Source of the DNA: Aliiruegeria haliotis
GTDB taxonomy: Bacteria; Pseudomonadota; Alphaproteobacteria; Rhodobacterales; Rhodobacteraceae
DNA length: 64,000 nt
NCBI RefSeq assembly: GCF_003003255.1
Contig: NZ_PVTD01000001.1
Coordinates: forward strand, 62,001 to 126,000
Direction of reading: 5' to 3'
The notes below the pieces were generated by a model. It searched no databases. It was given only the letters and a program-made list of their open reading frames with translations, and was not told the DNA's origin. Positions 1 to 64,000 of the stretch are shown piece after piece. How positions within the stretch are numbered: position 1 is the first letter of the stretch; every line of letters starts with the position of its first letter. The translations under genes and the position numbers were made by a program.

Positions 1-77
1 CTCCGGCCTTTGCATATCGGCCGGTAACACAAGGCTGCCCGCCGGGATCGGTGGGCGCGGCAGGAAGGATCGCAGCC

Positions 78-857
78 ATGAAGAAGCCGACCTGGGTGGT
101 TGAAAAGGAACGCGCGCGTCGGGCGGCCGCGGCCGAGACGCTGTGGCTGTTCGGCCTGCATGCGGTTCGGGACGCCCTGATGAACCCTGCGCGCCAGCGG
201 ATACGGCTGGTGGTGACGAAGAACGCCGCCGACAAACTCGGCGACGCGATTTCGGCCAGCGGCATGGAGCCGGAAATGGCCGATCCACGAAAGTTCCCGG
301 TGCCACTCGATCCCGGCTCTGTCCACCAGGGCGCCGCGCTCGAGGTGAAGCCGCTGGACTGGGGAGCCGTGGACACGTTGTGCGCCCCGGGACTGGACAG
401 CCCGCGTGTCGTCTTGTTGGACCGCGTGACTGATCCGCACAATGTCGGTGCGATCCTGCGATCGGCAGAGGTGTTCGGGGCGCGGGCGGTCATCGGCACA
501 CTGCGCCATTCCGCGCCCGAAACCGGGGCCCTCGCCAAGACGGCATCCGGCGCGCTGGAACGCCAACCCTATTTGCGCGTGCGCAACCTCGCGGACACGA
601 TGGGCCAGCTGCGCGAGATGGGCTACCTGCTCTACGGTCTCGACGGGGAGGCCGACGCAGATCTTGGCGCTGTGGCGGGCGACGTGGCCAACCTGCCGCT
701 CGGGCTGGTGCTCGGTGCAGAAGGCCCGGGGTTGAGGGAGCGTACCCGCACCACATGCGACCGGCTGGTGAAAATCGATGCCGCCGGCCAGTTCGGCTCG
801 CTCAACGTCTCGAATGCCGCCGCGGTTGCCCTATATGCAACGCGTGCCACAGGTTAG
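78..857 (+). CDS. rlmB: 23S rRNA 2'-O-ribose methyltransferase RlmB (TrmH/SpoU family)
   Basis: A 259-residue SPOUT-class RNA methyltransferase. RlmB methylates the 2'-hydroxyl of G2251 in 23S rRNA using S-adenosylmethionine. An N-terminal substrate-binding part begins with LFGLHAVRDAL (about residues 26-36). The C-terminal SPOUT domain carries the three family motifs: LLDRVTDPHNVGAILRSAE, then LGLVLGAEGPGLRE, then SLNVSNAAAVALY near the end. I chose ATG 78 because AAGGA lies 8 bases upstream; an upstream in-frame GTG at 51 has no such site. The next gene follows after 9 bases and is probably co-transcribed. The family is certain; the exact target nucleotide is inferred from the family. Confidence 0.93.
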   Translation: MKKPTWVVEKERARRAAAAETLWLFGLHAVRDALMNPARQRIRLVVTKNAADKLGDAISASGMEPEMADPRKFPVPLDPGSVHQGAALEVKPLDWGAVDTLCAPGLDSPRVVLLDRVTDPHNVGAILRSAEVFGARAVIGTLRHSAPETGALAKTASGALERQPYLRVRNLADTMGQLREMGYLLYGLDGEADADLGAVAGDVANLPLGLVLGAEGPGLRERTRTTCDRLVKIDAAGQFGSLNVSNAAAVALYATRATG

Positions 858-866
858 GAGAGGCGG

Positions 867-1157
867 ATGCACAAGACGACCAAGGTTGCCACCTGCTGCT
901 ATTGCGGGGTGCGCGCGGCGCTGGTTCTGGGCGGCGATCGCCACAACCTTGTCTGCGGTGCCTGCGGGGCGCCCCTCACACAGCTGAAGTCCCTGCCGTC
1001 GGAGCCCCGCGCCAAGCCGGCCAGCCAGTTCGGGGCGGCCTTGCCCGGGGGTGACCGCAAGAAACCTTCGAAAAAGAAGAAAAAGAAGAAGAAACGCTCG
1101 CCGATGCAGCGGCTCTTCGGAGAGATCGTCGACGAGATCGAGGATCTGTTCGACTAG
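867..1157 (+). CDS. Small zinc-ribbon protein with polylysine tract
   Basis: A 96-residue protein of unknown function. The N-terminus has two cysteine pairs (CCYC around residues 10-13, CGAC around 31-34), a likely zinc ribbon. The middle is basic, with an uninterrupted run of eight lysines inside KKPSKKKKKKKKRSP. The C-terminus is acidic (IVDEIEDLFD). It starts 9 bases after rlmB, so it is probably in the same transcript. The charge pattern suggests nucleic-acid or ribosome contact, which fits a neighbour that modifies rRNA, but that is inference only. Confidence 0.75.
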   Translation: MHKTTKVATCCYCGVRAALVLGGDRHNLVCGACGAPLTQLKSLPSEPRAKPASQFGAALPGGDRKKPSKKKKKKKKRSPMQRLFGEIVDEIEDLFD

Positions 1158-1238
1158 GGGCGATTCGGGGCCTCACGCAAAAGTCAACGCTTCAAATTGA
1201 ATAAACGCCGGAATCGCGCATTTTTGCCACGATTCCCC

Positions 1239-1376
1239 TTGGAACGCCGAAATGACCCTCCTATATGTTTGTTATGAGTTGCAGTTTTGGAACAACGCAA
1301 CTCGCTGCACTGTCCCTCGTTCCGTACCTGGCGCCCGGTCATTAGTCCGGGCGCCTTTTCTTTGCGAGTTGCCCCC
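1239..1376 (+). promoter_or_regulatory. Sigma70-like promoter and structured leader (candidate attenuator or sRNA)
   Basis: TTGGAA (1239-1244) and TATATG (1262-1267) are separated by 17 bases, a good sigma70-type promoter. The transcript would start near 1274. GAGTTGC (1276-1282) can pair with GCAACTC (1297-1303). The same segment extended, GCAACTCGC (1297-1305), is perfectly complementary over 9 bases to GCGAGTTGC (1364-1372), which sits just before the ATG at 1377. These two pairings exclude each other and flank a terminator hairpin. The layout is that of a transcriptional or translational attenuator, or of a short sRNA ending at about 1360. The ligand or trigger is unknown. Confidence 0.5.
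1330..1363 (+). terminator. Rho-independent terminator in the leader of the CoA-binding gene
   Basis: Perfect 9-bp stem GGCGCCCGG (1330-1338) / CCGGGCGCC (1347-1355) with an 8-base loop, followed by TTTTCTTT. It ends only 14 bases before the start codon at 1377, so it lies inside the leader and not behind a gene. Confidence 0.75.
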
Positions 1377-1814
1377 ATGAGCGACATCGACACAACCCTC
1401 CGCGAAATCTTCACCGGGACCCGCACCATCGCCTGTGTCGGCGCATCGCCGAAGCCGGCGCGGCCCAGCCACTATGTCTCTGTCTATCTCAAGGCGCAGG
1501 GTTATCGCGTGTTGCCGGTCAACCCGGGGCAGGCAGGCAAGCGGCTCTTCGGAGAGGTGGTCGCGGGGCGTTTGGCGGACCTGGAGGCGCCGGTGGAGAT
1601 GGTGGATATCTTCAGACGCCCGGAACACGTGCTGTCGGTGGTGCAGGAGGCCATCGAGCACCTTCCTTCGCTGCGCGTGATCTGGATGCAGATGGGCATT
1701 CGCAACGAGGAGGCGGCCCGGTTGGCAAGGGCGCATGGGCTGACGGTCATTCAGGACCGCTGCCCGATGGTAGAGATCCCGCGCCTGTTCGGAACCGCGC
1801 GCCCGCTGGCCTGA
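1377..1814 (+). CDS. CoA-binding (YccU/Rossmann-like) protein
   Basis: A 145-residue single-domain protein of the CoA-binding family, related to the nucleotide-binding domain of succinyl-CoA synthetase alpha. Family features visible are IACVGASPKPARPSHYVS near residues 19-36 (glycine-rich loop), the segment VLPVNPGQ, and the later VIWMQMGIRNEEAARLA and RCPMVE. No catalytic role is established for the stand-alone members. ATG 1377 is chosen because the homologous domain begins there and the terminator hairpin lies just upstream. There is no clear Shine-Dalgarno sequence; the pre-start segment is instead part of a potential 9-bp pairing with the leader, suggesting regulated translation. Confidence 0.85.
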   Translation: MSDIDTTLREIFTGTRTIACVGASPKPARPSHYVSVYLKAQGYRVLPVNPGQAGKRLFGEVVAGRLADLEAPVEMVDIFRRPEHVLSVVQEAIEHLPSLRVIWMQMGIRNEEAARLARAHGLTVIQDRCPMVEIPRLFGTARPLA

Positions 1815-1817
1815 GGA

Positions 1818-2126
1818 TCAGCGCGCCGCCTTTTCCTCGATCCCCGACGTGCCCTCGCGGCGCGCCAGTTCGGCCTCGATATCGTGCAGCGACACATCCC
1901 GCGCCGCCGCCATGACCAGCAAGTGATACAGCGCGTCGGCGCATTCCGACACCAATCGGTCCCGGTCCCCTTTCACCGCCTCGATGATGGCCTCGACGGC
2001 TTCTTCACCGAACTTCTCGGCACATTTCTCTGGCCCGTTGTCGAGGAGTTTCGCGGTCCAGGAGGAGGTGGGATCGGCGCCCTTGCGGGACTGGATGATC
2101 TCGTCGAGCCGGTGCAGGCTGCTCAT
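1818..2126 (-). CDS. hisE: Phosphoribosyl-ATP pyrophosphatase HisE
   Basis: A 102-residue HisE. It hydrolyses phosphoribosyl-ATP to phosphoribosyl-AMP, the second step of histidine synthesis. The conserved helical core is visible: W-T-A-K-LL, then EKFGEEAVEAIIEA (acidic residues that bind magnesium) and ECADALYHLLVM. It is a stand-alone protein, not fused to HisI. It follows hisF on the same strand after 59 bases and is probably in the same operon. It converges tail to tail with the CoA-binding gene, with 3 bases between the stops. Confidence 0.93.
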   Translation of the reverse strand: MSSLHRLDEIIQSRKGADPTSSWTAKLLDNGPEKCAEKFGEEAVEAIIEAVKGDRDRLVSECADALYHLLVMAAARDVSLHDIEAELARREGTSGIEEKAAR

Positions 2127-2185
2127 GATGTGTCTTCTTCTGTCTGGAGTTGTCCCACCGGGCAGGCCCGCTGGCGCCCCTTTGC

Positions 2186-2947
2186 TCAGTTCAGCCGAAC
2201 CGGGATTCCGGCCTCCGCCATGTGCTCCTTTGCTTCGCGGATGGTGAAATCCCCGAAGTGGAAGATCGAGGCCGCCAGTACCGCGGAAGCGCCACCCTCG
2301 GTCACACCCTCCACCAGGTGATCCAGCGTGCCGACACCGCCAGAGGCGATGACCGGAACATGCACGGCATCCGAAATGGCCCGGGTCAGCGGCAGGTTGA
2401 AACCGGCCCGCGTACCGTCGCGGTCCATGGAGGTCAGCAGGATCTCGCCCGCGCCCTTGGCCACCACTGTCCTTGCGAAGTCCACCGCGTCGATGCCGGT
2501 CGGCTTGCGGCCGCCGTGGGTAAAGATCTCCCACTTTCCGGGGCTGACGGTCTTGGCGTCGATGGCGACCACGATGCACTGGCTGCCGAACCGCTCTGCC
2601 GATTTGGCCACCACGTCCGGGTCCGCCACCGCCGCCGAGTTGAAACTCACCTTGTCGGCCCCAGCCAGCAGCAGGTTGCGGACATCTTCCGGCGTCCGCA
2701 CGCCGCCGCCGATGGTCAGCGGCATGAAGCACTGCTCCGCCGTGCGCGTCGCCAGGTCGTACATGGTGCCACGGTTCTCGTGCGTGGCATTGATGTCCAG
2801 AAAGCAGAGTTCGTCGGCACCGGCGGCGTCATAGGCCTTCGCGGCCTCCACGGGGTCGCCGGCATCGATCAGGTCGACGAAGTTCACGCCCTTGACGACG
2901 CGGCCTTCCTTGACGTCCAGGCACGGGATGATGCGGGTCTTGAGCAT
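2186..2947 (-). CDS. hisF: Imidazole glycerol phosphate synthase cyclase subunit HisF
   Basis: A 253-residue (beta-alpha)8 barrel that, with HisH, makes imidazole glycerol phosphate and AICAR. The first catalytic aspartate is in [15 protein letters not shown] (residue about 11) and the second in [10 protein letters not shown]. Phosphate-binding loops such as VIASGGVG are present. The start ATG at 2947 gives the usual [12 protein letters not shown]-terminus. It leads the hisF-hisE pair. Its glutaminase partner hisH is about 2.6 kb away on the same strand, so the his genes are dispersed rather than in one operon. Confidence 0.96.
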
Positions 2948-3059
2948 GGGATCTGTGGTCCTCGCGTTATCACGCGATCTTTTATGGCCATTCGCGGGCG
3001 GAGGCCAGAGTAATGGCCCAAGGGGTTTGCACCCCCATTCAAACGAGAGGAGACCTGCC

Positions 3060-3512
3060 GTGAAACAGCTTGTAGCAATTGCCCTCGCCCTCTTTTTGGC
3101 GAATGCCGCCTTCGCCGATGACGACCATATCGTGAAAGTGCCCTCTGCCTCGGATGTCGGCGCAACGATGGATGCGCTCGAAGCCGCGGTGGAAAAGGCC
3201 GGCGCCACGGTGTTTGCCCGTGTCGATCACGCCGCGGGCGCGGCATCGGTCGACATGGATCTGGCGGGCGCCCAGCTTCTCGTCTTTGGCAATCCCAAAC
3301 TCGGCACACCGGCGATGCAGGATGATCCCCTGGCCGGATTGCTGCTGCCGCTTCGGGTGCTGGTCTACGAGGACGGCGACGGCAAGGTGTGGCTGGCCTA
3401 TGAGGAACCGGGCGAGATGTTCGACGACCTGAAGATCGCCGACGACGCGCCGTACCTCAGCAAGATGGCCGGCGCGCTGTCCAAACTCACTGCGGCGGCA
3501 AGCGGAAGCTAG
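3060..3512 (+). CDS. Secreted DUF302 protein
   Basis: A 150-residue protein with a signal peptide ([19 protein letters not shown], cleavage after residue about 19) followed by a DUF302 domain. Typical family signatures are the paired lysine/alanine-rich helix, [15 protein letters not shown] and [22 protein letters not shown]. The function of DUF302 is unknown; a periplasmic location is predicted. The start is a GTG at 3060, supported by GAGGAG 7 bases upstream. The stop codon overlaps the hisA stop on the other strand (shared CTAG), so the two genes converge with a 4-base overlap. Confidence 0.85.
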
Positions 3513-4222
3513 AGCGCGGCCAACGCCTCGCGCAGGTCGAGCGCCCCGTCATAGAGTGCCCTCCCGGAGATCACGCCGGAAATGCCGACCGCGTTGCGCA
3601 GCGCCACGATATCCTTGAGCGAGGACACGCCACCGGAGGCGATCACCGGGATGGTCGTGGCCTGCGCCAATGCCTCTGTTGCGGCCACGTTGGGGCCCTG
3701 CATGGCGCCATCGCGGTCGATATCGGTATAGATGATCGCGGCGATCCCGGCGTCTGCCATCTGGTCGGCAAGAGCGATGACCGTCATGTCGGTTTCCTCG
3801 GCCCAGCCGCGGGTCGCGACCTTGCCGTTGCGTGCATCGAGCCCGACGGCGACCTTGCCGGGGAAGAGCGCAGCCGCTTCCCGCACAAGCTCGGGGTTCT
3901 CCACGGCAACGGTGCCGAGGATGACCCGCGCGACGCCCTTGTCGAGCCACATCTCGATCGTGTCGAGGTCCCGGATGCCACCGCCAAGCTGCACCGGCAC
4001 GTCGACCGCCTTCAGGATCGCCTCGACGGCGTCGCCGTTGACCGGCCTGCCGGCGAAGGCACCGTTCAGGTCGACCAGGTGCAGCCATTCGCAGCCGGCA
4101 TCGACAAAGCGCTTTGCCTGGGCGGCGGGATCGTCGCCGAAGACGGTGGCCTTGTCCATGTCGCCCTTGAGCAGGCGTACGCAATGTCCGTCTTTCAGGT
4201 CGATGGCGGGGTAGAGGATCAT
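3509..4222 (-). CDS. hisA: ProFAR isomerase HisA
   Basis: A 237-residue TIM-barrel enzyme that isomerises ProFAR to PRFAR in histidine synthesis. Family motifs are [13 protein letters not shown] with the catalytic aspartate near residue 8, [14 protein letters not shown], and [15 protein letters not shown] with the second catalytic aspartate. The phosphate site [10 protein letters not shown] is near the C-terminus. The ATG at 4222 gives the normal [10 protein letters not shown] start. It stands between two plus-strand genes and overlaps the downstream DUF302 gene by 4 bases at the stop codons. Confidence 0.96.
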
Positions 4223-4359
4223 GGTCTGCGGCCCTTCTGGTTCCGTTCGCGGGGCTTCTGCCATGTGACGCGCCCGAATGCAAAGCGACGGGACGTCATT
4301 GTTGATTGCCCGCGCGGGGGTGCGACAGACTGCCCGCGATGTATCAGGGAGAACACCAC

Positions 4360-4758
4360 ATGAAACCCATCGCACGGTATGCGGTACTGGCGGCTGCACT
4401 GGCCGTCGCAGGCACAGCCTCCGCGGCCGATCCGGTCGTCGGCACCTGGAAAACCCAGCCCGGCGACGCAGGCAATTATGCACATGTCGCGATTGCCCCC
4501 TGTGGCGCAAAGATCTGTGGAACGCTTGGAAAGGCCTATGACGGGTCCGGTTCGCAGATCCAGTCCGACAAGGTTGGCAAGCGGATGATCTGGGACATGG
4601 TTTCGGCCGGTGACGGAAAGTACTCTGGCGGCAAGATCTGGGCGCCGGACAAGGACAAGACCTACAAGTCCAAGATGGCGATTTCCGGTGACACCCTGAA
4701 GGTCTCCGGCTGTATCGGCCCGATCTGCCGCAGCCAGACCTGGACCCGCGTGAAATAG
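4360..4758 (+). CDS. Secreted DUF2147 protein
   Basis: A 132-residue protein with a clear signal peptide ([18 protein letters not shown] to the ASA|AD cleavage site near residue 22). The mature part is a DUF2147 domain: it opens with [10 protein letters not shown] and has the family's cysteine pattern (CGAKICG in the middle, [11 protein letters not shown] at the end). DUF2147 proteins are periplasmic and poorly characterised. GGGAG lies upstream of the ATG. The gene is divergent from hisA (138 bases apart) and ends before a long bidirectional terminator. Confidence 0.88.
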
Positions 4759-4833
4759 CGGCTTTTGCGGACGACACGGGGCGCGTTCCGTGTCGCCCTT
4801 TCCCGGTCAGTTTCGGCGCCCCGCCCGCAGCCA

Positions 4834-4876
4834 CCAACATCAAACGCCCCGCGAGAAGCGGGGCGTTTGATGTTGG
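4834..4876. terminator. Bidirectional terminator with a 19-bp stem
   Basis: A perfect 19-bp inverted repeat (4834-4852 / 4858-4876) with a 5-base loop, containing ACGCCCCGC and its complement. It sits between the convergent DUF2147 gene and the minus-strand gene at 4896-5180 and can serve both strands. Confidence 0.85.
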
Positions 4877-4895
4877 TTACGCGTATCGTAAAGGG

Positions 4896-5180
4896 TCAGC
4901 CGCTGGCAAATACGCCGCCGGAAGCCGTTCCTGACATCGACATCGGCAATTCTTTGGCCGCCTTCGCCCGGATCTCTGCGATCTTGGCCTGCGCGGCGTC
5001 TGCGGTGGCCTCATCGGAGTATTCGGTGACCACGGTGAAGGTCAGATCGCCGGTTCGGATCATCTGAACCCGGGTGGCACCCACGGACATGATCAGCGGC
5101 ACGAAGGTGTCGCGGGCAACCCCTTCAAGCTCATCGTTCCACTCGGTTGCTGTCCAGTGAGACACTGTTGAATAGGCCAT
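4896..5180 (-). CDS. Conserved hypothetical protein, 94 aa
   Basis: I do not recognise a named family. The 94-residue protein has no signal peptide or membrane segment. It reads as a small alpha/beta domain: HWTATEWNDELEGVAR near the start, a beta-rich middle (RTGDLTFTVVTEYSDEATA) and an alanine-rich helix (AQAKIAEIRAKAAKE). The pattern resembles a dimeric ferredoxin-like (ABM-type) fold, but this is a guess. A GGGAG ribosome site precedes ATG 5180. It ends just before the bidirectional terminator. Confidence 0.65.
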   Translation of the reverse strand: MAYSTVSHWTATEWNDELEGVARDTFVPLIMSVGATRVQMIRTGDLTFTVVTEYSDEATADAAQAKIAEIRAKAAKELPMSMSGTASGGVFASG

Positions 5181-5554
5181 CGAACTCTCCCTTTGGTTTG
5201 CAATCCTTAGAGCGTTGCACGTCGCGCGCGTTCTTCAAAGAAGTTTCCGTAGGGGAAGTCTTTGCCGGATGTGGAGGAATTTGGCGTGGACGATTGCCGG
5301 GCCAGCGGTCCCATTCACGCCAATCTATCCGACGCCAGCGCCGCATGACAGAAGGCTGGTGCGAAGGGGCGAATGTCCGCACAGAGTGGGTGACCTGAAG
5401 TCGCCGCTAGTGTTTTTTTCTCCAAGCCAAAAGGGTTGGCGCTGTGGCTTTGCGCCCGGCGCGGCAGTTGGTTGGCTGGACCCGACTGACCGAAGCCTTG
5501 GTCCGTGTCCCGGCGGCATGCCGGCGTGTCGGGCGCGTGTCGGTGCCCGGTGCC
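5181..5554. other. Intergenic region with no gene seen
   Basis: A 374-base stretch between hisH and the 94-residue gene. Open frames here are short and lack coding character. A run of seven T around 5411-5417 is not preceded by an obvious hairpin. Promoter signals for the minus-strand gene at 5180 are expected here, but none is convincing. Confidence 0.4.
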
Positions 5555-6196
5555 TCATGGCGCCCAGGTCAGGAAGTTCGAGATCATCCTGAGCCCGGCA
5601 TGCTGGCTTTTCTCGGGGTGAAACTGGGTGCCGATCATGTTGTCCCGCCCGATGATTGCGGTGACGTCGCCACCATATTCCGCATGGGCGAGCCGTTGTA
5701 TCGGGTCCGCGACAACCACCTGATAGGAGTGCACGAAATAAGCGTGATCGCCTGTCCCGACCCCGTCCAGAACCGGGTGCTGGCCGGTCACCACAAGGTC
5801 GTTCCAACCCATGTGCGGCACCTTCAGCGTCGGGTCGTCGGGCGTGATCTCCACGACCTCGCCCCCAATCCAGCCGAAGCCCGGGGTGTCGACGTATTCG
5901 CGTCCGACGGTCGCCATCATCTGCATGCCGATGCAGATGCCCATGAATGGGCGGCCCCGGCCGATGACCGATTCCTCGATGGCCTCGTGCAGGCCGGAAT
6001 GGCCCTCCAGCGCCGCCTTGCAGGCCGGATAGGCGCCATCGCCGGGCAGAACGATGCGGTCGGCGCGCGCCACGTCCTCCGGCTGGCCGGAGATGATGAC
6101 CTCCCCGGCGCCGGTTTCGGCGGCCATGCGCTGAAAGGCCTTCTCGGCGGAATGCAGGTTCCCGCTGTCGTAGTCGACCACAACTGTCAGCGCCAT
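5555..6196 (-). CDS. hisH: Imidazole glycerol phosphate synthase glutaminase subunit HisH
   Basis: A 213-residue class I glutamine amidotransferase that supplies ammonia to HisF. The nucleophile cysteine is in PFMGICIGMQMMA (about residue 86). The catalytic His-Glu pair is in GTQFHPEKSQ near the C-terminus. The N-terminus VVVDYDSGNLHS is typical. The start ATG at 6196 is one base beyond the hisB stop, so hisB and hisH form a tight operon. Confidence 0.95.
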   Translation of the reverse strand: MALTVVVDYDSGNLHSAEKAFQRMAAETGAGEVIISGQPEDVARADRIVLPGDGAYPACKAALEGHSGLHEAIEESVIGRGRPFMGICIGMQMMATVGREYVDTPGFGWIGGEVVEITPDDPTLKVPHMGWNDLVVTGQHPVLDGVGTGDHAYFVHSYQVVVADPIQRLAHAEYGGDVTAIIGRDNMIGTQFHPEKSQHAGLRMISNFLTWAP

Positions 6197-6197
6197 G

Positions 6198-6785
6198 TCA
6201 GAGCGTTCCCTTGGTGGAGGGAATGGCATCTGCCTTGCGCGGGTCAGGCTCGACGGCCTCTCGCAGGGCGCGGGCGACGGATTTGAACCCGGCCTCGACG
6301 ATGTGATGGCTGTTCAGCCCGTGCAGCGTATCCACGTGCAGGGTGACCCCGCCATGCGTCGAGAATGCCTGGAAAAACTCGCGTACCAGTTCGGTGTCGA
6401 AGGTGCCTATCTTCTGGGTCGGGAACTCCATGTTCCAGACCAGATAGGGGCGCCCCGACAAATCCAGCGCCGACTGTACCAGGGCGTCGTCCATCGGCAG
6501 CAGGCAGGCGCCATAGCGGCGAATGCCACGCTTGTCACCGAGCGCCTGTGTCAGTGCCTGACCGATGGCGATGCCGGTGTCCTCGACGGTGTGGTGATCG
6601 TCGATGTGCAGGTCGCCTTCGGCGCGGATCGTCATATCGATGAGCGAATGGCGGGAAAGCTGCTCCAGCATGTGGTCGAAGAACCCGACGCCGGTCTTGC
6701 AGTCGTATTGCCCCGTGCCGTCGAGGTCGATCTCGACAGAGATCTTCGTCTCCGTCGTGGCCCGTTCGATTTTCGCCTTGCGCAT
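6198..6785 (-). CDS. hisB: Imidazoleglycerol-phosphate dehydratase HisB
   Basis: A 195-residue monofunctional IGPD, without the phosphatase domain found in enterobacterial HisB. It dehydrates imidazole glycerol phosphate to imidazole acetol phosphate. Manganese-binding motifs are visible: [26 protein letters not shown], and [19 protein letters not shown]. The start ATG 6785 gives [15 protein letters not shown], the usual N-terminus. First gene of the hisB-hisH pair. Confidence 0.96.
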
Positions 6786-7076
6786 GGTCGTCTCCGCTCG
6801 CTTGCCGCGCCTGCATACAGGGGAGGGGTGGGCGATCCAAGGGCCTGCGGTCAGACCACGCGCGCCGTGTGTCTCCCCGGTCCCGCTGCCGCGCCGGAGG
6901 GGCGCAGATTCTTGCCGGTTCGGGATCGCTCCGGCATGCCAAGCCGGGCGCCACGCTCGCCCTTGCCCTTGCATCACACCTGATCCAGACTTGAGCGCGG
7001 AGGGGGGATGGCCGTTTCACCGCCGTCGCTGTCGGCGAGCGACCAATGCGCGGCCATGCCTTGGGAGGAGTGCGTC

Positions 7077-7916
7077 ATGACATCCGAGAGCACGGGATCC
7101 ACACCACCGGACGACCCGGCGCCGCAGCCACCGGGCTTGCCCGAGGTCAATACGGTGACGGTGGACGACATCACTGCATCGCTGAGGGCAGGGGTGTCCG
7201 ACTTTCTGGCGCGCCCCGTCATGAGCGGCTTTTTCGGCCTGTTCTATGCGGTGTTCGGCATTCTGTTTGTCTGGTGCCTGGTCTGGCTCGGCAAGGTGTG
7301 GATGGTCATTCCCGCGGCAATTGGATTTCCGCTGGTTGCGCCTTTCGCCGCCGCAGGGCTCTATGAAATGTCCCGCCGGTTGCAGAAGGGCGAAAGCTTC
7401 GGCTGGTCCGCAATCCTCAGCGTCATTGCAAGTCAACGCAAGCGGGAGATGGGCTGGATGGCCTTTGTCACCCTGTTCATCCTGTGGGTCTGGTTCTACC
7501 AGTTTCGGACCGTGCTGGTGATCGTCCTGAAGGATTCGTCCTTCTCGGACCTGGACGGGTTCCTGAACACGGTTTTCTACACGCCGCAGGGCTGGACATT
7601 CCTGGCGATCGGCTTCTGCGTGGGCGCCTTTCTGTCAGCGGTCCTGTTTTCGGTGACCGTCGTTGCCATGCCCATGTTGCTCGACCGGGAAATGGATTTC
7701 GTTTCGGCCATGCTCACGTCCGTCAACGTCGTCAGGGAAAACCCGGTGGTCATGCTGGGCTGGGCGGCAATCATCTCGGTGACCATGGTGGTGTCGATGG
7801 TGCCTGCGTTCCTTGGCCTGATCGTCACCCTGCCAATCCTCGGCCACACCACATGGCACCTCTATCAGAGGGCCGTGGCACCGTCGGACGCAGGATCCGC
7901 CCCGGCGTCCCCTTGA
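7077..7916 (+). CDS. DUF2189 integral membrane protein
   Basis: A 279-residue inner-membrane protein. A proline-rich cytoplasmic N-terminus of about 60 residues precedes several hydrophobic segments: FFGLFYAVFGILFVWCLVWL, VIPAAIGFPLVAPFAAAGL, MAFVTLFILWVWFY, FLAIGFCVGAFLSAVLF, and AAIISVTMVVSMVPAFLGL. The order and the segment GLYEMSRRLQKGE match the DUF2189 family, whose function is unknown. ATG 7077 is preceded by GGGAGGAG at 6 bases, a strong ribosome site. Confidence 0.85.
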   Translation: MTSESTGSTPPDDPAPQPPGLPEVNTVTVDDITASLRAGVSDFLARPVMSGFFGLFYAVFGILFVWCLVWLGKVWMVIPAAIGFPLVAPFAAAGLYEMSRRLQKGESFGWSAILSVIASQRKREMGWMAFVTLFILWVWFYQFRTVLVIVLKDSSFSDLDGFLNTVFYTPQGWTFLAIGFCVGAFLSAVLFSVTVVAMPMLLDREMDFVSAMLTSVNVVRENPVVMLGWAAIISVTMVVSMVPAFLGLIVTLPILGHTTWHLYQRAVAPSDAGSAPASP

Positions 7917-8165
7917 GCGACAGGGAGACTTTGTGTCCGCAGAATAGTGAAGCGCGTTTGCTGAGGGCGCCGCCACGTCGACCGATGGGAGGCGAATGGA
8001 CGCCATGTCGGAGATCCCGGTCGTTCGATCCCAGCGGTGTCAGGCGCACCGGTCCCATCAATGTATGCGGCACGGTTGCGGTTGCGAGGCAGTTTTGGCG
8101 CATTCGTCGCGCAGGAGCGCTGCAAGCGTCGCGGGTAAGGATGTATTTTCAGGTTCTTTTTCCAG

Positions 8166-8240
8166 TGGAGCGGGCGATGAGATTCGAACTCACGACCCTA
8201 ACCTTGGCAAGGTTATGCTCTACCCCTGAGCTACGCCCGC
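8166..8240 (-). tRNA. tRNA-Gly(GCC), copy 2 of a tandem pair
   Basis: On the minus strand: acceptor GCGGGCG (5' end at 8240), D-arm TAGCTCAGGGGTAGAGCA, anticodon arm AACCTTGCCAAGGTT with anticodon GCC, T-arm GTTCGAATC, then CGCCCGC, discriminator T and an encoded CCA (8166-8168). Length is 75 nt. It is identical in sequence to the copy at 8280-8354. Confidence 0.97.
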
Positions 8241-8279
8241 GCTTCACTGGCTTTGCGACCGGCGGTCCGGTCTCTCTCT

Positions 8280-8354
8280 TGGAGCGGGCGATGAGATTCG
8301 AACTCACGACCCTAACCTTGGCAAGGTTATGCTCTACCCCTGAGCTACGCCCGC
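8280..8354 (-). tRNA. tRNA-Gly(GCC), copy 1 of a tandem pair
   Basis: The same 75-nt cloverleaf as the neighbouring copy, with anticodon GCC and encoded CCA (8280-8282). The two genes are separated by 39 bases and probably form one transcript read from here toward 8166. Confidence 0.97.
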
Positions 8355-8681
8355 ATCCGAGAGTGAGCGGGGATGTAACGGGCGATGGCGCGGGCTTCAA
8401 GGGGAAAATCGGAAATGGGGGGCGTTTTTTGCTGAACCGGCGGATATGTTGCCCGGCGTGCCGGCGGACAGTGAATGCGTCCTGCGCCCCGGCTGAAAGC
8501 GGGAGTGCCGAAAATCTCCGGGCCGTGGGAAATGTGCGGAGGCTCGTACCCGAAGCTCGCTCGCTGTGGGGCCGCTCGCCCTCCTTGAGGGCAAGGGCAT
8601 GTACGGTGCGACCGGGATTTCAGGCCCGGTGCCGGCAACCGGACTGGAGACGCAGAGCGCGAGGGCGCGCCGGCTGACCGG
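8355..8681. other. Intergenic region upstream of the tRNA-Gly pair
   Basis: 327 bases between the tRNAs and the secreted-protein gene, both on the minus strand. It should contain the tRNA promoter, but no clear -35/-10 pair was identified. Short open frames on both strands look non-coding. Confidence 0.4.
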
Positions 8682-9086
8682 CTACTGAATTGACAGGTCG
8701 ACGTTGTAGCCGACCGTCTTGTCGGTGTCGCGGTCGTTGCCCATCAGGTAGACGCGGACGGTATAAGTGCCGTCCTCCGGAAGTTCGATGGTGGTGCTGG
8801 TGCCGTCCATCGAGCCATTGTAGATCGCCTCTCCTTCGCTGCCGGGGGGAAGGATGTTGAAATAGGCAGTGCCGTTTCCGTTGGTCGCATCGACGTTCAA
8901 TTCCACGAACATCTTCTGACCGGCTTGAGCGCCGAGCGTGTAGTCGAAGTACTCGTTTCCTTTGATCGTCCCGTTTACCGTGGTGCCGTAATTGCCTTTC
9001 TGGAACTGCACTTCGGCAACCATCTGGGCCGACACGGGGGCGGCAAGAAACATGCAGGTCAGGGCGAGGGCGAGACGGTGGGGCAT
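8682..9086 (-). CDS. Small secreted protein, possibly a g-type lysozyme inhibitor (PliG-like)
   Basis: A 134-residue protein with a signal peptide (MPHRLALALTCMFLAAPVSA, cleavage before QM). The mature domain is a beta-sandwich type: a segment resembling TIKGNEYFDYTLGAQAGQ, then FNILPPGSEGEAIYNGS, and PEDGTYTVRVYLMGNDRD. This pattern recalls the PliG periplasmic inhibitors of g-type lysozyme and similar bacterial pre-peptidase-like domains. The role is inferred from pattern memory only. It lies between pyc and the tRNA-Gly pair, same strand as pyc but after the pyc terminator. Confidence 0.6.
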   Translation of the reverse strand: MPHRLALALTCMFLAAPVSAQMVAEVQFQKGNYGTTVNGTIKGNEYFDYTLGAQAGQKMFVELNVDATNGNGTAYFNILPPGSEGEAIYNGSMDGTSTTIELPEDGTYTVRVYLMGNDRDTDKTVGYNVDLSIQ

Positions 9087-9159
9087 CGGTCTGTCCTTGA
9101 GATCAAGTTACGGGATCGCAGATCGGAACGGTAAGTCCGCGGCTGTGAAAGTCAAAGCA

Positions 9160-9194
9160 AAACGCCCCGCGAAGGGTGGCGTCGCGGGGCGTTT
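9160..9194 (-). terminator. Rho-independent terminator of pyc
   Basis: 13-bp stem AAACGCCCCGCGA (9160-9172) / TCGCGGGGCGTTT (9182-9194), followed on the minus strand by TTTTGCTTT. It lies 33 bases after the pyc stop codon. Confidence 0.85.
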
Positions 9195-9227
9195 CAGGGA
9201 ATGGTCGGGTTTGCTCGGCAGCCGGAC

Positions 9228-12200
9228 CTATTCCAGCTCGATCAACAGATCCTTGGCGTCGATCTGCTCGCCGGGATGAACGTGCACAGCCTTGACCACG
9301 GCGTCACGCTCGGCATGAAGGCCGGTCTCCATCTTCATCGCCTCGATGGTGACCAGCAGGTCGCCGGTGGAGACCTTCTGCCCGGCAGTGACCCCGACGG
9401 AGGCAATGGAGCCCGGCATCGGGGCGCCGATATGGCCGGCATCCGTGGGGTCGGCCTTCTGCTTTACGGCCACGGCGCTCTTCATCTTGCGGTCCGGAAC
9501 ACGGATGGTGCGCGGCTCGCCATTGAGTTCGAAGAAGACCTTGACGATGCCTTCCTCGTTCGTGTCCGAGACCGCTTGCATGCGGATTTCCAGCGTCTTG
9601 CCCGGCTCGATCGACGGGGTGATCTGCTCCGACGGCTGCATGCCATAGAAATAGGCATGTGTGGGCAGGGTGCGGACCGGGCCGTACTCCTCGTGCCGGG
9701 TGTGGTAGTCCGCGAACACCTTGGGGTACATGAGGTATCCGTTCATGTCCTCGTCGTCCGGCGCATAGTCGAACTTCGTCTTCATCTCCGCCCGAACCGC
9801 GTTGAAATCGACCGGGGGCAGGTGCTTTCCGGGGCGTTCGACAGACGGGGTTTCCCCCTTCAGGATCTTCTCCTGCAATGCAGCCGGCCAGCCACCCGGC
9901 GGCTGACCAAGGCTGCCGCGCATCATCTCGATAACCGAATCCGGGAAAGACACGTCGCGGTCGGGGTCCTCGACATCGGCGCGGGTCAGCCCCTGTGAGA
10001 CCATCATCAGCGCCATGTCGCCCACGACCTTCGACGAGGGCGTCACCTTCACGATGTCGCCGAACATCTTGTTCACCTCGGCATACATGTGGGCGACTTC
10101 GTGCCAGCGTTCTTCCAGCCCCATGGAGCGGGCCTGGGCCTTGAGGTTGGTGAACTGCCCGCCGGGCATTTCGTGCAGGTAGACCTCGGAGGCCGGCGCC
10201 TGCATGCCGCTTTCGAAGGCGATGTAGTGGCCGCGCACGGCCTCGAAGTAATTGGAAATCCGGCGGATTTCTTCGATGTCCAGACCGGTGTCGCGCTCGG
10301 TGTGGGCCAGTGCCTCGACCACGGTGCCAAGGGTCGCTTGCGACGTGTTCCCGGAGAAGGAATCCATTGCGCAATCGACCGCGTCCACCCCGCTCTCGGA
10401 GGCGGCGAGGATCGTCGCGCAGGCGATGCCGGCCGTGTCGTGGGTGTGGAAGTGGATCGGCAGGCCGACCTCCTCCTTCAGGGCCTTGATCAACACACGG
10501 GCGGCGGCGGGCTTGAGCAGCCCGGCCATGTCCTTCAGTCCAAGGATATGGGCGCCGGCGGCTTTCAACTCCCGGGCGGTGGCGACATAGTACTTCAGGT
10601 CATATTTCGCGCGCTCGGGGTTCAGGATGTCGCCGGTGTAGCAGACGGTGCCTTCGCAGACCTTGTCGTTTTCGACCACGGCGTCCATGGCGACGCGCAT
10701 GTTTTCCACCCAGTTGAGGCTGTCGAAGACGCGGAACACGTCGATGCCTGTCTCGGATGCCTGCTTGACGAAGGCCTTGACCACATTGTCGGGGTAGTTG
10801 GTGTAGCCGACCCCGTTCGCGCCGCGCAGGAGCATCTGGGTCATCAGGTTCGGCATCGCGGCGCGCAACTGGCGGAGGCGTTGCCAAGGGCATTCCTGCA
10901 GGAAGCGATAGGCCACGTCAAAGGTCGCGCCGCCCCAGCATTCCACCGAGAACAACTGCGGAAGGTTCGCGGCATAGGCGGGCGCGACATTGATCATGTC
11001 GATCGACCGCATTCGGGTGGCCAGCAGCGACTGGTGACCGTCCCGCATGGTGGTGTCTGTGATCAGCAAGTGCTTCTGCTCCGCCATCCAGTCGGCGACT
11101 GCCTGCGGCCCGAACTCTTCGAGGATATTGCGGGTGCCGGGGGTGGGCGCGTCGGTCAGGAGCCGCGGGATTTTCGGCTCGCGGATGTCCGCAGGCGGTT
11201 TCGGGCGCCCGGCGACATCCGGGTGGCCGTTCACCGTGACGTCCGCGATGTAGTGCAACAGCTTTGTCGCCCGGTCCTTGCGGCGTGGGAAGTGGAACAG
11301 TTCCGGTGTCTCGTCGATGAACTTGGTGTGGTACTCGTTGTTGAGGAACATCGGATGCTTGAGCAGGTTGTCGACGAACTGGATGTTCGTCGCAACGCCG
11401 CGCACGCGGAACTCCCGCAGGGCGCGGGACATGCGTTCGATCGTGTCCTCGGGGGTCGGAGCCCAGACCGTCAGCTTCTCCAACAGCGAATCGTAGTAGC
11501 GGGTGATGACCGCACCGGAATAGGCCGTGCCGCCGTCAAGGCGGACCCCCATGCCCGTCGCCCCCCGGTATCCGGTGATGCGGCCATAGTCGGGAATGAA
11601 GTTGTTGCGCGGATCCTCGGTGGTGATCCGGCATTGCATCGCGTGGCCGTCAAGCTTCACGTCGTACTGGGAGGCGGTGCCGGTGGCCTCCATCAGGCTT
11701 TTGCCCTCGGTGATGAGGATCTGCGCGCGGACGATGTCGATGCCGGTGACCTCCTCGGTCACAGTGTGCTCGACCTGCACGCGGGGGTTCACCTCGATGA
11801 AGTAGAATTCGCCGGACTCCATGTCCATCAGGAACTCCACGGTGCCGGCGCACTGGTAGTTCACGTGCTCGCAGATGCGCTTGCCGAGGTTGCAGAGCTT
11901 TTCACGTTGGGCGGAGGAGAGGTAAGGCGCGGGCGCGCGCTCCACGACTTTCTGGTTGCGCCGCTGGACGGAGCAGTCACGCTCCCACAGGTGGTAGATC
12001 TTGCCATGGTGATCCCCGAGGATCTGCACTTCGACATGGCGCGCTCGGGTGATCATCCTTTCAAGGAACCCTTCGCCATTGCCAAAGGCAGCCTCGGCTT
12101 CCCGGCGCCCTTCAAGGACTTTCTCCACCAGCTCGTCCTCGGACTGGATCGGCCGCATGCCGCGCCCGCCGCCGCCCCAGGAGGCCTTGAGCATGAGTGG

Positions 12201-12668
12201 GTAGCCGATCTCTGCCGCTTGCGCCTTCACCTCGTCCATGTCGTCGCCCAGAACGCCAGTGGCGGGGATGACCGGGACGCCGGCCTCGATCGCGACCTGC
12301 CGGGCGCTGGCCTTGTCGCCCAGAAGGCGCATGGTCGCCGCCTTGGGGCCGATGAAGGCGATTCCGTTGGCGGCGCAGGCATCCACGAACTCCGGGTTCT
12401 CGGAAAGCAGGCCGTAGCCGGGGTGAATGGCATCGGCACCACACTCCTTGGCCACGCGAATGATCTCGTCGATCGAGAGATAGGCTGCGACGGGCCCCAT
12501 GCCTTCGCCAATCCGATAGGCCTCGTCAGCCTTGAACCGGTGCAGCGAGAGTTTATCCTCTTCGGCGTAGACGGCGACGGTCTGCTTTCGCATCTCGGCG
12601 GCTGCGCGCATCACGCGGATGGCAATCTCACCTCTGTTTGCGACGAGGATCTTCTTGAAACTGGGCAT
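9228..12668 (-). CDS. pyc: Pyruvate carboxylase
   Basis: A 1146-residue single-chain pyruvate carboxylase, the normal length for the alpha4 enzyme. It converts pyruvate, bicarbonate and ATP to oxaloacetate. Domain order: N-terminal biotin carboxylase (IAIRVMRAA near residue 15, ATP-grasp loop SWGGGGRGMRPI near 165, FIEVNPRVQVEHTVTE near 295), central carboxyltransferase (TTMRDGHQSLLATRMR near 540, metal-binding HFHTHDTAG), and a C-terminal biotin carrier domain with the biotinylated lysine in IEAMKMETG. The gene stands alone with its own terminator and is divergent from the helicase gene across 225 bases. It supplies oxaloacetate for the TCA cycle. Confidence 0.98.
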   Translation of the reverse strand: MPSFKKILVANRGEIAIRVMRAAAEMRKQTVAVYAEEDKLSLHRFKADEAYRIGEGMGPVAAYLSIDEIIRVAKECGADAIHPGYGLLSENPEFVDACAANGIAFIGPKAATMRLLGDKASARQVAIEAGVPVIPATGVLGDDMDEVKAQAAEIGYPLMLKASWGGGGRGMRPIQSEDELVEKVLEGRREAEAAFGNGEGFLERMITRARHVEVQILGDHHGKIYHLWERDCSVQRRNQKVVERAPAPYLSSAQREKLCNLGKRICEHVNYQCAGTVEFLMDMESGEFYFIEVNPRVQVEHTVTEEVTGIDIVRAQILITEGKSLMEATGTASQYDVKLDGHAMQCRITTEDPRNNFIPDYGRITGYRGATGMGVRLDGGTAYSGAVITRYYDSLLEKLTVWAPTPEDTIERMSRALREFRVRGVATNIQFVDNLLKHPMFLNNEYHTKFIDETPELFHFPRRKDRATKLLHYIADVTVNGHPDVAGRPKPPADIREPKIPRLLTDAPTPGTRNILEEFGPQAVADWMAEQKHLLITDTTMRDGHQSLLATRMRSIDMINVAPAYAANLPQLFSVECWGGATFDVAYRFLQECPWQRLRQLRAAMPNLMTQMLLRGANGVGYTNYPDNVVKAFVKQASETGIDVFRVFDSLNWVENMRVAMDAVVENDKVCEGTVCYTGDILNPERAKYDLKYYVATARELKAAGAHILGLKDMAGLLKPAAARVLIKALKEEVGLPIHFHTHDTAGIACATILAASESGVDAVDCAMDSFSGNTSQATLGTVVEALAHTERDTGLDIEEIRRISNYFEAVRGHYIAFESGMQAPASEVYLHEMPGGQFTNLKAQARSMGLEERWHEVAHMYAEVNKMFGDIVKVTPSSKVVGDMALMMVSQGLTRADVEDPDRDVSFPDSVIEMMRGSLGQPPGGWPAALQEKILKGETPSVERPGKHLPPVDFNAVRAEMKTKFDYAPDDEDMNGYLMYPKVFADYHTRHEEYGPVRTLPTHAYFYGMQPSEQITPSIEPGKTLEIRMQAVSDTNEEGIVKVFFELNGEPRTIRVPDRKMKSAVAVKQKADPTDAGHIGAPMPGSIASVGVTAGQKVSTGDLLVTIEAMKMETGLHAERDAVVKAVHVHPGEQIDAKDLLIELE

Positions 12669-12893
12669 AGGGGCTCCTTTCGCACTCGCAGCATTGGTGT
12701 AAGGCGGTTCGGGATCCTATGGCAACATCGTAGAATCCGGTACGCCGCGGCAAATTTGTCGATATTACGTATTCGGAGGGAAGAAAGTGGGTTTGTTGGC
12801 GATGATCGGATGCAAGGTCGAGGCGTGGGATTGCATGGAACACATGGCGAACAGAGTATTTTCCTTCTGGCGGGGGCAAGGTAGAGTGCGCTC

Positions 12894-15329
12894 ATGAGCA
12901 GTTTCGATGACAGCGAGGCCTTCGAGGCCGCCGTGCCCCTGTCGCAGCGCGCCATGTCGGCGCGTTCGGCCCCGTATCTTGATGAGTTGAACCCAGCGCA
13001 GCGGGAGGCGGTCGAGGCCCTGGACGGGCCGGTCCTGATGCTGGCGGGCGCCGGCACGGGAAAGACCAAGGCGCTGACCACGCGGATCGCGCACCTGCTG
13101 CACTCCGGCAAGGCGCGCCCGAACGAGATCCTCGCAGTGACCTTCACCAACAAGGCCGCGAAGGAGATGAAGGAGCGGGTCGCCCGGCTGCTTGGTCAGC
13201 CGGTCGAAGGCATGCCCTGGCTCGGCACCTTTCATGCCATCTGCGTGAAACTGCTGCGTAGGCATGCGGAACTGGTGGGGTTGAAGTCGAACTTCACCAT
13301 CCTCGATACCGACGACCAGCTCCGCCTGCTCAAGCAGTTGATCGTCGCCGCCGGGATTGACGAGAAACGTTGGCCGCCGCGCGCGTTGTCTTCGATCATC
13401 GACAACTGGAAGAACCGCGCCTGGACACCCGAAACCCTACCGGCGGCCGAAACCGGTGCTTTCGACCATCACGCACCGGCGCTCTACGCAGCTTACCAAC
13501 AGCGTCTGCGGACGCTCAACGCCGTCGATTTCGGTGATCTTTTGCTGCATGTCGTGACGATCTTCCAGAAGCATGACGATGTACTGGAGCAGTACCAGCG
13601 CTGGTTCCGCTATATCCTCGTCGACGAATATCAAGACACCAACGTGGCGCAGTACCTGTGGCTGCGGCTGTTGGCGGGCGGGCACAAGAACATCTGCTGC
13701 GTGGGCGACGACGACCAGTCCATCTATGGCTGGCGCGGGGCCGAGGTCGGCAATATCCTGCGGTTCGAAAAGGATTTTCCCGGCGCGACCGTCGTGCGGC
13801 TGGAGCAGAACTACCGCTCCACCGCACATATCCTTGCCGCCGCTTCCGGCGTGATCGAGGCCAACCAGGGGCGGCTGGGCAAGACGCTCTGGACCGCAGC
13901 CGATGGCGGCGAAAAGGTCCGTCTCATCGGGCATTGGGACGGCGAGGAAGAAGCCCGCTGGATTGGTGACGAGCTGGAAGCGATGGGGCAGGGAACCCGT
14001 GGCCAACGGCCCATCGGGCTCGACGAATGCGCAATCCTTGTCCGCGCCAGCCACCAGATGCGGGCCTTCGAAGATCGGTTCCTGACAATCGGTCTGCCCT
14101 ACAAGGTGATCGGCGGCCCGCGCTTCTACGAGCGCATGGAAATCCGCGATGCCATGGCCTATTTCCGGCTGGCGGTGAGCACCGACGATGATCTCGCGTT
14201 CGAGCGGATCGTCAACACGCCGAAGCGTGGGCTGGGTGACAAGGCACAACAGAAGATTCAGGTGGCCGCCCGTGCCAATGGCGTGTCCCTTGTCGAGGGC
14301 GCGCGTATCCTGCTGGCGGCGAAGGAGATTTCGGGGAAGGGCGCAAAGTCCCTTGCGGAGCTTCTGGACGGGATCGAGCGATGGCACACCGCCGTTCTTG
14401 GTGCCGCACAGCCGGTGACCGACGATGACGCCGTGATCGAGGAGGGCCTGTTCATCGCGCCCCGGATGCCGGGCGGCAAGCCGATTTCCCATATCGAACT
14501 GGCCGAGATCATCCTGGAGGAATCCGGCTACACGGCGCATTGGCAGAACGACAAGACGCCTGAGGCCCCGGGACGGTTGGAGAACCTGAAGGAACTGGTC
14601 AAAGCACTGGAAAGCTTCGAAAACCTGCAAGGTTTCCTGGAGCATGTCGCGCTGATCATGGACAATGAATCCGACGATGCCGAGGCGCGGGTCACCCTGA
14701 TGACGCTGCATGCGGCCAAGGGGCTGGAATTTCCCGCCGTGTTCCTGCCCGGGTGGGAGGATGGTCTTTTCCCCAGTCAGCGCGCGATGGACGAAAGCGG
14801 GCTGAAGGGCCTCGAGGAGGAGCGGCGCCTGGCCTATGTGGGCATTACCCGCGCCGAGGAAGTCTGCACGATCTCCTTCGCGGCGAATCGTCGGATCTAT
14901 GGCCAGTGGCAATCCGCGCTGCCCTCGCGTTTCATCGACGAACTGCCGGAAGCCCACGTTGATGTTTTGACCCCGCCGGGGCTCTACGGCGGTGGTTTCG
15001 GGGCGGCGGCGCAGCCCGTGCGCTCCGATCTTCAGGAGAAGGCCTCGCGCGCCGATGTCTACAACTCGCCCGGCTGGAAGCGAATGCAGGCGCGCGGACA
15101 GGCTCGGGGCATGTCACAACCGCGCGAGACCCGGAATGTCGTGATCGACCTCGATGCGGTGTCGTCCTTCGGGCTGGGCGACCGGGTTTTTCACAAGAAA
15201 TTCGGCTACGGCGCCGTCACGGCGATCGAGGGGGACAAGCTCGAAATCGCCTTTGAACGCGCCGGAGTGAAGAAAGTTGTCGCGAAGTTCATCGTGCCGG
15301 CGGCCAATGCGGACGATGTCCCCTTTTGA
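12894..15329 (+). CDS. UvrD/PcrA-family superfamily 1 DNA helicase
   Basis: An 811-residue 3'-5' helicase. Visible motifs: LNPAQREAVEA (Q motif, near residue 33), LAGAGTGKTKALTTRI (Walker A), FTNKAAKEM (Ia), GTFHAIC, ILVDEYQDTN (Walker B), VGDDDQSIYGWRGA (III), QNYRS (IV), VTLMTLHAAKGLEF (V) and RRLAYVGITRAEE (VI). The last 50 residues (FHKKFGYGAVTAIEGDKLE) match the tudor-like tail of PcrA/UvrD that contacts RNA polymerase in other species. Likely roles are excision repair and clearing of proteins or R-loops. It is not clear whether this is the UvrD or a second paralogue. Confidence 0.95.
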   Translation: MSSFDDSEAFEAAVPLSQRAMSARSAPYLDELNPAQREAVEALDGPVLMLAGAGTGKTKALTTRIAHLLHSGKARPNEILAVTFTNKAAKEMKERVARLLGQPVEGMPWLGTFHAICVKLLRRHAELVGLKSNFTILDTDDQLRLLKQLIVAAGIDEKRWPPRALSSIIDNWKNRAWTPETLPAAETGAFDHHAPALYAAYQQRLRTLNAVDFGDLLLHVVTIFQKHDDVLEQYQRWFRYILVDEYQDTNVAQYLWLRLLAGGHKNICCVGDDDQSIYGWRGAEVGNILRFEKDFPGATVVRLEQNYRSTAHILAAASGVIEANQGRLGKTLWTAADGGEKVRLIGHWDGEEEARWIGDELEAMGQGTRGQRPIGLDECAILVRASHQMRAFEDRFLTIGLPYKVIGGPRFYERMEIRDAMAYFRLAVSTDDDLAFERIVNTPKRGLGDKAQQKIQVAARANGVSLVEGARILLAAKEISGKGAKSLAELLDGIERWHTAVLGAAQPVTDDDAVIEEGLFIAPRMPGGKPISHIELAEIILEESGYTAHWQNDKTPEAPGRLENLKELVKALESFENLQGFLEHVALIMDNESDDAEARVTLMTLHAAKGLEFPAVFLPGWEDGLFPSQRAMDESGLKGLEEERRLAYVGITRAEEVCTISFAANRRIYGQWQSALPSRFIDELPEAHVDVLTPPGLYGGGFGAAAQPVRSDLQEKASRADVYNSPGWKRMQARGQARGMSQPRETRNVVIDLDAVSSFGLGDRVFHKKFGYGAVTAIEGDKLEIAFERAGVKKVVAKFIVPAANADDVPF

Positions 15330-15401
15330 CCTGCGACAATTTGTGTGTAACTAGGAGTTCCAATTGACGAACCTATGTCGCCCGAGTCGCGGAGAAGGTG
15401 A

Positions 15402-15815
15402 ATGAAAGTACTGGTGGTCGAGGATGACCCGAACCTTGGCTCCCTATGGGAGCGGGTCCTGCTGGAAGCCGGGCACGAGGTTCTTCAGACCGCGTCGGAA
15501 ACCGGCGCCGCCAGGCTTCTGGAAACCAGACCCTTCGATCTCGTCGTGCTGGACATGTGCATAAACGGCCGGGATGCGCGCGGTATTTCGCTGCTCGCGA
15601 CCTATCGCAACCCGACCTGCAAGGTGGTCATTGTGAGCGGTTCGTCGAATTTCTCCCGCAAGGCGCTGTTTGCGATGTCGCCGGCGGTTTCCGCAGCGCT
15701 CCGAAAACCTGTCGATATCGAGGATCTGCTCGAGGTTTGCCACCTGGTGTCCGGCACCGACAGGCGCCTTCCGATCCAGACGGTGGATGGTGGCGGCATC
15801 GAGTTCCGCACCTGA
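15402..15815 (+). CDS. Stand-alone response regulator receiver protein
   Basis: A 137-residue single receiver (REC) domain with no output domain. The acidic pair is in VLVVEDDPNLG (D9, D10), the phosphoacceptor aspartate in DLVVLDMCINGRD (near residue 51), and the switch lysine in RKPVDIEDLLE. The usual Thr/Ser position is served by VIVSGSSNFS. CheY-like single-domain regulators act by protein-protein contact in phosphorelays. No histidine kinase is nearby. GGAGAAGGTGA precedes ATG 15402. It converges on the DUF1127/hairpin RNA cluster, which could share stress control with it, but nothing in the sequence proves this. Confidence 0.88.
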   Translation: MKVLVVEDDPNLGSLWERVLLEAGHEVLQTASETGAARLLETRPFDLVVLDMCINGRDARGISLLATYRNPTCKVVIVSGSSNFSRKALFAMSPAVSAALRKPVDIEDLLEVCHLVSGTDRRLPIQTVDGGGIEFRT

Positions 15816-15875
15816 GCGACCGGCGGGCGGACGACCTGAAGGGCAAATCTGCGTTATCAATACCCGAAAATGGAA

Positions 15876-15943
15876 ACGGCGGCCCCAGGGAGGAGGGGAC
15901 CGCCGTTTGATCGGTCAGCCGAACCCGGGAGGGGAGGTCCGGC
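15876..15943 (-). ncRNA. Double-hairpin CCUCCUCCC-type (cuckoo RNA-like) unit A
   Basis: Lies 24 bases after the stop of the first DUF1127 gene, same strand. Hairpin 1 (15943-15918): 8-bp stem with loop TCCCCTCCCG. Hairpin 2 (15906-15876): ACGGCGG plus CCCC stem with one bulged base and loop TCCTCCCT, giving CCTCCTCCC overall. A weak T-rich tail (TTTCCATTTT) follows. The two-hairpin layout with pyrimidine loops matches the cuckoo/CcsR sRNA family of Rhodobacterales and Rhizobiales. Confidence 0.75.
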
Positions 15944-15966
15944 CGCCGTATTCCGTTGGATTGCCG

Positions 15967-16185
15967 TCAGGCGAGACCGGCGGCCTGCTTGGCCACGTCC
16001 TTGATGACCAGACGGCTCAGGCCGATATCGGCCAGCTCGGCCTCGGTCATGCAGCGCAGTTCCTCAAGGGTTTTGCGATAGGCGCGGTATTGCGCAACGC
16101 GGGCGCTGTAGCCTTTGACCATGTCCGTAAACCAGCCAGTACGCAGGCCGGCTTCGGCGCGGGGGGCTTCGGAAACATATGTCAT
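15967..16185 (-). CDS. DUF1127 small protein, paralogue 1
   Basis: A 72-residue DUF1127 (YjiS-like) protein. The C-terminal half carries the family core: YRAYRKTLEELRCMTEAELAD then IGLSRLVIKDVAKQA. The start at 16185 (MTYVSEAPRAE) is chosen over an upstream ATG at 16218 because AAGGA lies 9 bases before it and the length then matches the paralogues. In Rhodobacter sphaeroides the DUF1127 protein CcaF1 binds RNA and affects sRNA maturation. A similar role is inferred here. It is followed directly by hairpin unit A and preceded by the shared upstream elements. Confidence 0.88.
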   Translation of the reverse strand: MTYVSEAPRAEAGLRTGWFTDMVKGYSARVAQYRAYRKTLEELRCMTEAELADIGLSRLVIKDVAKQAAGLA

Positions 16186-16255
16186 CGTGCGATGTCCTTG
16201 GTTGAGTACCCGGACCACCGTCCGGGCTTCGGGTCGAGGCGCTGACCGGGAGGGG

Positions 16256-16336
16256 TGTTAGCGCTCTCTTCGGTAAGGAATGTATGCCAATTCCCCGCGA
16301 TGAGTACCGCCAAAGGTTTCATTTCCGGTATGCAGT
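16256..16336 (-). promoter_or_regulatory. Shared upstream elements of DUF1127 paralogue 1
   Basis: On the plus strand TGTTAGCGCT (16256-16265) lies 71 bases upstream of the gene start, and a TATGCA core (16329-16334, in CCGGTATGCAG) lies 73 bases further out. The same pair at 71-73 bases recurs upstream of all four DUF1127 genes. Sigma-factor type and regulator are not known. Confidence 0.6.
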
Positions 16337-16387
16337 TTCTGCACGGAGTTATGCTGTTATCGCTATTTTCGGTCCTGCGCGGAGGTC

Positions 16388-16459
16388 AAAAAAAACGACG
16401 GCACCCGGGAGGAAGGTGCCGTCGCTTGTTCAGAAAACCCAGGGAGGAGGGGCTTTCTG
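16388..16459 (-). ncRNA. Double-hairpin CCUCCUCCC-type (cuckoo RNA-like) unit B with terminator
   Basis: Starts 16 bases after the stop of DUF1127 paralogue 2. Hairpin 1 (16459-16431): 10-bp stem CAGAAAGCCC/GGGTTTTCTG with loop CTCCTCCCT. Hairpin 2 (16424-16396): perfect 10-bp stem CGACGGCACC/GGTGCCGTCG with loop TTCCTCCCG, followed by T8, so it doubles as a Rho-independent terminator. The G-U pair in hairpin 1 exists only in the minus-strand RNA; on the plus strand it would be an A-C mismatch. Confidence 0.85.
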
Positions 16460-16474
16460 GTTCTGTCGAAGTCT

Positions 16475-16681
16475 TTAGGCGCCGTAGGCGGCGTCGCGCG
16501 CCAGGCTGCGGATCATGGAGCGGCTCACGCCGAGGTCGGCGAGGGCGCGGTCCGAAAGCTGGCTCAGTTCGGTGACCGTCGTCCGGTACACCTTGTACTG
16601 TTCATACTTCAGTTTCAGCGTTTCGAGCGGGGCTTTCGTCCAGTTGATCGAGCCGGCGGCGGTGTTCAGTGTGGTATCCAT
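16475..16681 (-). CDS. DUF1127 small protein, paralogue 2
   Basis: A 68-residue DUF1127 protein (MDTTLNTAAGS at the start). Core: YEQYKVYRTTVTELSQLSDR, ALADLGVSRSMIRSLARDAA. An upstream ATG at 16690 overlaps the AAGGA ribosome site, so the start 8 bases after AAGGA (16681) is preferred. It is followed after 15 bases by hairpin unit B and its terminator, and preceded by the shared upstream elements at 16734 and 16806. RNA-binding activity is inferred from the Rhodobacter CcaF1 paralogue. Confidence 0.9.
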   Translation of the reverse strand: MDTTLNTAAGSINWTKAPLETLKLKYEQYKVYRTTVTELSQLSDRALADLGVSRSMIRSLARDAAYGA

Positions 16682-16733
16682 GGTTTGCATCCTTGAGTCT
16701 GTTCGGCTTTCGCCGGAATGTCCGAGGCGCTTC

Positions 16734-16816
16734 GGTTAGCGCTATCTTTGAACTTAAGATAAGATCCCAACGGTCTATGACTACTGTTGAAATCGGCAAT
16801 GCTGCTATGCAGCATT
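16734..16816 (-). promoter_or_regulatory. Shared upstream elements of DUF1127 paralogue 2
   Basis: GGTTAGCGCT (16734-16743) lies about 53 bases upstream of the gene. AATGCTGCTATGCAGCATT (16798-16816) is a perfect 8+8 palindrome around TAT and contains the TATGCA core at 16806, 72 bases from the first element. A CTTATCTT hexamer-like box lies between them on the minus strand, resembling RpoH -10 sites, without a clear -35. Confidence 0.6.
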
Positions 16817-16874
16817 TGCAGTGTGCGTCGTGCCGATGATCGGCGGGTGTGCGATGCCACTGCGCGTTGGCGAA

Positions 16875-16945
16875 AGAAAAGGCGGCGACACCGGGAGGAG
16901 GTGTCGCCGCCTTGTGTCAGAGAGGCAGGGAGGGGACGCCCTCTG
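16875..16945 (-). ncRNA. Double-hairpin CCUCCUCCC-type (cuckoo RNA-like) unit C with terminator
   Basis: Begins 14 bases after the stop of DUF1127 paralogue 3. Hairpin 1 (16945-16918): CAGAG plus GGC stem with a bulge and loop GTCCCCTCCCT. Hairpin 2 (16911-16881): perfect 12-bp stem GGCGGCGACACC/GGTGTCGCCGCC with loop TCCTCCC, then TTTTCTTT, a terminator. Confidence 0.85.
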
Positions 16946-16958
16946 AATTCGAGTGACC

Positions 16959-17177
16959 TCAGGCGTTGCGCGCGGCCTCGCGGGCGATCTCGTGGAACAT
17001 CGCACGGCTCAGGCCCAGGTCGTTCAGGTCGCGCTCGCTGAGGGCATCCAGCTCTCGCAGAGTTGCGCTGTAGGCTCGGCGCTGCCGGACATGAGCCCGC
17101 AGTGTCTCGGTCAGGTTGCTGAACCAGCCACCGTATGCGGCAGCGTCAGTGCGGGGGGCTTGTGTTGCGATTTCCAT
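16959..17177 (-). CDS. DUF1127 small protein, paralogue 3
   Basis: A 72-residue DUF1127 protein. Core: QRRAYSATLRELDALSERDL, NDLGLSRAMFHEIAREAARN. The start at 17177 is chosen 8 bases after AAGGA; an earlier ATG at 17186 overlaps that site. Arginine-rich, as expected for an RNA-binding member. It is followed by hairpin unit C and preceded by the shared elements (17237, 17308). Closest in layout to paralogue 2. Confidence 0.9.
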   Translation of the reverse strand: MEIATQAPRTDAAAYGGWFSNLTETLRAHVRQRRAYSATLRELDALSERDLNDLGLSRAMFHEIAREAARNA

Positions 17178-17236
17178 TTCTATCATCCTTCGTCTGCCCG
17201 GGCGGTCCCGGGGCGTATTCTGCGCCAGGCTGGTCC

Positions 17237-17313
17237 TGTTAGCGCTCCCGTTGACCCCTACATATGCAGCTTCCCTCCGCTCTCAACGCGCGACTTGGCA
17301 AGGCCGCTATGCA
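17237..17313 (-). promoter_or_regulatory. Shared upstream elements of DUF1127 paralogue 3
   Basis: TGTTAGCGCT (17237-17246) lies 60 bases from the gene start, and GCCGCTATGCA with TATGCA at 17308-17313 lies 71 bases further out. Between them on the minus strand, TTGAGA-N13-GCATATGT could be an RpoH-like promoter, but the match is loose. Confidence 0.6.
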
Positions 17314-17370
17314 ATTCCCGCACGGTGCCTTGCGTGGGCTTCTGGGGTTGGCGGGCTGGACTGTGGGCAT

Positions 17371-17449
17371 AAAAAAGGCGGTGACACCGGGAGGAGGGTG
17401 GTGTCACCGCCGAAAGACAGAAAACCCAGGGAGGAGGTCGGGCTCTCTG
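17371..17449 (-). ncRNA. Cuckoo RNA-like unit D4 (last of a four-unit array) with terminator
   Basis: Hairpin 1 (17449-17418): CAGAGAGCCC/GGGTTTTCTG with two G-U pairs and a loop containing CCTCCTCCC. Hairpin 2 (17411-17377): perfect 12-bp stem GGCGGTGACACC/GGTGTCACCGCC, loop ACCCTCCTCCC, then T6. It is the only unit of the array with a clear T-run, so it probably ends the whole transcript. Confidence 0.88.
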
Positions 17450-17500
17450 AACTGTGGTCCGTCGCGAGACGGTGGCCGGATTGCCGGCCGAAAGAGGATG

Positions 17501-17572
17501 GCGACGACACCAGGGAGGAGGAAGGTGTCGCCGCCGAAACCGAAAAACCCAGGGAGGAGGACGGGTTTCCGG
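17501..17572 (-). ncRNA. Cuckoo RNA-like unit D3
   Basis: Hairpin 1 (17572-17540): CCGGAAACCC paired with GGGTTTTTCGG, loop with CCTCCTCCC; nearly identical to D1. Hairpin 2 (17534-17501): GCGGCGACACC/GGTGTCGTCGC, one G-U pair that would be A-C on the plus strand, loop TTCCTCCTCCCT. No T-run follows. Confidence 0.87.
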
Positions 17573-17623
17573 AACTGTATTGCCCGTTTCGGGCGCCACC
17601 GCCCGCAGGCGGCTTCTGTAGTC

Positions 17624-17696
17624 GCGGAGACACCGGGGGAGGAGGAGTGGTGTCGCCGCCGAGATTGACCCAGGGAGGAGGAGAGGGCCGATCTCG
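17624..17696 (-). ncRNA. Cuckoo RNA-like unit D2
   Basis: Hairpin 1 (17696-17660): CGAGAT/ATCTCG outer stem, small internal loop, CCC/GGG inner stem, loop TCTCCTCCTCCCT. Hairpin 2 (17659-17624): GCGGCGACACC/GGTGTCTCCGC with one mismatch, loop containing CTCCTCCTCCCCC. Most divergent unit of the array; no T-run follows. Confidence 0.83.
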
Positions 17697-17752
17697 TATG
17701 TCTTGCGCCGTTCCGGCGCTGCCCGGCCCTCGCGGGATGGGCGGTGTCTGGT

Positions 17753-17824
17753 GCGGCGACACCAGGGAGGAGGAGAGGTGTCGCCGCGGAACCGAAAAAC
17801 CCAGGGAGGAGGACGGGTTTCCGG
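17753..17824 (-). ncRNA. Cuckoo RNA-like unit D1 (first of the four-unit array)
   Basis: Begins 12 bases after the stop of DUF1127 paralogue 4. Hairpin 1 (17824-17792): CCGGAAACCC with GGGTTTTTCGG and loop GTCCTCCTCCCT. Hairpin 2 (17787-17753): perfect 11-bp stem GCGGCGACACC/GGTGTCGCCGC with loop TCTCCTCCTCCCT. No T-run follows, so transcription should continue into D2-D4. Confidence 0.88.
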
Positions 17825-17835
17825 AACTCTGTGTT

Positions 17836-18054
17836 CTAGGTCGCCAGCGCTGTTTCGCGTGCCACCGAGCGGATCATCGGGCGGCTCAGGCCCAACTCGC
17901 TCAGGTCGCTGTCGCAAAGTGCCGACAGTGTCTTCACAGTCTGACGATACGCCAGAAACTGCTGATATTTCGTTGCGACCGGTGCGATCAGCAGCGATCC
18001 GAGCGACATGCGGGCGCGATCCTGCCGATCTTCGGTATGGTACGCGGTTGCCAC
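17836..18054 (-). CDS. DUF1127 small protein, paralogue 4 (CcaF1-like)
   Basis: A 72-residue DUF1127 protein if started at GTG 18054, which has AAGGA 9 bases upstream exactly like its paralogues; the frame stays open to an ATG at 18129, giving 97 residues, but that region holds the shared GTTAGCGC element and is probably leader. Core: YQQFLAYRQTVKTLSALCDS, DLSELGLSRPMIRSVARETA. It precedes four tandem double-hairpin units, the same arrangement as ccaF1 (RSP_6037) with CcsR1-4 in Rhodobacter sphaeroides, where expression depends on RpoHI/RpoHII. Orthology is inferred from this layout. Confidence 0.88.
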   Translation of the reverse strand: MATAYHTEDRQDRARMSLGSLLIAPVATKYQQFLAYRQTVKTLSALCDSDLSELGLSRPMIRSVARETALAT

Positions 18055-18114
18055 GGTCTCTCGTCCTTTTTTGTGTGTCGCCGGTCTGGCGTCTGTCTGT
18101 TTCGGTTCGGGCTC

Positions 18115-18214
18115 TGTTAGCGCTTTCATTGTCGCCGTTAGCGCCCTCGTTGATATTCAAAATAGGGGTCCCGGCGGATCGCGCAATTCCCCTCGGGCTC
18201 AATGCCGCTATGCA
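18115..18214 (-). promoter_or_regulatory. Shared upstream elements and RpoH-like promoter of DUF1127 paralogue 4
   Basis: Two GTTAGCGC copies (TGTTAGCGCT 18115-18124, CGTTAGCGCC 18136-18145), the outer one 73 bases from the TATGCA core at 18209-18214 (in AATGCCGCTATGCAG). On the minus strand TTGCGC-N13-CCCTATTT ends near 18161, agreeing with the heat-shock sigma factor (RpoH) consensus and its 13-15 base spacing. Regulation by RpoH fits what is known for the Rhodobacter locus. Confidence 0.6.
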
Positions 18215-18347
18215 GAAAGTGCATATGTGGTACTGACCTAATTTCTGCAATTTCGCTTATTTTCGGGGCGTTCTGCGAACGCGGGTTGCGTCTGGCGCAG
18301 GGCGCAATAGGTCTTGGGCGTTCGTGACGCTACGTAGGAGCCCTCAA

Positions 18348-19427
18348 ATGGCCATTTCCCGTGAAGATATTGTCAAGTCTCTGCGCCAGGTAAGTCTTCC
18401 GGATGGTGGCGATATTGTCTCACGCGATCTCGTCCGCGCCCTGTCCGTCGATTCGCCTGGCGCGGTTCGCTTTGTCCTTGAGGCGCCATCTGCGGAGGCG
18501 GCGAAGGCGATGGAGCCGGTTCGGCAGGCTGCCGAGAGGGTCGTGGCCGGGCTGGACGGAGTCACGTCGGTCTCGGTCGTGCTCACGGCCCATACACCGG
18601 CCGCGCAACAGAAGGCGCCGCCAGACCTGAAAATCGGCCGTCACCCGACGCCGCAGCAGGGCGGACCGGCCACGGTTCCGGGGATTGACCGCCTTCTGCT
18701 TGTCGGGTCCGGGAAGGGGGGCGTTGGCAAGTCGACGGTGTCGGCCAACCTTGCGGTCTCGCTGGCGCGGCAGGGGCGGCGCGTCGGATTGCTGGATGCC
18801 GACATTTATGGTCCGTCCCAGCCGCGGATGATGGGAGTGACCGGGCGCCCGGCCTCGCCGGATGGAAAGACCATCGAACCGCTGCATGCCCACGGTGTCA
18901 CCGTTATGTCCCTGGGGCTGTTGCTGAAGGAGCGCGAGGCGGTGGTGTGGCGCGGACCCATGTTGATGGGGGCGCTGCAACAGATGCTCGGGCAGGTGGC
19001 CTGGGGCGAACTGGATGTACTGCTCATCGACCTTCCACCGGGAACCGGCGACGTGCAACTGACGCTCGGGCAAAAGTACAAGGTGGACGGCGCGATCATC
19101 GTTTCCACCCCGCAGGACGTTGCGCTGCTCGATGCGCGGCGGGCGATCGACATGTTCGAACGGCTCAAGGTTCCGGTCGTCGGGCTGATCGAGAACATGT
19201 CTACTTATATATGCCCCAGCTGTGGACATGAGGCGCACCTGTTCGGACACGGCGGCGTGGCGTCCGAAGCCAAGGATGCCGGGATGCCGTTCCTCGGTGC
19301 GCTGCCACTCGAACTGGAAACCCGGCTTGCGGGGGATGCCGGTGCGCCGGTTGTGCTGGAGGATGGCGCGGCGTCCGAGGCTTACGCCGCCATTGCGCGG
19401 CGCCTCGTGGTTGGTGGGATGGCCTGA
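18348..19427 (+). CDS. Mrp/ApbC-type iron-sulfur cluster carrier ATPase
   Basis: A 359-residue protein. Residues about 1-90 form a MIP18/DUF59 domain, residues about 110-355 a P-loop ATPase. The deviant Walker A is VGSGKGGVGKSTVSANLA, followed by LLDADIYGPSQPRMMG. The CxxC pair that binds a bridging [4Fe-4S] cluster is in YICPSCGHE. Family members deliver Fe-S clusters to apoproteins. TAGGAG lies 7 bases before ATG 18348. It is divergent from DUF1127 paralogue 4, so the 290 bases between them hold promoters for both. Confidence 0.95.
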   Translation: MAISREDIVKSLRQVSLPDGGDIVSRDLVRALSVDSPGAVRFVLEAPSAEAAKAMEPVRQAAERVVAGLDGVTSVSVVLTAHTPAAQQKAPPDLKIGRHPTPQQGGPATVPGIDRLLLVGSGKGGVGKSTVSANLAVSLARQGRRVGLLDADIYGPSQPRMMGVTGRPASPDGKTIEPLHAHGVTVMSLGLLLKEREAVVWRGPMLMGALQQMLGQVAWGELDVLLIDLPPGTGDVQLTLGQKYKVDGAIIVSTPQDVALLDARRAIDMFERLKVPVVGLIENMSTYICPSCGHEAHLFGHGGVASEAKDAGMPFLGALPLELETRLAGDAGAPVVLEDGAASEAYAAIARRLVVGGMA

Positions 19428-19486
19428 CACCTGCCGAATGCCGGTGGCCCGTGCCTGGACTTGCGGACGCGGGCCTCGGGATTGCA

Positions 19487-19667
19487 TGGGCGCACATGGG
19501 AGTGGTGGGATTGCATGGGAACGTGCTGCCCAATCACCGCCTTCCCGAATCATCCTGACAGCCATAGCTCAATGATTCCGTCTGTTTTAGACGTTTCCCG
19601 GGCGTTTTGACCTTCGGTATGGTGGGAATCCGCGCCTTCACAGCACTTTTTTTGGGATTTCGTGGGA
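19487..19667 (+). promoter_or_regulatory. TGGG direct repeats, candidate MraZ operators
   Basis: TGGG at 19487, 19497, 19506 and 19516 (steps of 10, 9, 10) and again at 19623, 19653 and 19663 (steps of 30 and 10), most followed by A. Escherichia coli MraZ represses the dcw operon by binding TGGGN repeats with 5-base spacers, i.e. a 10-base period. The second group lies just upstream of the candidate promoters of the mraZ leader. The first group is about 580 bases before mraZ, unusually far. Confidence 0.55.
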
Positions 19668-19736
19668 ATTCCTGAGATGCACCCTTGGGCGCTATATGTG
19701 GTGGTGCTGCCTTCAGTTGGCGCAACTTGTTCCCAT

Positions 19737-19765
19737 TTGTCCTTCCAATTCACCTGCTGTACAAG
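19737..19765 (+). promoter_or_regulatory. Candidate promoter of the dcw leader
   Basis: TTGTCC (19737-19742) and TACAAG (19760-19765) with a 17-base spacer. It would start a transcript near 19772, about 325 bases before mraZ. A weaker alternative -10 (TATATG, 19693-19698) lies upstream. The match is moderate and no start site is known. Confidence 0.4.
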
Positions 19766-19771
19766 GGGTCT

Positions 19772-20048
19772 GTGCCTCTGTCGGACATCATTTCCCATAA
19801 AGTGGTGTTGATTTCCATGAATTCCCAAGGCATAAAGATCCCACAAGATGAGGACGGGCAGACAAGAGAGGGCAAAAGCCCCGGAACTTCCCCAAGTCAG
19901 GTTTCATACAGGCACCCGCTTTCATCGAACCAAGAGATCCGACGCGTGAGCGAGCAGACATCCCCCCAGGTGGCACGCGCGATCGGACGCACCCAGTAAT
20001 GGGACGAGTCGGCGGATCAGGCAGTGGCAGCAGTCTGATCCGCCGTTC
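19772..20048 (+). ncRNA. Long structured leader of the dcw cluster, UpsM-like sRNA candidate
   Basis: About 670 bases separate mrp from mraZ and contain no convincing gene. In Rhodobacter sphaeroides the dcw cluster has an unusually long 5' leader whose first part is released as the sRNA UpsM by partial termination and processing. Here an 11-bp hairpin CGGCGGATCAG (20010-20020) / CTGATCCGCCG (20035-20045) is followed by a weak T-rich tail (TTCGCGTTTC), suitable for partial termination, 52 bases before mraZ. The 5' end is a guess from the candidate promoter. Confidence 0.5.
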
Positions 20049-20096
20049 GCGTTTCAGGGCCGGGAAATGGGACAACAGCAACGAGGAGCGCTGCAC

Positions 20097-20600
20097 GTGA
20101 CGCAGTGGTTCAGCGGAGAAGAGGTCTACAAGATAGACACGAAAGGCCGGGTTTCGATTCCGGCCGACTTCCGCGCCGTGCTCGTTGACGGTGACCTTGA
20201 TGGCGCCGATCCCCGCACCCCCAGTCTCATGATACACTACGGCCCCGCCGCCAAGGACCGGCGGCTGGAGTGCTACACCATGCAGGCGTTCAAGGAAGTC
20301 ACCGACAAGTTGAAGAAGATGCCGCGCGGCTCGCCGCGCCGTCGGGCGCTCGAAGGGTACTTCCATGGCCAGTCACAGCGGATGACCGTCGACGAGACCG
20401 GTCGTCTCGTCCTGCCGCAGAAGCTGCGGGAGATGATCGGCCTGGAGCGGGAGGTTTGTTTCGTGGCCGCCGCCGACACGTTCAATATCTGGAAGCCGGA
20501 AGATTACGAGCAGGAGAAGGCCACCCGTCAGGCCGAGATCGAGGATCTCGTTGGCGAGGGTGTCGATCCCCTGTCGTTGCTGGAAGAGGAGGGGATCTGA
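20097..20600 (+). CDS. mraZ: Transcriptional regulator MraZ
   Basis: A 167-residue MraZ with two swapped-hairpin AbrB-like half domains. The first shows YKIDTKGRVSIPADFR near residues 10-25, the second RMTVDETGRLVLPQKLRE near residues 95-112; both carry the family DxxGR signature. MraZ forms ring oligomers and binds TGGG-type repeats to control the dcw operon. I chose GTG 20097 (MTQWFSGEEVYKIDTKGR) because GAGGAG lies 8 bases upstream and it matches the normal MraZ N-terminus; an ATG at 20067 would add ten unusual residues. It is the first gene of the cluster and is followed by rsmH after 3 bases. Confidence 0.95.
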   Translation: MTQWFSGEEVYKIDTKGRVSIPADFRAVLVDGDLDGADPRTPSLMIHYGPAAKDRRLECYTMQAFKEVTDKLKKMPRGSPRRRALEGYFHGQSQRMTVDETGRLVLPQKLREMIGLEREVCFVAAADTFNIWKPEDYEQEKATRQAEIEDLVGEGVDPLSLLEEEGI

Positions 20601-20603
20601 GGC

Positions 20604-21602
20604 ATGGCTGCGGATCGTTTCCCAGACCAGATCGCCCCGCATGTTCCTGTCCTCATCGACCCGCTGATCGAGGCCGTGTCCCCAGTGCACGGCCTTTGGC
20701 TTGATGGAACCTTCGGTGCCGGCGGCTACACGCGGCGCTTGCTGGATGCGGGCGCTGACGTGGTGATCGGCGTGGATCGCGATCCCACGGCGCTCGATCT
20801 CGCCGCGCCGCTGTCGGAAGAGTATGGAGACCGCCTTCGGCTGATGGAGGGAACGTTCTCGGATCTGGACACCCACGCGGGCGAACCGCTGGATGGCGTC
20901 GTGCTTGATCTCGGCGTGTCCTCCATGCAGCTCGATCAGGCGGAGCGCGGTTTCTCCTTCATGAAGGACGGCCCGCTGGATATGCGGATGAGCAGCGAGG
21001 GCCCCTCGGCGGCCGACCTCGTGAATAACCTCTCCGAACAGGAACTGGCCGATTACCTCTATCACTTCGGCGAAGAGCGAGCCTCGCGCCGGATCGCGCG
21101 TGCGATCGTTGCGGCGCGTCCGTTCGAGACCACGTTGCAACTGGCGGAGGTAATCTCCGGCTGCCTGCCGCGCCCCAAGCCGGGGCAGGCCCACCCCGCG
21201 ACGCGCAGCTTCCAGGCAATCCGCATCGCGGTGAACGGCGAGTTCGCGGAGCTGATCCGCGGGCTGGAGGCGGCCGAGCGAGCGCTCAAACCCGGTGGGC
21301 GGTTGGCTGTCGTGACCTTCCATTCGCTGGAAGATCGTGTCGTGAAACGCTTTTTCCAGATCCGTTCGGGGAGTGCCGCTCGGGCCAATCGCTATGCGCC
21401 GGAGTCCGAGGCCGAGGTTGCGCAGTTCAGGTTGCTGACGCGGAAGGCTGTCGGGCCGACCCCGGACGAGGTGGAGCGCAATCCCCGTGCCCGGTCCGCC
21501 AAGCTGCGCGTCGCAGAGCGCACGGAGGCAGCGCCCACGCCCGTCGACCGGACGGCCATGGGCCTGCCCGGGCCGGCCCATTGGTGGAAGGAAAAGACAT
21601 GA
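20604..21602 (+). CDS. rsmH: 16S rRNA m4C1402 methyltransferase RsmH (MraW)
   Basis: A 332-residue SAM-dependent methyltransferase that modifies N4 of C1402 in 16S rRNA near the P site. Motif I is [15 protein letters not shown] (near residue 31), followed by [11 protein letters not shown] and [20 protein letters not shown]. The C-terminal family motif [18 protein letters not shown] is near residue 235. ATG 20604 follows the mraZ stop by 3 bases. The stop codon overlaps the ftsL start (ATGA), showing translational coupling. Confidence 0.97.
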
Positions 21603-21955
21603 AGACGTTTTTCTATCTAACCTCCGCCCTGGTTGTCATGGGGCTGGCGTTCTGGGCCTACCAGGAAAACTACGAGACCCAGTCGGCGCAAAAACACAGC
21701 GCCGCGCTGAAGCGCGAGATCGGCGCCCTGCGGGAGCGGCTGGCGGTGTTGGAGGCCGAATGGGCCTATCTGAACCGTCCGGACCGGCTGGCCGAACTCG
21801 CGGAGATCAATTTCGACCGGCTTGGCCTGTTGCCACTGGCTCCGGAGCAGTTCGACACCGTGGAACGCGTGGCCTATCCGCTGCCGCAGTTCCTCGATGT
21901 GGCGAACTCCATTGCGATCTCCGGTCAGCTTGCGATTGACGGAGAGTTTCCATGA
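21599..21955 (+). CDS. ftsL: Cell division protein FtsL
   Basis: A 118-residue bitopic membrane protein: short N-terminus, one membrane span ([16 protein letters not shown], residues about 5-20), then a periplasmic coiled coil ([21 protein letters not shown]) followed by [15 protein letters not shown]. That organisation and the position between rsmH and ftsI identify FtsL, which forms the FtsQLB bridge of the divisome. ATG 21599 overlaps the rsmH stop; the stop overlaps the ftsI start, both as ATGA. Confidence 0.9.
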
Positions 21956-23760
21956 TCCGCACGCCCCTGCGCCCGCTGGCGCGCATCCTGCATGCCCGCG
22001 AAACCGGCGCCAATCCCGATTCCATCGAGAAGGAAAACCGCCGCCTCCGCCACGAAGTGATGCGGGACAAGATGCGCCATCGGGCGGAGGGGCGGCTGTT
22101 CCTGCTCGCTTTGTGTTTCCTCTGTGCCTACTCGGTGATCGGCGTGCGCATGGGGCACCTTGCGGCCTCCGAGCCGGTCGAGCCGCGTGCCGCCGCGCTG
22201 GGGTCCGATATCGTCGCGCAGCGCGCCAATATCGTGGACCGCAACGGGCGCATCCTGGCCACCAACCTGTCGACGCATTCGCTCTATGCCCAGCCGCACC
22301 AGATGGTGGAACCGGCCCGCGCGGCGCAGGAGTTGGCGTTGATCTTTCCCGACCTCGATGCGGACAAGCTGCGCAAGCAGTTCACCGGCGATCGCAAGTT
22401 CCTCTGGGTGAAGAAGAAGATCAGCCCCGAGCAGATGCAGGCCGTGCATGACATCGGCGAACCGGGCCTCCTCTTTGGCCCTCGCGAGATGCGTCTCTAC
22501 CCCAATGGCCGCCTCGCCGCCCATGTCCTCGGTGGTGCGAGTTTCGGTCGCGAAGGGGTGCATTCCGCAGAGGTGATCGGCACCGCGGGCGTCGAGAAGG
22601 CCTTCGATCCCTGGCTGCGCGATCCGGCCAACAACGGCGCGCCATTGCAGCTCTCCCTCGATCTCACCATCCAGGCGGCGGCACAGGAAGTGCTCGATGG
22701 TGGCATGAAGCTGATGAATGCCAAGGGCGCCAGTTCCGTGCTGATGGATGTCCACACGGGAGAGATCATTTCCCTTGTCTCGCTGCCCGATTTCGACCCC
22801 AACGACCGGCCGCGCCCGCTTGCCACCGGCGACGCCGGCGACAGCCCGCTGTTCAACCGTGCGGTGCAGGGCGTCTATGAACTGGGGTCGGTCTTCAAGA
22901 TCTTCACCGCAGCCCAGGCCATCGACCTTGGCCTCGTGAACCAGAATACGGTGATCGAAGCCCATGCGCCCATGCGCTGGGGCAAGTTCAAGATCAAGGA
23001 ATTCCGCAACAAGAGCTATGGCGCGGTATCCGTCACCGACGTCATCGTGAAATCCTCGAATGTCGGCACCGCGAAAATGGCGCTGATGATCGGGGGCGAG
23101 CGGCAGCGGGAGTTCCTTGGAGAGCTGGGTTTCCTTGAGGCAACCCCATTGGAGATGGTCGAGGCGCCCACCGGCAAGCCGCTGTTGCCACCGCGCTGGA
23201 CCGATATCAGCACGATCACGATTTCCTATGGTCACGGTATCAGCTCCTCGCCGGTGCACCTCGCGGCTGGCTATTCGTCGCTTCTCAATGGGGGCACGCG
23301 CATTCAACCGACCCTGCTCAAGCAGACCGGCCCGCAGAACGGGGAGCGCGTCGTCAGCCGCAATGCCTCGCTGGCGGCGCGTCACATGTTGCGGCAGGTC
23401 GTGGCGCGCGGTACGGCGTCCTTCGGGGATGTGAAGGGCTACGAGGTGGGCGGCAAGACCGGCACCGCCGACAAGCCCAAGCCCCGCGGCGGCTATTATG
23501 ACGACAAGGTCATCGCCACCTTTGCCAGTGTCTTTCCGGCCTCCGATCCGCAATACGTGCTGATCGTGACCCTGGACGAGCCGGTGGAAACCTCTGGCTC
23601 GCGTCCCCGGCGGACAGCCGGTTGGACGGCCGTGCCGATCGCTGCAGAGATGATCCGCCGCGTGGCCCCGCTCCTCGGGTTGCACCCGAAGGAAGAGCCG
23701 GTGGTCGGTGCCGCAGAGGTGCCGAAGGTCGTGCCGGCGGTTGCCCGTACCTCGAATTGA
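21952..23760 (+). CDS. ftsI: Peptidoglycan transpeptidase FtsI (PBP3)
   Basis: A 602-residue class B penicillin-binding protein for septal cross-linking. An N-terminal cytoplasmic part of about 45 residues precedes one membrane span ([17 protein letters not shown]). The pedestal region contains [17 protein letters not shown]. Transpeptidase motifs: SxxK in [10 protein letters not shown] (active-site serine), SxN in [10 protein letters not shown] and KTG in [11 protein letters not shown]. It partners with FtsW, encoded downstream. ATG 21952 overlaps the ftsL stop. A GC-rich 94-base gap separates it from murE. Confidence 0.97.
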
Positions 23761-23854
23761 ACGGTGGACCCGGCGCTGAAAAGGCCACAAAAGGGGGGAA
23801 ATCCCCCGGGCCCGGTGGGCGGGCACCACGGGGTGGCAGAATGGGGCGCAGGGC

Positions 23855-25342
23855 ATGACTGACATTCCGACGAAATCGCTGGCCGACCTGGGGCTGACGG
23901 CGCAGGGAGGCGCGGAGGCGCGTGTGACCGGGCTGGCGGTGGACAGCCGGCTTGTGAAGGCGGGGACGTTGTTTGCAGCCCTGCCCGGGTCGAAGGTCCA
24001 TGGTGGCGAGTTCATTCAATATGCGCTGCGAATGGGGGCCTCCGCGATCCTGACGGATGCGGAGGGCGCTCGCATCGCGGCGGAGGAATTGGCCGCCAGT
24101 CCGGTGGCCGTGGTTGTTGTCGAGGATCCGCGCGCCGCGCTGGCCTATGCCGCCGCGCTGTGGTTCGGCGCCCAGCCGGAGGTCATGGTGGCCGTGACCG
24201 GCACCAACGGGAAGACCTCGGTCGCGAGCTTCACCCGCCAGATCTGGGAGGCGCTCGGCCTGCAGGCGGTCAACATCGGCACCACCGGCGTGGAGGGGGC
24301 GTGGGAGGCCCCGCTTGCCCACACCACGCCCGAGCCGATCACCCTGCATCGCGTGTTGGCCGAGGCGGCGGCCCAGGGTGTGACCCATGCGGCGATGGAG
24401 GCCTCTTCGCACGGGCTGGCACAGAAACGGCTCGACGGGGTTCGCCTGGCTGCTGGTGGCTTTACCAATCTCACCCAGGATCACCTCGACTACCACGCTG
24501 ATTTTGATGAATATTTTTCCGCGAAGGCGGGGCTTTTCGACCGCGTTCTGGGGGAGGACGGCGTCGCCGTAATCCAGATGGATACCAACCGCGGCACAGA
24601 GATGTGCAATGCCGCGGAGTCTGCTGGCCTTGAAGTGATCCGTGTTGGCAGGGGGCAGGAATGCCACCTGCGGTTGCTCGGTCTTCGGTTCGACAGCACG
24701 GGTCAGGATCTGCGCTTTGCCTGGAATGGCGCGGTGCAGCAGGTGCGGTTGGAGCTGATCGGCGGGTTCCAGTCGGAAAACGTGCTCGTCGCCGTCGGCC
24801 TTGCGATTGCGGCCGGCAGCGATCCGGCAGAGGTCTTTGCGACCTTGCCAAGGTTGCAGGGCGTTCGCGGCCGGATGCAGCTTGCAGCAACGCGCGAAAA
24901 CGGTGCGGCGGTCTTTGTGGACTACGCCCACACGCCAGATGCGCTTGCAACCGCTTTGCAGGCTCTGCGCCCGCACGTAATGGGCCGGCTCATCTGCGTT
25001 TTCGGCGCAGGTGGCGATCGGGACCAGGGCAAACGCAAGCTGATGGGCGAGGCCGTCGCCGCGCATGCGGACGTCGGCATCGTGACCGATGACAACCCGC
25101 GCACGGAGGATCCTTCCGACATTCGTGCCATGGTTCTTCAGGGGTGTCCCGAAGCGACCGAGGTTGGCGACCGGGCCGAGGCAATCCTGCGTGGTGTGGA
25201 TGCGCTGCAACCCGGTGATGCGCTTCTGATCGCCGGCAAGGGACACGAAACCGGGCAGACCGTCGGCGAGGTGGTTTATCCTTTTGACGACGTGGAGCAG
25301 GCCAGCGTGGCCGTGGCCGCACTGGATGGGCATCTGACATGA
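23855..25342 (+). CDS. murE: UDP-MurNAc-L-Ala-D-Glu:meso-DAP ligase MurE
   Basis: A 495-residue Mur ligase adding the third residue of the stem peptide. The ATP loop is VTGTNGKTSVASF (near residue 112). The substrate specificity motif DNPRTEDP (near residue 410) indicates meso-diaminopimelate rather than lysine. Also visible: TTPEPITLHR and DHLDYHADFDEYFSAK with the carbamylated-lysine region. The stop overlaps the murF ATG. Length is normal for the family. Confidence 0.97.
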   Translation: MTDIPTKSLADLGLTAQGGAEARVTGLAVDSRLVKAGTLFAALPGSKVHGGEFIQYALRMGASAILTDAEGARIAAEELAASPVAVVVVEDPRAALAYAAALWFGAQPEVMVAVTGTNGKTSVASFTRQIWEALGLQAVNIGTTGVEGAWEAPLAHTTPEPITLHRVLAEAAAQGVTHAAMEASSHGLAQKRLDGVRLAAGGFTNLTQDHLDYHADFDEYFSAKAGLFDRVLGEDGVAVIQMDTNRGTEMCNAAESAGLEVIRVGRGQECHLRLLGLRFDSTGQDLRFAWNGAVQQVRLELIGGFQSENVLVAVGLAIAAGSDPAEVFATLPRLQGVRGRMQLAATRENGAAVFVDYAHTPDALATALQALRPHVMGRLICVFGAGGDRDQGKRKLMGEAVAAHADVGIVTDDNPRTEDPSDIRAMVLQGCPEATEVGDRAEAILRGVDALQPGDALLIAGKGHETGQTVGEVVYPFDDVEQASVAVAALDGHLT

Positions 25343-26769
25343 GTACTCTTTGGACAAGCGAGGCCGCCGCCACGGCCACAGGCGGCCGGGCCACCGTGCC
25401 GTTCGAGGTATCTTCGGTTTCCATCGACAGTCGGTCCATCGCGCCCGGGGCGCTCTTCGTGGCGCTCAAGGATGTGCGGGACGGGCATGATTATGTCGCC
25501 GACGCCCTTGCCAAGGGGGCGGGGGCTGCGCTGGTCAGCCGTGTGCCGGAAGGTGTCGATGAAACCGCGCCCTTGTTGATCGTCGACGATGTGCTGGTGG
25601 GGCTGGAGGCGCTTGGCCGGGCGGCGCGGGCGCGGACACGGGCAAAGGTGATCGGCGTCACCGGCTCGGTTGGCAAGACCTCCACCAAGGAAATGCTGCG
25701 CGCCATCCTCGGGGCGCAAGGAAAGGTCCATGCCGCCGAAAAAAGCTACAACAACCACTGGGGGGTTCCGCTGACACTGGCCCGGATGCCCCGGGACAGC
25801 GACTACGCCGTGATCGAGATCGGCATGAACCATCCCGGGGAGATCGCGCCGCTGGCGCGGATGGCTGATCTCGACGCGGCGGTTGTTACCATCGTGGCGC
25901 CCGCCCATCTGGAAGCGTTCGAAAGCGTCGAGGGGATCGCGCGGGAGAAGGCGGCAATCCTCGATGGACTGCGGGAAGGCGGGACAGCGGTACTCAACGC
26001 CGATGTCGACACCGCGCCGATCCTGTTCGATGCGGCCCGGGACCATGGTGCACGGATCATCGGCTTTGGCAGTGCGGGCGAGGAGGCGACGTTGATTGCC
26101 GCCGACCTGGTGGAGGGCCTCACCGTCGTGCAGGCCCGCGTTCCCGGTGCGGATGGCGTGTCCCATCCGCTGGTGTTCAAGCTGCAATCGCCGGGGCGGC
26201 ATTTCGCGATGAACGGGCTCGCCGCGCTCGCGGTTGCGGCGGCGGTTGGCGCCGATCTTGCCGTGGCCGCCTCCGATCTCGGCCGCTGGCTGCCCTACGA
26301 GGGGCGCGGCGCGCGGGAGCAGATCGCGCTCGATTTCGTGGACGAAACCGCAACCTTCGACCTGATCGACGATTCCTACAACGCCAACCCCGCCTCCGTC
26401 GGCGCCGCGCTGGACATGCTGGCACTGAGCCACCCGCGCGGGCAGGGACGACGGATCGCGATCCTCGGTGACATGCTGGAACTGGGGGCGGGCGAGACGG
26501 CGTTGCACGCCGCCTTGGCAGACCATCCCGCCATGGCCGGGATCGATATCGTCCATTGCGTCGGCCCGCGGTCGCAGACGTTGTGGCAGGCACTCCCCGC
26601 ATCGCGTCGCGGGACATGGACCGAAGGCAGCGCAGAGATGGCGGGCCGGGTGCACGACCTTCTGTGCAGCGGCGACATCGTGCTCGTCAAAGGGTCGTTG
26701 GGCATTCGCCTGGCAAGGGTCGTTGACGCCATCCGGAAACTGGGCCAAGCGGTGCCAAACAAGAACTAG
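25339..26769 (+). CDS. murF: UDP-MurNAc-tripeptide:D-Ala-D-Ala ligase MurF
   Basis: A 476-residue Mur ligase adding D-Ala-D-Ala to finish the cytoplasmic pentapeptide. ATP loop GVTGSVGKTSTKEML near residue 110; then SYNNHWGVPLTLARMP and IEIGMNHPGEI, both typical of MurF, and DSYNANPASVGAALDML near residue 350. It overlaps murE by 4 bases (ATGA) and is followed by mraY after 12 bases. Confidence 0.97.
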   Translation: MSTLWTSEAAATATGGRATVPFEVSSVSIDSRSIAPGALFVALKDVRDGHDYVADALAKGAGAALVSRVPEGVDETAPLLIVDDVLVGLEALGRAARARTRAKVIGVTGSVGKTSTKEMLRAILGAQGKVHAAEKSYNNHWGVPLTLARMPRDSDYAVIEIGMNHPGEIAPLARMADLDAAVVTIVAPAHLEAFESVEGIAREKAAILDGLREGGTAVLNADVDTAPILFDAARDHGARIIGFGSAGEEATLIAADLVEGLTVVQARVPGADGVSHPLVFKLQSPGRHFAMNGLAALAVAAAVGADLAVAASDLGRWLPYEGRGAREQIALDFVDETATFDLIDDSYNANPASVGAALDMLALSHPRGQGRRIAILGDMLELGAGETALHAALADHPAMAGIDIVHCVGPRSQTLWQALPASRRGTWTEGSAEMAGRVHDLLCSGDIVLVKGSLGIRLARVVDAIRKLGQAVPNKN

Positions 26770-26781
26770 GGGGCCGGGCAG

Positions 26782-27864
26782 ATGCTCTATTGGCTGACAA
26801 ACCTTTCCGACGGCGGCGACGTCTACAATCTCTTTCGCTACATCACTTTTCGCACCGGTGGCGCTTTCTTCACGGCGCTGATCTTCGGGTTCATCTTCGG
26901 TCGGCCGCTGATCAACCTGTTGCGCAGCCGGCAGGGAAAGGGTCAGCCGATCCGCGAGGATGGTCCTGAGGGCCATTTCGAAAAAGTGGGAACGCCCACG
27001 ATGGGTGGGGTGCTGATCCTCGGAGCGTTGCTCGTGTCGACCCTGCTCTGGGCCCGCTGGGACAACCCGTATGTGTGGATCGTGCTCTTCGTGACGCTCG
27101 GGTTCGGCGCCATCGGATTTGCCGATGACTACGCCAAGGTCTCCAAGAACACGACCGCCGGAGTGTCCGGCAGGGTGCGGCTCGGTCTCGGTTTCCTGAT
27201 CGCGGCATTCTCGGCGGCGCTTGCATCCTGGGTGCATCCGGAGGCGCTGACGTTCCAACTCGCCATGCCGGTCTTCAAGGACACCCTCTTCAACCTCGGC
27301 CTTGTCTTCATCCCCTTCGCAATGATCGTCATCGTGGGTTCGGCCAACGCCGTGAACCTGACCGACGGGCTCGACGGGTTGGCCGTCATGCCGGTGATGA
27401 TTGCCGCCGGCACGCTTGGGATCATCGCCTATGCCGTGGGCCGGGTCGACTTCGCGCAATACCTGGAGGTGCACTATGTGCCGGGCACGGGTGAACTGCT
27501 GGTCTTTGTGGCTGGCCTGATCGGCGGCGGCCTGGGCTTCCTGTGGTACAACGCTCCGCCTGCAGCAGTGTTCATGGGTGATACCGGTTCGCTGGCCCTC
27601 GGCGGCGCGCTTGGCGCCATCGCGGTGGCCACCAAGCACGAGATCGTCCTTGCCATCGTCGGCGGACTTTTCGTGGTGGAGGCGCTCTCTGTCATCATCC
27701 AGGTCGCTTATTTCAAGCGGACCGGGAAGCGAGTTTTCCTGATGGCTCCGATCCACCACCATTTCGAGAAACGCGGTTGGGCCGAGCCCCAGATCGTGAT
27801 CCGGTTCTGGATCATCTCCCTGATCCTTGCGCTGATCGGACTGGCGACACTGAAGATCCGCTGA
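26782..27864 (+). CDS. mraY: Phospho-MurNAc-pentapeptide translocase MraY
   Basis: A 360-residue polytopic membrane enzyme that makes lipid I from UDP-MurNAc-pentapeptide and undecaprenyl phosphate. About ten hydrophobic segments. Active-site motifs: [12 protein letters not shown] (DD pair), [16 protein letters not shown], and [12 protein letters not shown]; the cytoplasmic histidine motif [13 protein letters not shown] is near the C-terminus. Normal length and order after murF. Confidence 0.97.
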
Positions 27865-27881
27865 CGCGGAGGAGGAAGGCG

Positions 27882-28535
27882 ATGGCGAGAACGGCCCTGG
27901 TCACCGGCGGAAACCGTGGTATCGGCCGTGCCATTGCATCGGGGCTCGTCGCGCGAGGGGCAGAGGTCACGATCACCGCGCGCGATGCCGCCGAAGGTGA
28001 AGAGGCCGCTCGGGCGCTCGGGTGTCGCTGGGTGCGGGCCGACCTGTCCGATCCGGCGTCGCTGGAACAGTTCCGTGGCCAATCCTGCGATGTGCTCGTC
28101 AACAATGCGGGCATCCTCCCGCAGGGGTCACTGCTGGACAATCCGCAGGGGTTCTTCGATGCCATGGCGGTCATGGTCGACGGGCCGTTCCGGCTGATCC
28201 ACACCCTCGCACCTGGCATGATCGCCCGCGACTACGGCCGCATCGTCAACCTCTCTTCGGGGTGGGGCGCCTTTGCCGAGGGGCTCGAAGGTCCCAATGC
28301 CTATGGCATTGCCAAGGCAGCGCTCAATGCGATGACACTGGCCTTCACCCGGGACCTTCCCGACAGCGTGAAGATCAACGCCATGTGCCCGGGCTGGGTC
28401 CGCACGCGTATGGGCGGCCCTGCGGCCAGGATCTCCGCAGAGGAAGGCGCGGACACCGCTCTCTGGCTTGCGACCCTTGCCGACGACGGTCCGACGGGCG
28501 GCTTCTTCCGCCGCCGCGAACCCATCCCCTGGTAG
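27882..28535 (+). CDS. SDR-family oxidoreductase inside the dcw cluster
   Basis: A 217-residue short-chain dehydrogenase/reductase. Rossmann motif VTGGNRGIGRAIA (residues about 7-19), NNAG motif in VLVNNAGILPQGS, catalytic serine in VNLSSGWGAFA and the YxxxK motif in AYGIAKAALNAM. The C-terminus has PGWVRTRMGGPAA. Substrate unknown. It replaces nothing in the usual mraY-murD order but is inserted between them, on the same strand, with its own ribosome site (GGAGGAAGGC before ATG 27882). Whether it acts in cell-wall metabolism cannot be told. Confidence 0.9.
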   Translation: MARTALVTGGNRGIGRAIASGLVARGAEVTITARDAAEGEEAARALGCRWVRADLSDPASLEQFRGQSCDVLVNNAGILPQGSLLDNPQGFFDAMAVMVDGPFRLIHTLAPGMIARDYGRIVNLSSGWGAFAEGLEGPNAYGIAKAALNAMTLAFTRDLPDSVKINAMCPGWVRTRMGGPAARISAEEGADTALWLATLADDGPTGGFFRRREPIPW

Positions 28536-28634
28536 CCCCGGTCGCGCCGCTCGAACCGTCCCCGCAGGCGCGGCCCGCGCTTGCGTGCATCCACAGGGCA
28601 GGGCAAACACGAGCCGACAGACAAGGAGTTGCGC

Positions 28635-30041
28635 ATGATCCCCGTCCGAGGATTGGAGAATCACAAGGTTGCGGTGCTCGGTCTCGGCCGCTCCGGCCTG
28701 ACCGCCGCGCGGGCACTTGCCGCAGGGGGCGCCCATCCGCTGTGCTGGGATGACGGGGCCGCGGGACGCGAGCGCGCGGAGAGGGAAGGGTTCGAGCTTC
28801 GGGACCTGACCCGGCCCGGCGCTTTCGACGATATCGACCTGCTGGTGACGTCACCCGGCATTCCGCATCTTTACCCTGTGCCGCACAAGGCGATCGCCGC
28901 CGCGCTTGAAGCTGGTGTGGCGGTGGACAACGACATCGGGCTCTTTTTCCGGTCACTCGCCAGTGGCGACTGGGACCGGTTCGACACGCCTCCGAAGGTT
29001 GTGACGGTGACCGGCTCCAACGGGAAATCCACGACCTCGGCACTGATCGCGCACCTTCTGGAAGACGCTGGCAGGCCGGTGCAGCTGGCCGGGAACATCG
29101 GCCGGGGCGTGCTTGATATCGACCCGCCGGAGGACGGTGCCGTGATCGTGCTGGAGCTCAGTTCCTACCAGACCGAACTTGCCCGCGCCCTAACACCGGA
29201 TATTGCGGTCTTCACCAACCTGTCGCCCGACCACCTCGACCGGCATTCCGGCTATGGCGGCTATTTCGCAGCCAAGCGCCGGCTTTTTGCCGAAGGCGGC
29301 CCGGATCGGGCGGTGGTCGGCGTGGACGAGGTCGAAGGGGCGTTCCTTGCCAACCAGCTTTCGGTCGGGCCAAGCGATGATCGGGTGATCCGCGTGTCAT
29401 CGGAGCGCAAGCTGTCCGGCCCCGGCTGGTCGGTCTTTGCCCGAAAGGGGTTTCTGTCGGAATATCGCAAGGGGCGGCAGGTGGCGTCCATCGACCTGCG
29501 GCAGGTCCGCGGCCTGCCCGGGGCGCACAATCACCAGAACGCCTGCGCTGCCTATGCCGTCGCACGGTGCCTCGGCATCGCCCCACGGGTGGTTGAGCAG
29601 GGGTTGCACGGGTTTGCTGGCCTGCCACATCGCAGCCAGATCGTCGCGGAACGGAACGACGTACGTTTCGTCAACGACAGCAAGGCCACCAATATCGACA
29701 GCGCCGCGCGGGCGCTTCAGGCCTTCGATCGCATCCGCTGGATCTGCGGCGGGCTGGAGAAGGAGGGCGGTCTTGAGGGATTGCATCCTCATCTTGGGTC
29801 TGTTGCCAAGGCTTATGTGATCGGTCGCGAGGCGGAGCATTTCGCCCTTGGTCTCGGATCTGGCGTGGACAGCGAGGTCTGCGGAACGATGGAACAGGCG
29901 GTCGCGCAGGCCGTTGCGGAGGCACAGCCGGGCGACACGATCCTGCTGGCCCCGGCCGCAGCGAGCTTCGATCAATACGACAGCTTCGAGCGGCGCGGCG
30001 AGGATTTCGTTGCGCGGGTCAACGCGGCGCTGGGGATCTGA
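28635..30041 (+). CDS. murD: UDP-MurNAc-L-alanine:D-glutamate ligase MurD
   Basis: A 468-residue Mur ligase adding D-glutamate. N-terminal Rossmann-like [17 protein letters not shown] loop [19 protein letters not shown] (near residue 120), [10 protein letters not shown] and [12 protein letters not shown] motifs, and the later [17 protein letters not shown] and [18 protein letters not shown]. The start ATG 28635 is supported by AAGGAG. It is followed by two genes on the other strand, so a promoter or read-through must serve ftsW. Confidence 0.97.
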
Positions 30042-30044
30042 CGT

Positions 30045-30725
30045 TCAGCTCTGCTGGCGCAGCCGGTCGAGGTGACCGTCGCGGATGGCATCAGGATGGA
30101 TCACCCCGAGTTGGGCGGGGATGCGCTCCAGTTCGAGGATGCTGGCAATGGTCAACCGATGCACGCCACCACCGGCCTTGAGCGGAGTGCCATAGCGGGT
30201 GACGTGGATGAACACGCCGCCATGCTCGCGACGGAAGTAGGAGTCGAGTTCGGATCGGTTCTTGAAATGCCGCGTGCGCTGAAGCTCCTCGTACAGCCGG
30301 TCGATCTTTCTGTATCGCTCCTCGATCTCCTCGAGCGAGCGACACCCGTCAGCCGATCCCTTCCGGCGCACGTCTTCCATCAGGTAGTCGATCACGCCGG
30401 TTTCACGCCAGCTCTCGCCGTTCTGGAAATGGCGCAGGATCGCCGTCTGCTTGAACCCCCATTCCCACGGTTGCACGGAGGTATCCCAGTCGGTTCCCAG
30501 CACAAGGCCGGAGTGGAACCGCCGGAACCGGGGCGCGTCGGGGCGTCGCCCGCTGGCATAGACCAGCCGGACACGACGCGGGTCCACGTAGATGCACTCG
30601 TCCGACTTCGGGGCACGACGCCCATAGAGCAACCGGTTCTTCACATCACGCGCAGCCTTCAGCGGCACCTTGGCTTCAAGGGTGCGGGGCAAATTGCGTG
30701 GGGAGAGCGTTGGAGGCAGGCGCAT
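30045..30725 (-). CDS. Hypothetical protein, 226 aa, opposite strand in the dcw cluster
   Basis: I do not recognise a named family. Cytoplasmic by composition: no signal peptide or membrane span. The N-terminal part is basic with ECIYVDPRRVRLVY; the middle has tryptophans (GTDWDTSVQPWEWGFKQT); a charged helix follows (SLEEIEERYRKIDRLYEELQ). The C-terminus reads GGVHRLTIASILELERIPA then LGVIHPDAI, a pattern that recalls ParB-like nuclease/sulfiredoxin folds, but this is only a resemblance. The stop lies 3 bases from the murD stop, so the two genes converge. Similar proteins elsewhere are often near surface-glycan genes, from memory. Confidence 0.7.
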   Translation of the reverse strand: MRLPPTLSPRNLPRTLEAKVPLKAARDVKNRLLYGRRAPKSDECIYVDPRRVRLVYASGRRPDAPRFRRFHSGLVLGTDWDTSVQPWEWGFKQTAILRHFQNGESWRETGVIDYLMEDVRRKGSADGCRSLEEIEERYRKIDRLYEELQRTRHFKNRSELDSYFRREHGGVFIHVTRYGTPLKAGGGVHRLTIASILELERIPAQLGVIHPDAIRDGHLDRLRQQS

Positions 30726-30837
30726 CGATCTTCTGACAGGGTGAGTGACGTCAGAAGAAGATCGGAAGTCGGGCGGTGCAGTTCAAGGCATTTGTGCCGC
30801 CCGGGCGACACTTTTGCGAAAGATAGTCCGAACTTGT

Positions 30838-32034
30838 CTAGCCCGTCGCTGTGGATGCAATGTGATGGCCCGCCGCCCAGCCGGAGGACCACGCCCACTG
30901 GAAGTTGAACCCGCCCAGCCAGCCTGTCACGTCCACGCATTCTCCTATGAAATAGAGCCCGGGCACCGCCGTCGCCTCCATGCTGCGGGAGGAAAGCGCA
31001 TCGGTAGAAATTCCGCCCAGCGTCACCTCTGCCGTCCGGTAGCCTTCGCTGCCGGAGGGGGTCAACTCCCATCCCCCCAGAAGACCGGCCAGATGGCCGA
31101 GCGCGGTGTCGCTCTGGTCGGCGAGGTTGCCCGAAAGACCCGATTCCGTCGCCAGAAGGCCCGCCAGCCGCGCGGGAAGATGATCGGACAGCACGGTGGA
31201 GAGCGCTTTCCGGCCCTGCCGTGATCGCTGCGCCTTCAGTGAATCGAGCGCCTTGGCAGGCGGAATGAACTCCAGCCGGATCGACTGCCCCTCCCGCCAG
31301 TAGGAGGATATTTGCAGGATCGAGGGGCCGGAGAGGCCGCGATGCGTGAACAGCAGGCCCTCGCGGAAGGATGCTCCATCGGCGTGTACAACCGCCTCTG
31401 CGGACAGCCCGGCGAGCGGTTTCAGCTTGTCGAGCGTTGTGCCGCTGAAGGTCAGGGGCACCAGCCCGGCGCGGGTCTCTGTCACCGGGAGGCCGAATTG
31501 CGCGGCGATGCGGTAGGCAAATCCCGTGGCGCCCATCTTCGGGATCGACTTGCCGCCCGTGGCTACCACCAACCTCCTGGCGCGTACGTCCGTCCGCGAG
31601 CCGTCGCGGTCAAGTGCGACGACGAAACCGGTGCCATCGTGGCGAACGTCGGCGATCCCGGTGCGCAGCCAGATCCGCGCGCCTGCGGCCTCGGCCTCCG
31701 CCACCATCATTGCCACGATATCCTTTGAACTCCGGTCGCAGAAAAGCTGGCCGAGTGTCTTCTCATGCCAGGGAATGCCGTGTTTTCCGACCAGGTCGAG
31801 GAAATCCCACTGCGTATAGCGGCTGAGTGCGGATTTGCAGAAATGCGGGTTGGCACCGAGGAAATTCTCCGAACCCGTGTGCATGTTGGTGAAATTGCAC
31901 CGCCCGCCGCCGGAAATCCGGATTTTCTCGCCCGGCGTCTTCGCATGATCCACCACCAGGGCGCCCGGCCCGGCATGGGCCGCACACATGAGGCCGGCCG
32001 CACCGGCGCCGAGAATGAGCGTATTCACCTGCAT
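30838..32034 (-). CDS. NAD(P)/FAD-dependent oxidoreductase, HI0933/BaiN (YhiN) family
   Basis: A 398-residue flavoprotein. Start ATG 32034 gives VNTLILGAGAAGLMCAAHA, the FAD-binding GxGxxG. KIRISGGGRCNFTN is the hallmark of the HI0933/YhiN family, and LVVATGGKSIPKMGATG is the second FAD motif. The C-terminus carries TLGGISTDALSSRSME and FIGECVDVTGWLGGFN. Physiological substrate unknown. On the opposite strand to the dcw cluster, between murD and ftsW; its promoter region overlaps the upstream region of ftsW. Confidence 0.92.
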   Translation of the reverse strand: MQVNTLILGAGAAGLMCAAHAGPGALVVDHAKTPGEKIRISGGGRCNFTNMHTGSENFLGANPHFCKSALSRYTQWDFLDLVGKHGIPWHEKTLGQLFCDRSSKDIVAMMVAEAEAAGARIWLRTGIADVRHDGTGFVVALDRDGSRTDVRARRLVVATGGKSIPKMGATGFAYRIAAQFGLPVTETRAGLVPLTFSGTTLDKLKPLAGLSAEAVVHADGASFREGLLFTHRGLSGPSILQISSYWREGQSIRLEFIPPAKALDSLKAQRSRQGRKALSTVLSDHLPARLAGLLATESGLSGNLADQSDTALGHLAGLLGGWELTPSGSEGYRTAEVTLGGISTDALSSRSMEATAVPGLYFIGECVDVTGWLGGFNFQWAWSSGWAAGHHIASTATG

Positions 32035-32205
32035 GGGCCGCCCTGACCATGCGGCGGCGCCGGGGTCAACCCTGCAAAAGTCCCCGTCAGGCAGGTTCTC
32101 TGCCTCGCGCGACGCCTTTTTTTCTAGCCGGAATGGACAATTGCCGCTATCGTGCCGAACAGACCCGGACAACCGGGCGAGCAGAGGCAGTGTGGCGGTA
32201 TTCCC

Positions 32206-33372
32206 ATGACGGAAATGGTGCATGGAACCGTGCCCGCGCAAGCGGGTGATCCGGTCCTACCCAAATGGTGGCGGACGGTCGACAAGTGGACCTTGTCGGC
32301 CATCCTGATGTTGTTCGGCATCGGGTTGCTGCTGGGGCTTGCAGCGTCGCCGCCGCTGGCGGCCCGCAACGGGTTGGCGTCGTTCCACTACGTGGAGCGG
32401 CAGATCTTCTTTGGCGGGCTGGCGATCCTGACGATGCTGGTCGTGTCCATGCTGTCGCCAAACCTCGTGCGGCGCCTCGCCGTGCTCGGCTTTATCGCGG
32501 CCTTTATCTCCCTGATCCTGCTGCCGTTTTTCGGCACCGATTTCGGCAAGGGCGCGGTGCGGTGGTATTCCTTCGGCTTTGCATCCGTACAGCCCTCGGA
32601 ATTCCTGAAACCCGCCTTCGTGGTGTTGGCGGCATGGCTGATGGCCGCGAGCCAGGAGGTCGGCGGCCCACCGGGAAAGATGGCGTCCTTCGTGCTGGTC
32701 TGCATCATCGTCGGCCTGTTGGCCATCCAACCCGACTTCGGACAGGCGGCGCTGACGATGTTTGCCTGGGGCGTGATGTATTTCGTCGCCGGTGCGCCGA
32801 TCCTGCTGCTGGTGGTGATCGCCGCCGGAGTCGTGAGTTTCGGCCTGCTGGCCTACAATTCCTCCGAACACTTCGCCCGCCGGATCGATGGTTTCCTGAA
32901 CCCGGAGGTCGATCCGCGCACGCAGCTTGGCTATGCGACCAACGCGATCCAGGAAGGTGGCTTCTTCGGTGTGGGTGTCGGCGAGGGGCAGGTGAAGTGG
33001 TCCCTGCCGGATGCGCATACAGATTTCATCATCGCTGTCGCCGCAGAGGAATACGGGCTGATCCTCGTCCTCCTCGTGTTGGCGCTCTACGGCACGGTTG
33101 TCATGCGGTCCCTCTTCCGGCTGATGCGGGAGCGGGATCCGTTCATCCGCCTTGCCGGGACAGGTCTTGCCTGCATGTTTGGCGTGCAGGCGATGATCAA
33201 CATGGGGGTCGCGGTCCGGCTGCTGCCGGCGAAGGGCATGACGCTGCCCTTCGTGAGTTATGGCGGCTCCTCCCTGATCGCGGGCGGCATTGCCGTCGGC
33301 ATGCTGCTGGCCTTCACCCGCAAGCGCCCGCAGGGTGAAATGGCGGATATCTTCCAGCGTCGGGGGCATTGA
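32206..33372 (+). CDS. ftsW: Peptidoglycan glycosyltransferase FtsW
   Basis: A 388-residue SEDS protein with about ten membrane spans, polymerising septal glycan from lipid II together with FtsI. Family landmarks: [21 protein letters not shown] (near residue 125) and [17 protein letters not shown] (near residue 345). An N-terminal cytoplasmic tail of about 30 residues precedes the first span. ATG 32206 is preferred to an upstream ATG at 32152 because it gives a normal N-terminus, although neither has a strong ribosome site. The stop overlaps the murG start (TGATG). Confidence 0.96.
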
Positions 33373-34484
33373 TGGCGCAGCCCATGATGATCATCGCGGC
33401 AGGCGGCACCGGCGGGCACATGTTCCCCGCGCAGGCGCTTGCCGAGGCCATGCTGCGCAAGGGTTGGCGGGTGAAGCTCTCCACCGATGCGCGTGGCGCG
33501 CGCTATACCGGCGGCTTCCCGCATGTGGTCGAGATCGAGCAGGTTGCCTCGGCGACCTTCTCGCGGGGCGGGGTGCTTTCGAAGGTGCTGGCGCCGATCC
33601 GGATTGCCGGCGGGGCAATCGCCGCGATCTTCCGGATGCTGCGCGACCGGCCTGCCATCGTCGTAGGCTTTGGCGGCTATCCCGCGATCCCGGCCATGAC
33701 CGCCGCCTGGGTGTTGCGACTGCCGCGCATGATCCATGAACAGAACGGTGTGCTCGGCCGGGTCAACCGGGTCTTTGCGAAGCGGGTCGATGCGGTCGCC
33801 TGCGGCACCTGGCCCACCGACCTGCCTGATGGCGTCGAAGGCGTCCACACCGGCAACCCGGTGCGTGTCAAGGTGATGGACCGCGCCGGCGCGGCCTACA
33901 TCCCGCCCGGCGATTACCCCATGTCGATTCTCGTGATCGGCGGCAGCCAGGGGGCGCGGATCCTGTCGGACATCGTGCCGCCCGCGATCGCCGCCCTTCC
34001 GCTTGAGATCCTGCAGACCCTTCGCGTTGCCCACCAGGCCCGTGACGAGGATGGGGCGCGTGTGGCTGCCTATTACGAGGAGCATGCGATCAGCGCCGAG
34101 GTCGAGCCCTTCTTCCAGGATGTCCCGCGCCGGATGAGCGAGGCCCAGCTGGTGATTTCCCGCTCCGGCGCCTCCTCCGTCGCCGATATAAGCGTGATTG
34201 GTCGCCCGTCGATCCTGGTGCCCTACGCGGTGGCGACCGGTGATCACCAGACGGCAAATGCGCGTGGCCTCGCCGAGTCGGGGGGCGCGATCGTGATTCC
34301 GGAATCGCGGCTTGAAGTCGACGTGCTTTCCGAGCAGATAGCGGCGGTTCTCTCGCAGCCCGAGGGGGCGATGCAGATGGCGCATGCGGCGCTGTCGCAG
34401 GGGATGCCGGACGCAACCGAAAGACTTGTCGAGATGGTCCTAGAACTGTCCGGCGTGAGGATGAACGAGGACGAGCAGAGATGA
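33372..34484 (+). CDS. murG: Lipid II synthase MurG
   Basis: A 370-residue GT28 glycosyltransferase transferring GlcNAc to lipid I on the inner membrane. N-terminal [19 protein letters not shown] with the GGTGGH motif; a hydrophobic membrane-association patch near [24 protein letters not shown]; and the donor-binding C-terminal domain with [13 protein letters not shown] and [12 protein letters not shown]. The stop overlaps the murC start (ATGA). Confidence 0.97.
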
Positions 34485-35899
34485 TGGACGGAACGACGAT
34501 CATGAGTGCAGTGACCAAGCTGCCCACCGATGTGGGCCCCATTCACTTCGTCGGGATCGGGGGCATCGGGATGTCCGGTATCGCGGAGGTGCTGCTGACC
34601 CATGGCTATACCGTGCAGGGGTCGGACCTGAAGGCGTCGAAGATCACCGACCGGCTTCAGAGCCTTGGGGCACGGGTCTTCATCGGTCAGACAGAGGACA
34701 ACCTGGAAGGCGCCGAGGTGGTCGTGATCTCCTCCGCGATCAAACCCGGCAACCCGGAGCTGGACTCCGCCCGCGCCCGTGGCCTGCCGGTGGTGCGCCG
34801 GGCCGAGATGCTGGCCGAACTCATGCGGCTGAAGTCCAACGTCGCCGTCGCGGGCACGCACGGAAAGACAACGACCACAACCATGGTCGCCACGCTTCTG
34901 GATGCCGGTGGCATCGACCCGACCGTCATCAACGGCGGGATCATTCATGCCTACGGGTCCAATGCCCGGGCCGGGCAGGGCGAGTGGATGGTCGTGGAGG
35001 CCGACGAAAGTGACGGCACGTTCAACCGCTTGCCGGCGACCGTGGCGATCATCACCAATATCGACCCCGAGCACATGGAGCACTGGGGCACGATCGAGAA
35101 CCTCCGCGCGGGCTTCAAGACCTTCGTGGAGAATATCCCGTTCTATGGCGTTGCCGTGTGCTGCACCGACCATGCCGAGGTGCAGGCGCTCGTGGGTCGG
35201 ATCTCCGACCGCCGCATCATCACCTACGGCTTCAATGCCCAGGCCGACGTGCGGGCAACGAACCTGCGCTATGAGGCCGGGTTTGCACATTTCGACGTGG
35301 TGCTGCGGAGCGACGACATCACTATCGAGGGGTGCACGCTGCCAATGCCGGGCGATCACAACGTGTCCAACGCGCTGGCGGCGGTGGCGGTCGCGCGACA
35401 CCTTGGCATGAAATCCGGAGAGATCCGCGAGGCGCTGGCGAACTTCGGGGGCGTGAACCGGCGGTTCACTCGGGTCGGCGAAGTGGGCGGTGTGACGATC
35501 ATCGACGATTACGGCCACCATCCGGTGGAGATCGCCGCCGTCCTGAAGGCCGCCCGCCAGGCCACCGAGGGCCGTGTTATCGCCGTGCACCAGCCGCACC
35601 GCTACAGCCGGCTGTCGAGCCTGTTCGAGGATTTCTGCGCCTGTTTCAACGAGGCTGACGTCGTGGGCATCGCCGATGTCTTTGCCGCCGGCGAGCAGCC
35701 CATCGAGGGCGCGGGCCGCGACGACCTTGTCGCCGGGCTGATCCGCCATGGCCACCGCCATGCCCGGGCCGTTCGCAACGAAGAAGACCTTGAGCGCCTC
35801 GTGCGCGAACAGGCCGGGCCGGGTGACATGGTCGTCTGCCTTGGGGCGGGCACGATCTCTGCCTGGGCCAACAACCTGCCGGATCGTCTGGCCGACTGA
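34481..35899 (+). CDS. murC: UDP-N-acetylmuramate:L-alanine ligase MurC
   Basis: A 472-residue Mur ligase adding the first amino acid, L-alanine. [16 protein letters not shown] (UDP-binding) near residue 22; ATP loop [17 protein letters not shown] near residue 123; [21 protein letters not shown]; and [14 protein letters not shown] near residue 340. The ATG at 34481 overlaps the murG stop and has GAGGA 9 bases before it; an ATG seven codons later (34502) is also possible. Confidence 0.97.
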
Positions 35900-35935
35900 C
35901 AAGAACCCGGCCGCGCGCCGGGAGAGAGGGAACGG

Positions 35936-36211
35936 ATGAGCGTTCTTGTTCTCGGGTGTCTTTGGGTGGTTGCCGCGACAATCGTGGCGCTGCTGCCCAT
36001 GCGGTATCAGTTCATTCCGGGCTTTGCCCTGCTTCTGGCCGCCCCGGTCCTGCTTTGGATGGTTGGGCGGGAGTGGGGCTGGCTGCCGCTTCTTTTGGCG
36101 CTGGCGGCCTTCATTTCGATGTTCCGAAAACCATTGCGATACCTGACGCTCCGGGCGTTGGGACGCAGCCGTGACCAGGCCATGGGCCGCACGCCGGAGG
36201 GCACACCATGA
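35936..36211 (+). CDS. DUF2484 small membrane protein, copy 1
   Basis: A 91-residue protein with three hydrophobic segments: VLVLGCLWVVAATIVALLPM, FALLLAAPVLLWMVG and WLPLLLALAAFISMF, then a basic tail (RKPLRYLTLRALGRSR). It matches the DUF2484 family, found between murC and murB in Rhodobacterales. Function unknown; the location suggests a role in the envelope or divisome. It overlaps the next paralogue by 4 bases (ATGA). Confidence 0.85.
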   Translation: MSVLVLGCLWVVAATIVALLPMRYQFIPGFALLLAAPVLLWMVGREWGWLPLLLALAAFISMFRKPLRYLTLRALGRSRDQAMGRTPEGTP

Positions 36212-36471
36212 GCTATTCCATCGTCCTTGCCTGTCTCTGGGCGCTTGCAGCGACGGTCATTGCCATGATCCCGTCGCGGCGGCGTCACTGGCCCCAGGCC
36301 TACGTCCTGATTGCCATCGGCATCCCGTTGCTGGGCTACGTCACCTACGAGAACGGGCCGTTGGCAGGCCTCGTCGTCTTCGTCGCCGGTGCCTCGATCC
36401 TGCGCTGGCCGTTGATTTATCTCTGGCGATGGGTGAAACGGCAGTTCGGAACCAGTGCATCCAAGCCCTGA
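36208..36471 (+). CDS. DUF2484 small membrane protein, copy 2
   Basis: An 87-residue paralogue of the preceding protein, closer to the DUF2484 consensus: [20 protein letters not shown] at the start, then [20 protein letters not shown] and [17 protein letters not shown]. Three membrane segments. The family is confined to Rhodobacterales as far as I know. Translationally coupled to copy 1 and followed by murB after 10 bases. Confidence 0.9.
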
Positions 36472-36481
36472 CGGAGGCCCC

Positions 36482-37414
36482 ATGGCGCAGCCCCCCGAGA
36501 TCGAGGTCCGTGGAAAACTGACCCCGAACCGCCCGCTCGACGGGCTGACCTGGCTGCGTGTGGGTGGTCCGGCGGACTGGCTGTTCCAGCCGGCGGACGA
36601 GGCCGATCTTTGCCATTTCCTTTCCGAGCTCGCCCCCGACGTTCCGGTGTTTCCGATGGGGGTGGGGTCCAATCTGATCGTGCGAGATGGTGGCATTCGC
36701 GGCGTGGTGATCCGCCTTGGGCGGAGGTTCAACGCCATCTCCTGCGCCGATGGCATGGTCGTTGCGGGCGCGGCGGCACTTGACTCTATGGTCGCGCGCA
36801 AGGCCGCCGACGCCGGGCTCAACCTGACCTTTCTGCGCACGATCCCGGGAGCGATCGGTGGGGCGGTGCGGATGAATGCGGGCTGCTACGGCAGCTATGT
36901 GGCCGATCACCTTGTCGATGCCGTCGCGGTGAGCCGCACGGGCGAGGTGGTGACCCTCGACGCCGGGGCGCTCGCCTTCGCCTACAGGTCGACCCAGCTG
37001 CCGCCGGGCTGGGTGCTGACACGGGCGCGGTTTCACGCAGAACCCGGAGTGCCGGAAGAGCTTCACGCGACCATGGAGGCCCAGCTTTCAAGGCGCGACG
37101 CGACCCAGCCGACGAAGGACCGCTCCGCGGGTTCCACCTTCCGCAATCCTGCCGGGTTCAGCTCCACGGGACGTGACGATGATACGCACGAATTGAAGGC
37201 CTGGAAGGTCATTGACGAAGCGGGCATGCGGGGGGCGCGGCTCGGCGGCGCGCAGATGTCGGAGAGGCACTCGAACTTCCTTCTGAACGCCGATCACGCA
37301 ACCGCCCGGGACCTTGAAGGATTGGGGGAACTGGTCAGGAAAAAGGTTTACCAGAACAGCGGAATACAGCTAGAGTGGGAAATCATGAGGGTCGGTGAAC
37401 CGGCCCCGGAATGA
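36482..37414 (+). CDS. murB: UDP-N-acetylenolpyruvoylglucosamine reductase MurB
   Basis: A 310-residue FAD enzyme that reduces UDP-GlcNAc-enolpyruvate to UDP-MurNAc with NADPH. FAD-binding [17 protein letters not shown] (near residue 60), [18 protein letters not shown] near residue 125, and the catalytic serine in [13 protein letters not shown] near residue 215. Type I MurB by length and pattern. Start ATG 36482 has GGAGG 4 bases upstream. An AT-richer 98-base gap follows before ddl. Confidence 0.97.
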
Positions 37415-37512
37415 AACCGGCCGGAAAAGGTCGGAGCAGCGGGCAGTGAAATCATACAAATAACAGATTTCACTCGATAAAAGGGCCAAAAGGCCCAGTG
37501 AATGAGGCGGGC

Positions 37513-38427
37513 ATGTCGAGCAGGACAGCCCCGAAAGTGGCGGTCCTCCTGGGAGGGCCATCGGCGGAACGCGAGGTGTCGCTGTCCACCGGTCGTGAAT
37601 GCGCGGCCGCGTTGCGGGGCGAAGGTTTTGAAGTGGTGGAGCTGGACGCGGGTCCGGATCTTGCGGCGCGCCTCGTCGAGGTCGCGCCCGACGTCGTTTT
37701 CAATGCGCTTCACGGTCGTTGGGGCGAGGATGGCTGCGTCCAGGGCATGCTGGAGTGGCTGCGCATCCCCTACACCCATTCCGGGGTCCTGGCCTCGGCG
37801 CTGGCGCTGGACAAGCAGCGCTCCAAGGAGGCGTTCAAGGCCGCCGGTCTGCCAGTGGTGGAAAGCCTGCTGGCCGGGGCCGACGAGGTGCGCGCGCGGC
37901 ATGTGATGGCGCCGCCCTACGTGGTGAAGCCGAACAACGAGGGGTCCTCTGTCGGCGTCTACCTTGTCCATGAGGCCGCCAATGGTCCGCCGCAGCTTGA
38001 TGCGACCATGCCCGACGTGGTGATGGTCGAGGCTTTCGCGCCGGGCCGGGAGATGACGACGACCGTGATGGGCGACCGCGCCCTGACCGTGACCGACATC
38101 ATCACGGATGGCTGGTACGACTACGATGCCAAGTACAAGCCCGGAGGCTCCCGCCACGAGGTTCCCGCCAACGTCCCGCAGCAGATCTTCGATGCCTGCA
38201 TGGAATATGCGCTGCGGGCCCATGTGGCGCTCGGGTGCCGTGGGATCTCCCGCACCGATTTCCGCTGGGACGAGGCGCGCGGGCTCGACGGGTTGATCCT
38301 GCTGGAAACCAACACCCAGCCCGGGATGACGCCCACATCGCTCAGTCCCGAGCAGGCAGCGCATTGTGGAATCGACTTCGGGGCGTTCTGCCGCTGGATC
38401 GTGGAGGATGCCTCGTGCGACAGGTAG
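37513..38427 (+). CDS. ddl: D-alanine:D-alanine ligase Ddl
   Basis: A 304-residue ATP-grasp ligase making D-Ala-D-Ala for MurF. N-terminal VAVLLGGPSAEREVSLSTGR, substrate loop FNALHGRWGEDGCVQGML, ATP-grasp VVKPNNEGSSVGVYLV, and metal-binding LLETNTQPGMTPTSL at the C-terminus. ATG 37513 with GAGG 5 bases upstream gives the usual N-terminus; a GTG at 37498 is the alternative. The end overlaps the ftsQ start by 13 bases if ftsQ begins at its GTG. Confidence 0.96.
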   Translation: MSSRTAPKVAVLLGGPSAEREVSLSTGRECAAALRGEGFEVVELDAGPDLAARLVEVAPDVVFNALHGRWGEDGCVQGMLEWLRIPYTHSGVLASALALDKQRSKEAFKAAGLPVVESLLAGADEVRARHVMAPPYVVKPNNEGSSVGVYLVHEAANGPPQLDATMPDVVMVEAFAPGREMTTTVMGDRALTVTDIITDGWYDYDAKYKPGGSRHEVPANVPQQIFDACMEYALRAHVALGCRGISRTDFRWDEARGLDGLILLETNTQPGMTPTSLSPEQAAHCGIDFGAFCRWIVEDASCDR

Positions 38428-39314
38428 CCCACGATATGGCGGCGACCGTGCCGGTGAAGGTGCACGATCCTGCGCCCTCGCGCTGGTCCTATCGGTTGCA
38501 CAGGCTTTGGTTGACGCCGGTTTATCGCCGCGCCCTGCGGATCGGCGTACCGCTGGCGATCACGGCGGCCTCGGTGTTCTGGTACATCTCTGATGCGGAT
38601 CGCATGGCGCAGATCACCGACACTTTTGCCGAAGCGCAGCGCGCCATCGAGGAACGCCCCGAGTTCATGGTCAGGATGATGTCCATCGAGGGGGCTTCGG
38701 AAGAGCTCTCCGAAGCGGTGCGGGACGAACTGTCGGTGCGCTTTCCGATCTCCTCATTCGATATGGATCTCGACGCGATGCGGCTGAAGGTCGAAGCCTT
38801 CAATGCCGTCGCCGATGCCCGCCTGCGCGTGCGCCCCGGCGGTGTGCTGGCGGTCGAGATCGAAGAGCGCGTCCCGGCCGTGATCTGGCGGCACGGGCAG
38901 GGATTGGGCTTGCTGGACGCGACCGGGCACATGGTTGCCGGCACGACCGAGCGTGGCGACTGGCCCGACCTGCCGCTGGTGGCGGGCGAGGACGCGGAGG
39001 AAGCCATACCAGAGGCCCTGGCCCTGCTGGAAGCCGCCGGTCCGATCGAGGAGCGTGTCCGGGGGCTCGTCCGTATGGGGGGGCGCCGTTGGGACGTCGT
39101 TCTGGACCGCAACCAGCGACTGCTTCTGCCGGAAGAGAATTCAGTGGCCGCGCTGGAGCGGCTCATCGCGCTCGACAAGGCCCGCAAGATGCTGGAGCGC
39201 GACATCACCATCGTCGATTTCCGCAATCCGCGCCGGCTGACGGTGCGGCTCAACACAAACGCAGTCCGTGAACTGCGACGCATAAGAGACATCGAGTCCG
39301 GAGGCAGCCCCTGA
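38415..39314 (+). CDS. ftsQ: Cell division protein FtsQ
   Basis: A 299-residue bitopic divisome protein. Cytoplasmic N-terminus of about 40 residues, one membrane span (IGVPLAITAASVFWYISD), then a POTRA domain (FMVRMMSIEGASEELSEAVR, FPISSFDMDLDAMRLKVE) and the FtsQ beta domain (RVRPGGVLAVEIEERVPAVIW). The GTG at 38415 is preferred because GGAGG lies 7 bases upstream; ATG 38436 is an alternative with a weak site. The stop overlaps the ftsA ATG. Confidence 0.92.
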   Translation: MRQVAHDMAATVPVKVHDPAPSRWSYRLHRLWLTPVYRRALRIGVPLAITAASVFWYISDADRMAQITDTFAEAQRAIEERPEFMVRMMSIEGASEELSEAVRDELSVRFPISSFDMDLDAMRLKVEAFNAVADARLRVRPGGVLAVEIEERVPAVIWRHGQGLGLLDATGHMVAGTTERGDWPDLPLVAGEDAEEAIPEALALLEAAGPIEERVRGLVRMGGRRWDVVLDRNQRLLLPEENSVAALERLIALDKARKMLERDITIVDFRNPRRLTVRLNTNAVRELRRIRDIESGGSP

Positions 39315-40648
39315 TGACAGACCTGTATCAGTCCCAACGCACCATGCGACGGATGCGCAAACAGGCCATGGACCGTGGCGTAATCGCGATCCTGGATGTG
39401 GGGACATCGAAGATTGCCTGCCTGGTGCTGAGGTTCGACGGGTCGGACCGGTTCCGGGGAACCGAAGGGGTTGGCTCGCTGGCCGGTCAGTCGAGTTTCC
39501 GTGTCATAGGTGCGGCGACGACCCGGTCGCGCGGCGTGACTTTCGGTGAGATCGACGCCATGCAGGAGACCGAGCGGGCCATCCGGACCGCGGTTCAGGC
39601 GGCACAGAAAATGGCCGGGGTCCGGGTCGATCACGTGATCGCCTGCTTCTCGGGCGCACGGCCAAAGAGCTACGGGCTCGACGGGCGGGTCGATCTTGCC
39701 GACAGCATCGTGAGCGAGGACGACGTGGCGCGCGTGATGGCCGCCTGCGATGTGCCCGACTATGGCGCCGACCGCGAGGTGCTCCATGCCCAGCCGGTGA
39801 ACTTCGCCATCGATCACCGCTCCGGTCTCGGCGATCCACGGGGCCAGATGGGCAACAGCCTGGCTGTGGACATGCATCTGCTGACCGTGGACACGGGGGC
39901 GATCCAGAACCTTCTCTACTGCATCAAGCGGTGCGATCTGGAGATCGCTGGACTTGCCAGTTCGGCCTACGTTTCCGGAGTTTCCGCGCTTGTCGAGGAC
40001 GAGCAGGAACTGGGTGCGGCCTGCGTCGATCTGGGCGGCGGGGCCACGGGCCTTTCGGTTTTCATCAAGAAACACATGATTTTCGCCGAGAGCGTGCGCA
40101 TCGGTGGCGATCACATCACGCAGGACATCGCCAAGGGGCTGAAGGTGCCGCTGAACGTGGCGGAGCGGATCAAGACCTTCTACGGCGGCGCCGTGGCAAC
40201 CGGTATGGACGACCGCGAGATGATCGAGATCGGCGGCGACAGCGGTGACTGGGAGCGCGACCGGCGCACCGTCAGCCGGGCCGAGTTGATCGGGATCATG
40301 CGGCCAAGGATCGAGGAGATCCTCGAGGAGGTGCGGGTGCAGCTTGATGCCGCCGGCTTCGATCACCTGCCCGCACAGCAGATCGTGCTGACGGGTGGCG
40401 GCAGCCAGATCCCCGGGCTTGACGGGCTTGCCAGCAAGATGCTCGGCCAGCAGGTGCGGCTTGGGCGGCCCCTGCGGGTGCAGGGCCTGCCGCAAGCGGC
40501 GACCGGGCCGGCGTTCTCGTCCTCGGTCGGTCTGTGTCTCTTTGCGGCGCATCCACAGGATGAATGGTGGGATTTCGAGATCCCCGCGGACAGCTATCCG
40601 GCGCGGTCACTGAAGCGGGCGGTGAAGTGGTTCCGCGACAACTGGTGA
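39314..40648 (+). CDS. ftsA: Cell division protein FtsA
   Basis: A 444-residue actin-like ATPase that tethers FtsZ to the membrane. Phosphate 1 motif AILDVGTSKIACLVL near residue 25; 1C domain between; phosphate 2 region CVDLGGGATGLSVF near residue 237; and ADP-binding LTGGGSQIPGLDGLA near residue 360. The C-terminal end SLKRAVKWFRDNW is an amphipathic membrane-targeting helix. It is the last gene of the tightly packed run; a secreted-protein gene and about 490 bases then intervene before ftsZ. Confidence 0.96.
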   Translation: MTDLYQSQRTMRRMRKQAMDRGVIAILDVGTSKIACLVLRFDGSDRFRGTEGVGSLAGQSSFRVIGAATTRSRGVTFGEIDAMQETERAIRTAVQAAQKMAGVRVDHVIACFSGARPKSYGLDGRVDLADSIVSEDDVARVMAACDVPDYGADREVLHAQPVNFAIDHRSGLGDPRGQMGNSLAVDMHLLTVDTGAIQNLLYCIKRCDLEIAGLASSAYVSGVSALVEDEQELGAACVDLGGGATGLSVFIKKHMIFAESVRIGGDHITQDIAKGLKVPLNVAERIKTFYGGAVATGMDDREMIEIGGDSGDWERDRRTVSRAELIGIMRPRIEEILEEVRVQLDAAGFDHLPAQQIVLTGGGSQIPGLDGLASKMLGQQVRLGRPLRVQGLPQAATGPAFSSSVGLCLFAAHPQDEWWDFEIPADSYPARSLKRAVKWFRDNW

Positions 40649-40760
40649 AGAATTGCCGCCAATTTGTCGAAATTCTGCTCGGATTGCAGGTTTGGATGCC
40701 AGAATTCCGGTCGCGGGGCGGCGAGCGAGTTCGCCAAGTGGGTAATTTGGGGTGTGTCGT

Positions 40761-41360
40761 ATGAAGAAACTGTTCTGGATTGCCCTGGCGATTGGCATGC
40801 CCTTCGCCGCGAATGCGGCCACCGTGGCGCAAGGGGTGACACTTGCGGGCGATGCTGGTGGCATAGATGCCGCTGGCTCCGATGTTTCCATCGCGGTGGG
40901 TCACCCGGCCTACACGATGGCCGCCATGTCGTTGCCCACGGAATGGGTTTGGATCGGCAACGCCGAGACCGTCAACTCCGCCAGTTTCGAGTTCACCTTC
41001 GACCTGGCCGGATACGCCGCGTCATCGGCGATACTGAGCGGCGAATGGGCTGTCGACAACCTCGGCGAGATCTTCCTGAACGGCAATCTGGTTGATGGGA
41101 TGATGACGGAGTCTCTCAGGAATTTCCAGGAACTCCACAGTTACGGAACCTCGGAAGCCAGCTACTTCAATGCCGGCGTGAACACGTTGACTTTCAACCT
41201 CTACGATGCAGGGGGACCGGCGGCGTTCCGTGCGACTGCGATCGTGACGGCCGACGTCCAGTCCGGTCCCGCCCCGGTGCCGCTTCCGGCGGGTGCAGTG
41301 CTGATGCTGGGCGGGTTGGGCCTGCTCGGCGCGGCGAGGGCACGGCGCGCGCGGGGCTGA
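40761..41360 (+). CDS. Secreted VPLPA-CTERM-type protein between ftsA and ftsZ
   Basis: A 199-residue exported protein: signal peptide (MKKLFWIALAIGMPFAANA, cleavage before ATV), a beta-rich body, and a C-terminal sorting signal with PVPLPAGAVLMLGGLG, a short hydrophobic span and the basic end ARARRARG. This tripartite tail is the VPLPA-CTERM/PEP-CTERM type recognised by exosortases. No exosortase is in this window. The body contains a galactose-binding-like segment (WAVDNLGEIFLNGNLVDG) seen in many PEP-CTERM proteins. Its place between ftsA and ftsZ is unusual. ATG 40761 is chosen for the signal peptide. Confidence 0.87.
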   Translation: MKKLFWIALAIGMPFAANAATVAQGVTLAGDAGGIDAAGSDVSIAVGHPAYTMAAMSLPTEWVWIGNAETVNSASFEFTFDLAGYAASSAILSGEWAVDNLGEIFLNGNLVDGMMTESLRNFQELHSYGTSEASYFNAGVNTLTFNLYDAGGPAAFRATAIVTADVQSGPAPVPLPAGAVLMLGGLGLLGAARARRARG

Positions 41361-41846
41361 CGCGGACGGTTTCGGGTCCTGTTGCTGGCCTTCCGGCTGC
41401 CTTTCGAAGGCGGGCGGGTGCTGCGGCGTGTGGTCTCCTGTCATGCCCATGAAAAGGCGCTGGATTTCATCTGCAATGGCCGTTAGGCTCCACACACGAT
41501 GCAACCGAAGTCAATTCGGTGCTGGCAGGCCGAGCAGCCGCCCATACAGATCTGGTCCGATGCCGATGAGCCGGCATTTGTCTTGCGTGGACAAGTCTTT
41601 GGCTGCGCGCTGGTATGTGCGCGCCCGCACTCCACAATATGCAGTGAGCTTCGGCAGATAAGCTCCGTTTCTTTCACGAAATTTCCATATTTTGTGGCTT
41701 TTTGGCACTTTTTTCGTGACGCCGCTGCAGCACCCGCGTATGTTTGGGAAAAAGTCGCTCAATAGCCGGGGTCGAACGACCCCAGAATTGTCGGACAGGC
41801 AGCAAACCGCCCGGGGACGGGGCGGCATATAACAGGCGGAGAAACC
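41361..41846. other. Region upstream of ftsZ, AT-richer, no convincing gene
   Basis: 486 bases. The part from about 41640 to 41760 is richer in A and T than its surroundings and probably contains the ftsZ promoter, but no clear -35/-10 or CtrA (TTAA-N7-TTAA) site was found. A 65-codon minus-strand frame (41708-41511) is mentioned under rejected items. Confidence 0.4.
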
Positions 41847-43463
41847 ATGGCATTGAATCTGAGCATGCCCTCGGAACAGGAAGAGCTGAAGCCGCGGATT
41901 ACGGTATTCGGTGTTGGCGGGGCTGGTGGCAACGCGGTCAACAACATGATCGAGAAACAGCTCGAGGGGGTGGAGTTCGTCACCGCGAACACCGATGCCC
42001 AGGCATTGCAGCAAAGCAACGCCATGAGCCGCATCCAGATGGGTGTGAAGGCCACCGAGGGTCTGGGCGCAGGGGCCCGTCCGCAGGTTGGCGCCGCCGC
42101 CGCCGAGGAAACGATCGAGGAGATCGTCGACCATCTGGCTGGCGCACACATGTGTTTCATCACCGCCGGCATGGGCGGCGGCACCGGTACGGGGGCGGCT
42201 CCAATCATTGCGCAGGCCGCGCGTGAGCTGGGCGTTCTGACCGTCGGCGTTGTGACCAAGCCGTTCCAGTTCGAAGGTGCCAAGCGCATGCGGCAGGCCG
42301 AGGAGGGCGTCGAGTCGCTCCAGAAGGTCGTCGACACGCTGATCATCATCCCGAACCAGAACCTGTTCCGGCTCGCCAACGAGAAGACAACCTTCACCGA
42401 AGCCTTCTCGCTGGCCGATGACGTGCTGTACCAAGGCGTGAAGGGTGTGACCGACCTGATGGTACGGCCAGGCCTGATCAACCTCGACTTCGCCGATGTG
42501 CGGTCCGTGATGGACGAAATGGGCAAGGCGATGATGGGCACCGGAGAGGCCGACGGAGAAGATCGCGCCATCCAGGCCGCCGAGAAAGCCATCGCCAACC
42601 CGCTGCTGGACGAGATCAGCCTGCGCGGTGCCAAGGGTGTGCTGATCAATATCACCGGTGGCTACGACCTGACCCTCTTCGAACTCGACGAAGCCGCCAA
42701 CCGCATCCGCGAGGAAGTGGACCCCGAGGCAAATATCATCGTCGGGTCCACTCTCGACACCGAAATGGAAGGCAAAATGCGCGTTTCGGTCGTCGCGACC
42801 GGTATCGATGCCTCCGAGGTCGTGCAGGACATCCCGCGTCCGCAGCGCAGCCTGCGCGAGCCGGTCATGCCTGCTGCGGCCGAAGAGCCGGCCCGGGTGG
42901 CTGAGGCCGAGCCGGTTGCAGCCCCTGTTGCCGCCGAACGCGTGACCGAGGAAGCCGCCGCCGAAGAGCCGGGACTGTTCCCGGGCTTCCCACGGCAGGC
43001 TGAGGCCGATCCCGTCGTCGAAGATACGGCGGAAGACGATCTGCCCGCACCGGCCTACAACCAACCTGCGCCCGAGCCGCTCCGCATGATGGACGCGATG
43101 GAGGAAGAGCCGGGCGAAGCCTATGTCGCTCCGCAGCCGCGCCCGCGTGGGACGCCCAGCCCGGAGGCGCTGCAGCGCCTTCAGGCCGCCGTGAGCAAGG
43201 CGGCGCCGAACAGCGCAGCCGCCCAGCAGCCCTCGCCTGAGGAAATCCCTGCGCAGGAGAAGCGCGGTTTCGGCATCGGCAACCTCATCCACCGCATGTC
43301 GGGCCAGGGCGAGACCCCGGTCCAGCATCCTTCGCGCCAGCAGCCGCCGCAGTTGCGCCAACAGGCCAGCCGCCCGTCGCAGGCGTTCGAGGACGACCCG
43401 GAGATGGATCCGGAACAGGAACGTATCGAGATCCCGGCGTTCCTAAGGCGTCAAGCCAACTGA
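41847..43463 (+). CDS. ftsZ: Cell division protein FtsZ
   Basis: A 538-residue tubulin-like GTPase that forms the Z ring. [15 protein letters not shown] near residue 17, GTP-binding signature [15 protein letters not shown] near residue 110, and the T7 loop region [11 protein letters not shown] near residue 212. The globular domain ends near residue 320; an alanine/glutamate/proline-rich linker of about 200 residues follows. The C-terminal peptide [12 protein letters not shown] is the conserved site for FtsA and other partners. The long linker is typical for Alphaproteobacteria. A strong terminator follows. Confidence 0.98.
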
Positions 43464-43486
43464 ACCTTTTTCGACCAACCTCCATT

Positions 43487-43514
43487 GGGGCCAGTCTGAC
43501 TGGCCCCTTTTTTT
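43487..43514 (+). terminator. Rho-independent terminator of ftsZ
   Basis: 8-bp stem GGGGCCAG (43487-43494) / CTGGCCCC (43500-43507), loop TCTGA, then T7. It lies 23 bases after the ftsZ stop. Confidence 0.92.
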
Positions 43515-43684
43515 GTTTTGGGAACAGTGTGTTGTGACGACGTCAAACAGGGGTGGCGACAATCTGCCGATCCCTGAAATGCCATGTTTCACGCGGTTAC
43601 AATGTTTGAATTGAGGTGCAGGCGGTGCGCACGTATCTGCAAGGTGCCGGGACAGCTTCGTCCGGCCAATAGAAAGAGAACACC

Positions 43685-44605
43685 GTGCAAACGACGCTGA
43701 AAACCCCGGTCACTCTTACTGGTGCAGGCCTCCACTCAGGGCGACCGGCGCGCATCACGCTTGCGCCGGCGGCTGCAAATCACGGCATTGTCTTCCGGCG
43801 CACCGACGCCGTCGAGGGCAATCCCGACGTGCCCGCACGGTGGGATGCCACGCAGCATGTTCCGCTGTGCACCCGACTGGTTAACGACGAAGGGGTGAGC
43901 ATCTCGACGGTGGAGCATGTGATGGCGGCGCTGGCCGGTCTGGGTGTGCACAACGCCCTGATCGAGGTTGGCGGACCGGAAGTGCCGATCCTGGACGGCA
44001 GTGCAGCACCCTTCGTGAAGGCGATCCTGAAGGTCGGGTTGCAGCATGACGAGGCCCCCCTGAGAGCGTATCGCGTCCTGAAGCCGGTGGAAGTGGAACA
44101 CGAGGGCGCGGTGGCGCGGCTGGAGCCGGCGGACGGTCTTCACATCGATTTCGAAATCGACTTCTCCGATGCCGCGATCGGGCGTCAGGCACGTTCGCTG
44201 GATATGGCCAACGGGGCTTTCGTGCACCAGCTTTGCGACAGCCGCACCTTCTGCCGCCGTTCGGATGTAGAGGCTATGCGGGCCAACGGTCTGGCCCTCG
44301 GCGGAACGATGGAAAACGCAGTTGTTGTAGATGGCGACGACGTCCTGACCCTCGGCGGCCTGCGGCACCGCGACGAGCCCGTGCGCCACAAGATGCTGGA
44401 CGCGCTCGGCGACCTCGCGCTTGCCGGGGCACCGATTCTCGGCCGCTACACCGGGGTACGTGCCGGACACACGCTGACCAACAAGCTGTTGCGCGCGCTT
44501 TTTGCCACGCCGGGGGCGGTGGAAGTGGTGACATGCGGCGCCGAGGAGCAAAAGCGCCTTCCCGGTGTGGGTGTAAGCCTTGCCGACTTGGACGCAGTGG
44601 CCTGA
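43685..44605 (+). CDS. lpxC: UDP-3-O-acyl-GlcNAc deacetylase LpxC
   Basis: A 306-residue zinc deacetylase, the committed step of lipid A synthesis. LTGAGLHSGRPARITLAPA near residue 10, the first zinc histidine in STVEHVMAALAGLGVHNAL (near residue 79), and the second and third ligands in HKMLDALGDLALAG (near residue 238). A C-terminal GHTLTNKLLRALF is also typical. The start is a GTG at 43685, preceded by AGAAAGAG. It has its own terminator downstream and is separated from ftsZ by a terminator, so it is a single-gene unit. Confidence 0.97.
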   Translation: MQTTLKTPVTLTGAGLHSGRPARITLAPAAANHGIVFRRTDAVEGNPDVPARWDATQHVPLCTRLVNDEGVSISTVEHVMAALAGLGVHNALIEVGGPEVPILDGSAAPFVKAILKVGLQHDEAPLRAYRVLKPVEVEHEGAVARLEPADGLHIDFEIDFSDAAIGRQARSLDMANGAFVHQLCDSRTFCRRSDVEAMRANGLALGGTMENAVVVDGDDVLTLGGLRHRDEPVRHKMLDALGDLALAGAPILGRYTGVRAGHTLTNKLLRALFATPGAVEVVTCGAEEQKRLPGVGVSLADLDAVA

Positions 44606-44629
44606 CAACATCCTCTTGCGAAGTGGATC

Positions 44630-44664
44630 AAATCCGGTGCAGACCCGTTTTGCGCCGGATTTTT
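44630..44664 (+). terminator. Rho-independent terminator of lpxC
   Basis: 11-bp stem AAATCCGGTGC (44630-44640) / GCGCCGGATTT (44652-44662) with one G-U pair, followed by T residues. It lies 24 bases after the lpxC stop. Confidence 0.8.
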
Positions 44665-44737
44665 CTGTGATAGAGGGTGTCAGACCGCATCCCCCAAACG
44701 GCGCGGCGGGCAGGAATTGAGCAAGGGTATCTTAGGA

Positions 44738-45589
44738 ATGGCGGTGCGTGGTGTGACACTCCGGTTGGTCAGCGCTCTGGCAATCGCGGCAGCCCTTGCT
44801 GCCTGTGGAGACCGTTCTGGTGTGGGCGCCAGCCGTGGCGTTCCGTTGGAGCAGTTCACGGCTGAGGAAATCTACAAGCGCGCCGAGTATGACCTGAACA
44901 ATGGTGATCCGGACGACGCGGCAGAACTGTTCGGGGAGATCGAACGGCTCTATCCCTATTCGGAATGGGCCAAACGTGCGTTGATAATGCAAGCGTTCGC
45001 CTATCACACGGATCGCGACTACGAGAATTCGCGCGGATCGGCGCAACGCTACATCGATTTCTATCCGGCGGATGAGGATGCGGCCTATGCGCAGTATCTT
45101 CTCGCGCTCAGCTATTACGACCAGATCGACGAGGTCGGCCGCGACCAGGGTCTGACCTTCCAGGCATTGCAGGCGCTTCGGGAAGTGATCGAGATCTATC
45201 CCGACAGCGAGTATGCCCGCTCGGCGATTCTGAAGTTCGACCTCGCCTTCGACCACCTTGCGGCGAAGGAAATGGAGATTGGCCGGTACTACCTGAAGCG
45301 CGATCACAACACGGCGGCCATCAACCGCTTCCGTGTCGTGGTGGAGGAGTTCCAGACCACCTCGCACACGGCCGAGGCGCTGCACCGGCTGGTGGAAGCC
45401 TACCTGGCCCTTGGCCTCGAAGCCGAGGCGCAGACCGCCGGCGCGATCCTTGCCTATAATTTCCGCGCCACGGACTGGTATCGCGACAGCTACCAGTTGT
45501 TGGTGCAGCGCGGGTTGACCGCGCAGGCGAAGGGCGACAGCTGGCTGCGGCAGGTACATCGCCAGATGATCAAGGGTCAGTGGATCTGA
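44738..45589 (+). CDS. bamD: Outer membrane assembly lipoprotein BamD
   Basis: A 283-residue lipoprotein of the BAM complex that inserts outer-membrane proteins. Signal peptide ends in a lipobox ALAACG (cysteine near residue 23). The mature part has five TPR-like repeats: EEIYKRAEYDLNNGDPDDAA, YPYSEWAKRALIMQAFAYH, DEDAAYAQYLLALSYYDQ, YPDSEYARSAILKFDLA and later TSHTAEALHRLVEAYLALG. ATG 44738 is my choice; a TTG at 44717 is possible but its ribosome site is too close. The motif order matches BamD/ComL. Confidence 0.94.
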   Translation: MAVRGVTLRLVSALAIAAALAACGDRSGVGASRGVPLEQFTAEEIYKRAEYDLNNGDPDDAAELFGEIERLYPYSEWAKRALIMQAFAYHTDRDYENSRGSAQRYIDFYPADEDAAYAQYLLALSYYDQIDEVGRDQGLTFQALQALREVIEIYPDSEYARSAILKFDLAFDHLAAKEMEIGRYYLKRDHNTAAINRFRVVVEEFQTTSHTAEALHRLVEAYLALGLEAEAQTAGAILAYNFRATDWYRDSYQLLVQRGLTAQAKGDSWLRQVHRQMIKGQWI

Positions 45590-45738
45590 TCGGGCAGGGG
45601 CGCCTCGCTGCACCTGCCGCCTGCGGGGGGTATTTCCGGACAGAAGAAGACCCCGGGGGCACTGTCTCTGGTGTTTGGCTTGGGCCCCGTGCAATAGAGG
45701 GCTGAGCGGCGCGGGGTGCGCCTGAGAGGGAGTGGTGG

Positions 45739-47388
45739 ATGCTGCGCGGGCTCGATATCCGTGACATGCTGATCATCGATCGGTTGGAGCTGGCGTTCCA
45801 GCCGGGGTTGAACGTGTTGACCGGAGAGACCGGCGCCGGGAAGTCCATCCTTCTGGATTCACTTGGATTTGTTCTCGGCTGGCGCGGCCGGGCGGAGTTG
45901 GTGCGCGCAGGTGCCTCGCAGGGGGAAGTGACCGCATGGTTCGACCTGCCGGAGGACCATGCCGCCCGCGAGGTCTTGCGCGAGGCCGGTCTGCCGGAGG
46001 GCGACGAATTGATCCTGCGGCGGGTGAACTCCGCTGACGGGCGCAAGACCGCGTGGGTCAATGATCGCCGCAGCTCCGGCGAGGTTCTTCGGCGGATCTC
46101 CGAAACGCTGGTGGAGTTGCATGGTCAGCATGACGATCGCGGCCTGCTGAATGCCCGCGGCCACCGGGCGCTGCTGGATGCTTTTGCGGGGGCGTCGGAG
46201 CGGGTTGCCGACGTGCGCGCTGCGTGGGCGTCATGGCGGGAAGTAAACGAGAAGCTGGCCGAGGCGCGGCAACGGATCGAGGCGCTTCGGAACGAAGAGG
46301 ATTTCCTGCGCCACGCGGTGGCTGAACTGGATGCGCTGGGACTTGAACCGGGCGAGGAGGAAGAGCTCGACGCGCGCCGCCGTCTGATGCAGGGCGCCGA
46401 GAAGGTTCGCGAAGACATATCCCGCGCCCATGCGGCAATTTCCGGCGAGGGTGCCGAGGGGCTGGTTGCGGATGCCTTGCGTTGGCTCGACGGCGCGGCC
46501 GAGGGCGCGGGATCGCGCCTCGATGCGCCACTGGAAGCCCTGTCCCGGGCCATGGATGCGCTCGGCGATGCGGAGCAGGGCGTCGCGGCCTGCCTTGAGG
46601 ATCTGGCCTTCGACCCGCGGGAGATGGACCGGATCACGGAGCGGCTTTTTGCAATCCGTGACCTTGCACGAAAGCACAAGGTGCAGCCTGATGACCTGGT
46701 TGCGCTGGCCGAGACCTTGCGGACGCGTCTGGCCGCCCTTGAAGGGGGAGAGGGGGATCTGGCCGCGTTGGAGGCCGAGGCCACCGCCTGCGGTCAGGCC
46801 CATCACGCGGCCTGCGAGGCCTTGCATGAGCTGCGGGCCGAGGCCGCCGCGCGGCTTGACGCAGCGATGGCCGCGGAACTTGCGCCGCTCAAGATGGACC
46901 GGGCGGTGTTCTCGACCGTGCTGTCGGCTGCGGAACCCGGCCCCGAAGGCGCGGACGAGGTGACATTCACCGTGGCGACGAACCCCGGCGCGCCTGCGGG
47001 GCCGCTCAACCGGATTGCATCGGGCGGAGAACTGTCACGGTTCCTGCTGGCCCTGAAAGTGTGCCTGATGGGAAAGGCGACCGGCATCACCATGATCTTC
47101 GACGAGATCGACCGAGGCGTCGGCGGCGCGACAGCCGATGCCGTTGGCCGCCGTCTGAAGGGGCTTGCCGAAGGCGCCCAGGTCCTCGTGGTGACCCACT
47201 CCCCGCAAGTGGCCGCACTTGGTGGCCATCACTGGCGTGTCGAGAAGCGTGTCGAGGGAGAGACAACGCTGTCCACCGTCGTCCCGCTGGAAGCCGACGC
47301 GCGGGTGGATGAGCTGGCCCGTATGCTCTCCGGTGATCGGGTGACTTCGGAGGCACGCGCAGCCGCACGCTCGCTTTTGGGGACCTGA
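45739..47388 (+). CDS. recN: DNA repair protein RecN
   Basis: A 549-residue SMC-like ATPase acting in double-strand break repair. Walker A in LTGETGAGKSILLDSLGF (near residue 35), then coiled-coil arms from about residue 160 to 360 (EVNEKLAEARQRIEALRNEE). ABC signature in ASGGELSRFLLALK and Walker B in TMIFDEIDRGVGG, with the D-loop and VVTHSPQVAALGGHHW. No LexA-type site was recognised upstream, in the 149-base gap after bamD. Confidence 0.96.
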   Translation: MLRGLDIRDMLIIDRLELAFQPGLNVLTGETGAGKSILLDSLGFVLGWRGRAELVRAGASQGEVTAWFDLPEDHAAREVLREAGLPEGDELILRRVNSADGRKTAWVNDRRSSGEVLRRISETLVELHGQHDDRGLLNARGHRALLDAFAGASERVADVRAAWASWREVNEKLAEARQRIEALRNEEDFLRHAVAELDALGLEPGEEEELDARRRLMQGAEKVREDISRAHAAISGEGAEGLVADALRWLDGAAEGAGSRLDAPLEALSRAMDALGDAEQGVAACLEDLAFDPREMDRITERLFAIRDLARKHKVQPDDLVALAETLRTRLAALEGGEGDLAALEAEATACGQAHHAACEALHELRAEAAARLDAAMAAELAPLKMDRAVFSTVLSAAEPGPEGADEVTFTVATNPGAPAGPLNRIASGGELSRFLLALKVCLMGKATGITMIFDEIDRGVGGATADAVGRRLKGLAEGAQVLVVTHSPQVAALGGHHWRVEKRVEGETTLSTVVPLEADARVDELARMLSGDRVTSEARAAARSLLGT

Positions 47389-47918
47389 ACCCGGATTTGA
47401 AGGCACGTGACGCTCGAACCGACTGAGGCAACAAATCCGTGGTATGGGACCGAACGCGCGATCCGGAGCGGTTGGGAAGCATTATTGTCGCTCGTGCATC
47501 GGAAGATCCTGAAGCCGCCGTATGCTCCAAGTGTCGGTGCGCTCAGGGAAGTCCAACATCTGAAGCCGGCACAGCATTCTTGAACGACATGCGGTTTCTT
47601 CGCAGTTTTTTCCCGAATGCTCGGTCCGCCGGCAATTCCGGGGATCTCCACGCAGGGTCGAAATCCGGTTCGTGGCTGCGGCGGGCGGCGGCCCGAGTCC
47701 GCAGAACTTGGGTCGTGCAGGGAGCATGTGGGATGCACTCATTGCCCAACATCCTGAGCAATGTCTGGAGGTGCGCCACGATGATTAAATCGTTCGGCTC
47801 GAGTTGCTTGACGAGTTGTTCAATGGTCTTGGCGAGCCGCGGTACCCACCGATGTCAAGACGAGCACTAGGGACGCGATTTACGCATCTGGGACGGGGAT
47901 AGGGCGCGCGCGCCACCA
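47389..47918. other. Gene-free stretch with a possible degenerate resolvase fragment
   Basis: 530 bases after recN with no intact gene. On the minus strand around 47845-47765 the frame reads AKTIEQLVKQLEPNDLIIVAH, then LQTLLRML, which resembles the helix and strand before the LDRLxRS motif of serine resolvases. The motif itself and any start codon are missing, so it would be a decayed remnant. The base composition is slightly less GC-rich than its flanks. The resemblance may be accidental. Confidence 0.3.
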
Positions 47919-49292
47919 TCAGTTGGTCCGCACGACCTTTCCCGGATTGAGGATGTTCTGCGGGTCGAGCGCGCGTTTGATTTCGCCCATCACCTGCCAC
48001 CCTTGGCCGTGTTCGGCCTCCATGTAGTCGAGTTTGCCCATCCCGACCCCGTGTTCACCGGTGACGGTTCCTCCCATTCGCAACGCGCGATCCACCATGC
48101 GGGCCGAGAGCGCCCGGGCGGTCTCCAACTCCTGCGGTTCGTCGTCCCGGATCATCAGGATGGCATGGAAGTTGCCGTCGCCGACATGGCCCAGAATGGG
48201 GCCGGGGATCGGACTGTCGGCGATGTCGGCGCGGGTCTCTTCCACCGCTTCGGCAAGGCGTGAGATCGGCACGCAGAGGTCGGTCACCACCGCCCGCGCC
48301 CCCTTGCGGCTGGCGAGGATCGCGAAATAGGCATTGTGGCGCATGGTCCAGAGCGCGTTGCGGTCCTCTGCTTGCGTGGACCAGCGGAAGCCTTCGCCGC
48401 CGAATTCCTCTACCAGCTCACCCAGTCTTCGGGCATCTTCCGCGACTGACAGATCCGAGCCATGGAACTCCACCAGGAGATGCGGTTTCAGCGGCAAGCT
48501 CATGTTTGAATAGGCATTTACGGCGTTGACGGTTTCGGTGTCGATGAACTCGATCCGCGCCATCGGGATCCCCATCTGGATCGTGGCCATGACTGTATCG
48601 ACCGCGCCGCCGATGTCGGAGAAGGCGCAGACGGCAGCGGAGATGGCCTCCGGCTGGCCGTGCAGGCGCAGCGTCAACTCCGTGATCAGCCCGAGCGTGC
48701 CCTCCGAGCCGATGAACAGGTGTGTAAGATCGTAGCCCGCAGCGGATTTGCGGGCACGGGTGCCGGTGCGGATGATGCGTCCGTCGGCAAGCACGACCTG
48801 CAGCCCGAGCACATTGTCCCGCATCGAACCGTAGCGGACCGTGGTCGTGCCGCTCGCGCGGGTGGCCGCCATGCCGCCGATGGAGGCGTTGGCGCCCGGA
48901 TCCACCGGGAAGAAAAGGCCGGTCGCACGCAGGTCCTCGTTCAGCGCCTGCCGGGTGATCCCGGGCTGCACCACCGCGTCCATGTCCTCCGGATGGACCT
49001 CCAACACCCGGTTCATCCGGGCAAAATCCACGGTGAGACCGCCGCGGATCGGCGTGGTGTGCCCCTCCAGCGAAGTGCCGGCGCCAAAGGGGATGACCGG
49101 GCAGCCATGGGCGGCACAGGTCGTGACGATGCGGGCCACCTCCTCGGCGGTTTCGGGATAGGCCACGGCGTCCGGGGGGGTCTGGGCGAAATAGCTCTCC
49201 GACTGGCCATGCAAGGCCCGGTCCGAGGCGGAGCGTGTCAGACGCTCGCCAAGAACCGACGACAGATCTGCCAGTGCCTGTTCGATGGTCAT
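47919..49292 (-). CDS. FAD-linked oxidase, D-lactate dehydrogenase/glycolate oxidase GlcD type
   Basis: A 457-residue flavoprotein of the PCMH (vanillyl-alcohol oxidase) fold. FAD-binding VIPFGAGTSLEGHTTPI near residue 67, then FFPVDPGANASIGGMAAT and RKSAAGYDLTHLFIGSEGTL. The C-terminal domain has the catalytic-site histidines in ILGHVGDGNFHAILM and GTVTGEHGVGMGKLDYM. These match the cytochrome-linked D-lactate dehydrogenase (LDHD/Dld2) group most closely. Glycolate oxidase GlcD is the alternative, but glcE and glcF are not nearby. Confidence 0.88.
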   Translation of the reverse strand: MTIEQALADLSSVLGERLTRSASDRALHGQSESYFAQTPPDAVAYPETAEEVARIVTTCAAHGCPVIPFGAGTSLEGHTTPIRGGLTVDFARMNRVLEVHPEDMDAVVQPGITRQALNEDLRATGLFFPVDPGANASIGGMAATRASGTTTVRYGSMRDNVLGLQVVLADGRIIRTGTRARKSAAGYDLTHLFIGSEGTLGLITELTLRLHGQPEAISAAVCAFSDIGGAVDTVMATIQMGIPMARIEFIDTETVNAVNAYSNMSLPLKPHLLVEFHGSDLSVAEDARRLGELVEEFGGEGFRWSTQAEDRNALWTMRHNAYFAILASRKGARAVVTDLCVPISRLAEAVEETRADIADSPIPGPILGHVGDGNFHAILMIRDDEPQELETARALSARMVDRALRMGGTVTGEHGVGMGKLDYMEAEHGQGWQVMGEIKRALDPQNILNPGKVVRTN

Positions 49293-49531
49293 CCGTGCCT
49301 CCTGCCGTTGCGTCGGGGCAATCTAGGGCAGGCCGCAGGGCGGGGAAACCCCTGTCCCATCTGTCGTTTTCGCTTGGTCGACAGGCGCATGGCACGGACA
49401 TAGGACTTGGACCGCTGACGTCGATCCCCTAGGAAAAGGAGAACAGGGGGCACGGATGTGCCCCGGATTTCCCGAGCGACCGGGGGCAGGCGGGCCCCGG
49501 CGATCTCGCCCCGCCCGCCAGTGGATGGCCC

Positions 49532-51220
49532 GTGCCCGAACGTACCCGAGATCTGATTCGGCGCCAGTACCAGGAAAGCAAGGAGAGCCTCACACGGGGT
49601 TGGCAACTGCTGCTGCGCAAGGGACCGGGCCAGATCCAGTTCTGGTTCATCGCCCTAGCGGTCGGCACCGTCGCCGGGATGGCCGCCGTGGGCTTCAGAG
49701 GTGCAATCACCTGGCTTCAGGCCACGCTTTACCTCGCGGACGATGTCGCCGTGATACACAGCCACGCCAAGACGCTGCCGTGGTGGATGTTGCTGGCGTT
49801 GCCGATCTGTGGCGGGCTGCTGGTGGGCGTGATCCTCGGACGGTTCACGCCCGACGGGCGCGTGCGCTCGGTCGCGGATGTGATCGAGGGCGCGGCGCTG
49901 CACAAGGGGCGGGTGGAGCGGAAGGCGGGCATCGCCTCCGCCGTCGCCTCCATGATCACGCTCAGTTCGGGCGGCTCCTCGGGCCGCGAGGGGCCAGTTG
50001 TCCACATAGCCGGCATGATCGCGACCTGGGTCTCAGACCGGATCCAAGCCAACGGGATCACCGGGCGCGACCTCCTGGGCTGCGCGGTCGCCGCGGCGGT
50101 GTCCGCCAGTTTCAACGCGCCCATCGCGGGCGCGCTCTTTGCGTTGGAGGTGGTGTTGCGGCATTTCGCCGTGCACGCCTTTGCGCCGATCGTCATCGCA
50201 TCGGTCGCGGGCACGGTCATCAGCCGCCTGGAGTTCGGCAACGTGACCGAATTCACGCTGTCCCCGCAAAGCACGATCAGCTTCTACGTGGAACTGCCAG
50301 CCTTCCTCCTTCTGGGGTTGCTGAGCGGCGTGGTTGCGGTTTTGCTGATGCGCGCGATCTTCTTTGCCGATGATTTCGCGAGCCATCTGCAGGGCAAGTT
50401 CCGCATCCCCCATTTCCTGCGCCCGGCCATTGCGGGGGCGCTGCTGGGCCTGCTGGCCATCGGGTTTCCGCACATCATCGGCGTCGGCTACGAGACCACC
50501 TCGGCCGCGCTTCGTGCCGATCTGGTTTTTCACGAGGCCGTCGTCTTTGCCGTGCTGAAGGTCGTTGCGGTTGCGATCACCATGGCGGGGCGCATGGGCG
50601 GCGGCGTGTTTTCCCCCGCGCTCATGGTCGGCGCACTGACGGGTCTGGCCTTCGGATATGTCGCCACGCACATCGTCCCGCAATACTCGGGCACCGGCGA
50701 GCTCTATGCGCTGGCGGGGATGGGGGCAGTTGCGGCCGCCGTGCTCGGGGCACCGATCTCCACCACGCTGATCGTCTTCGAACTGACGGGGGACTGGCAG
50801 ACAGGGCTGGCGGTGATGGTCTCCGTCTCGCTGTCCACGGCTCTGGCCAGCCGGTTGGTGGACCGGTCGTTCTTCCTCACCCAACTGGAGCACAAGGGCG
50901 TGCACCTCGCCGCAGGACCGCAGGCATATGTGCTGTCGCTCTACTCGGCGGCGGTGATCATGCGATCCAAGGATAGCCCCCGCGGCGCCCCGGAAGCGCT
51001 CTGCCGGACATTGATCGGGGAGGGGACCTACGTGGCGCCCGATACGACGCTGGAGGTGTGCATGCCGATGTTCGAGGCGTCGGGCCATGCCTTCCTTCCC
51101 GTCGCCGCGCCTTCGGCCGATGGCGGCCCGCCGGAACTGCTCGGCGCGCTCTATCATGTCGATGCGCTGAAGGCCTACAACCGCGCGCTGGCGGAGACCG
51201 CGGCGGAGGAGCATTCCTGA
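49532..51220 (+). CDS. ClC-family chloride channel or H+/Cl- antiporter
   Basis: A 562-residue integral membrane protein of the voltage-gated chloride channel family. Three anion-pathway motifs are visible: SSGGSSGREGPVVHIAG with the gating glutamate in GREGP (near residue 150), SFNAPIAGALFALEVVL (near residue 192) and GGGVFSPALMVGALTGL (near residue 355). About twelve to fourteen hydrophobic segments. The last 60 residues (LEVCMPMFEASGHAFLPV) look like part of a CBS domain. The GTG start at 49532 lacks a strong ribosome site. It converges with the CAP-RTX gene 16 bases later. Confidence 0.93.
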   Translation: MPERTRDLIRRQYQESKESLTRGWQLLLRKGPGQIQFWFIALAVGTVAGMAAVGFRGAITWLQATLYLADDVAVIHSHAKTLPWWMLLALPICGGLLVGVILGRFTPDGRVRSVADVIEGAALHKGRVERKAGIASAVASMITLSSGGSSGREGPVVHIAGMIATWVSDRIQANGITGRDLLGCAVAAAVSASFNAPIAGALFALEVVLRHFAVHAFAPIVIASVAGTVISRLEFGNVTEFTLSPQSTISFYVELPAFLLLGLLSGVVAVLLMRAIFFADDFASHLQGKFRIPHFLRPAIAGALLGLLAIGFPHIIGVGYETTSAALRADLVFHEAVVFAVLKVVAVAITMAGRMGGGVFSPALMVGALTGLAFGYVATHIVPQYSGTGELYALAGMGAVAAAVLGAPISTTLIVFELTGDWQTGLAVMVSVSLSTALASRLVDRSFFLTQLEHKGVHLAAGPQAYVLSLYSAAVIMRSKDSPRGAPEALCRTLIGEGTYVAPDTTLEVCMPMFEASGHAFLPVAAPSADGGPPELLGALYHVDALKAYNRALAETAAEEHS

Positions 51221-51236
51221 CCGGCAGGCCGCCGCA

Positions 51237-52601
51237 TCAGACGAAATCGATGTCGTCGGCCAGTGTCAGCTGTTTCAGCGTGGTGTCACGAAAGACGATC
51301 ACGTTGGCGCCGTCATCGTGGCGGTCATAGACGAGATCCCGGCCCTCCTGGCTCAGCGCGTTGCGGAAGGCGTTCACGGTGCCGGCCTCGCCCGGCCCAC
51401 CCAGCAGAACCTTGTCGCCGGGGCCGAAATCGCGGATCGTATCGGTGCCGAAGCGGCCCTTGAACACGAAGGTATCCGCGCCGCCGCCGCCCTTCAGCGC
51501 GTCATTCCCGCCGCCCCCGATGAGCCGGTCCTTGCCCCGCCCGCCAATCAACGTGTCCTGGCCATTGCCGCCGAACAGCTTGTCGGACCACTTGCCGCCG
51601 TTGAGCTTGTCCGCGCCACCGAGGCCAAGGAGCTTGTCGTTGCCCTTCCCACCATCGAGCCTGTTGTCGCCGGAATTGCCCCGGAGCATGTTGCCCTTTG
51701 CATTCCCGGCGAGCGTCAGGTCCTCGACGCCCAGAAGCTCGGCCTTTGTCACGCCTGAGACCAACCGGGTGTTGCCGGAGCTTTTCAGAAGCGTGCCGTT
51801 GACCAGATCGAGCTTCACATTGCCGTCTGACAGGTCGAGTCTTGCAGTGGCGGTCACGGTGCCGTCGCCCAGCGTGGCGGTGACCATCCCGTCCGGCGAC
51901 GCCAGTTCCAGAACGTATCCGCCATGATCGTGGGCACCACCCCTGTCGGTATCCGACCGCGATGCGCCGGCGCTGTCTTTGTAGCGTGTCGACGCCGTGA
52001 TGCCGCCGGTGCCCTCGCCGATGGAGTAGAAACCGTCGCCGTCGCGGTCGCGGTAGACCACCCCGGTCACAAAGACTTCGGACCCTCCAAGGGCAAAGCC
52101 CTCGGTCAGCATCGATGCGTTGTAGGTTCCGCCGCTGGAGGTCGTGAAGCTGCCCATCTCATGGCCGACGCCGATCTCGCGGAAACTGTCGCCGAGCAGG
52201 TTCTTGCGGTGGCCTGCGCTCAGAAACAGCTGCTGATGGTTGAGTGCGATGGCATCGTTGCCGTCGATGCTGCCGGTGGACCCACGCCAGGCGATGTTTT
52301 CACCGGTGCGCCACCAGCTGCCATAGCCGGCGTCCTCGAACCGTTGCGAATGGCTGCTGCCGCCGGACCCGGTATGGCTGAAGGTGTCACTGCGCAGCAT
52401 CCAGGCAGAATGCGCGGCCGAGGCCGCGTTCAACGCCGCGTTCGGCGCCAGAACCTGCCGGCTCCCGGACTCCAGGGTCAGGGGGGACAGGCCCTCGTTG
52501 AGATCAATCCCGTAGCGGGCGGCTTCCGCATCGGGTGCAAGCCGGGCGCGGTTGATGAGTTCGATCAGGAATTGCTCGGCGGCAGTCAGACTTGCGGGCA
52601 T
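51237..52601 (-). CDS. CAP-domain protein with RTX calcium-binding repeats
   Basis: A 454-residue protein. Residues about 1-150 form a CAP/SCP domain: FLIELINRARLAPDAEAARYG, AHSAWMLRSDTFSHTG, GENIAWRGSTGS and LFLSAGHRKNLLGDSFREIG. The C-terminal third has tandem GGxGxD nonapeptides (GGKGNDKLLGLGGADKLNGG, GGRGKDRLIGGGGNDALKGG), ending in a FVFKGRFGTDTIRDFGPGDK cap. There is no N-terminal signal peptide, so type I secretion through the C-terminal RTX region is expected. No type I transporter is in the window. The start at 52601 is the first ATG giving a normal CAP domain. Confidence 0.92.
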   Translation of the reverse strand: MPASLTAAEQFLIELINRARLAPDAEAARYGIDLNEGLSPLTLESGSRQVLAPNAALNAASAAHSAWMLRSDTFSHTGSGGSSHSQRFEDAGYGSWWRTGENIAWRGSTGSIDGNDAIALNHQQLFLSAGHRKNLLGDSFREIGVGHEMGSFTTSSGGTYNASMLTEGFALGGSEVFVTGVVYRDRDGDGFYSIGEGTGGITASTRYKDSAGASRSDTDRGGAHDHGGYVLELASPDGMVTATLGDGTVTATARLDLSDGNVKLDLVNGTLLKSSGNTRLVSGVTKAELLGVEDLTLAGNAKGNMLRGNSGDNRLDGGKGNDKLLGLGGADKLNGGKWSDKLFGGNGQDTLIGGRGKDRLIGGGGNDALKGGGGADTFVFKGRFGTDTIRDFGPGDKVLLGGPGEAGTVNAFRNALSQEGRDLVYDRHDDGANVIVFRDTTLKQLTLADDIDFV

Positions 52602-52729
52602 GGTCGGGACAGGGTTCCGTCGGAAAAAAATGGCCCCTCCTCGGGACCCGATATTCCGTTCGCCACAATGTCGGCAATGGGGCGTTTTCGAGGCCGGGCA
52701 CCCAAGGGGCCTGTGCCGGGACATGCAAA

Positions 52730-52752
52730 CGGCCGCGCCATTTGCGCGGCCG
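52730..52752 (-). terminator. Terminator-like hairpin after the DUF427 gene
   Basis: Stem CGGCCGCGC (52730-52738) / GCGCGGCCG (52744-52752) with loop CATTT, followed on the minus strand by a short T-run. It lies 28 bases after the stop of the DUF427 gene. Confidence 0.6.
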
Positions 52753-52780
52753 GTCGGCGGTGCCCGAGGCGGTCAGGTGT

Positions 52781-53128
52781 TCAGAGGCGCTCGACCGCGA
52801 CTTCGGAGGCCGTTGTGTAGAACGCGATATGGTCCTTGAGGCGGCTCATGCCCTCGATCGGGCACTCGTAGGACCAGGCGGCGTTTTTCAGCGTCTTGCT
52901 CTTGGTGTCGATCGAGAAATAACGGGCGTCGCCAATATGGGGGCTGTGGCTGGATGTCTCGGTGGCATCGAGGAACGCCATGGCGATGTCGTCACGGGGA
53001 AAGTAGATGACCGGGGGCATGTCACCCTCGGTGAGTTCCAGTGCGTTTGTGCTTTCGGCGAGAACGGCGCCGCCGGCACGGACAACCCATTTGCCCTCGG
53101 CCTTGCGGATCTTGATGTGGTCTACCAT
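52781..53128 (-). CDS. DUF427 domain protein
   Basis: A 115-residue protein made of a single DUF427 domain: VIYFPRDDIAMAFLDATETS, SPHIGDARYFSI and NAAWSYECPIEGMSRLKDHI then AFYTTASEV. DUF427 proteins are small cytoplasmic proteins of unknown function with a beta-rich fold. Strong ribosome site GGGAG before ATG 53128. A TGTTAGCGCT element like those before the DUF1127 genes lies 66 bases upstream. Confidence 0.9.
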   Translation of the reverse strand: MVDHIKIRKAEGKWVVRAGGAVLAESTNALELTEGDMPPVIYFPRDDIAMAFLDATETSSHSPHIGDARYFSIDTKSKTLKNAAWSYECPIEGMSRLKDHIAFYTTASEVAVERL

Positions 53129-53194
53129 GAGTGGCTCCCGTAATGCAGATACGCCCGGACGGGCGCTAAATCTGACAGCTGTTCATTGGATGAG

Positions 53195-53204
53195 TGTTAG
53201 CGCT
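53195..53204 (-). promoter_or_regulatory. TGTTAGCGCT element upstream of the DUF427 gene
   Basis: Identical to the 10-base element found 53-71 bases before the DUF1127 genes. Here it lies 66 bases before the gene and just after the pepP stop. The second element, the TATGCA core, is not present at the matching distance. Confidence 0.4.
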
Positions 53205-53208
53205 CAAC

Positions 53209-55008
53209 CTATACTGGTGCGGTTGCGGCGTCCAGCCAGGCCGCGACGTCACGATCCAGCAGGGGGGCAAGGCGCGATCTTACCTCTGCGTGATAGCCAT
53301 TCAGCCAATCCAGTTCAGCGCGGCTCATCAGCGCGGTGTCGAGCAGCCTGCGGTCGATCGGTGCCCAGGTGAGATTGGCGAAGGCCAGCATCTCGCGGTC
53401 GTCGGCGCCGTCGAGAGCGGGGGCCGCGACGACATGGATCAGGTTCTCGATGCGGATGCCAAAGGCGCCCTCGCGATAGTATCCCGGCTCGTTGGAGAGG
53501 ATCATGCCCTCTTCCAGCGGCACGTCGGAGACGCGGGAGATCCGCTGGGGCCCTTCGTGCACGCTGAGGTAGGCGCCGACACCATGCCCGGTGCCATGGT
53601 CGTAGTCCTGGCCCGCCATCCACAGCGGCGCACGCGCCAGCGGGTCGAGATCCCGGCCAGCCAGCCCGCGCGGCCAGCGCGCACGCGAAATGGCGATCAC
53701 GCCCTGAAGGACCCGTGTGAAGCAGGCCTTTTGCGCGTCGGTCACCGGCCCCGTTGCGATCGTTCGAGTGATGTCGGTTGTGCCGTCAGCGTACTGCCCG
53801 CCGGAATCCACCAGGAGGATCTCGCCGGGCGTGACGCGGCGGTTGCTTTCGGTGCTGACACGATAGTGGACGATGGCGCCGTTGGGACCGGAGCCGCAGA
53901 TCGTTTCGAAGCTGATGTCGCGCAGCAGCGGGTCCTCGGCGCGGAACGCCTCCAGCCGTTTCACCACGTCGATCTCGGTCAGCTTGCCCTTGGGCGCCTC
54001 GGCGTCGAGCCAGCACAGGAACCGGCACATGGCTGCGCCGTCGCGCAGATGTGCCTGTTCCGATCCGGAAATCTCGGCGGCATTCTTGCGCGCCTTGGGC
54101 ATCACGCAGGGGTCGCGGTCGAAGTGGATCTCCGCGCCCGTGATCTGTTCGGCAACCCAGTAGGGGGCGGATCCCTTGTCGAGCAGAACCTCGCCGTCCA
54201 ACGCTTCCAGTGCGGCGCCGAAGGTTTCCGGCAGGTGACAGGTCACCTGATTGCCGAGATGCGTCATCGCGGCGTCGGTGAGTTTCTCCGGCGCGCAGAA
54301 AAGATCGACCGAGGCATCCGCGTTCAGGATCGCAAAAGCGTGCGGCACCGGGTTGCGGACAATGTCACTGCCGCGGATGTTCAACAGCCAGGCTATGGAA
54401 TCCGGCAGGGTGAGCACGGCGGCGGACAGGCCCTTCGCGGTCAGGTCGGCGGCGAGGGCGGTGCGCTTCTCGCCATGCTCCTGCCCGGAATACTCTAACG
54501 GATGCACGAGGATGTCACCCAGCGGTGGCTCCGGCTGGTCCTGCCAGATGGCATCGACGTAGTTGGGGGACGGATGGTAGGTCAGGCCGTGCGCCTTGCC
54601 CTCCTCGCGCAGTTTGCGGATCTCCTCGGCGGTATGGAGCCTCGGGTCGAACGCGATCTTCCCCCCGTCCGGCATCTGGTCGGTCAGCCAACCGGCAAGC
54701 TGGGTCTTTGGCCACGCGACCGGTGTGAAGGCCGACAGGTCCACCTGCGCGCGCACCTGAAGCGTGTAGCGGCCATCGACGAAAATCCCCGCCACCTCGG
54801 GCAACACCGCGCAGAAGCCCGCCGACCCGGTGAACCCCGTAAGCCACGCAAGGCGCGCGTCGTGCGGGGCGACATACTCGCCCTGATGCATGTCGGCGCG
54901 GGGGACCAGGAAGCCATCGTATCCGTCCCGGGCAAGCTGCTGGCGAAGCGCGGCAAGGCGCGGCGGGCCGTCGCCGGGGCGGGTGGAGACGTCGAAAGAC
55001 TGGTACAT
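53209..55008 (-). CDS. Aminopeptidase P family protein (Xaa-Pro aminopeptidase, M24B)
   Basis: A 599-residue long-form aminopeptidase P, with two N-terminal creatinase-like domains (first: GFLVPRADMHQGEYVAPHD and WLTGFTGSAGFCAVL) and a C-terminal pita-bread catalytic domain. Metal ligands are visible in LLVDSGGQYADGTTDITRT (two Asp), GTGHGVGAYLSVHEGPQR (His), GMILSNEPGYY (Glu) and FGIRIENLIHVV (Glu). It removes an N-terminal residue before proline from peptides. Cytoplasmic by sequence. Length fits the long eukaryote-like/alphaproteobacterial form. Confidence 0.95.
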   Translation of the reverse strand: MYQSFDVSTRPGDGPPRLAALRQQLARDGYDGFLVPRADMHQGEYVAPHDARLAWLTGFTGSAGFCAVLPEVAGIFVDGRYTLQVRAQVDLSAFTPVAWPKTQLAGWLTDQMPDGGKIAFDPRLHTAEEIRKLREEGKAHGLTYHPSPNYVDAIWQDQPEPPLGDILVHPLEYSGQEHGEKRTALAADLTAKGLSAAVLTLPDSIAWLLNIRGSDIVRNPVPHAFAILNADASVDLFCAPEKLTDAAMTHLGNQVTCHLPETFGAALEALDGEVLLDKGSAPYWVAEQITGAEIHFDRDPCVMPKARKNAAEISGSEQAHLRDGAAMCRFLCWLDAEAPKGKLTEIDVVKRLEAFRAEDPLLRDISFETICGSGPNGAIVHYRVSTESNRRVTPGEILLVDSGGQYADGTTDITRTIATGPVTDAQKACFTRVLQGVIAISRARWPRGLAGRDLDPLARAPLWMAGQDYDHGTGHGVGAYLSVHEGPQRISRVSDVPLEEGMILSNEPGYYREGAFGIRIENLIHVVAAPALDGADDREMLAFANLTWAPIDRRLLDTALMSRAELDWLNGYHAEVRSRLAPLLDRDVAAWLDAATAPV

Positions 55009-55079
55009 GGCGAGGCTCCCTGCTGCTGCGAAATCGTCCTATCGCTTGCAGGGCGGGATGGCCAGCCGGGCAGGCCCCG

Positions 55080-55529
55080 CTAGATGCCGCATTGTTCCAG
55101 GAAGGCGAGGCGGGCAGCGCCGGTTCCCTTCATGTCGCCTTCCATGAAAACCGTTCCAGTCTGCGGCGCATCGAGGCGGAAACCCTTGCCATGCCGAAAG
55201 AAGTCGAGATTGAAGTCCGAAACCACGACCCTGCCGCTCAGAGTGGCCCCACTGGCGCCGACGTCAACGGGCCAGCGGTCTGTGCGGCCGTCTGGCATGG
55301 TGAACCAGAGCATCAGGCCGCGCACATCGCGGAAAGTGTCGCCCCTTCCGGTGCCGTCGGTCAGCGTCAGCTCCAGCCCGCGCCCCTTCCGGCAGGACAG
55401 TTGCAGATCATAGCGCCCGCCGTCGAAACGCGTCGTTGCTGCGCCACTCCCCTGTTGAAGGTCCCAGGCGGCGCTTGCCGGGCCGGTTGAAAGGACGAAA
55501 GCCAGAATCCCAACAGCAGTACGAAACAT
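55080..55529 (-). CDS. Secreted hypothetical protein, 149 aa
   Basis: A signal peptide (MFRTAVGILAFVLSTGPASA, cleavage before AWDLQ) precedes a domain of about 125 residues with only two cysteines, in QLSCRKGRG and the C-terminal LEQCGI, which could form a disulfide. Beta-rich by pattern (GLMLWFTMPDGRTDRW, GRVVVSDFNLDFFRHG). I do not recognise the family. It lies alone upstream of pepP on the same strand, 71 bases before its start. Confidence 0.7.
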   Translation of the reverse strand: MFRTAVGILAFVLSTGPASAAWDLQQGSGAATTRFDGGRYDLQLSCRKGRGLELTLTDGTGRGDTFRDVRGLMLWFTMPDGRTDRWPVDVGASGATLSGRVVVSDFNLDFFRHGKGFRLDAPQTGTVFMEGDMKGTGAARLAFLEQCGI

Positions 55530-55654
55530 GTAAAACCTCCCAGATGAAAATGCATCGGGAGTATCCTGCCGGCCTTGGAGTGCAGGTCAAGTTTACCATC
55601 TGCGAAACGCGCGAGCCCCCGGACAGACGCTGAACCGTTCGGTTGCTGCAGGCA

Positions 55655-57526
55655 TCAGCTTGCCTTTCGCACTCCGGCGAACCGGGCGCGCGCCCGTGGA
55701 TCGGCGTCGAAGAGTGCGGCCAGCTGCTCCGTCATCGCTCCGGCCAGCTGCTCGACATCCGTGATCGTCACGGCCCGGTCGTAATATCGCGTCACGTCGT
55801 GTCCGATACCGATCGCCATCAACTCCACCTGCTTGCGCCGTTCGATCATGGCGATCACGTCGCGGAGGTGCTTTTCGAGGTAGTTGGCAGGGTTGACCGA
55901 GAGAGTGGAATCATCCACGGGCGCTCCGTCGGAGATCACCATTAGGATCTTGCGCGCCTCGGGCCGGACGACCATCCGTTTGTGCGCCCATTCCAGGGCC
56001 TCGCCGTCGATATTTTCCTTGAGCAACCCTTCCTTCATCATCAGGCCGAGGTTGTCTCGGGATCTCCGCCACGGCGCGTCGGCGGACTTGTAGATGATGT
56101 GGCGCAGGTCGTTCAGGCGCCCGGGGATCTGCGTCCGGCCAGCCTTCAGCCATTCCTCGCGGGCCTGCCCGCCTTTCCACGCGCGGGTGGTGAAGCCGAG
56201 GATCTCGACCTTCACCGAACAACGCTCCAATGTGCGCGCCAGCACGTCCGCGCAGATCGCGGCGATGGAGATTGGCCGCCCGCGCATGGAGCCGGAGTTG
56301 TCGAGCAGCAGCGTTACCACGGTATCTCGGAACTCCGTGTCCTTCTCGATCTTGAAGGAGAGCGGCGTCGTGGGGTTGGCCACCACGCGTGCCAGACGCC
56401 CGGCGTCGAGAATGCCTTCCTCGAGATCGAACTCCCAGCTTCGGTTCTGCTGGGCCTGCAGCCGGCGCTGCAACTTGTTGGCCAACCGCGACACCGCGCC
56501 CTTCAGCGGTTCGAGTTGCTGATCGAGGTAGGCGCGAAGACGCTCCAGTTCCACCGGTTCCGCCAGTTCGGTCGCTTCGATGATCTCGTCATGCTCGGTC
56601 GTGTAGACCTCGTAATTCGGATCGGCTTCGGAGATCGACGGCGGGGCAGGGGGCTCCAGCGGGGCTTCGCCCTCCGGTAGCTCGGTCTCCTCGCCCATCT
56701 CGGAATCGACGGAATCGTCCATCGTGACCTGCGCCTCCGACGGATCGTCGGTCGCGTCCTGCTCCTGATCGGGTTGGGCGTCCTGATCCTGATCGCCTTC
56801 CTCGTCGTCCTCGCCGCTGCTCTCCGGCTCGTCCTGGTCCTGCTCGGCCTCTTCCTGCTGTTCCTCTTCATCGACCTCGTCGGGGTCGTCGCCAAGCTGG
56901 TCACCATAGCCGAGATCCTCGATGAACCGGCGGGTGAACTTCGCGAATGCCGTCTGATTGGTGAGGCAGGTTTCGAGATCCGGAAGGGTGTCCGCAGCCG
57001 ACCCTTCAAGGTGATCGCGCCACAGGTCGAGCACATTCTGCGCCCCGTCGGGCAACTCGCGGTCGGTGGCGAGGTTGCGGATCATGTAACCCGCGGCCAC
57101 TGCCAGCGGGGCCTCGCTGGCCTTGGTGATCTGGTTGTAGCCCCGGCGGGCGGCCTCGTTGGCGATCTTGGCGTCGATGTTCCCGGCAGTGCCGGGCATG
57201 GCGCGGGCGCCGACGGCCTCGCAACGGGCGGTCTCCATCGCCTCGTAAATATCGAGCGCCATCTGCCCGGACGGCAGGTAGCGACGATGCACACCCGCGT
57301 CGTGATACTTGCGGCGCAGCGCGAAGGCATCCGCCGTCCCGCGCGCCAAAAGCACCTCTTCCTTTGTCATCCGGCGCGAGACCTGCGGCAGGCGCATCTG
57401 GTCGTTGGTCAGGCCCGGCGGGTCCACGGTAAAGACCACGCCCAGATCCGGATCGTCGGCAATGACGCGGGTCGCCTCGGTCAGCGCCTTCTTGAACGGG
57501 TCGGCTGGGTTGTCGGACTGGGTCAT
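55655..57526 (-). CDS. cobT: Aerobic cobaltochelatase subunit CobT
   Basis: A 623-residue subunit of the CobNST complex that inserts cobalt into hydrogenobyrinic acid a,c-diamide. The N-terminal CobT domain ([21 protein letters not shown]-like region near residue 95) is followed by a strongly acidic linker around residues 210-300 rich in D, E, Q and P. The C-terminal VWA domain carries the MIDAS motif [14 protein letters not shown] (near residue 410), [15 protein letters not shown] and [16 protein letters not shown]. The partner cobS normally lies just upstream but is not seen at this locus. Confidence 0.95.
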
Positions 57527-57881
57527 CGGGTCACCGGCATCTTTGAACTCTGCCCCGGCAATCTAGTGGGTTTCCCAGGCAGGCGCCATTGCCATTCGTC
57601 CGGGCTGGTTCCCGATCCCGTGGTTGAATGCGCGCGACCATGTGCATCGGAAATGCCGGCATCTGCTTGCGGAGAGCCAGTGGACGATGGCCCCTCGCCA
57701 GAGGTTTGGACAGCCTGAAAAACAGCAAAAGGAAGGGGATATCGTCAATCTGCCACAGTGCCGGGGCTTTGCGGGATTTTCTGGCACGAGGGGCTTGAGC
57801 GGAACAAGTTGCTGCCACTATCAAGCATTAAGAATCGTTAACAGTAGACCTGCCGACAGCTCTACCGGATTGGAGTGATTG
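57527..57881. other. Intergenic region between divergent cobT and the PEP-CTERM-like gene
   Basis: 355 bases with promoters for both directions expected. Open frames are short and unconvincing. The part just before 57882 contains AT-rich sequence (AAGCATTAAGAATCGTTAACAG, in two pieces of the promoter area), but no clear sigma70 pair could be assigned. Confidence 0.35.
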
Positions 57882-58787
57882 ATGTTTTTGCGTACCCTCT
57901 CGGCTTGTCTTTGGATGACCGGAAGCTTTCTGTGCGCGACCGGCGCGCATGCGCTGACGGTCAACCCGATTGGCATGTCCGTCTCCCAACCGACGGGCGG
58001 CAACAACGGCTCAGGCGCCTATACCGACGATGTCTACGTGGACACGATCACGCTCAACTCGACCTCGTTTTCCTCCGCGGCGTCCTTCGCCGCGCTCAGC
58101 CGGTTCGAGGTGCTGACCGGGCGTTCCCGCCTCAACGCGGAATGGGGCGACGATGACACCGGCAGCGACGGTGACGACAACCCGTTCGCCAAGGCCGGCT
58201 TCGACCCGGCGGACCAGGAAACCACCGACCCGACGATACAGGATGCGACGCTGCTGAACGCGTTCAACTCCCTCAGCCTGACAGAGATGATCGATGGCGA
58301 GGGATCGGGTGATTTCTCCTATCGCATGCTGTTTTCCGCCAGCCTGCAGGACGATGACACGGGCGTGGATGACGTGCCGGAGATCATGCTTTTCGAACGT
58401 GGCATGAACGATTCGTTCAGCGTCAAGCTCATCATCGGAGGCACGTTCGACAGCCCGATCTTCTCCGACACCGTGTCGGTCAACAGTCGGCAGTTCTGGG
58501 GCACCGGCATCTCTGTCAACACCACGGAAATCGGCGGCGCTCAGGAAATCGGCCTGGGCGGATTTGACCTGAACGAGTTTGGCCTGGCATCGGGCGAAAC
58601 CGTCTATGGGATGGAAGTATTCGGAACCAGCGGCCCCGACATGAATGCCTTTCTTCTGTCCGCCGTCGACCCCGACCGTTTCGGCGCTCCGCTCGTCACG
58701 ACGGTGCCGGTGCCGGCGAGCCTTCCGCTGATGGGAACAGTACTGTTCGGAGGCGTCTGGGCGGCGCGACGCCGGAGGTCCGCCTGA
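57882..58787 (+). CDS. Secreted protein with PEP-CTERM-like sorting tail
   Basis: A 301-residue exported protein. Signal peptide MFLRTLSACLWMTGSFLCAT ending near GAHA. The body is rich in D, G, S and T with DDDTGSDGDDNPF. The tail reads TVPVPASLPLMGTVLFGG, then VWAARRRRSA: a VPxPA motif, hydrophobic span and basic end, as in PEP-CTERM/VPLPA-CTERM proteins. ATG 57882 with TTGGAG 6 bases upstream is preferred over a TTG three bases earlier. The second such protein in the window; no exosortase is present. Confidence 0.82.
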   Translation: MFLRTLSACLWMTGSFLCATGAHALTVNPIGMSVSQPTGGNNGSGAYTDDVYVDTITLNSTSFSSAASFAALSRFEVLTGRSRLNAEWGDDDTGSDGDDNPFAKAGFDPADQETTDPTIQDATLLNAFNSLSLTEMIDGEGSGDFSYRMLFSASLQDDDTGVDDVPEIMLFERGMNDSFSVKLIIGGTFDSPIFSDTVSVNSRQFWGTGISVNTTEIGGAQEIGLGGFDLNEFGLASGETVYGMEVFGTSGPDMNAFLLSAVDPDRFGAPLVTTVPVPASLPLMGTVLFGGVWAARRRRSA

Positions 58788-58830
58788 AGGGACCCGGCGC
58801 GAACGGCGTCAGGGGCGGGTTGGCGCCCGA

Positions 58831-59043
58831 TCAGCTCCTGAACTGATAGATCAGCAGGATCAGCGACAGCGCAAAACACAGGTAGATCAACCACATGGTG
58901 GAGATCGCACCAGCAGCCGTCGCGCCGATGTCCATGGACGCCAGTGTGCCCCAGACGGCAAATGCGCCGACCACCAGCGTGAACAGCAGGGTTCCGAAAA
59001 TCGCCAGGAAACGGGAAAGGCCGGATCTTTTCTTCGTGGTCAT
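58831..59043 (-). CDS. Small two-span membrane protein
   Basis: A 70-residue hypothetical protein with a basic N-terminus (MTTKKRSGLSRF) and two hydrophobic segments: LAIFGTLLFTLVVGAFAVWG and ISTMWLIYLCFALSLILLIY. No family recognised. It faces the PEP-CTERM-like gene tail to tail, 43 bases apart. The ATG at 59043 has AGTTCG upstream, a weak site. Confidence 0.6.
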   Translation of the reverse strand: MTTKKRSGLSRFLAIFGTLLFTLVVGAFAVWGTLASMDIGATAAGAISTMWLIYLCFALSLILLIYQFRS

Positions 59044-59137
59044 CGAACTCCCCGATTTGCCTGTGAAACGCCCACACCGATGTTTCTGCTAGGTGGCAAA
59101 GATGGGCACGGTTTGGTGCCCGCGCGTTAACTTTGTG

Positions 59138-60688
59138 TCATTTCCAGAACGGGCCGGTTTTTCGCACCCCTTCCCAGAGCGCCCTGGCACGATGCCAATC
59201 CGCCTCCGCGCGCGATCCCCGGGAGCCCAGAACCCGCCCGACGGCGCGCTGTGCCGATGGATTGCGCGCGCCGGGACTGTCGGGTTGGCAGAGCAGATCC
59301 TCGGCCATCGCCAGATCATTCAGATCGCCAAAGACGTTCTGGAGCTTCTTCATTTTCCTGACGAAGAAGGCCACCTTCCTAGCCGGGTAGAGGGGCCCCA
59401 TGAACTCGATCGTATAGCGCAGTTTCTTCAGTTCCTTGCGAAGCTCGTGGCGCTCGTCGATGCTCAGATTGTCGATCCCCCGCGCATGCCGGACAACGGA
59501 TTTCCATCGTTTGTTCAAGGCTTTGCCGGACAGGTCCCGGATCGGCCGCGCAAGCCGCGCGGTCTGGCCGAAATCGCCGGGTGTCAGCCAGCGGCGGGTT
59601 TCTATGAAGCGCCCAAGGTTGATGATGAAGGCATGGGTCTCGGCGCTTTTCAACTCCTCGCGCAGGGCTGTCCGGACCTTTTCGCGGCGGGTTTCGATCG
59701 CTGTGCGCAGGGCGGGGAAGCCCGGCTCGTCCGGGTGTTCGGCGCTTTCGGGGTCGATAATGTCGGTGATCGCGACGTCGAGGTCGCGCAACGCGCCGAC
59801 CTGCGTTCCCATCCTTTTGGCTTGCTCGTTGAGCGTCACAAGTTCCGGATGCCCGATGATCGGCTTGAAGATGCCGGAGGCCGCCCGCAGGCGGCGTAGG
59901 CCGATCCGTAACTGGTGGGGCCCCTCTGGCGCGTCCGTGCCAAGCACCACGTCCAGATTGGCGGTGATCTGCGCGAAACACTCGCGCAGCACGTCCCGCG
60001 CGGCGATTTCCGAAGTCATCTCCGAGGACAGTGGCACATTCCGGGCATTGCGCGGTTTCGGTTCCGACGCGGGCTGGCCCGTGCTGGCCAAAAGAAAGCC
60101 GCGCTCGGATTTTGCCTTGTCGGAGAGGCGCAACCCGCCGTCCGGAAACAGTGTTCGCGTGACGTCGAAGAGCGCGTTCACATCGCCGTCGATCAACTCG
60201 ATCTCTGCCTCGCGCAAGGGTTCGGACAGCTCGCCGGCGACGACCTCGCCCTCGTCGATGGCAAGTTCCACCTTCGCGCCATCCGCCAGGTCGATCTGTG
60301 TCGCCGCCCGTTTCATCAGCGTCTCGCAGATCGGGGCGAGGTCCGCCTCACCGATCAGCGCATGCAAGCGGTCGCGCAAGGCGTCGTCGGTGACAAGCGC
60401 GAGGTCAAGTCGTCCGCCGGGTGCCGGGACCTCGACCTCCTGCGTGTGCAGCAACCCGCCGTTGATCGTTGTGCCCGCCTTCACTGTCTGCAACCAGCGC
60501 CGCCCGTCCTTGCGCAGGCGCAGCGCGATACCGGCCTTGCGCAGATCGTGGTCTGGCGTGTCGTGGTAGACGGAGCGCAGCGTGCGTGCGCGGACGGCGG
60601 TCTGGTTCAGGTCCAGCGACTTGAGCCTTGCTTTCAGCCGCTTGATCGCATCCTCGTCCAGAAGAAATTTCAATTCGATCTCGGTCAT
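59138..60688 (-). CDS. CYTH-CHAD domain protein (inorganic triphosphatase/polyphosphate-binding type)
   Basis: A 516-residue protein. Residues 1-200 are a CYTH triphosphate tunnel domain with the signature MTEIELKFLLDEDA (ExExK) and DLALVTDDALRDRL. Residues about 225-500 are a CHAD domain, helical with conserved histidines: DAPEGPHQLRIGLRRLRAAS, RHARGIDNLSIDERHELRKE and LKKLRYTIEFMGPLY. CYTH domains hydrolyse triphosphate or adenylyl substrates; CHAD domains bind polyphosphate granules. A polyphosphate-related role is the likely one; the exact substrate is not shown. Confidence 0.92.
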   Translation of the reverse strand: MTEIELKFLLDEDAIKRLKARLKSLDLNQTAVRARTLRSVYHDTPDHDLRKAGIALRLRKDGRRWLQTVKAGTTINGGLLHTQEVEVPAPGGRLDLALVTDDALRDRLHALIGEADLAPICETLMKRAATQIDLADGAKVELAIDEGEVVAGELSEPLREAEIELIDGDVNALFDVTRTLFPDGGLRLSDKAKSERGFLLASTGQPASEPKPRNARNVPLSSEMTSEIAARDVLRECFAQITANLDVVLGTDAPEGPHQLRIGLRRLRAASGIFKPIIGHPELVTLNEQAKRMGTQVGALRDLDVAITDIIDPESAEHPDEPGFPALRTAIETRREKVRTALREELKSAETHAFIINLGRFIETRRWLTPGDFGQTARLARPIRDLSGKALNKRWKSVVRHARGIDNLSIDERHELRKELKKLRYTIEFMGPLYPARKVAFFVRKMKKLQNVFGDLNDLAMAEDLLCQPDSPGARNPSAQRAVGRVLGSRGSRAEADWHRARALWEGVRKTGPFWK

Positions 60689-60753
60689 GCCGTATGGTTA
60701 TGGACTTGATACCCGGGGTACAAGATCAAACCCCGACAGCCGCACCGCGCGGG

Positions 60754-61047
60754 TCACTTCGCGGATTGCAGGTAGTGACCGGAGACATAGCCCTTCAGCG
60801 CGCGCGCCTCCTTGAGGGAAACCTTGCACCATGGGGTGCCCCCGACGCGGTCGCAGCCGAGGTTGCGCACCTGCGTGCCGTTCGGCAGGCCGACGATCAC
60901 CCGGTATCCCATGCCCGGACCAGCGCGAAGTTTGAGCATGTCGCCCTCGTCGACGCCCGATACCACGGAGATAGACGCGGCCAGCGCCGTGGATGCCGTG
61001 AAAAGGATTGAAAGCGCGGCCGCCGCCGCGATGTGTCCGGTCTGCAT
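60754..61047 (-). CDS. Secreted SH3-domain protein
   Basis: A 97-residue protein with a signal peptide (MQTGHIAAAAALSILFTAST, cleavage near ALA|AS) and a bacterial SH3 (SH3_3) domain: LKLRAGPGMGYRVIVGLPNG, then CDRVGGTPWCKV and LKGYVSGHYLQS, a typical pattern. Such domains often bind peptidoglycan or periplasmic partners. The start at 61047 gives the signal peptide; an upstream ATG at 61149 is less likely. It is divergent from soxB. Confidence 0.85.
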   Translation of the reverse strand: MQTGHIAAAAALSILFTASTALAASISVVSGVDEGDMLKLRAGPGMGYRVIVGLPNGTQVRNLGCDRVGGTPWCKVSLKEARALKGYVSGHYLQSAK

Positions 61048-61220
61048 TGCCTGTACTCCGGTTGACCCGTTTGCCTCCAACCTCGCCAATGCGCGGTGCA
61101 ATTGCAACTGCGCAGGGCAGTCAGGACGGTATCTGTCGCGGGACGTCACCGCGACGTCGCACGCCGCATTGCAATTCCGCCGCGCTGTTGCTTTGCTGGC
61201 GGCAACAGACGGAGGGCGGG

Positions 61221-62474
61221 ATGCGCTACAGCGCCTTGCAGATCCTGAAACAGGGGCTGAGCGGCAATCGCGGATGGGGCCGGGCCTGGCGCAAGCCGGA
61301 GCCGAAGCCGGACTACGACGTGATTGTCATCGGCGGCGGCGGGCACGGGCTCGCGACGGCATATTACCTTGCCGCCGAACACGGTATCACCAACGTTGCG
61401 GTGCTGGAGAAAGGGTATCTGGGTGGCGGCAATGTCGGGCGGAACACGACCATCGTGCGCGCCAATTACGGGCTGCCCGGAAACTCGGAGTTCTATTCCC
61501 ACTCGCTGAAGCTGTGGGAGGGAATGGAGCAGGCGCTGAACTACAACGTGATGCATTCGCAGCGCGGGATCATCAACCTGTTCCATTCCGACGGTCAACG
61601 GGATGCCGCGGCCCGGCGGGGCAATGCGATGCGAAATCAGGGTGACGATGCAATCCTGCTGGACCGGGACGCCTGTCGGGAGATGCTGCCGTATCTCGAC
61701 TACGAGCAATCCCGTTTCCCCATCCACGGTGGGCTCTATCACCCGCGTGGCGGCACGGCGCGTCATGATGCGGTGGCCTGGGGGCTTGCTCGCGGGGCCG
61801 ACCGGCTGGGCGTGGACCTGCTTGAGAATTGCGAAGTCACCGGTATCGATATCGAGGGTGGCGCGGTGACGGGTGTGCAGACTACGCGTGGTGCGATCCG
61901 GGCCCGGAAGGTGGCAATCGTCGTGGCCGGCCGGTCGAGCCAGGTGGCGGCGATGGCTGGCATGCGTCTGCCCATCGAAAGCCATGTGCTTCAGGCCTTC
62001 GTCACAGAGGGATTGAAACCCGTGATCGACCATGTCGTCACCTACGGCATGGGCCATTTCTATATCAGCCAGTCGGACAAGGGCGGTCTGGTCTTTGGCG
62101 GCGATCTCGATTTCTACCCGTCCTACGCGGCGCGCGGGAACCTGCCCATGGTCGAGCATGTTATGGAGGCCGGCATGACGCTGATGCCGATGATCGGGCG
62201 GGCACGGTTGCTGCGGTCTTGGGGCGGGATCATGGACATGTCGCCCGACGGCTCACCGATCATCGATACCACCCATATTGACGGGCTCTTTCTGAACTGC
62301 GGCTGGTGCTATGGCGGGTTCAAGGCTGTGCCGGGATCGGGCCATTGCATGGCGCACCTGATCGCAACCGGCCGCCCGCATGTGGCGGCGGCGAAGTTCC
62401 GGCTCGATCGGTTCGAGACGGGCGTCGGCCTCATGGACGAGGAGGGGACCGGTGCCCAGCACAACCTGCACTGA
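61221..62474 (+). CDS. soxB: Sarcosine oxidase beta subunit SoxB
   Basis: A 417-residue flavoprotein subunit of the heterotetrameric sarcosine oxidase, which demethylates sarcosine to glycine. The N-terminus ILKQGLSGNRGWGRAWRKP is characteristic of this subunit. FAD site VIVIGGGGHGLATAYYLA near residue 36; LEKGYLGGGNVGRNTTIVRAN near residue 70 (contains the FMN-attachment region); GLFLNCGWCYGGFKAVPGSG near the end. ATG 61221 has GGAGGGCGGG upstream. The gene is followed by two other secreted-protein genes rather than soxD directly, which is unusual. Confidence 0.94.
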   Translation: MRYSALQILKQGLSGNRGWGRAWRKPEPKPDYDVIVIGGGGHGLATAYYLAAEHGITNVAVLEKGYLGGGNVGRNTTIVRANYGLPGNSEFYSHSLKLWEGMEQALNYNVMHSQRGIINLFHSDGQRDAAARRGNAMRNQGDDAILLDRDACREMLPYLDYEQSRFPIHGGLYHPRGGTARHDAVAWGLARGADRLGVDLLENCEVTGIDIEGGAVTGVQTTRGAIRARKVAIVVAGRSSQVAAMAGMRLPIESHVLQAFVTEGLKPVIDHVVTYGMGHFYISQSDKGGLVFGGDLDFYPSYAARGNLPMVEHVMEAGMTLMPMIGRARLLRSWGGIMDMSPDGSPIIDTTHIDGLFLNCGWCYGGFKAVPGSGHCMAHLIATGRPHVAAAKFRLDRFETGVGLMDEEGTGAQHNLH

Positions 62475-63114
62475 CAGAGCAACGGGACGGCCCGCGGGCG
62501 GGGGGCGGGCAGAGGCTGGCGGGCGCCCGGACCTCGCGTACCAGGCAGGCCTGTCCGCCGGGGCACGGGGGGCGTCTGCCGGGTCGCGCCGTGTAGGGCG
62601 TGCCAGCGCGATTGCCGTTGCCGTTTCTGCCAGCGCAGCCGAGGCCGACACCTTTCCGGAAGGCTGCTACGCTCGTGTCTATTCCGACGCGCACCTTGCC
62701 GAGGCCCCGCGACAATCGGTTGTCGCAGTGACGGCGCTTTCCGAGCCGCGACAGGCAGGGGAGGAGCGCGACAGGCTCTTCCTTCGTGTGCTGTTTCGCT
62801 ATGAAGGCACTGGCGGAGAGAACGTGGAGGCCGGCGTCTGGTACAGGCAGGAGGTCTTCTGCAAGGAGGATTGGGAGCATCCGCGATCCGCCTGGATGCA
62901 GCCCGGTGGCACGCTCTGTTCGGCCGAATGCGACGGCGGCAGGGTCCAACTGACCCGGCGTGCGGATGGGCGGATCGACCTTCGCACCGCCGGTTTGCAT
63001 GTCGTCCGGCCCGGTGCCGAATGCGAGGGCAACTCCCGGCTCGCGTCGGAGGGGCGGGACAGTGCCACGTTCAGGCTCGCGCCGGCCGGCTTCGATGTCT
63101 GTCTGCAGGAGTGA
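62452..63114 (+). CDS. Putative secreted cysteine-containing protein, paralogue 1, uncertain start
   Basis: A protein of up to 220 residues if started at GTG 62452, which has GGAGGGG 4 bases upstream but lies within soxB. Conserved part begins near ADTFPEGCYARVYSDAHLAE, then VLFRYEGTGGENVEAGVWYR and FRLAPAGFDVCLQ. It is a paralogue of the next gene (CYxRxYSxxHL, GxxNVxxGVxYxQ, C). No family name recognised. A short hydrophobic stretch (SAIAVAVSASAAEA) looks like the end of a signal peptide, but no good start codon lies before it, so the N-terminus may be damaged or start further upstream. Confidence 0.65.
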   Translation: MPSTTCTDRATGRPAGGGRAEAGGRPDLAYQAGLSAGARGASAGSRRVGRASAIAVAVSASAAEADTFPEGCYARVYSDAHLAEAPRQSVVAVTALSEPRQAGEERDRLFLRVLFRYEGTGGENVEAGVWYRQEVFCKEDWEHPRSAWMQPGGTLCSAECDGGRVQLTRRADGRIDLRTAGLHVVRPGAECEGNSRLASEGRDSATFRLAPAGFDVCLQE

Positions 63115-63121
63115 TCGGGGC

Positions 63122-63676
63122 ATGGGTATGATCCGACATATCGCTGTCTTGGCCGCTCTCGCCTGTACCGGCCTGATGGCGGGTGGCGCGGCGGCGCAGG
63201 TCCAGAAACTCGACTGCTACGAACGCCTCTATTCGGCGGAGCATCTGGCGAAGCACGCAGCGCAATCGGTGCGCCGGCTCACCGTCGCGCTGGTGGAGGA
63301 GGCCGGCGACCACGACTGGAGCCGCTGGATGGGGCTGACGGTGGATTTTGCCGCGCAGGGGCAGGGGGGAAGGAACGTCCGGCCCGGCGTGGAATATGAG
63401 CAGACCCTGCGCTGCTTCACAGTTGAGGATCCCCATGGCTGGCCGGGCTGGGTGAAGCCGGGGACGGTCGTCTGCGCCGTCGACGGCGATGGGGGCGCGA
63501 TCGGCATCATTTCCCGTGACAAGGACTCTCTGCTGCTCTGGACCCGCGGGGTTGTCCTTGGCGAGCCGGACCCGACCTCGGGCGCCCCGGTGCCGATCCT
63601 GACCGATGAGGGCGCGGGCAGCGTCCGCTTCAAGCTCGGCCGGGTCCCGGCCGGGGCCTGCACGAGAACATGGTGA
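63122..63676 (+). CDS. Secreted cysteine-containing protein, paralogue 2
   Basis: A 184-residue protein with a signal peptide (MIRHIAVLAALACTGLMAGG to AAA|QV). The mature part opens with LDCYERLYSAEHLAKHAAQ, aligned with the preceding paralogue, then RNVRPGVEYEQTLRCF, and ends FKLGRVPAGACTRTW. Four cysteines after cleavage suggest disulfides in the periplasm. Function unknown. Both paralogues sit between soxB and soxD on the same strand, so they may be expressed with sarcosine oxidase. ATG 63122 or 63128. Confidence 0.78.
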   Translation: MGMIRHIAVLAALACTGLMAGGAAAQVQKLDCYERLYSAEHLAKHAAQSVRRLTVALVEEAGDHDWSRWMGLTVDFAAQGQGGRNVRPGVEYEQTLRCFTVEDPHGWPGWVKPGTVVCAVDGDGGAIGIISRDKDSLLLWTRGVVLGEPDPTSGAPVPILTDEGAGSVRFKLGRVPAGACTRTW

Positions 63677-63680
63677 AGAG

Positions 63681-63947
63681 ATGCTGATCCCCTGTCCCCT
63701 CTGCGGTCCGCGCGATCTTCGGGAGTTCACTCCTAAGGGTGCCGCGGTGACCGTCGACCGCCCTGCCGCCGATGCGGCCCCGGAGGTATGGCACGACTAC
63801 CTGCACCTGCGCGACAACCCTGCCGGCCCGTCGCGGGAACTCTGGTGGCACGGCGTCGGTTGCGGCGCCTGGCTGGTCGTGGACCGCGATACCGTCACGC
63901 ACGAGGTCACCTCCGTGGTTCTGGCCGGGGAGGTTGCCGCAGAATGA
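63681..63947 (+). CDS. soxD: Sarcosine oxidase delta subunit SoxD
   Basis: An 88-residue zinc-binding subunit. MLIPCPLCGPRDLREFTPKG has the CPxCG pair; then DYLHLRDNPAGPSRELWWH and a further cysteine in GVGCGAWLVVDRD, followed by the usual VLAGE end. SoxD binds the zinc in the heterotetramer. The start ATG 63681 lies 4 bases after the preceding gene and has AGAG upstream. The stop overlaps an ATG at 63944 where soxA would be expected. Confidence 0.93.
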   Translation: MLIPCPLCGPRDLREFTPKGAAVTVDRPAADAAPEVWHDYLHLRDNPAGPSRELWWHGVGCGAWLVVDRDTVTHEVTSVVLAGEVAAE

Positions 63948-64000
63948 CAACCCTTTCCACATGCCCCCGCCGGCCGCAGGCCGGCGCCCGGCCCAACGGG
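63944..64000 (+). CDS. Possible start of sarcosine oxidase alpha subunit (truncated by window)
   Basis: An ATG overlapping the soxD stop (ATGA) opens 19 codons (MTTLSTCPRRPQAGARPNG) to the window edge. SoxA normally follows soxD, but this N-terminus does not resemble the usual one, and a GC-rich hairpin (GCCGGCC/GGCCGGC near 63969-63985) lies here. Only the position supports it. Confidence 0.3.
   Translation, partial: MTTLSTCPRRPQAGARPNG

Follow-up and report, generated by a model that had tools for sequence, protein, structure and literature searches.

A cluster of four DUF1127 genes with cuckoo-type hairpin RNA units in Aliiruegeria haliotis: an apparently amplified CIN1-type locus with two candidate regulatory sites at its promoters

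A stretch of 64,000 nucleotides from Aliiruegeria haliotis (NZ_PVTD01000001.1, positions 62,001 to 126,000; here called the window) contains four small DUF1127 genes, A to D, all on the minus strand between 15967 and 18054. Each of them is followed by two-hairpin units, one behind A, B and C and four behind D, which gives seven units and 14 hairpins in total. Judged by this composition, in which cuckoo/CcsR anti-Shine-Dalgarno RNAs follow a short DUF1127 gene, the cluster appears to be the known CIN1 locus in amplified form. An earlier account based on the letters of the DNA (the sequence-only reading) had described the same arrangement; its observation is confirmed here, while its interpretation is partly supported. 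New here, and absent from that account, are two conserved candidate sites at the promoters of the four genes, a box resembling the LsrB/VtlR site and a GCGCTAAC site. Both DUF1127 proteins and cuckoo RNAs are widespread in Alphaproteobacteria. The features are listed in Table 1.

Table 1. Features of the DUF1127 cluster, in positions of the window.
Feature	Position	Strand	Remarks
DUF1127 gene A	15967..16185	-	72 aa; PF06568 33.6 bits (cut-off 23.3)
DUF1127 gene B	16475..16681	-	68 aa; Pfam 49.7 bits; joins the family's usual proteins in the tree
DUF1127 gene C	16959..17177	-	72 aa; Pfam 39.5 bits
DUF1127 gene D	17836..18054	-	72 aa, GTG start; Pfam about 20.5-21.1 bits; heads the four-unit array
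Cuckoo/CcsR unit A	15871..15953	-	RF02791 26.6 bits; predicted fold; A1 degenerate, A2 with CCUCCUCCC
Cuckoo/CcsR unit B	16390..16464	-	RF02791 44.5 bits; B1 with CCUCCUCCC, B2 degenerate, terminator-like
Cuckoo/CcsR unit C	16877..16957	-	RF02791 29.5 bits; C1 degenerate, C2 with CCUCCUCCC, terminator-like
Cuckoo/CcsR unit D1	17748..17828	-	RF02791 64.8 bits
Cuckoo/CcsR unit D2	17619..17699	-	RF02791 32.4 bits; also ar14, 47.3 bits
Cuckoo/CcsR unit D3	17496..17575	-	RF02791 50 bits
Cuckoo/CcsR unit D4	17373..17452	-	RF02791 46.1 bits; six T directly after
LsrB/VtlR-type box, gene A	16330..16343	-	TGCA-N6-GCAT; 10/15 of VtlR 15-mer, no better than shuffled sequence
LsrB/VtlR-type box, gene B	16804..16820	-	TGCA-N6-GCATAGC; 13/15 of VtlR 15-mer
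LsrB/VtlR-type box, gene C	17309..17322	-	TGCG-N6-GCAT, one base changed; 12/15 of VtlR 15-mer
LsrB/VtlR-type box, gene D	18207..18223	-	TGCA-N6-GCATAGC; 13/15 of VtlR 15-mer
GCGCTAACA site, gene A	16256..16264	-	putative LacI/CceR-type operator
GCGCTAAC site, gene B	16735..16742	-	seen in the sequence
GCGCTAACA site, gene C	17237..17245	-	seen in the sequence
GCGCTAACG site 1, gene D	18136..18144	-	seen in the sequence
GCGCTAACA site 2, gene D	18115..18123	-	21 bases downstream of site 1

All 14 hairpins are predicted to fold, and the loops of the units copy the 16S anti-Shine-Dalgarno sequence. The first stem begins 11-18 nt after the stop codon at the four genes; the sequence-only reading had correctly placed the hairpins close behind each gene, but had given the distance as 12-24 bases. 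The loop motif, CCUCCUCCC, is present in 11 of the 14 hairpins and missing from A1, B2 and C1. In the eight hairpins of array D the motif lies wholly inside the predicted loop, while A2, B1 and C2 show predicted pairing at the edges of the motif. Stem covariation is strong: arms taken at a fixed distance from the loop are paired at 84.6% of positions across 327 distinct loop sites (71 fetched loci plus the window), compared to 59.8% (maximum 61.8%) when the right arms were redistributed 500 times.

The family is that of the CcsR/cuckoo RNAs found behind DUF1127 genes, so that the earlier comparison with ccaF1-CcsR1-4 was apt. The covariance search proposed with it gave a match of all seven units to the Rfam model CcsR1 (RF02791; E-values from 1e-14 to 2e-3), but none reaches the gathering score of 65.3 bits, the best being D1 with 64.8 bits, and a gathering-level scan of the entire window returned two tRNAs and nothing else. 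That score is passed by 7 of 120 family genomes and missed by most relatives. When the whole genome was searched with CcsR1, the seven units were among the nine best matches (E-values from 2e-15 to 5e-4); in 1 of 14 control genomes a match at E ≤ 0.001 was obtained. All seven units also match alpha-r14 (RF02344) below its cut-off.

Alternatively, units A, B and C could mainly act as terminators or 3'-end stabilisers of the DUF1127 mRNAs, with trans-acting anti-Shine-Dalgarno RNAs coming from the D array only. T-runs follow B2, C2 and D4, i.e. three of the four loci as first described, and those after B2 and C2 speak for this possibility, as does a terminator scan that picks both hairpins, though with 4 sites in total against 3.0 expected in shuffles. 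The single CCUCCUCCC-less hairpin of A, B and C and the partly paired motif in its partner point in the same direction, and so do eight DUF1127 genes of the genus clusters that lack qualifying hairpins, mostly A-type (six of A type or in the A place, two of C type or in the C place). We nevertheless regard this explanation as unlikely, because a pair of hairpins with one CCUCCUCCC is retained in each tail of the window, because units A, B and C match the CcsR1 model along its full length, and because a terminator does not need a conserved CCUCCUCCC.

With start codons chosen by us, the proteins of A, B and C score above the curated Pfam DUF1127 cut-off (23.3 bits); that of D falls below it (20.5 bits) but can be aligned with the other paralogues. 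B clusters with the ordinary proteins of the family (support 98/94) in an unrooted tree built on 61 proteins and 72 columns, few of whose forks are resolved; A, C and D lie on the opposite side, D being the most divergent paralogue. The proposal that the fourth paralogue and its four units are ancestral is thus not borne out. Across the genus, A, B and C form separate orthologue groups and D-like array heads are found as well, so that the genes did not multiply recently in this genome. Copying appears to continue, since two A-type copies on contig C10, with which gene A clusters in the tree, are 85% identical across about 400 bases. These copies, along with the one promoter layout common to all four genes, would also fit plain redundancy, that is, tandem duplication without functional separation. 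Considering the distinct orthologue groups and the identity of only 31-39% between B and the A, C and D proteins of the window, we find this quite improbable.

The arrangement of a DUF1127 gene plus units recurs in relatives, and this genome holds six such genes, four clustered and two elsewhere. Up to 15-16 hairpins stand behind a single DUF1127 gene in Limimaricola, and the unit number here is ordinary for the family, not exceptional. The cluster is therefore larger than the described locus, as had been stated, only when measured against R. sphaeroides with its four RNAs (PMC10253847). Four DUF1127 paralogues side by side occur, among the loci examined, only in the Tropicimonas/Aliiruegeria genus.

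Each of the four genes has a promoter-like module of its own upstream. The box TGCA-N6-GCAT is common to all four promoters in the window, exact at A, B and D and with one mismatch at C, and its distance to the start point, placed by eye, is similar to that published for the LsrB site. Among 60 family genes from outside the genus, 52 carry the exact box within 300 bases upstream and all 60 carry it with one mismatch, while 50 dinucleotide shuffles yield on average 0.88 (maximum 4) and 14.9 (maximum 25), respectively. Within the genus the corresponding values are 16 and 24 of 32 genes, with some genomes counted twice. The motif of VtlR has been reported as CAATGCAGCCATGCA (PMC12595884), and its reverse complement matches the boxes of genes B and D at 13 of 15 positions each. 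A best match of at least 11/15 to this 15-mer is found in 55 of the 60 family genes, compared to 0 of 60 in one shuffle; the match at C10b is weak (9/15). The VtlR consensus GCAT-N3-TG-N3-T itself is absent from the four promoters: B and D read GCAT-N3-rG-N3-T and are one base off, the T of GCAT-N3-TG being A or G at these promoters, and A and C deviate further.

A candidate for the protein reading this box is encoded in the genome. Its best match is PDB 9HH1 with 249.5 bits, compared to 101.7 bits for the next, at 41.5% identity and with 50 of 66 positions identical in the HTH part; from this gap in score we infer LsrB-type orthology. The gene does not adjoin trxB. An LsrB-like protein is found in 115 of 120 family genomes, which conflicts with the statement in the available text of PMC11975290 that LsrB is unique to Rhizobiales. 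It is conceivable that a different LysR-type protein reads the box and that expression is switched mainly by RpoH sigma factors, as in R. sphaeroides; the likeness to LsrB would then reflect shared ancestry of LysR sites. There are 30 LysR matches in the genome, three of which were compared with PDB, and the cited restriction of LsrB to Rhizobiales would favour this view, as would the reported RpoHI/RpoHII promoter of ccaF1 (PMC10253847) and the family-wide -10 consensus CCyATnTT, which resembles the -10 region of the RpoH1 promoter, CTTGAA-N16-CCTATAT (PMC8844928). We hold it to be doubtful, given that half-sites and spacing are as in PnfeR1 at a similar distance to the putative start, that the VtlR 15-mer match exceeds the shuffle and that the LsrB-like protein is nearly universal; moreover, an RpoH promoter and a LysR box can coexist. 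The -10 elements of the window resemble TATnTT by eye, which does not separate RpoH from RpoD, and a strict sigma-70 scan found no promoter. Induction via RpoHI/II, assumed in the sequence-only reading, had been carried over from R. sphaeroides and is not decided by this element.

The second site, GCGCTAAC, stands in a regular position relative to the box. The genus loci and the window together hold 39 GCGCTAAC/T sites: in 21 the box starts 77-79 bases upstream, seven are second copies with the box at 98-101, and 11, including duplicate C10a (left half TTCA), show no upstream box match. The combined pattern GCAT-N62..68-GCGCTAAC has 8 matches in the genome, and the six DUF1127-plus-unit genes account for 6 of these. 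As the reversed control yields 6 matches in the genome and 36 across the genus, it is the positions and not the count alone that show enrichment.

Elsewhere in the genome GCGCTAAC lies upstream of zwf, edd, pck, glpX, sucC and a GntR-like LacI gene. The examination covered 10 non-locus sites, with 10 others outside this count: 6 precede a carbon-metabolism or LacI gene and 4 have no clear carbon-metabolism gene. We assign GCGCTAAC as a putative CceR-type operator via its target genes, not via a known motif. Since GCGCTAAC lies after the putative start point and the LacI-type palindrome has GAGA, GATA, GGGA and GAGG in place of its left half GTTA in A, B, C and D, it might instead act within the 5' leader as RNA or as the site of another protein, unrelated to CceR-type carbon control. 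This is somewhat unlikely in view of the full palindrome GTTAGCGCTAAC in front of edd, the single sites before zwf, pck, glpX, sucC and the LacI gene, and the second copy that seven array-head promoters carry 21-22 bases away, a spacing of two helical turns.

Taken together, we consider it fairly probable that the cluster is an amplified CIN1-type locus of anti-Shine-Dalgarno RNAs and RNA-binding DUF1127 proteins under LsrB-like and CceR-type control. By analogy to ccaF1-CcsR1-4 and NfeR1, gene and 3' tail would form one transcript, from which RNase E, aided by the DUF1127 protein, would cut the hairpin RNAs. The freed RNAs may base-pair with ribosome-binding sites rich in purines, GGGAGGAGG for example, and so prevent translation, while the DUF1127 proteins would bind RNA and adjust its processing and turnover. 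The promoter sites suggest that an LsrB-like activator of the LysR family would act at about -72, on the TGCA-N6-GCAT box, and that a LacI regulator of the CceR/GntR type would occupy GCGCTAAC shortly after the start point. Production of the translation-repressing RNAs would then depend jointly on redox/stress and central-carbon control, and several parallel copies could diverge in strength and target choice. More tentatively, and with somewhat less than even confidence, we suggest that LsrB/VtlR control of DUF1127 proteins and anti-Shine-Dalgarno RNAs is one ancestral alphaproteobacterial circuit, with separate genes in Rhizobiales, one transcript behind the same box in Rhodobacteraceae, and multiplication (six copies here) plus a second, central-carbon LacI regulator in the Tropicimonas genus. 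If so, redox and sugar-phosphate state would jointly set ribosome-binding-site mimicry. The promoter signals may tie the cluster to two known regulators, and the shared box would link the Rhodobacteraceae locus to LsrB/VtlR, hitherto described in Rhizobiales. The four paralogues, with canonical or degenerate loops and differing DUF1127 proteins, also represent natural variants for assigning roles to parts.

Among known systems, the CceR regulon comprises genes of glycolysis, gluconeogenesis, the ED pathway and the PPP under a LacI-family regulator; the likeness would lie in target genes, and the available text of PMC5507952 describes no DUF1127 or sRNA target. The Brucella VtlR regulon includes three DUF1127 genes and abcR2 and would share LsrB-type LysR control of DUF1127 genes; its sRNA, however, is AbcR2 and not a cuckoo RNA, and the available text of PMC12595884 describes no transcript joining a DUF1127 gene to an sRNA. 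NfeR1/alpha-r14 (RF02344) of Sinorhizobium meliloti likewise has anti-Shine-Dalgarno hairpin loops, and LsrB binds its promoter PnfeR1, where the TGCA-N6-GCAT box spans -72 to -60 (PMC10746234). In contrast to the present cluster, NfeR1 has three hairpins, its own gene and NtrC as second regulator, and the available text of that report mentions no DUF1127 gene. Closest is CIN1 of Rhodobacter sphaeroides, where, as here, a DUF1127 gene lies directly upstream of tandem hairpins with CCUCCUCCC loops and stems free to vary. To this we add RS0680a of the same species, which we take to belong to the CcsR set. It has two stem loops with an anti-Shine-Dalgarno motif in each (PMC3927594). In CIN1, one gene, ccaF1 (RSP_6037), is co-transcribed with CcsR1-4, with a terminator at the end and a reported RpoHI/RpoHII promoter (PMC10253847), whereas the present genome has four genes with 1+1+1+4 units and two more copies elsewhere, each clustered gene behind its own promoter-like module with a predicted LsrB-type box and GCGCTAAC site.

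On the minus strand, positions 15871-18054 of the window carry four DUF1127 genes together with seven two-hairpin units of the cuckoo/CcsR type, read in the order D, C, B, A. The sequence-only reading of a four-gene DUF1127 cluster with seven such units is confirmed as real and well delimited with respect to genes, hairpins and CcsR1 matches. The seven units score 26.6-64.8 bits, each below the CcsR1 gathering level of 65.3; no unit passes this Rfam level in the window or in five other scanned loci, in which one ar14 match lies above gathering (L105). In place of the gathering level we used E-value mode and whole-genome ranking. Here, the nine best CcsR1 matches of the genome (5.04 Mb, 33 contigs) are the seven window units and two on contig C10, likewise located behind DUF1127 genes, while 1 of 14 control genomes also matches at E up to 0.001. 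The two C10 copies (C10a, C10b) share 85% identity across about 400 bases.

Location of the genes and sites discussed in the text
Feature	Position	Strand	Remarks
Gene D	window 17836-18054	minus	GTG start; heads four units (D1-D4); Pfam DUF1127 20.5 bits, below the 23.3 cut-off
Genes A, B, C		minus	one unit each; Pfam DUF1127 above cut-off
C10 DUF1127 gene, A-type	G000:C10, L104:3044-3265		one unit; 3.3 kb from the next
C10 DUF1127 gene, A-type	G000:C10, L104:6375-6596		one unit
Response-regulator receiver domain protein	window 15402-15815	opposite to the locus	adjoins the locus
tRNA-Gly(GCC) genes	window 8166-8354		tandem pair, equal scores
GCGCTAACA	window 53195-53203	minus	between the next two genes
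115-aa gene	window 52781-53128
Aminopeptidase P-like gene	window 53209-55008		by eye
LsrB-like LysR gene	C1:4926-5825
LrhA-like LysR gene (L244)	G000:C4:86847-87334		divergent from a separate DUF1127 gene without adjoining CcsR1 match
Arginine-rich small ORF locus (L293)	G000:C1:181056
Site with the genus promoter layout (L226)	G007:C13:32521

The first stem begins 11-18 nt past the DUF1127 stops. The motif CCUCCUCCC is found in 11 of the 14 hairpins, lying wholly inside the predicted loop in all eight hairpins of array D, and is partly lost in A1, B2 and C1. The final hairpins in B and C precede T and were both picked up by the terminator scan, and D4 is followed by six T; the scan as a whole returned 4 sites versus 3.0 expected in shuffles and thus no excess. 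Stem pairing was evaluated at 327 distinct TCCTCCTCCCT sites from 71 fetched DUF1127-hairpin loci and the window, using nine positions on each side of the loop without folding. Because a single offset mixed two loop classes, the best of two offsets was taken and combined with reshuffling; seven duplicate genus genomes were excluded from this test and from the hairpin tally. Hereby, arm complementarity reached 84.6%, with 56.7% and 48.0% for the other offset pairs, compared to a mean of 59.8% and a maximum of 61.8% when the right arms were redealt 500 times, with the sites, coming from related genomes, not being independent. Several pair types occur at every stem position. Judged by this arm pairing across related sequences, the hairpin structure is real.

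CcsR1 matches are widespread in the relatives, with 6-9 in each of the nine genus (Tropicimonas/Aliiruegeria) genomes searched and at least one in 99 of 120 family genomes. A scan with a B-type alignment yielded 74 loci, the nearest being from Tropicimonas and Aliiruegeria. In 60 of 73 non-genus loci (67 plus 6 picked for long arrays) a DUF1127 gene is followed by hairpins, none of them shows two such genes, and the longest arrays comprise 15-16 hairpins (L172, L168). According to our own motif search, in which misses are possible, four DUF1127 genes lie in one piece in five of the nine genus genomes (the window, G002, G004, G005 and G007), G003 has three, and the remaining genomes have two or a set split across contigs. 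The same search recognised no DUF1127 head for the arrays of G001 and G006, and no qualifying hairpins were found behind eight DUF1127 genes of the genus clusters (L091_4319, L093_4100, L094_4125, L096_3562, L097_3759, L097_4763, L099_3401 and L100_4190). The cluster is a known kind of locus in a genus-level variant.

An unrooted tree of 61 DUF1127 proteins (72 columns, non-genus proteins thinned to every second) recovers A-, B- and C-type groups genus-wide, while D-type genes cluster loosely and the last gene of G005 groups with the family type rather than with A. B-type proteins join the family proteins with a support of 98/94, and A, C and D fall on the opposite side. The tree, although unrooted, thus speaks against D (paralogue 4) as the ancestral form, the role proposed for it from the sequence.

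Upstream, the genus promoters share a layout in which a box TGCA-N6-GCAT(AGC) of the LsrB/VtlR type starts 77-79 bases from a second site, GCGCTAAC, with a TTGnnn-N16-TAnnTT-like core read by eye between the two. Among 39 GCGCTAAC/T sites of the genus loci and the window, 21 have the box at 77-79 bases and 7 are second copies at 98-101, whereas 11 lack TG(C/T)(A/G)-N6-GCAT, several of these keeping just the GCAT half. The layout is found in this genome at A, B, C, D and C10b, while C10a is changed in the left half; both C10 copies carry a GCGCTAACA site and just the 6375 copy a TGCA-N6-GCAT-type box. The same layout precedes the L226 region, where no DUF1127 gene was seen in the motif search. 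The pattern GCAT-N62..68-GCGCTAAC matches 8 times in the genome, six times at the six DUF1127-plus-unit genes, and 31 of 43 genus-wide matches lie at cluster genes or arrays (counted from coordinates). Since 6 and 36 matches, respectively, are also obtained with the reversed pattern, the argument rests on positions and not on number. TGCANNNNNNGCATAGC has 7 genome matches, two at the locus (reversed pattern, 0). A sigma-70 scan found no promoter, with 0.6 expected in shuffles.

Beyond the genus, the exact box occurs within 300 bases upstream of 52 of 60 genes (shuffles: mean 0.88, maximum 4), and with one mismatch upstream of all 60 (14.9 in shuffles); these loci are related and hence not 60 independent events. 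Excluded here were the 13 of 73 loci in which no DUF1127-hairpin chain had been detected, whereas the 32 genus genes of the count retain seven duplicate genomes (19 genes from some loci plus repeats from others). In some genes, e.g. of Shimia, the best match lies nearer to the start and probably represents a second box. The consensus of 49 genes, which omits 11 of the 60, reads ATGCAnnTGCTGCATAGCrGCATTG, 12 bases, ATTGTGCAnnyGCAGCAw and then CCyATnTT; by its sequence, this family consensus is two tandem LysR-type boxes, the second across the predicted -35. The window promoters show no evident counterpart of this second box. The VtlR motif has been published as CAATGCAGCCATGCA (PMC12595884), corresponding to TGCATGGCTGCATTG on the other strand. 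Its best 15-mer match is 11-14 of 15 in 55 of the 60 genes and 10 of 15 in the remaining five, compared to 7-10 in a single shuffled set; in this genome B and D reach 13, C 12, C10a 11, A 10 and C10b 9. An LsrB-type 15-mer with up to two mismatches has 59 genome matches, versus 15 for the reversed pattern. Of the 59, 4 belong to DUF1127-plus-unit genes, and of the other 55 we inspected seven, one of which is promoter-like. This site (L293) lies in front of a small, arginine-rich ORF of 83 aa and combines a near-perfect LsrB-type box with a GCTAACA site.

The genome has 30 LysR matches, three of which were compared with the PDB. One has A. tumefaciens LsrB (9HH1) as its best match (249.5 bits, next 101.7), with identity at 119 of 287 residues overall and at 50 of 66 within the HTH region. 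The L244 protein was discounted as a candidate for the VtlR relative (best match LrhA; 9HH1 at 43.6 bits), and L239 is OxyR-like. A LysR gene adjoining trxB, as in Rhizobiales, is absent; the neighbours of trxB are an Lrp-type gene and, by eye, a large sulfate adenylyltransferase/APS kinase gene. LsrB has been described as unique to Rhizobiales in a small species set including R. sphaeroides (PMC11975290). At E up to 1e-80, 115 of 120 family genomes encode an LsrB-like protein, which suggests that such proteins, at most putative orthologues, also exist outside Rhizobiales.

The second site can be read as a putative LacI/CceR-type operator. GCGCTAACR is scarce, with 26 genome matches versus 224 for the reversed pattern, and 6 of the 26 lie at DUF1127-plus-unit genes; gene B carries GCGCTAACC. 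We inspected 10 of the other 20 sites, namely all seven ending in A and three ending in G that were met via other searches. Six precede sucC, edd (a full palindrome, GTTAGCGCTAAC), glpX, zwf, a GTP-type pck and a GntR-like LacI gene, and four lie near an Lrp-type gene, the lptB region, a HAD gene and the aminopeptidase P-like/115-aa gene pair. The predicted targets are compatible with the CceR regulon reported for Rhodobacteraceae (PMC5507952). As GCGCTAA or TTAGCGC is found at 8 of 60 non-genus but 31 of 32 genus genes (raw counts, genus set including repeats), this second input seems to be mostly confined to the genus.

In NfeR1, anti-SD loops silence mRNA at the ribosome-binding site (PMC10746234), and CcaF1 reportedly binds RNA and aids RNase E in maturing CcsR RNAs (PMC10253847). 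By analogy, the loops described here would silence mRNAs and the DUF1127 protein would aid RNase E maturation. The start regions of A-D show, by eye, AAGGA-like sites rather than GGAGGAGG, and thus these genes need not be targets of their own RNAs. A target scan with GGGAGGAGG-N3-9-ATG gave 15 matches (3 reversed), with ORFs including, by eye, a putative alanine dehydrogenase, an acyl-CoA dehydrogenase and YeeE/YedE-like, Dabb-type and Yip1-like proteins.

Short DUF1127 genes with CcsR-like RNAs are known as the CIN1 locus (PMC10253847). In the literature as far as accessible, of which earlier work may mention some of this, we found no description of clustered CIN1 loci and no connection of the Rhodobacteraceae CIN1 locus to LsrB/VtlR or CceR; the promoter link to candidate regulator sites is the part of the finding that merits testing. 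If transcription starts about 7 bases past the -10, the box would occupy roughly -72 to -59. An LsrB site with the same TGCA-N6-GCAT sequence is reported at -72 to -60 in PnfeR1, which drives expression of an anti-SD sRNA (PMC10746234), close to the position predicted here.
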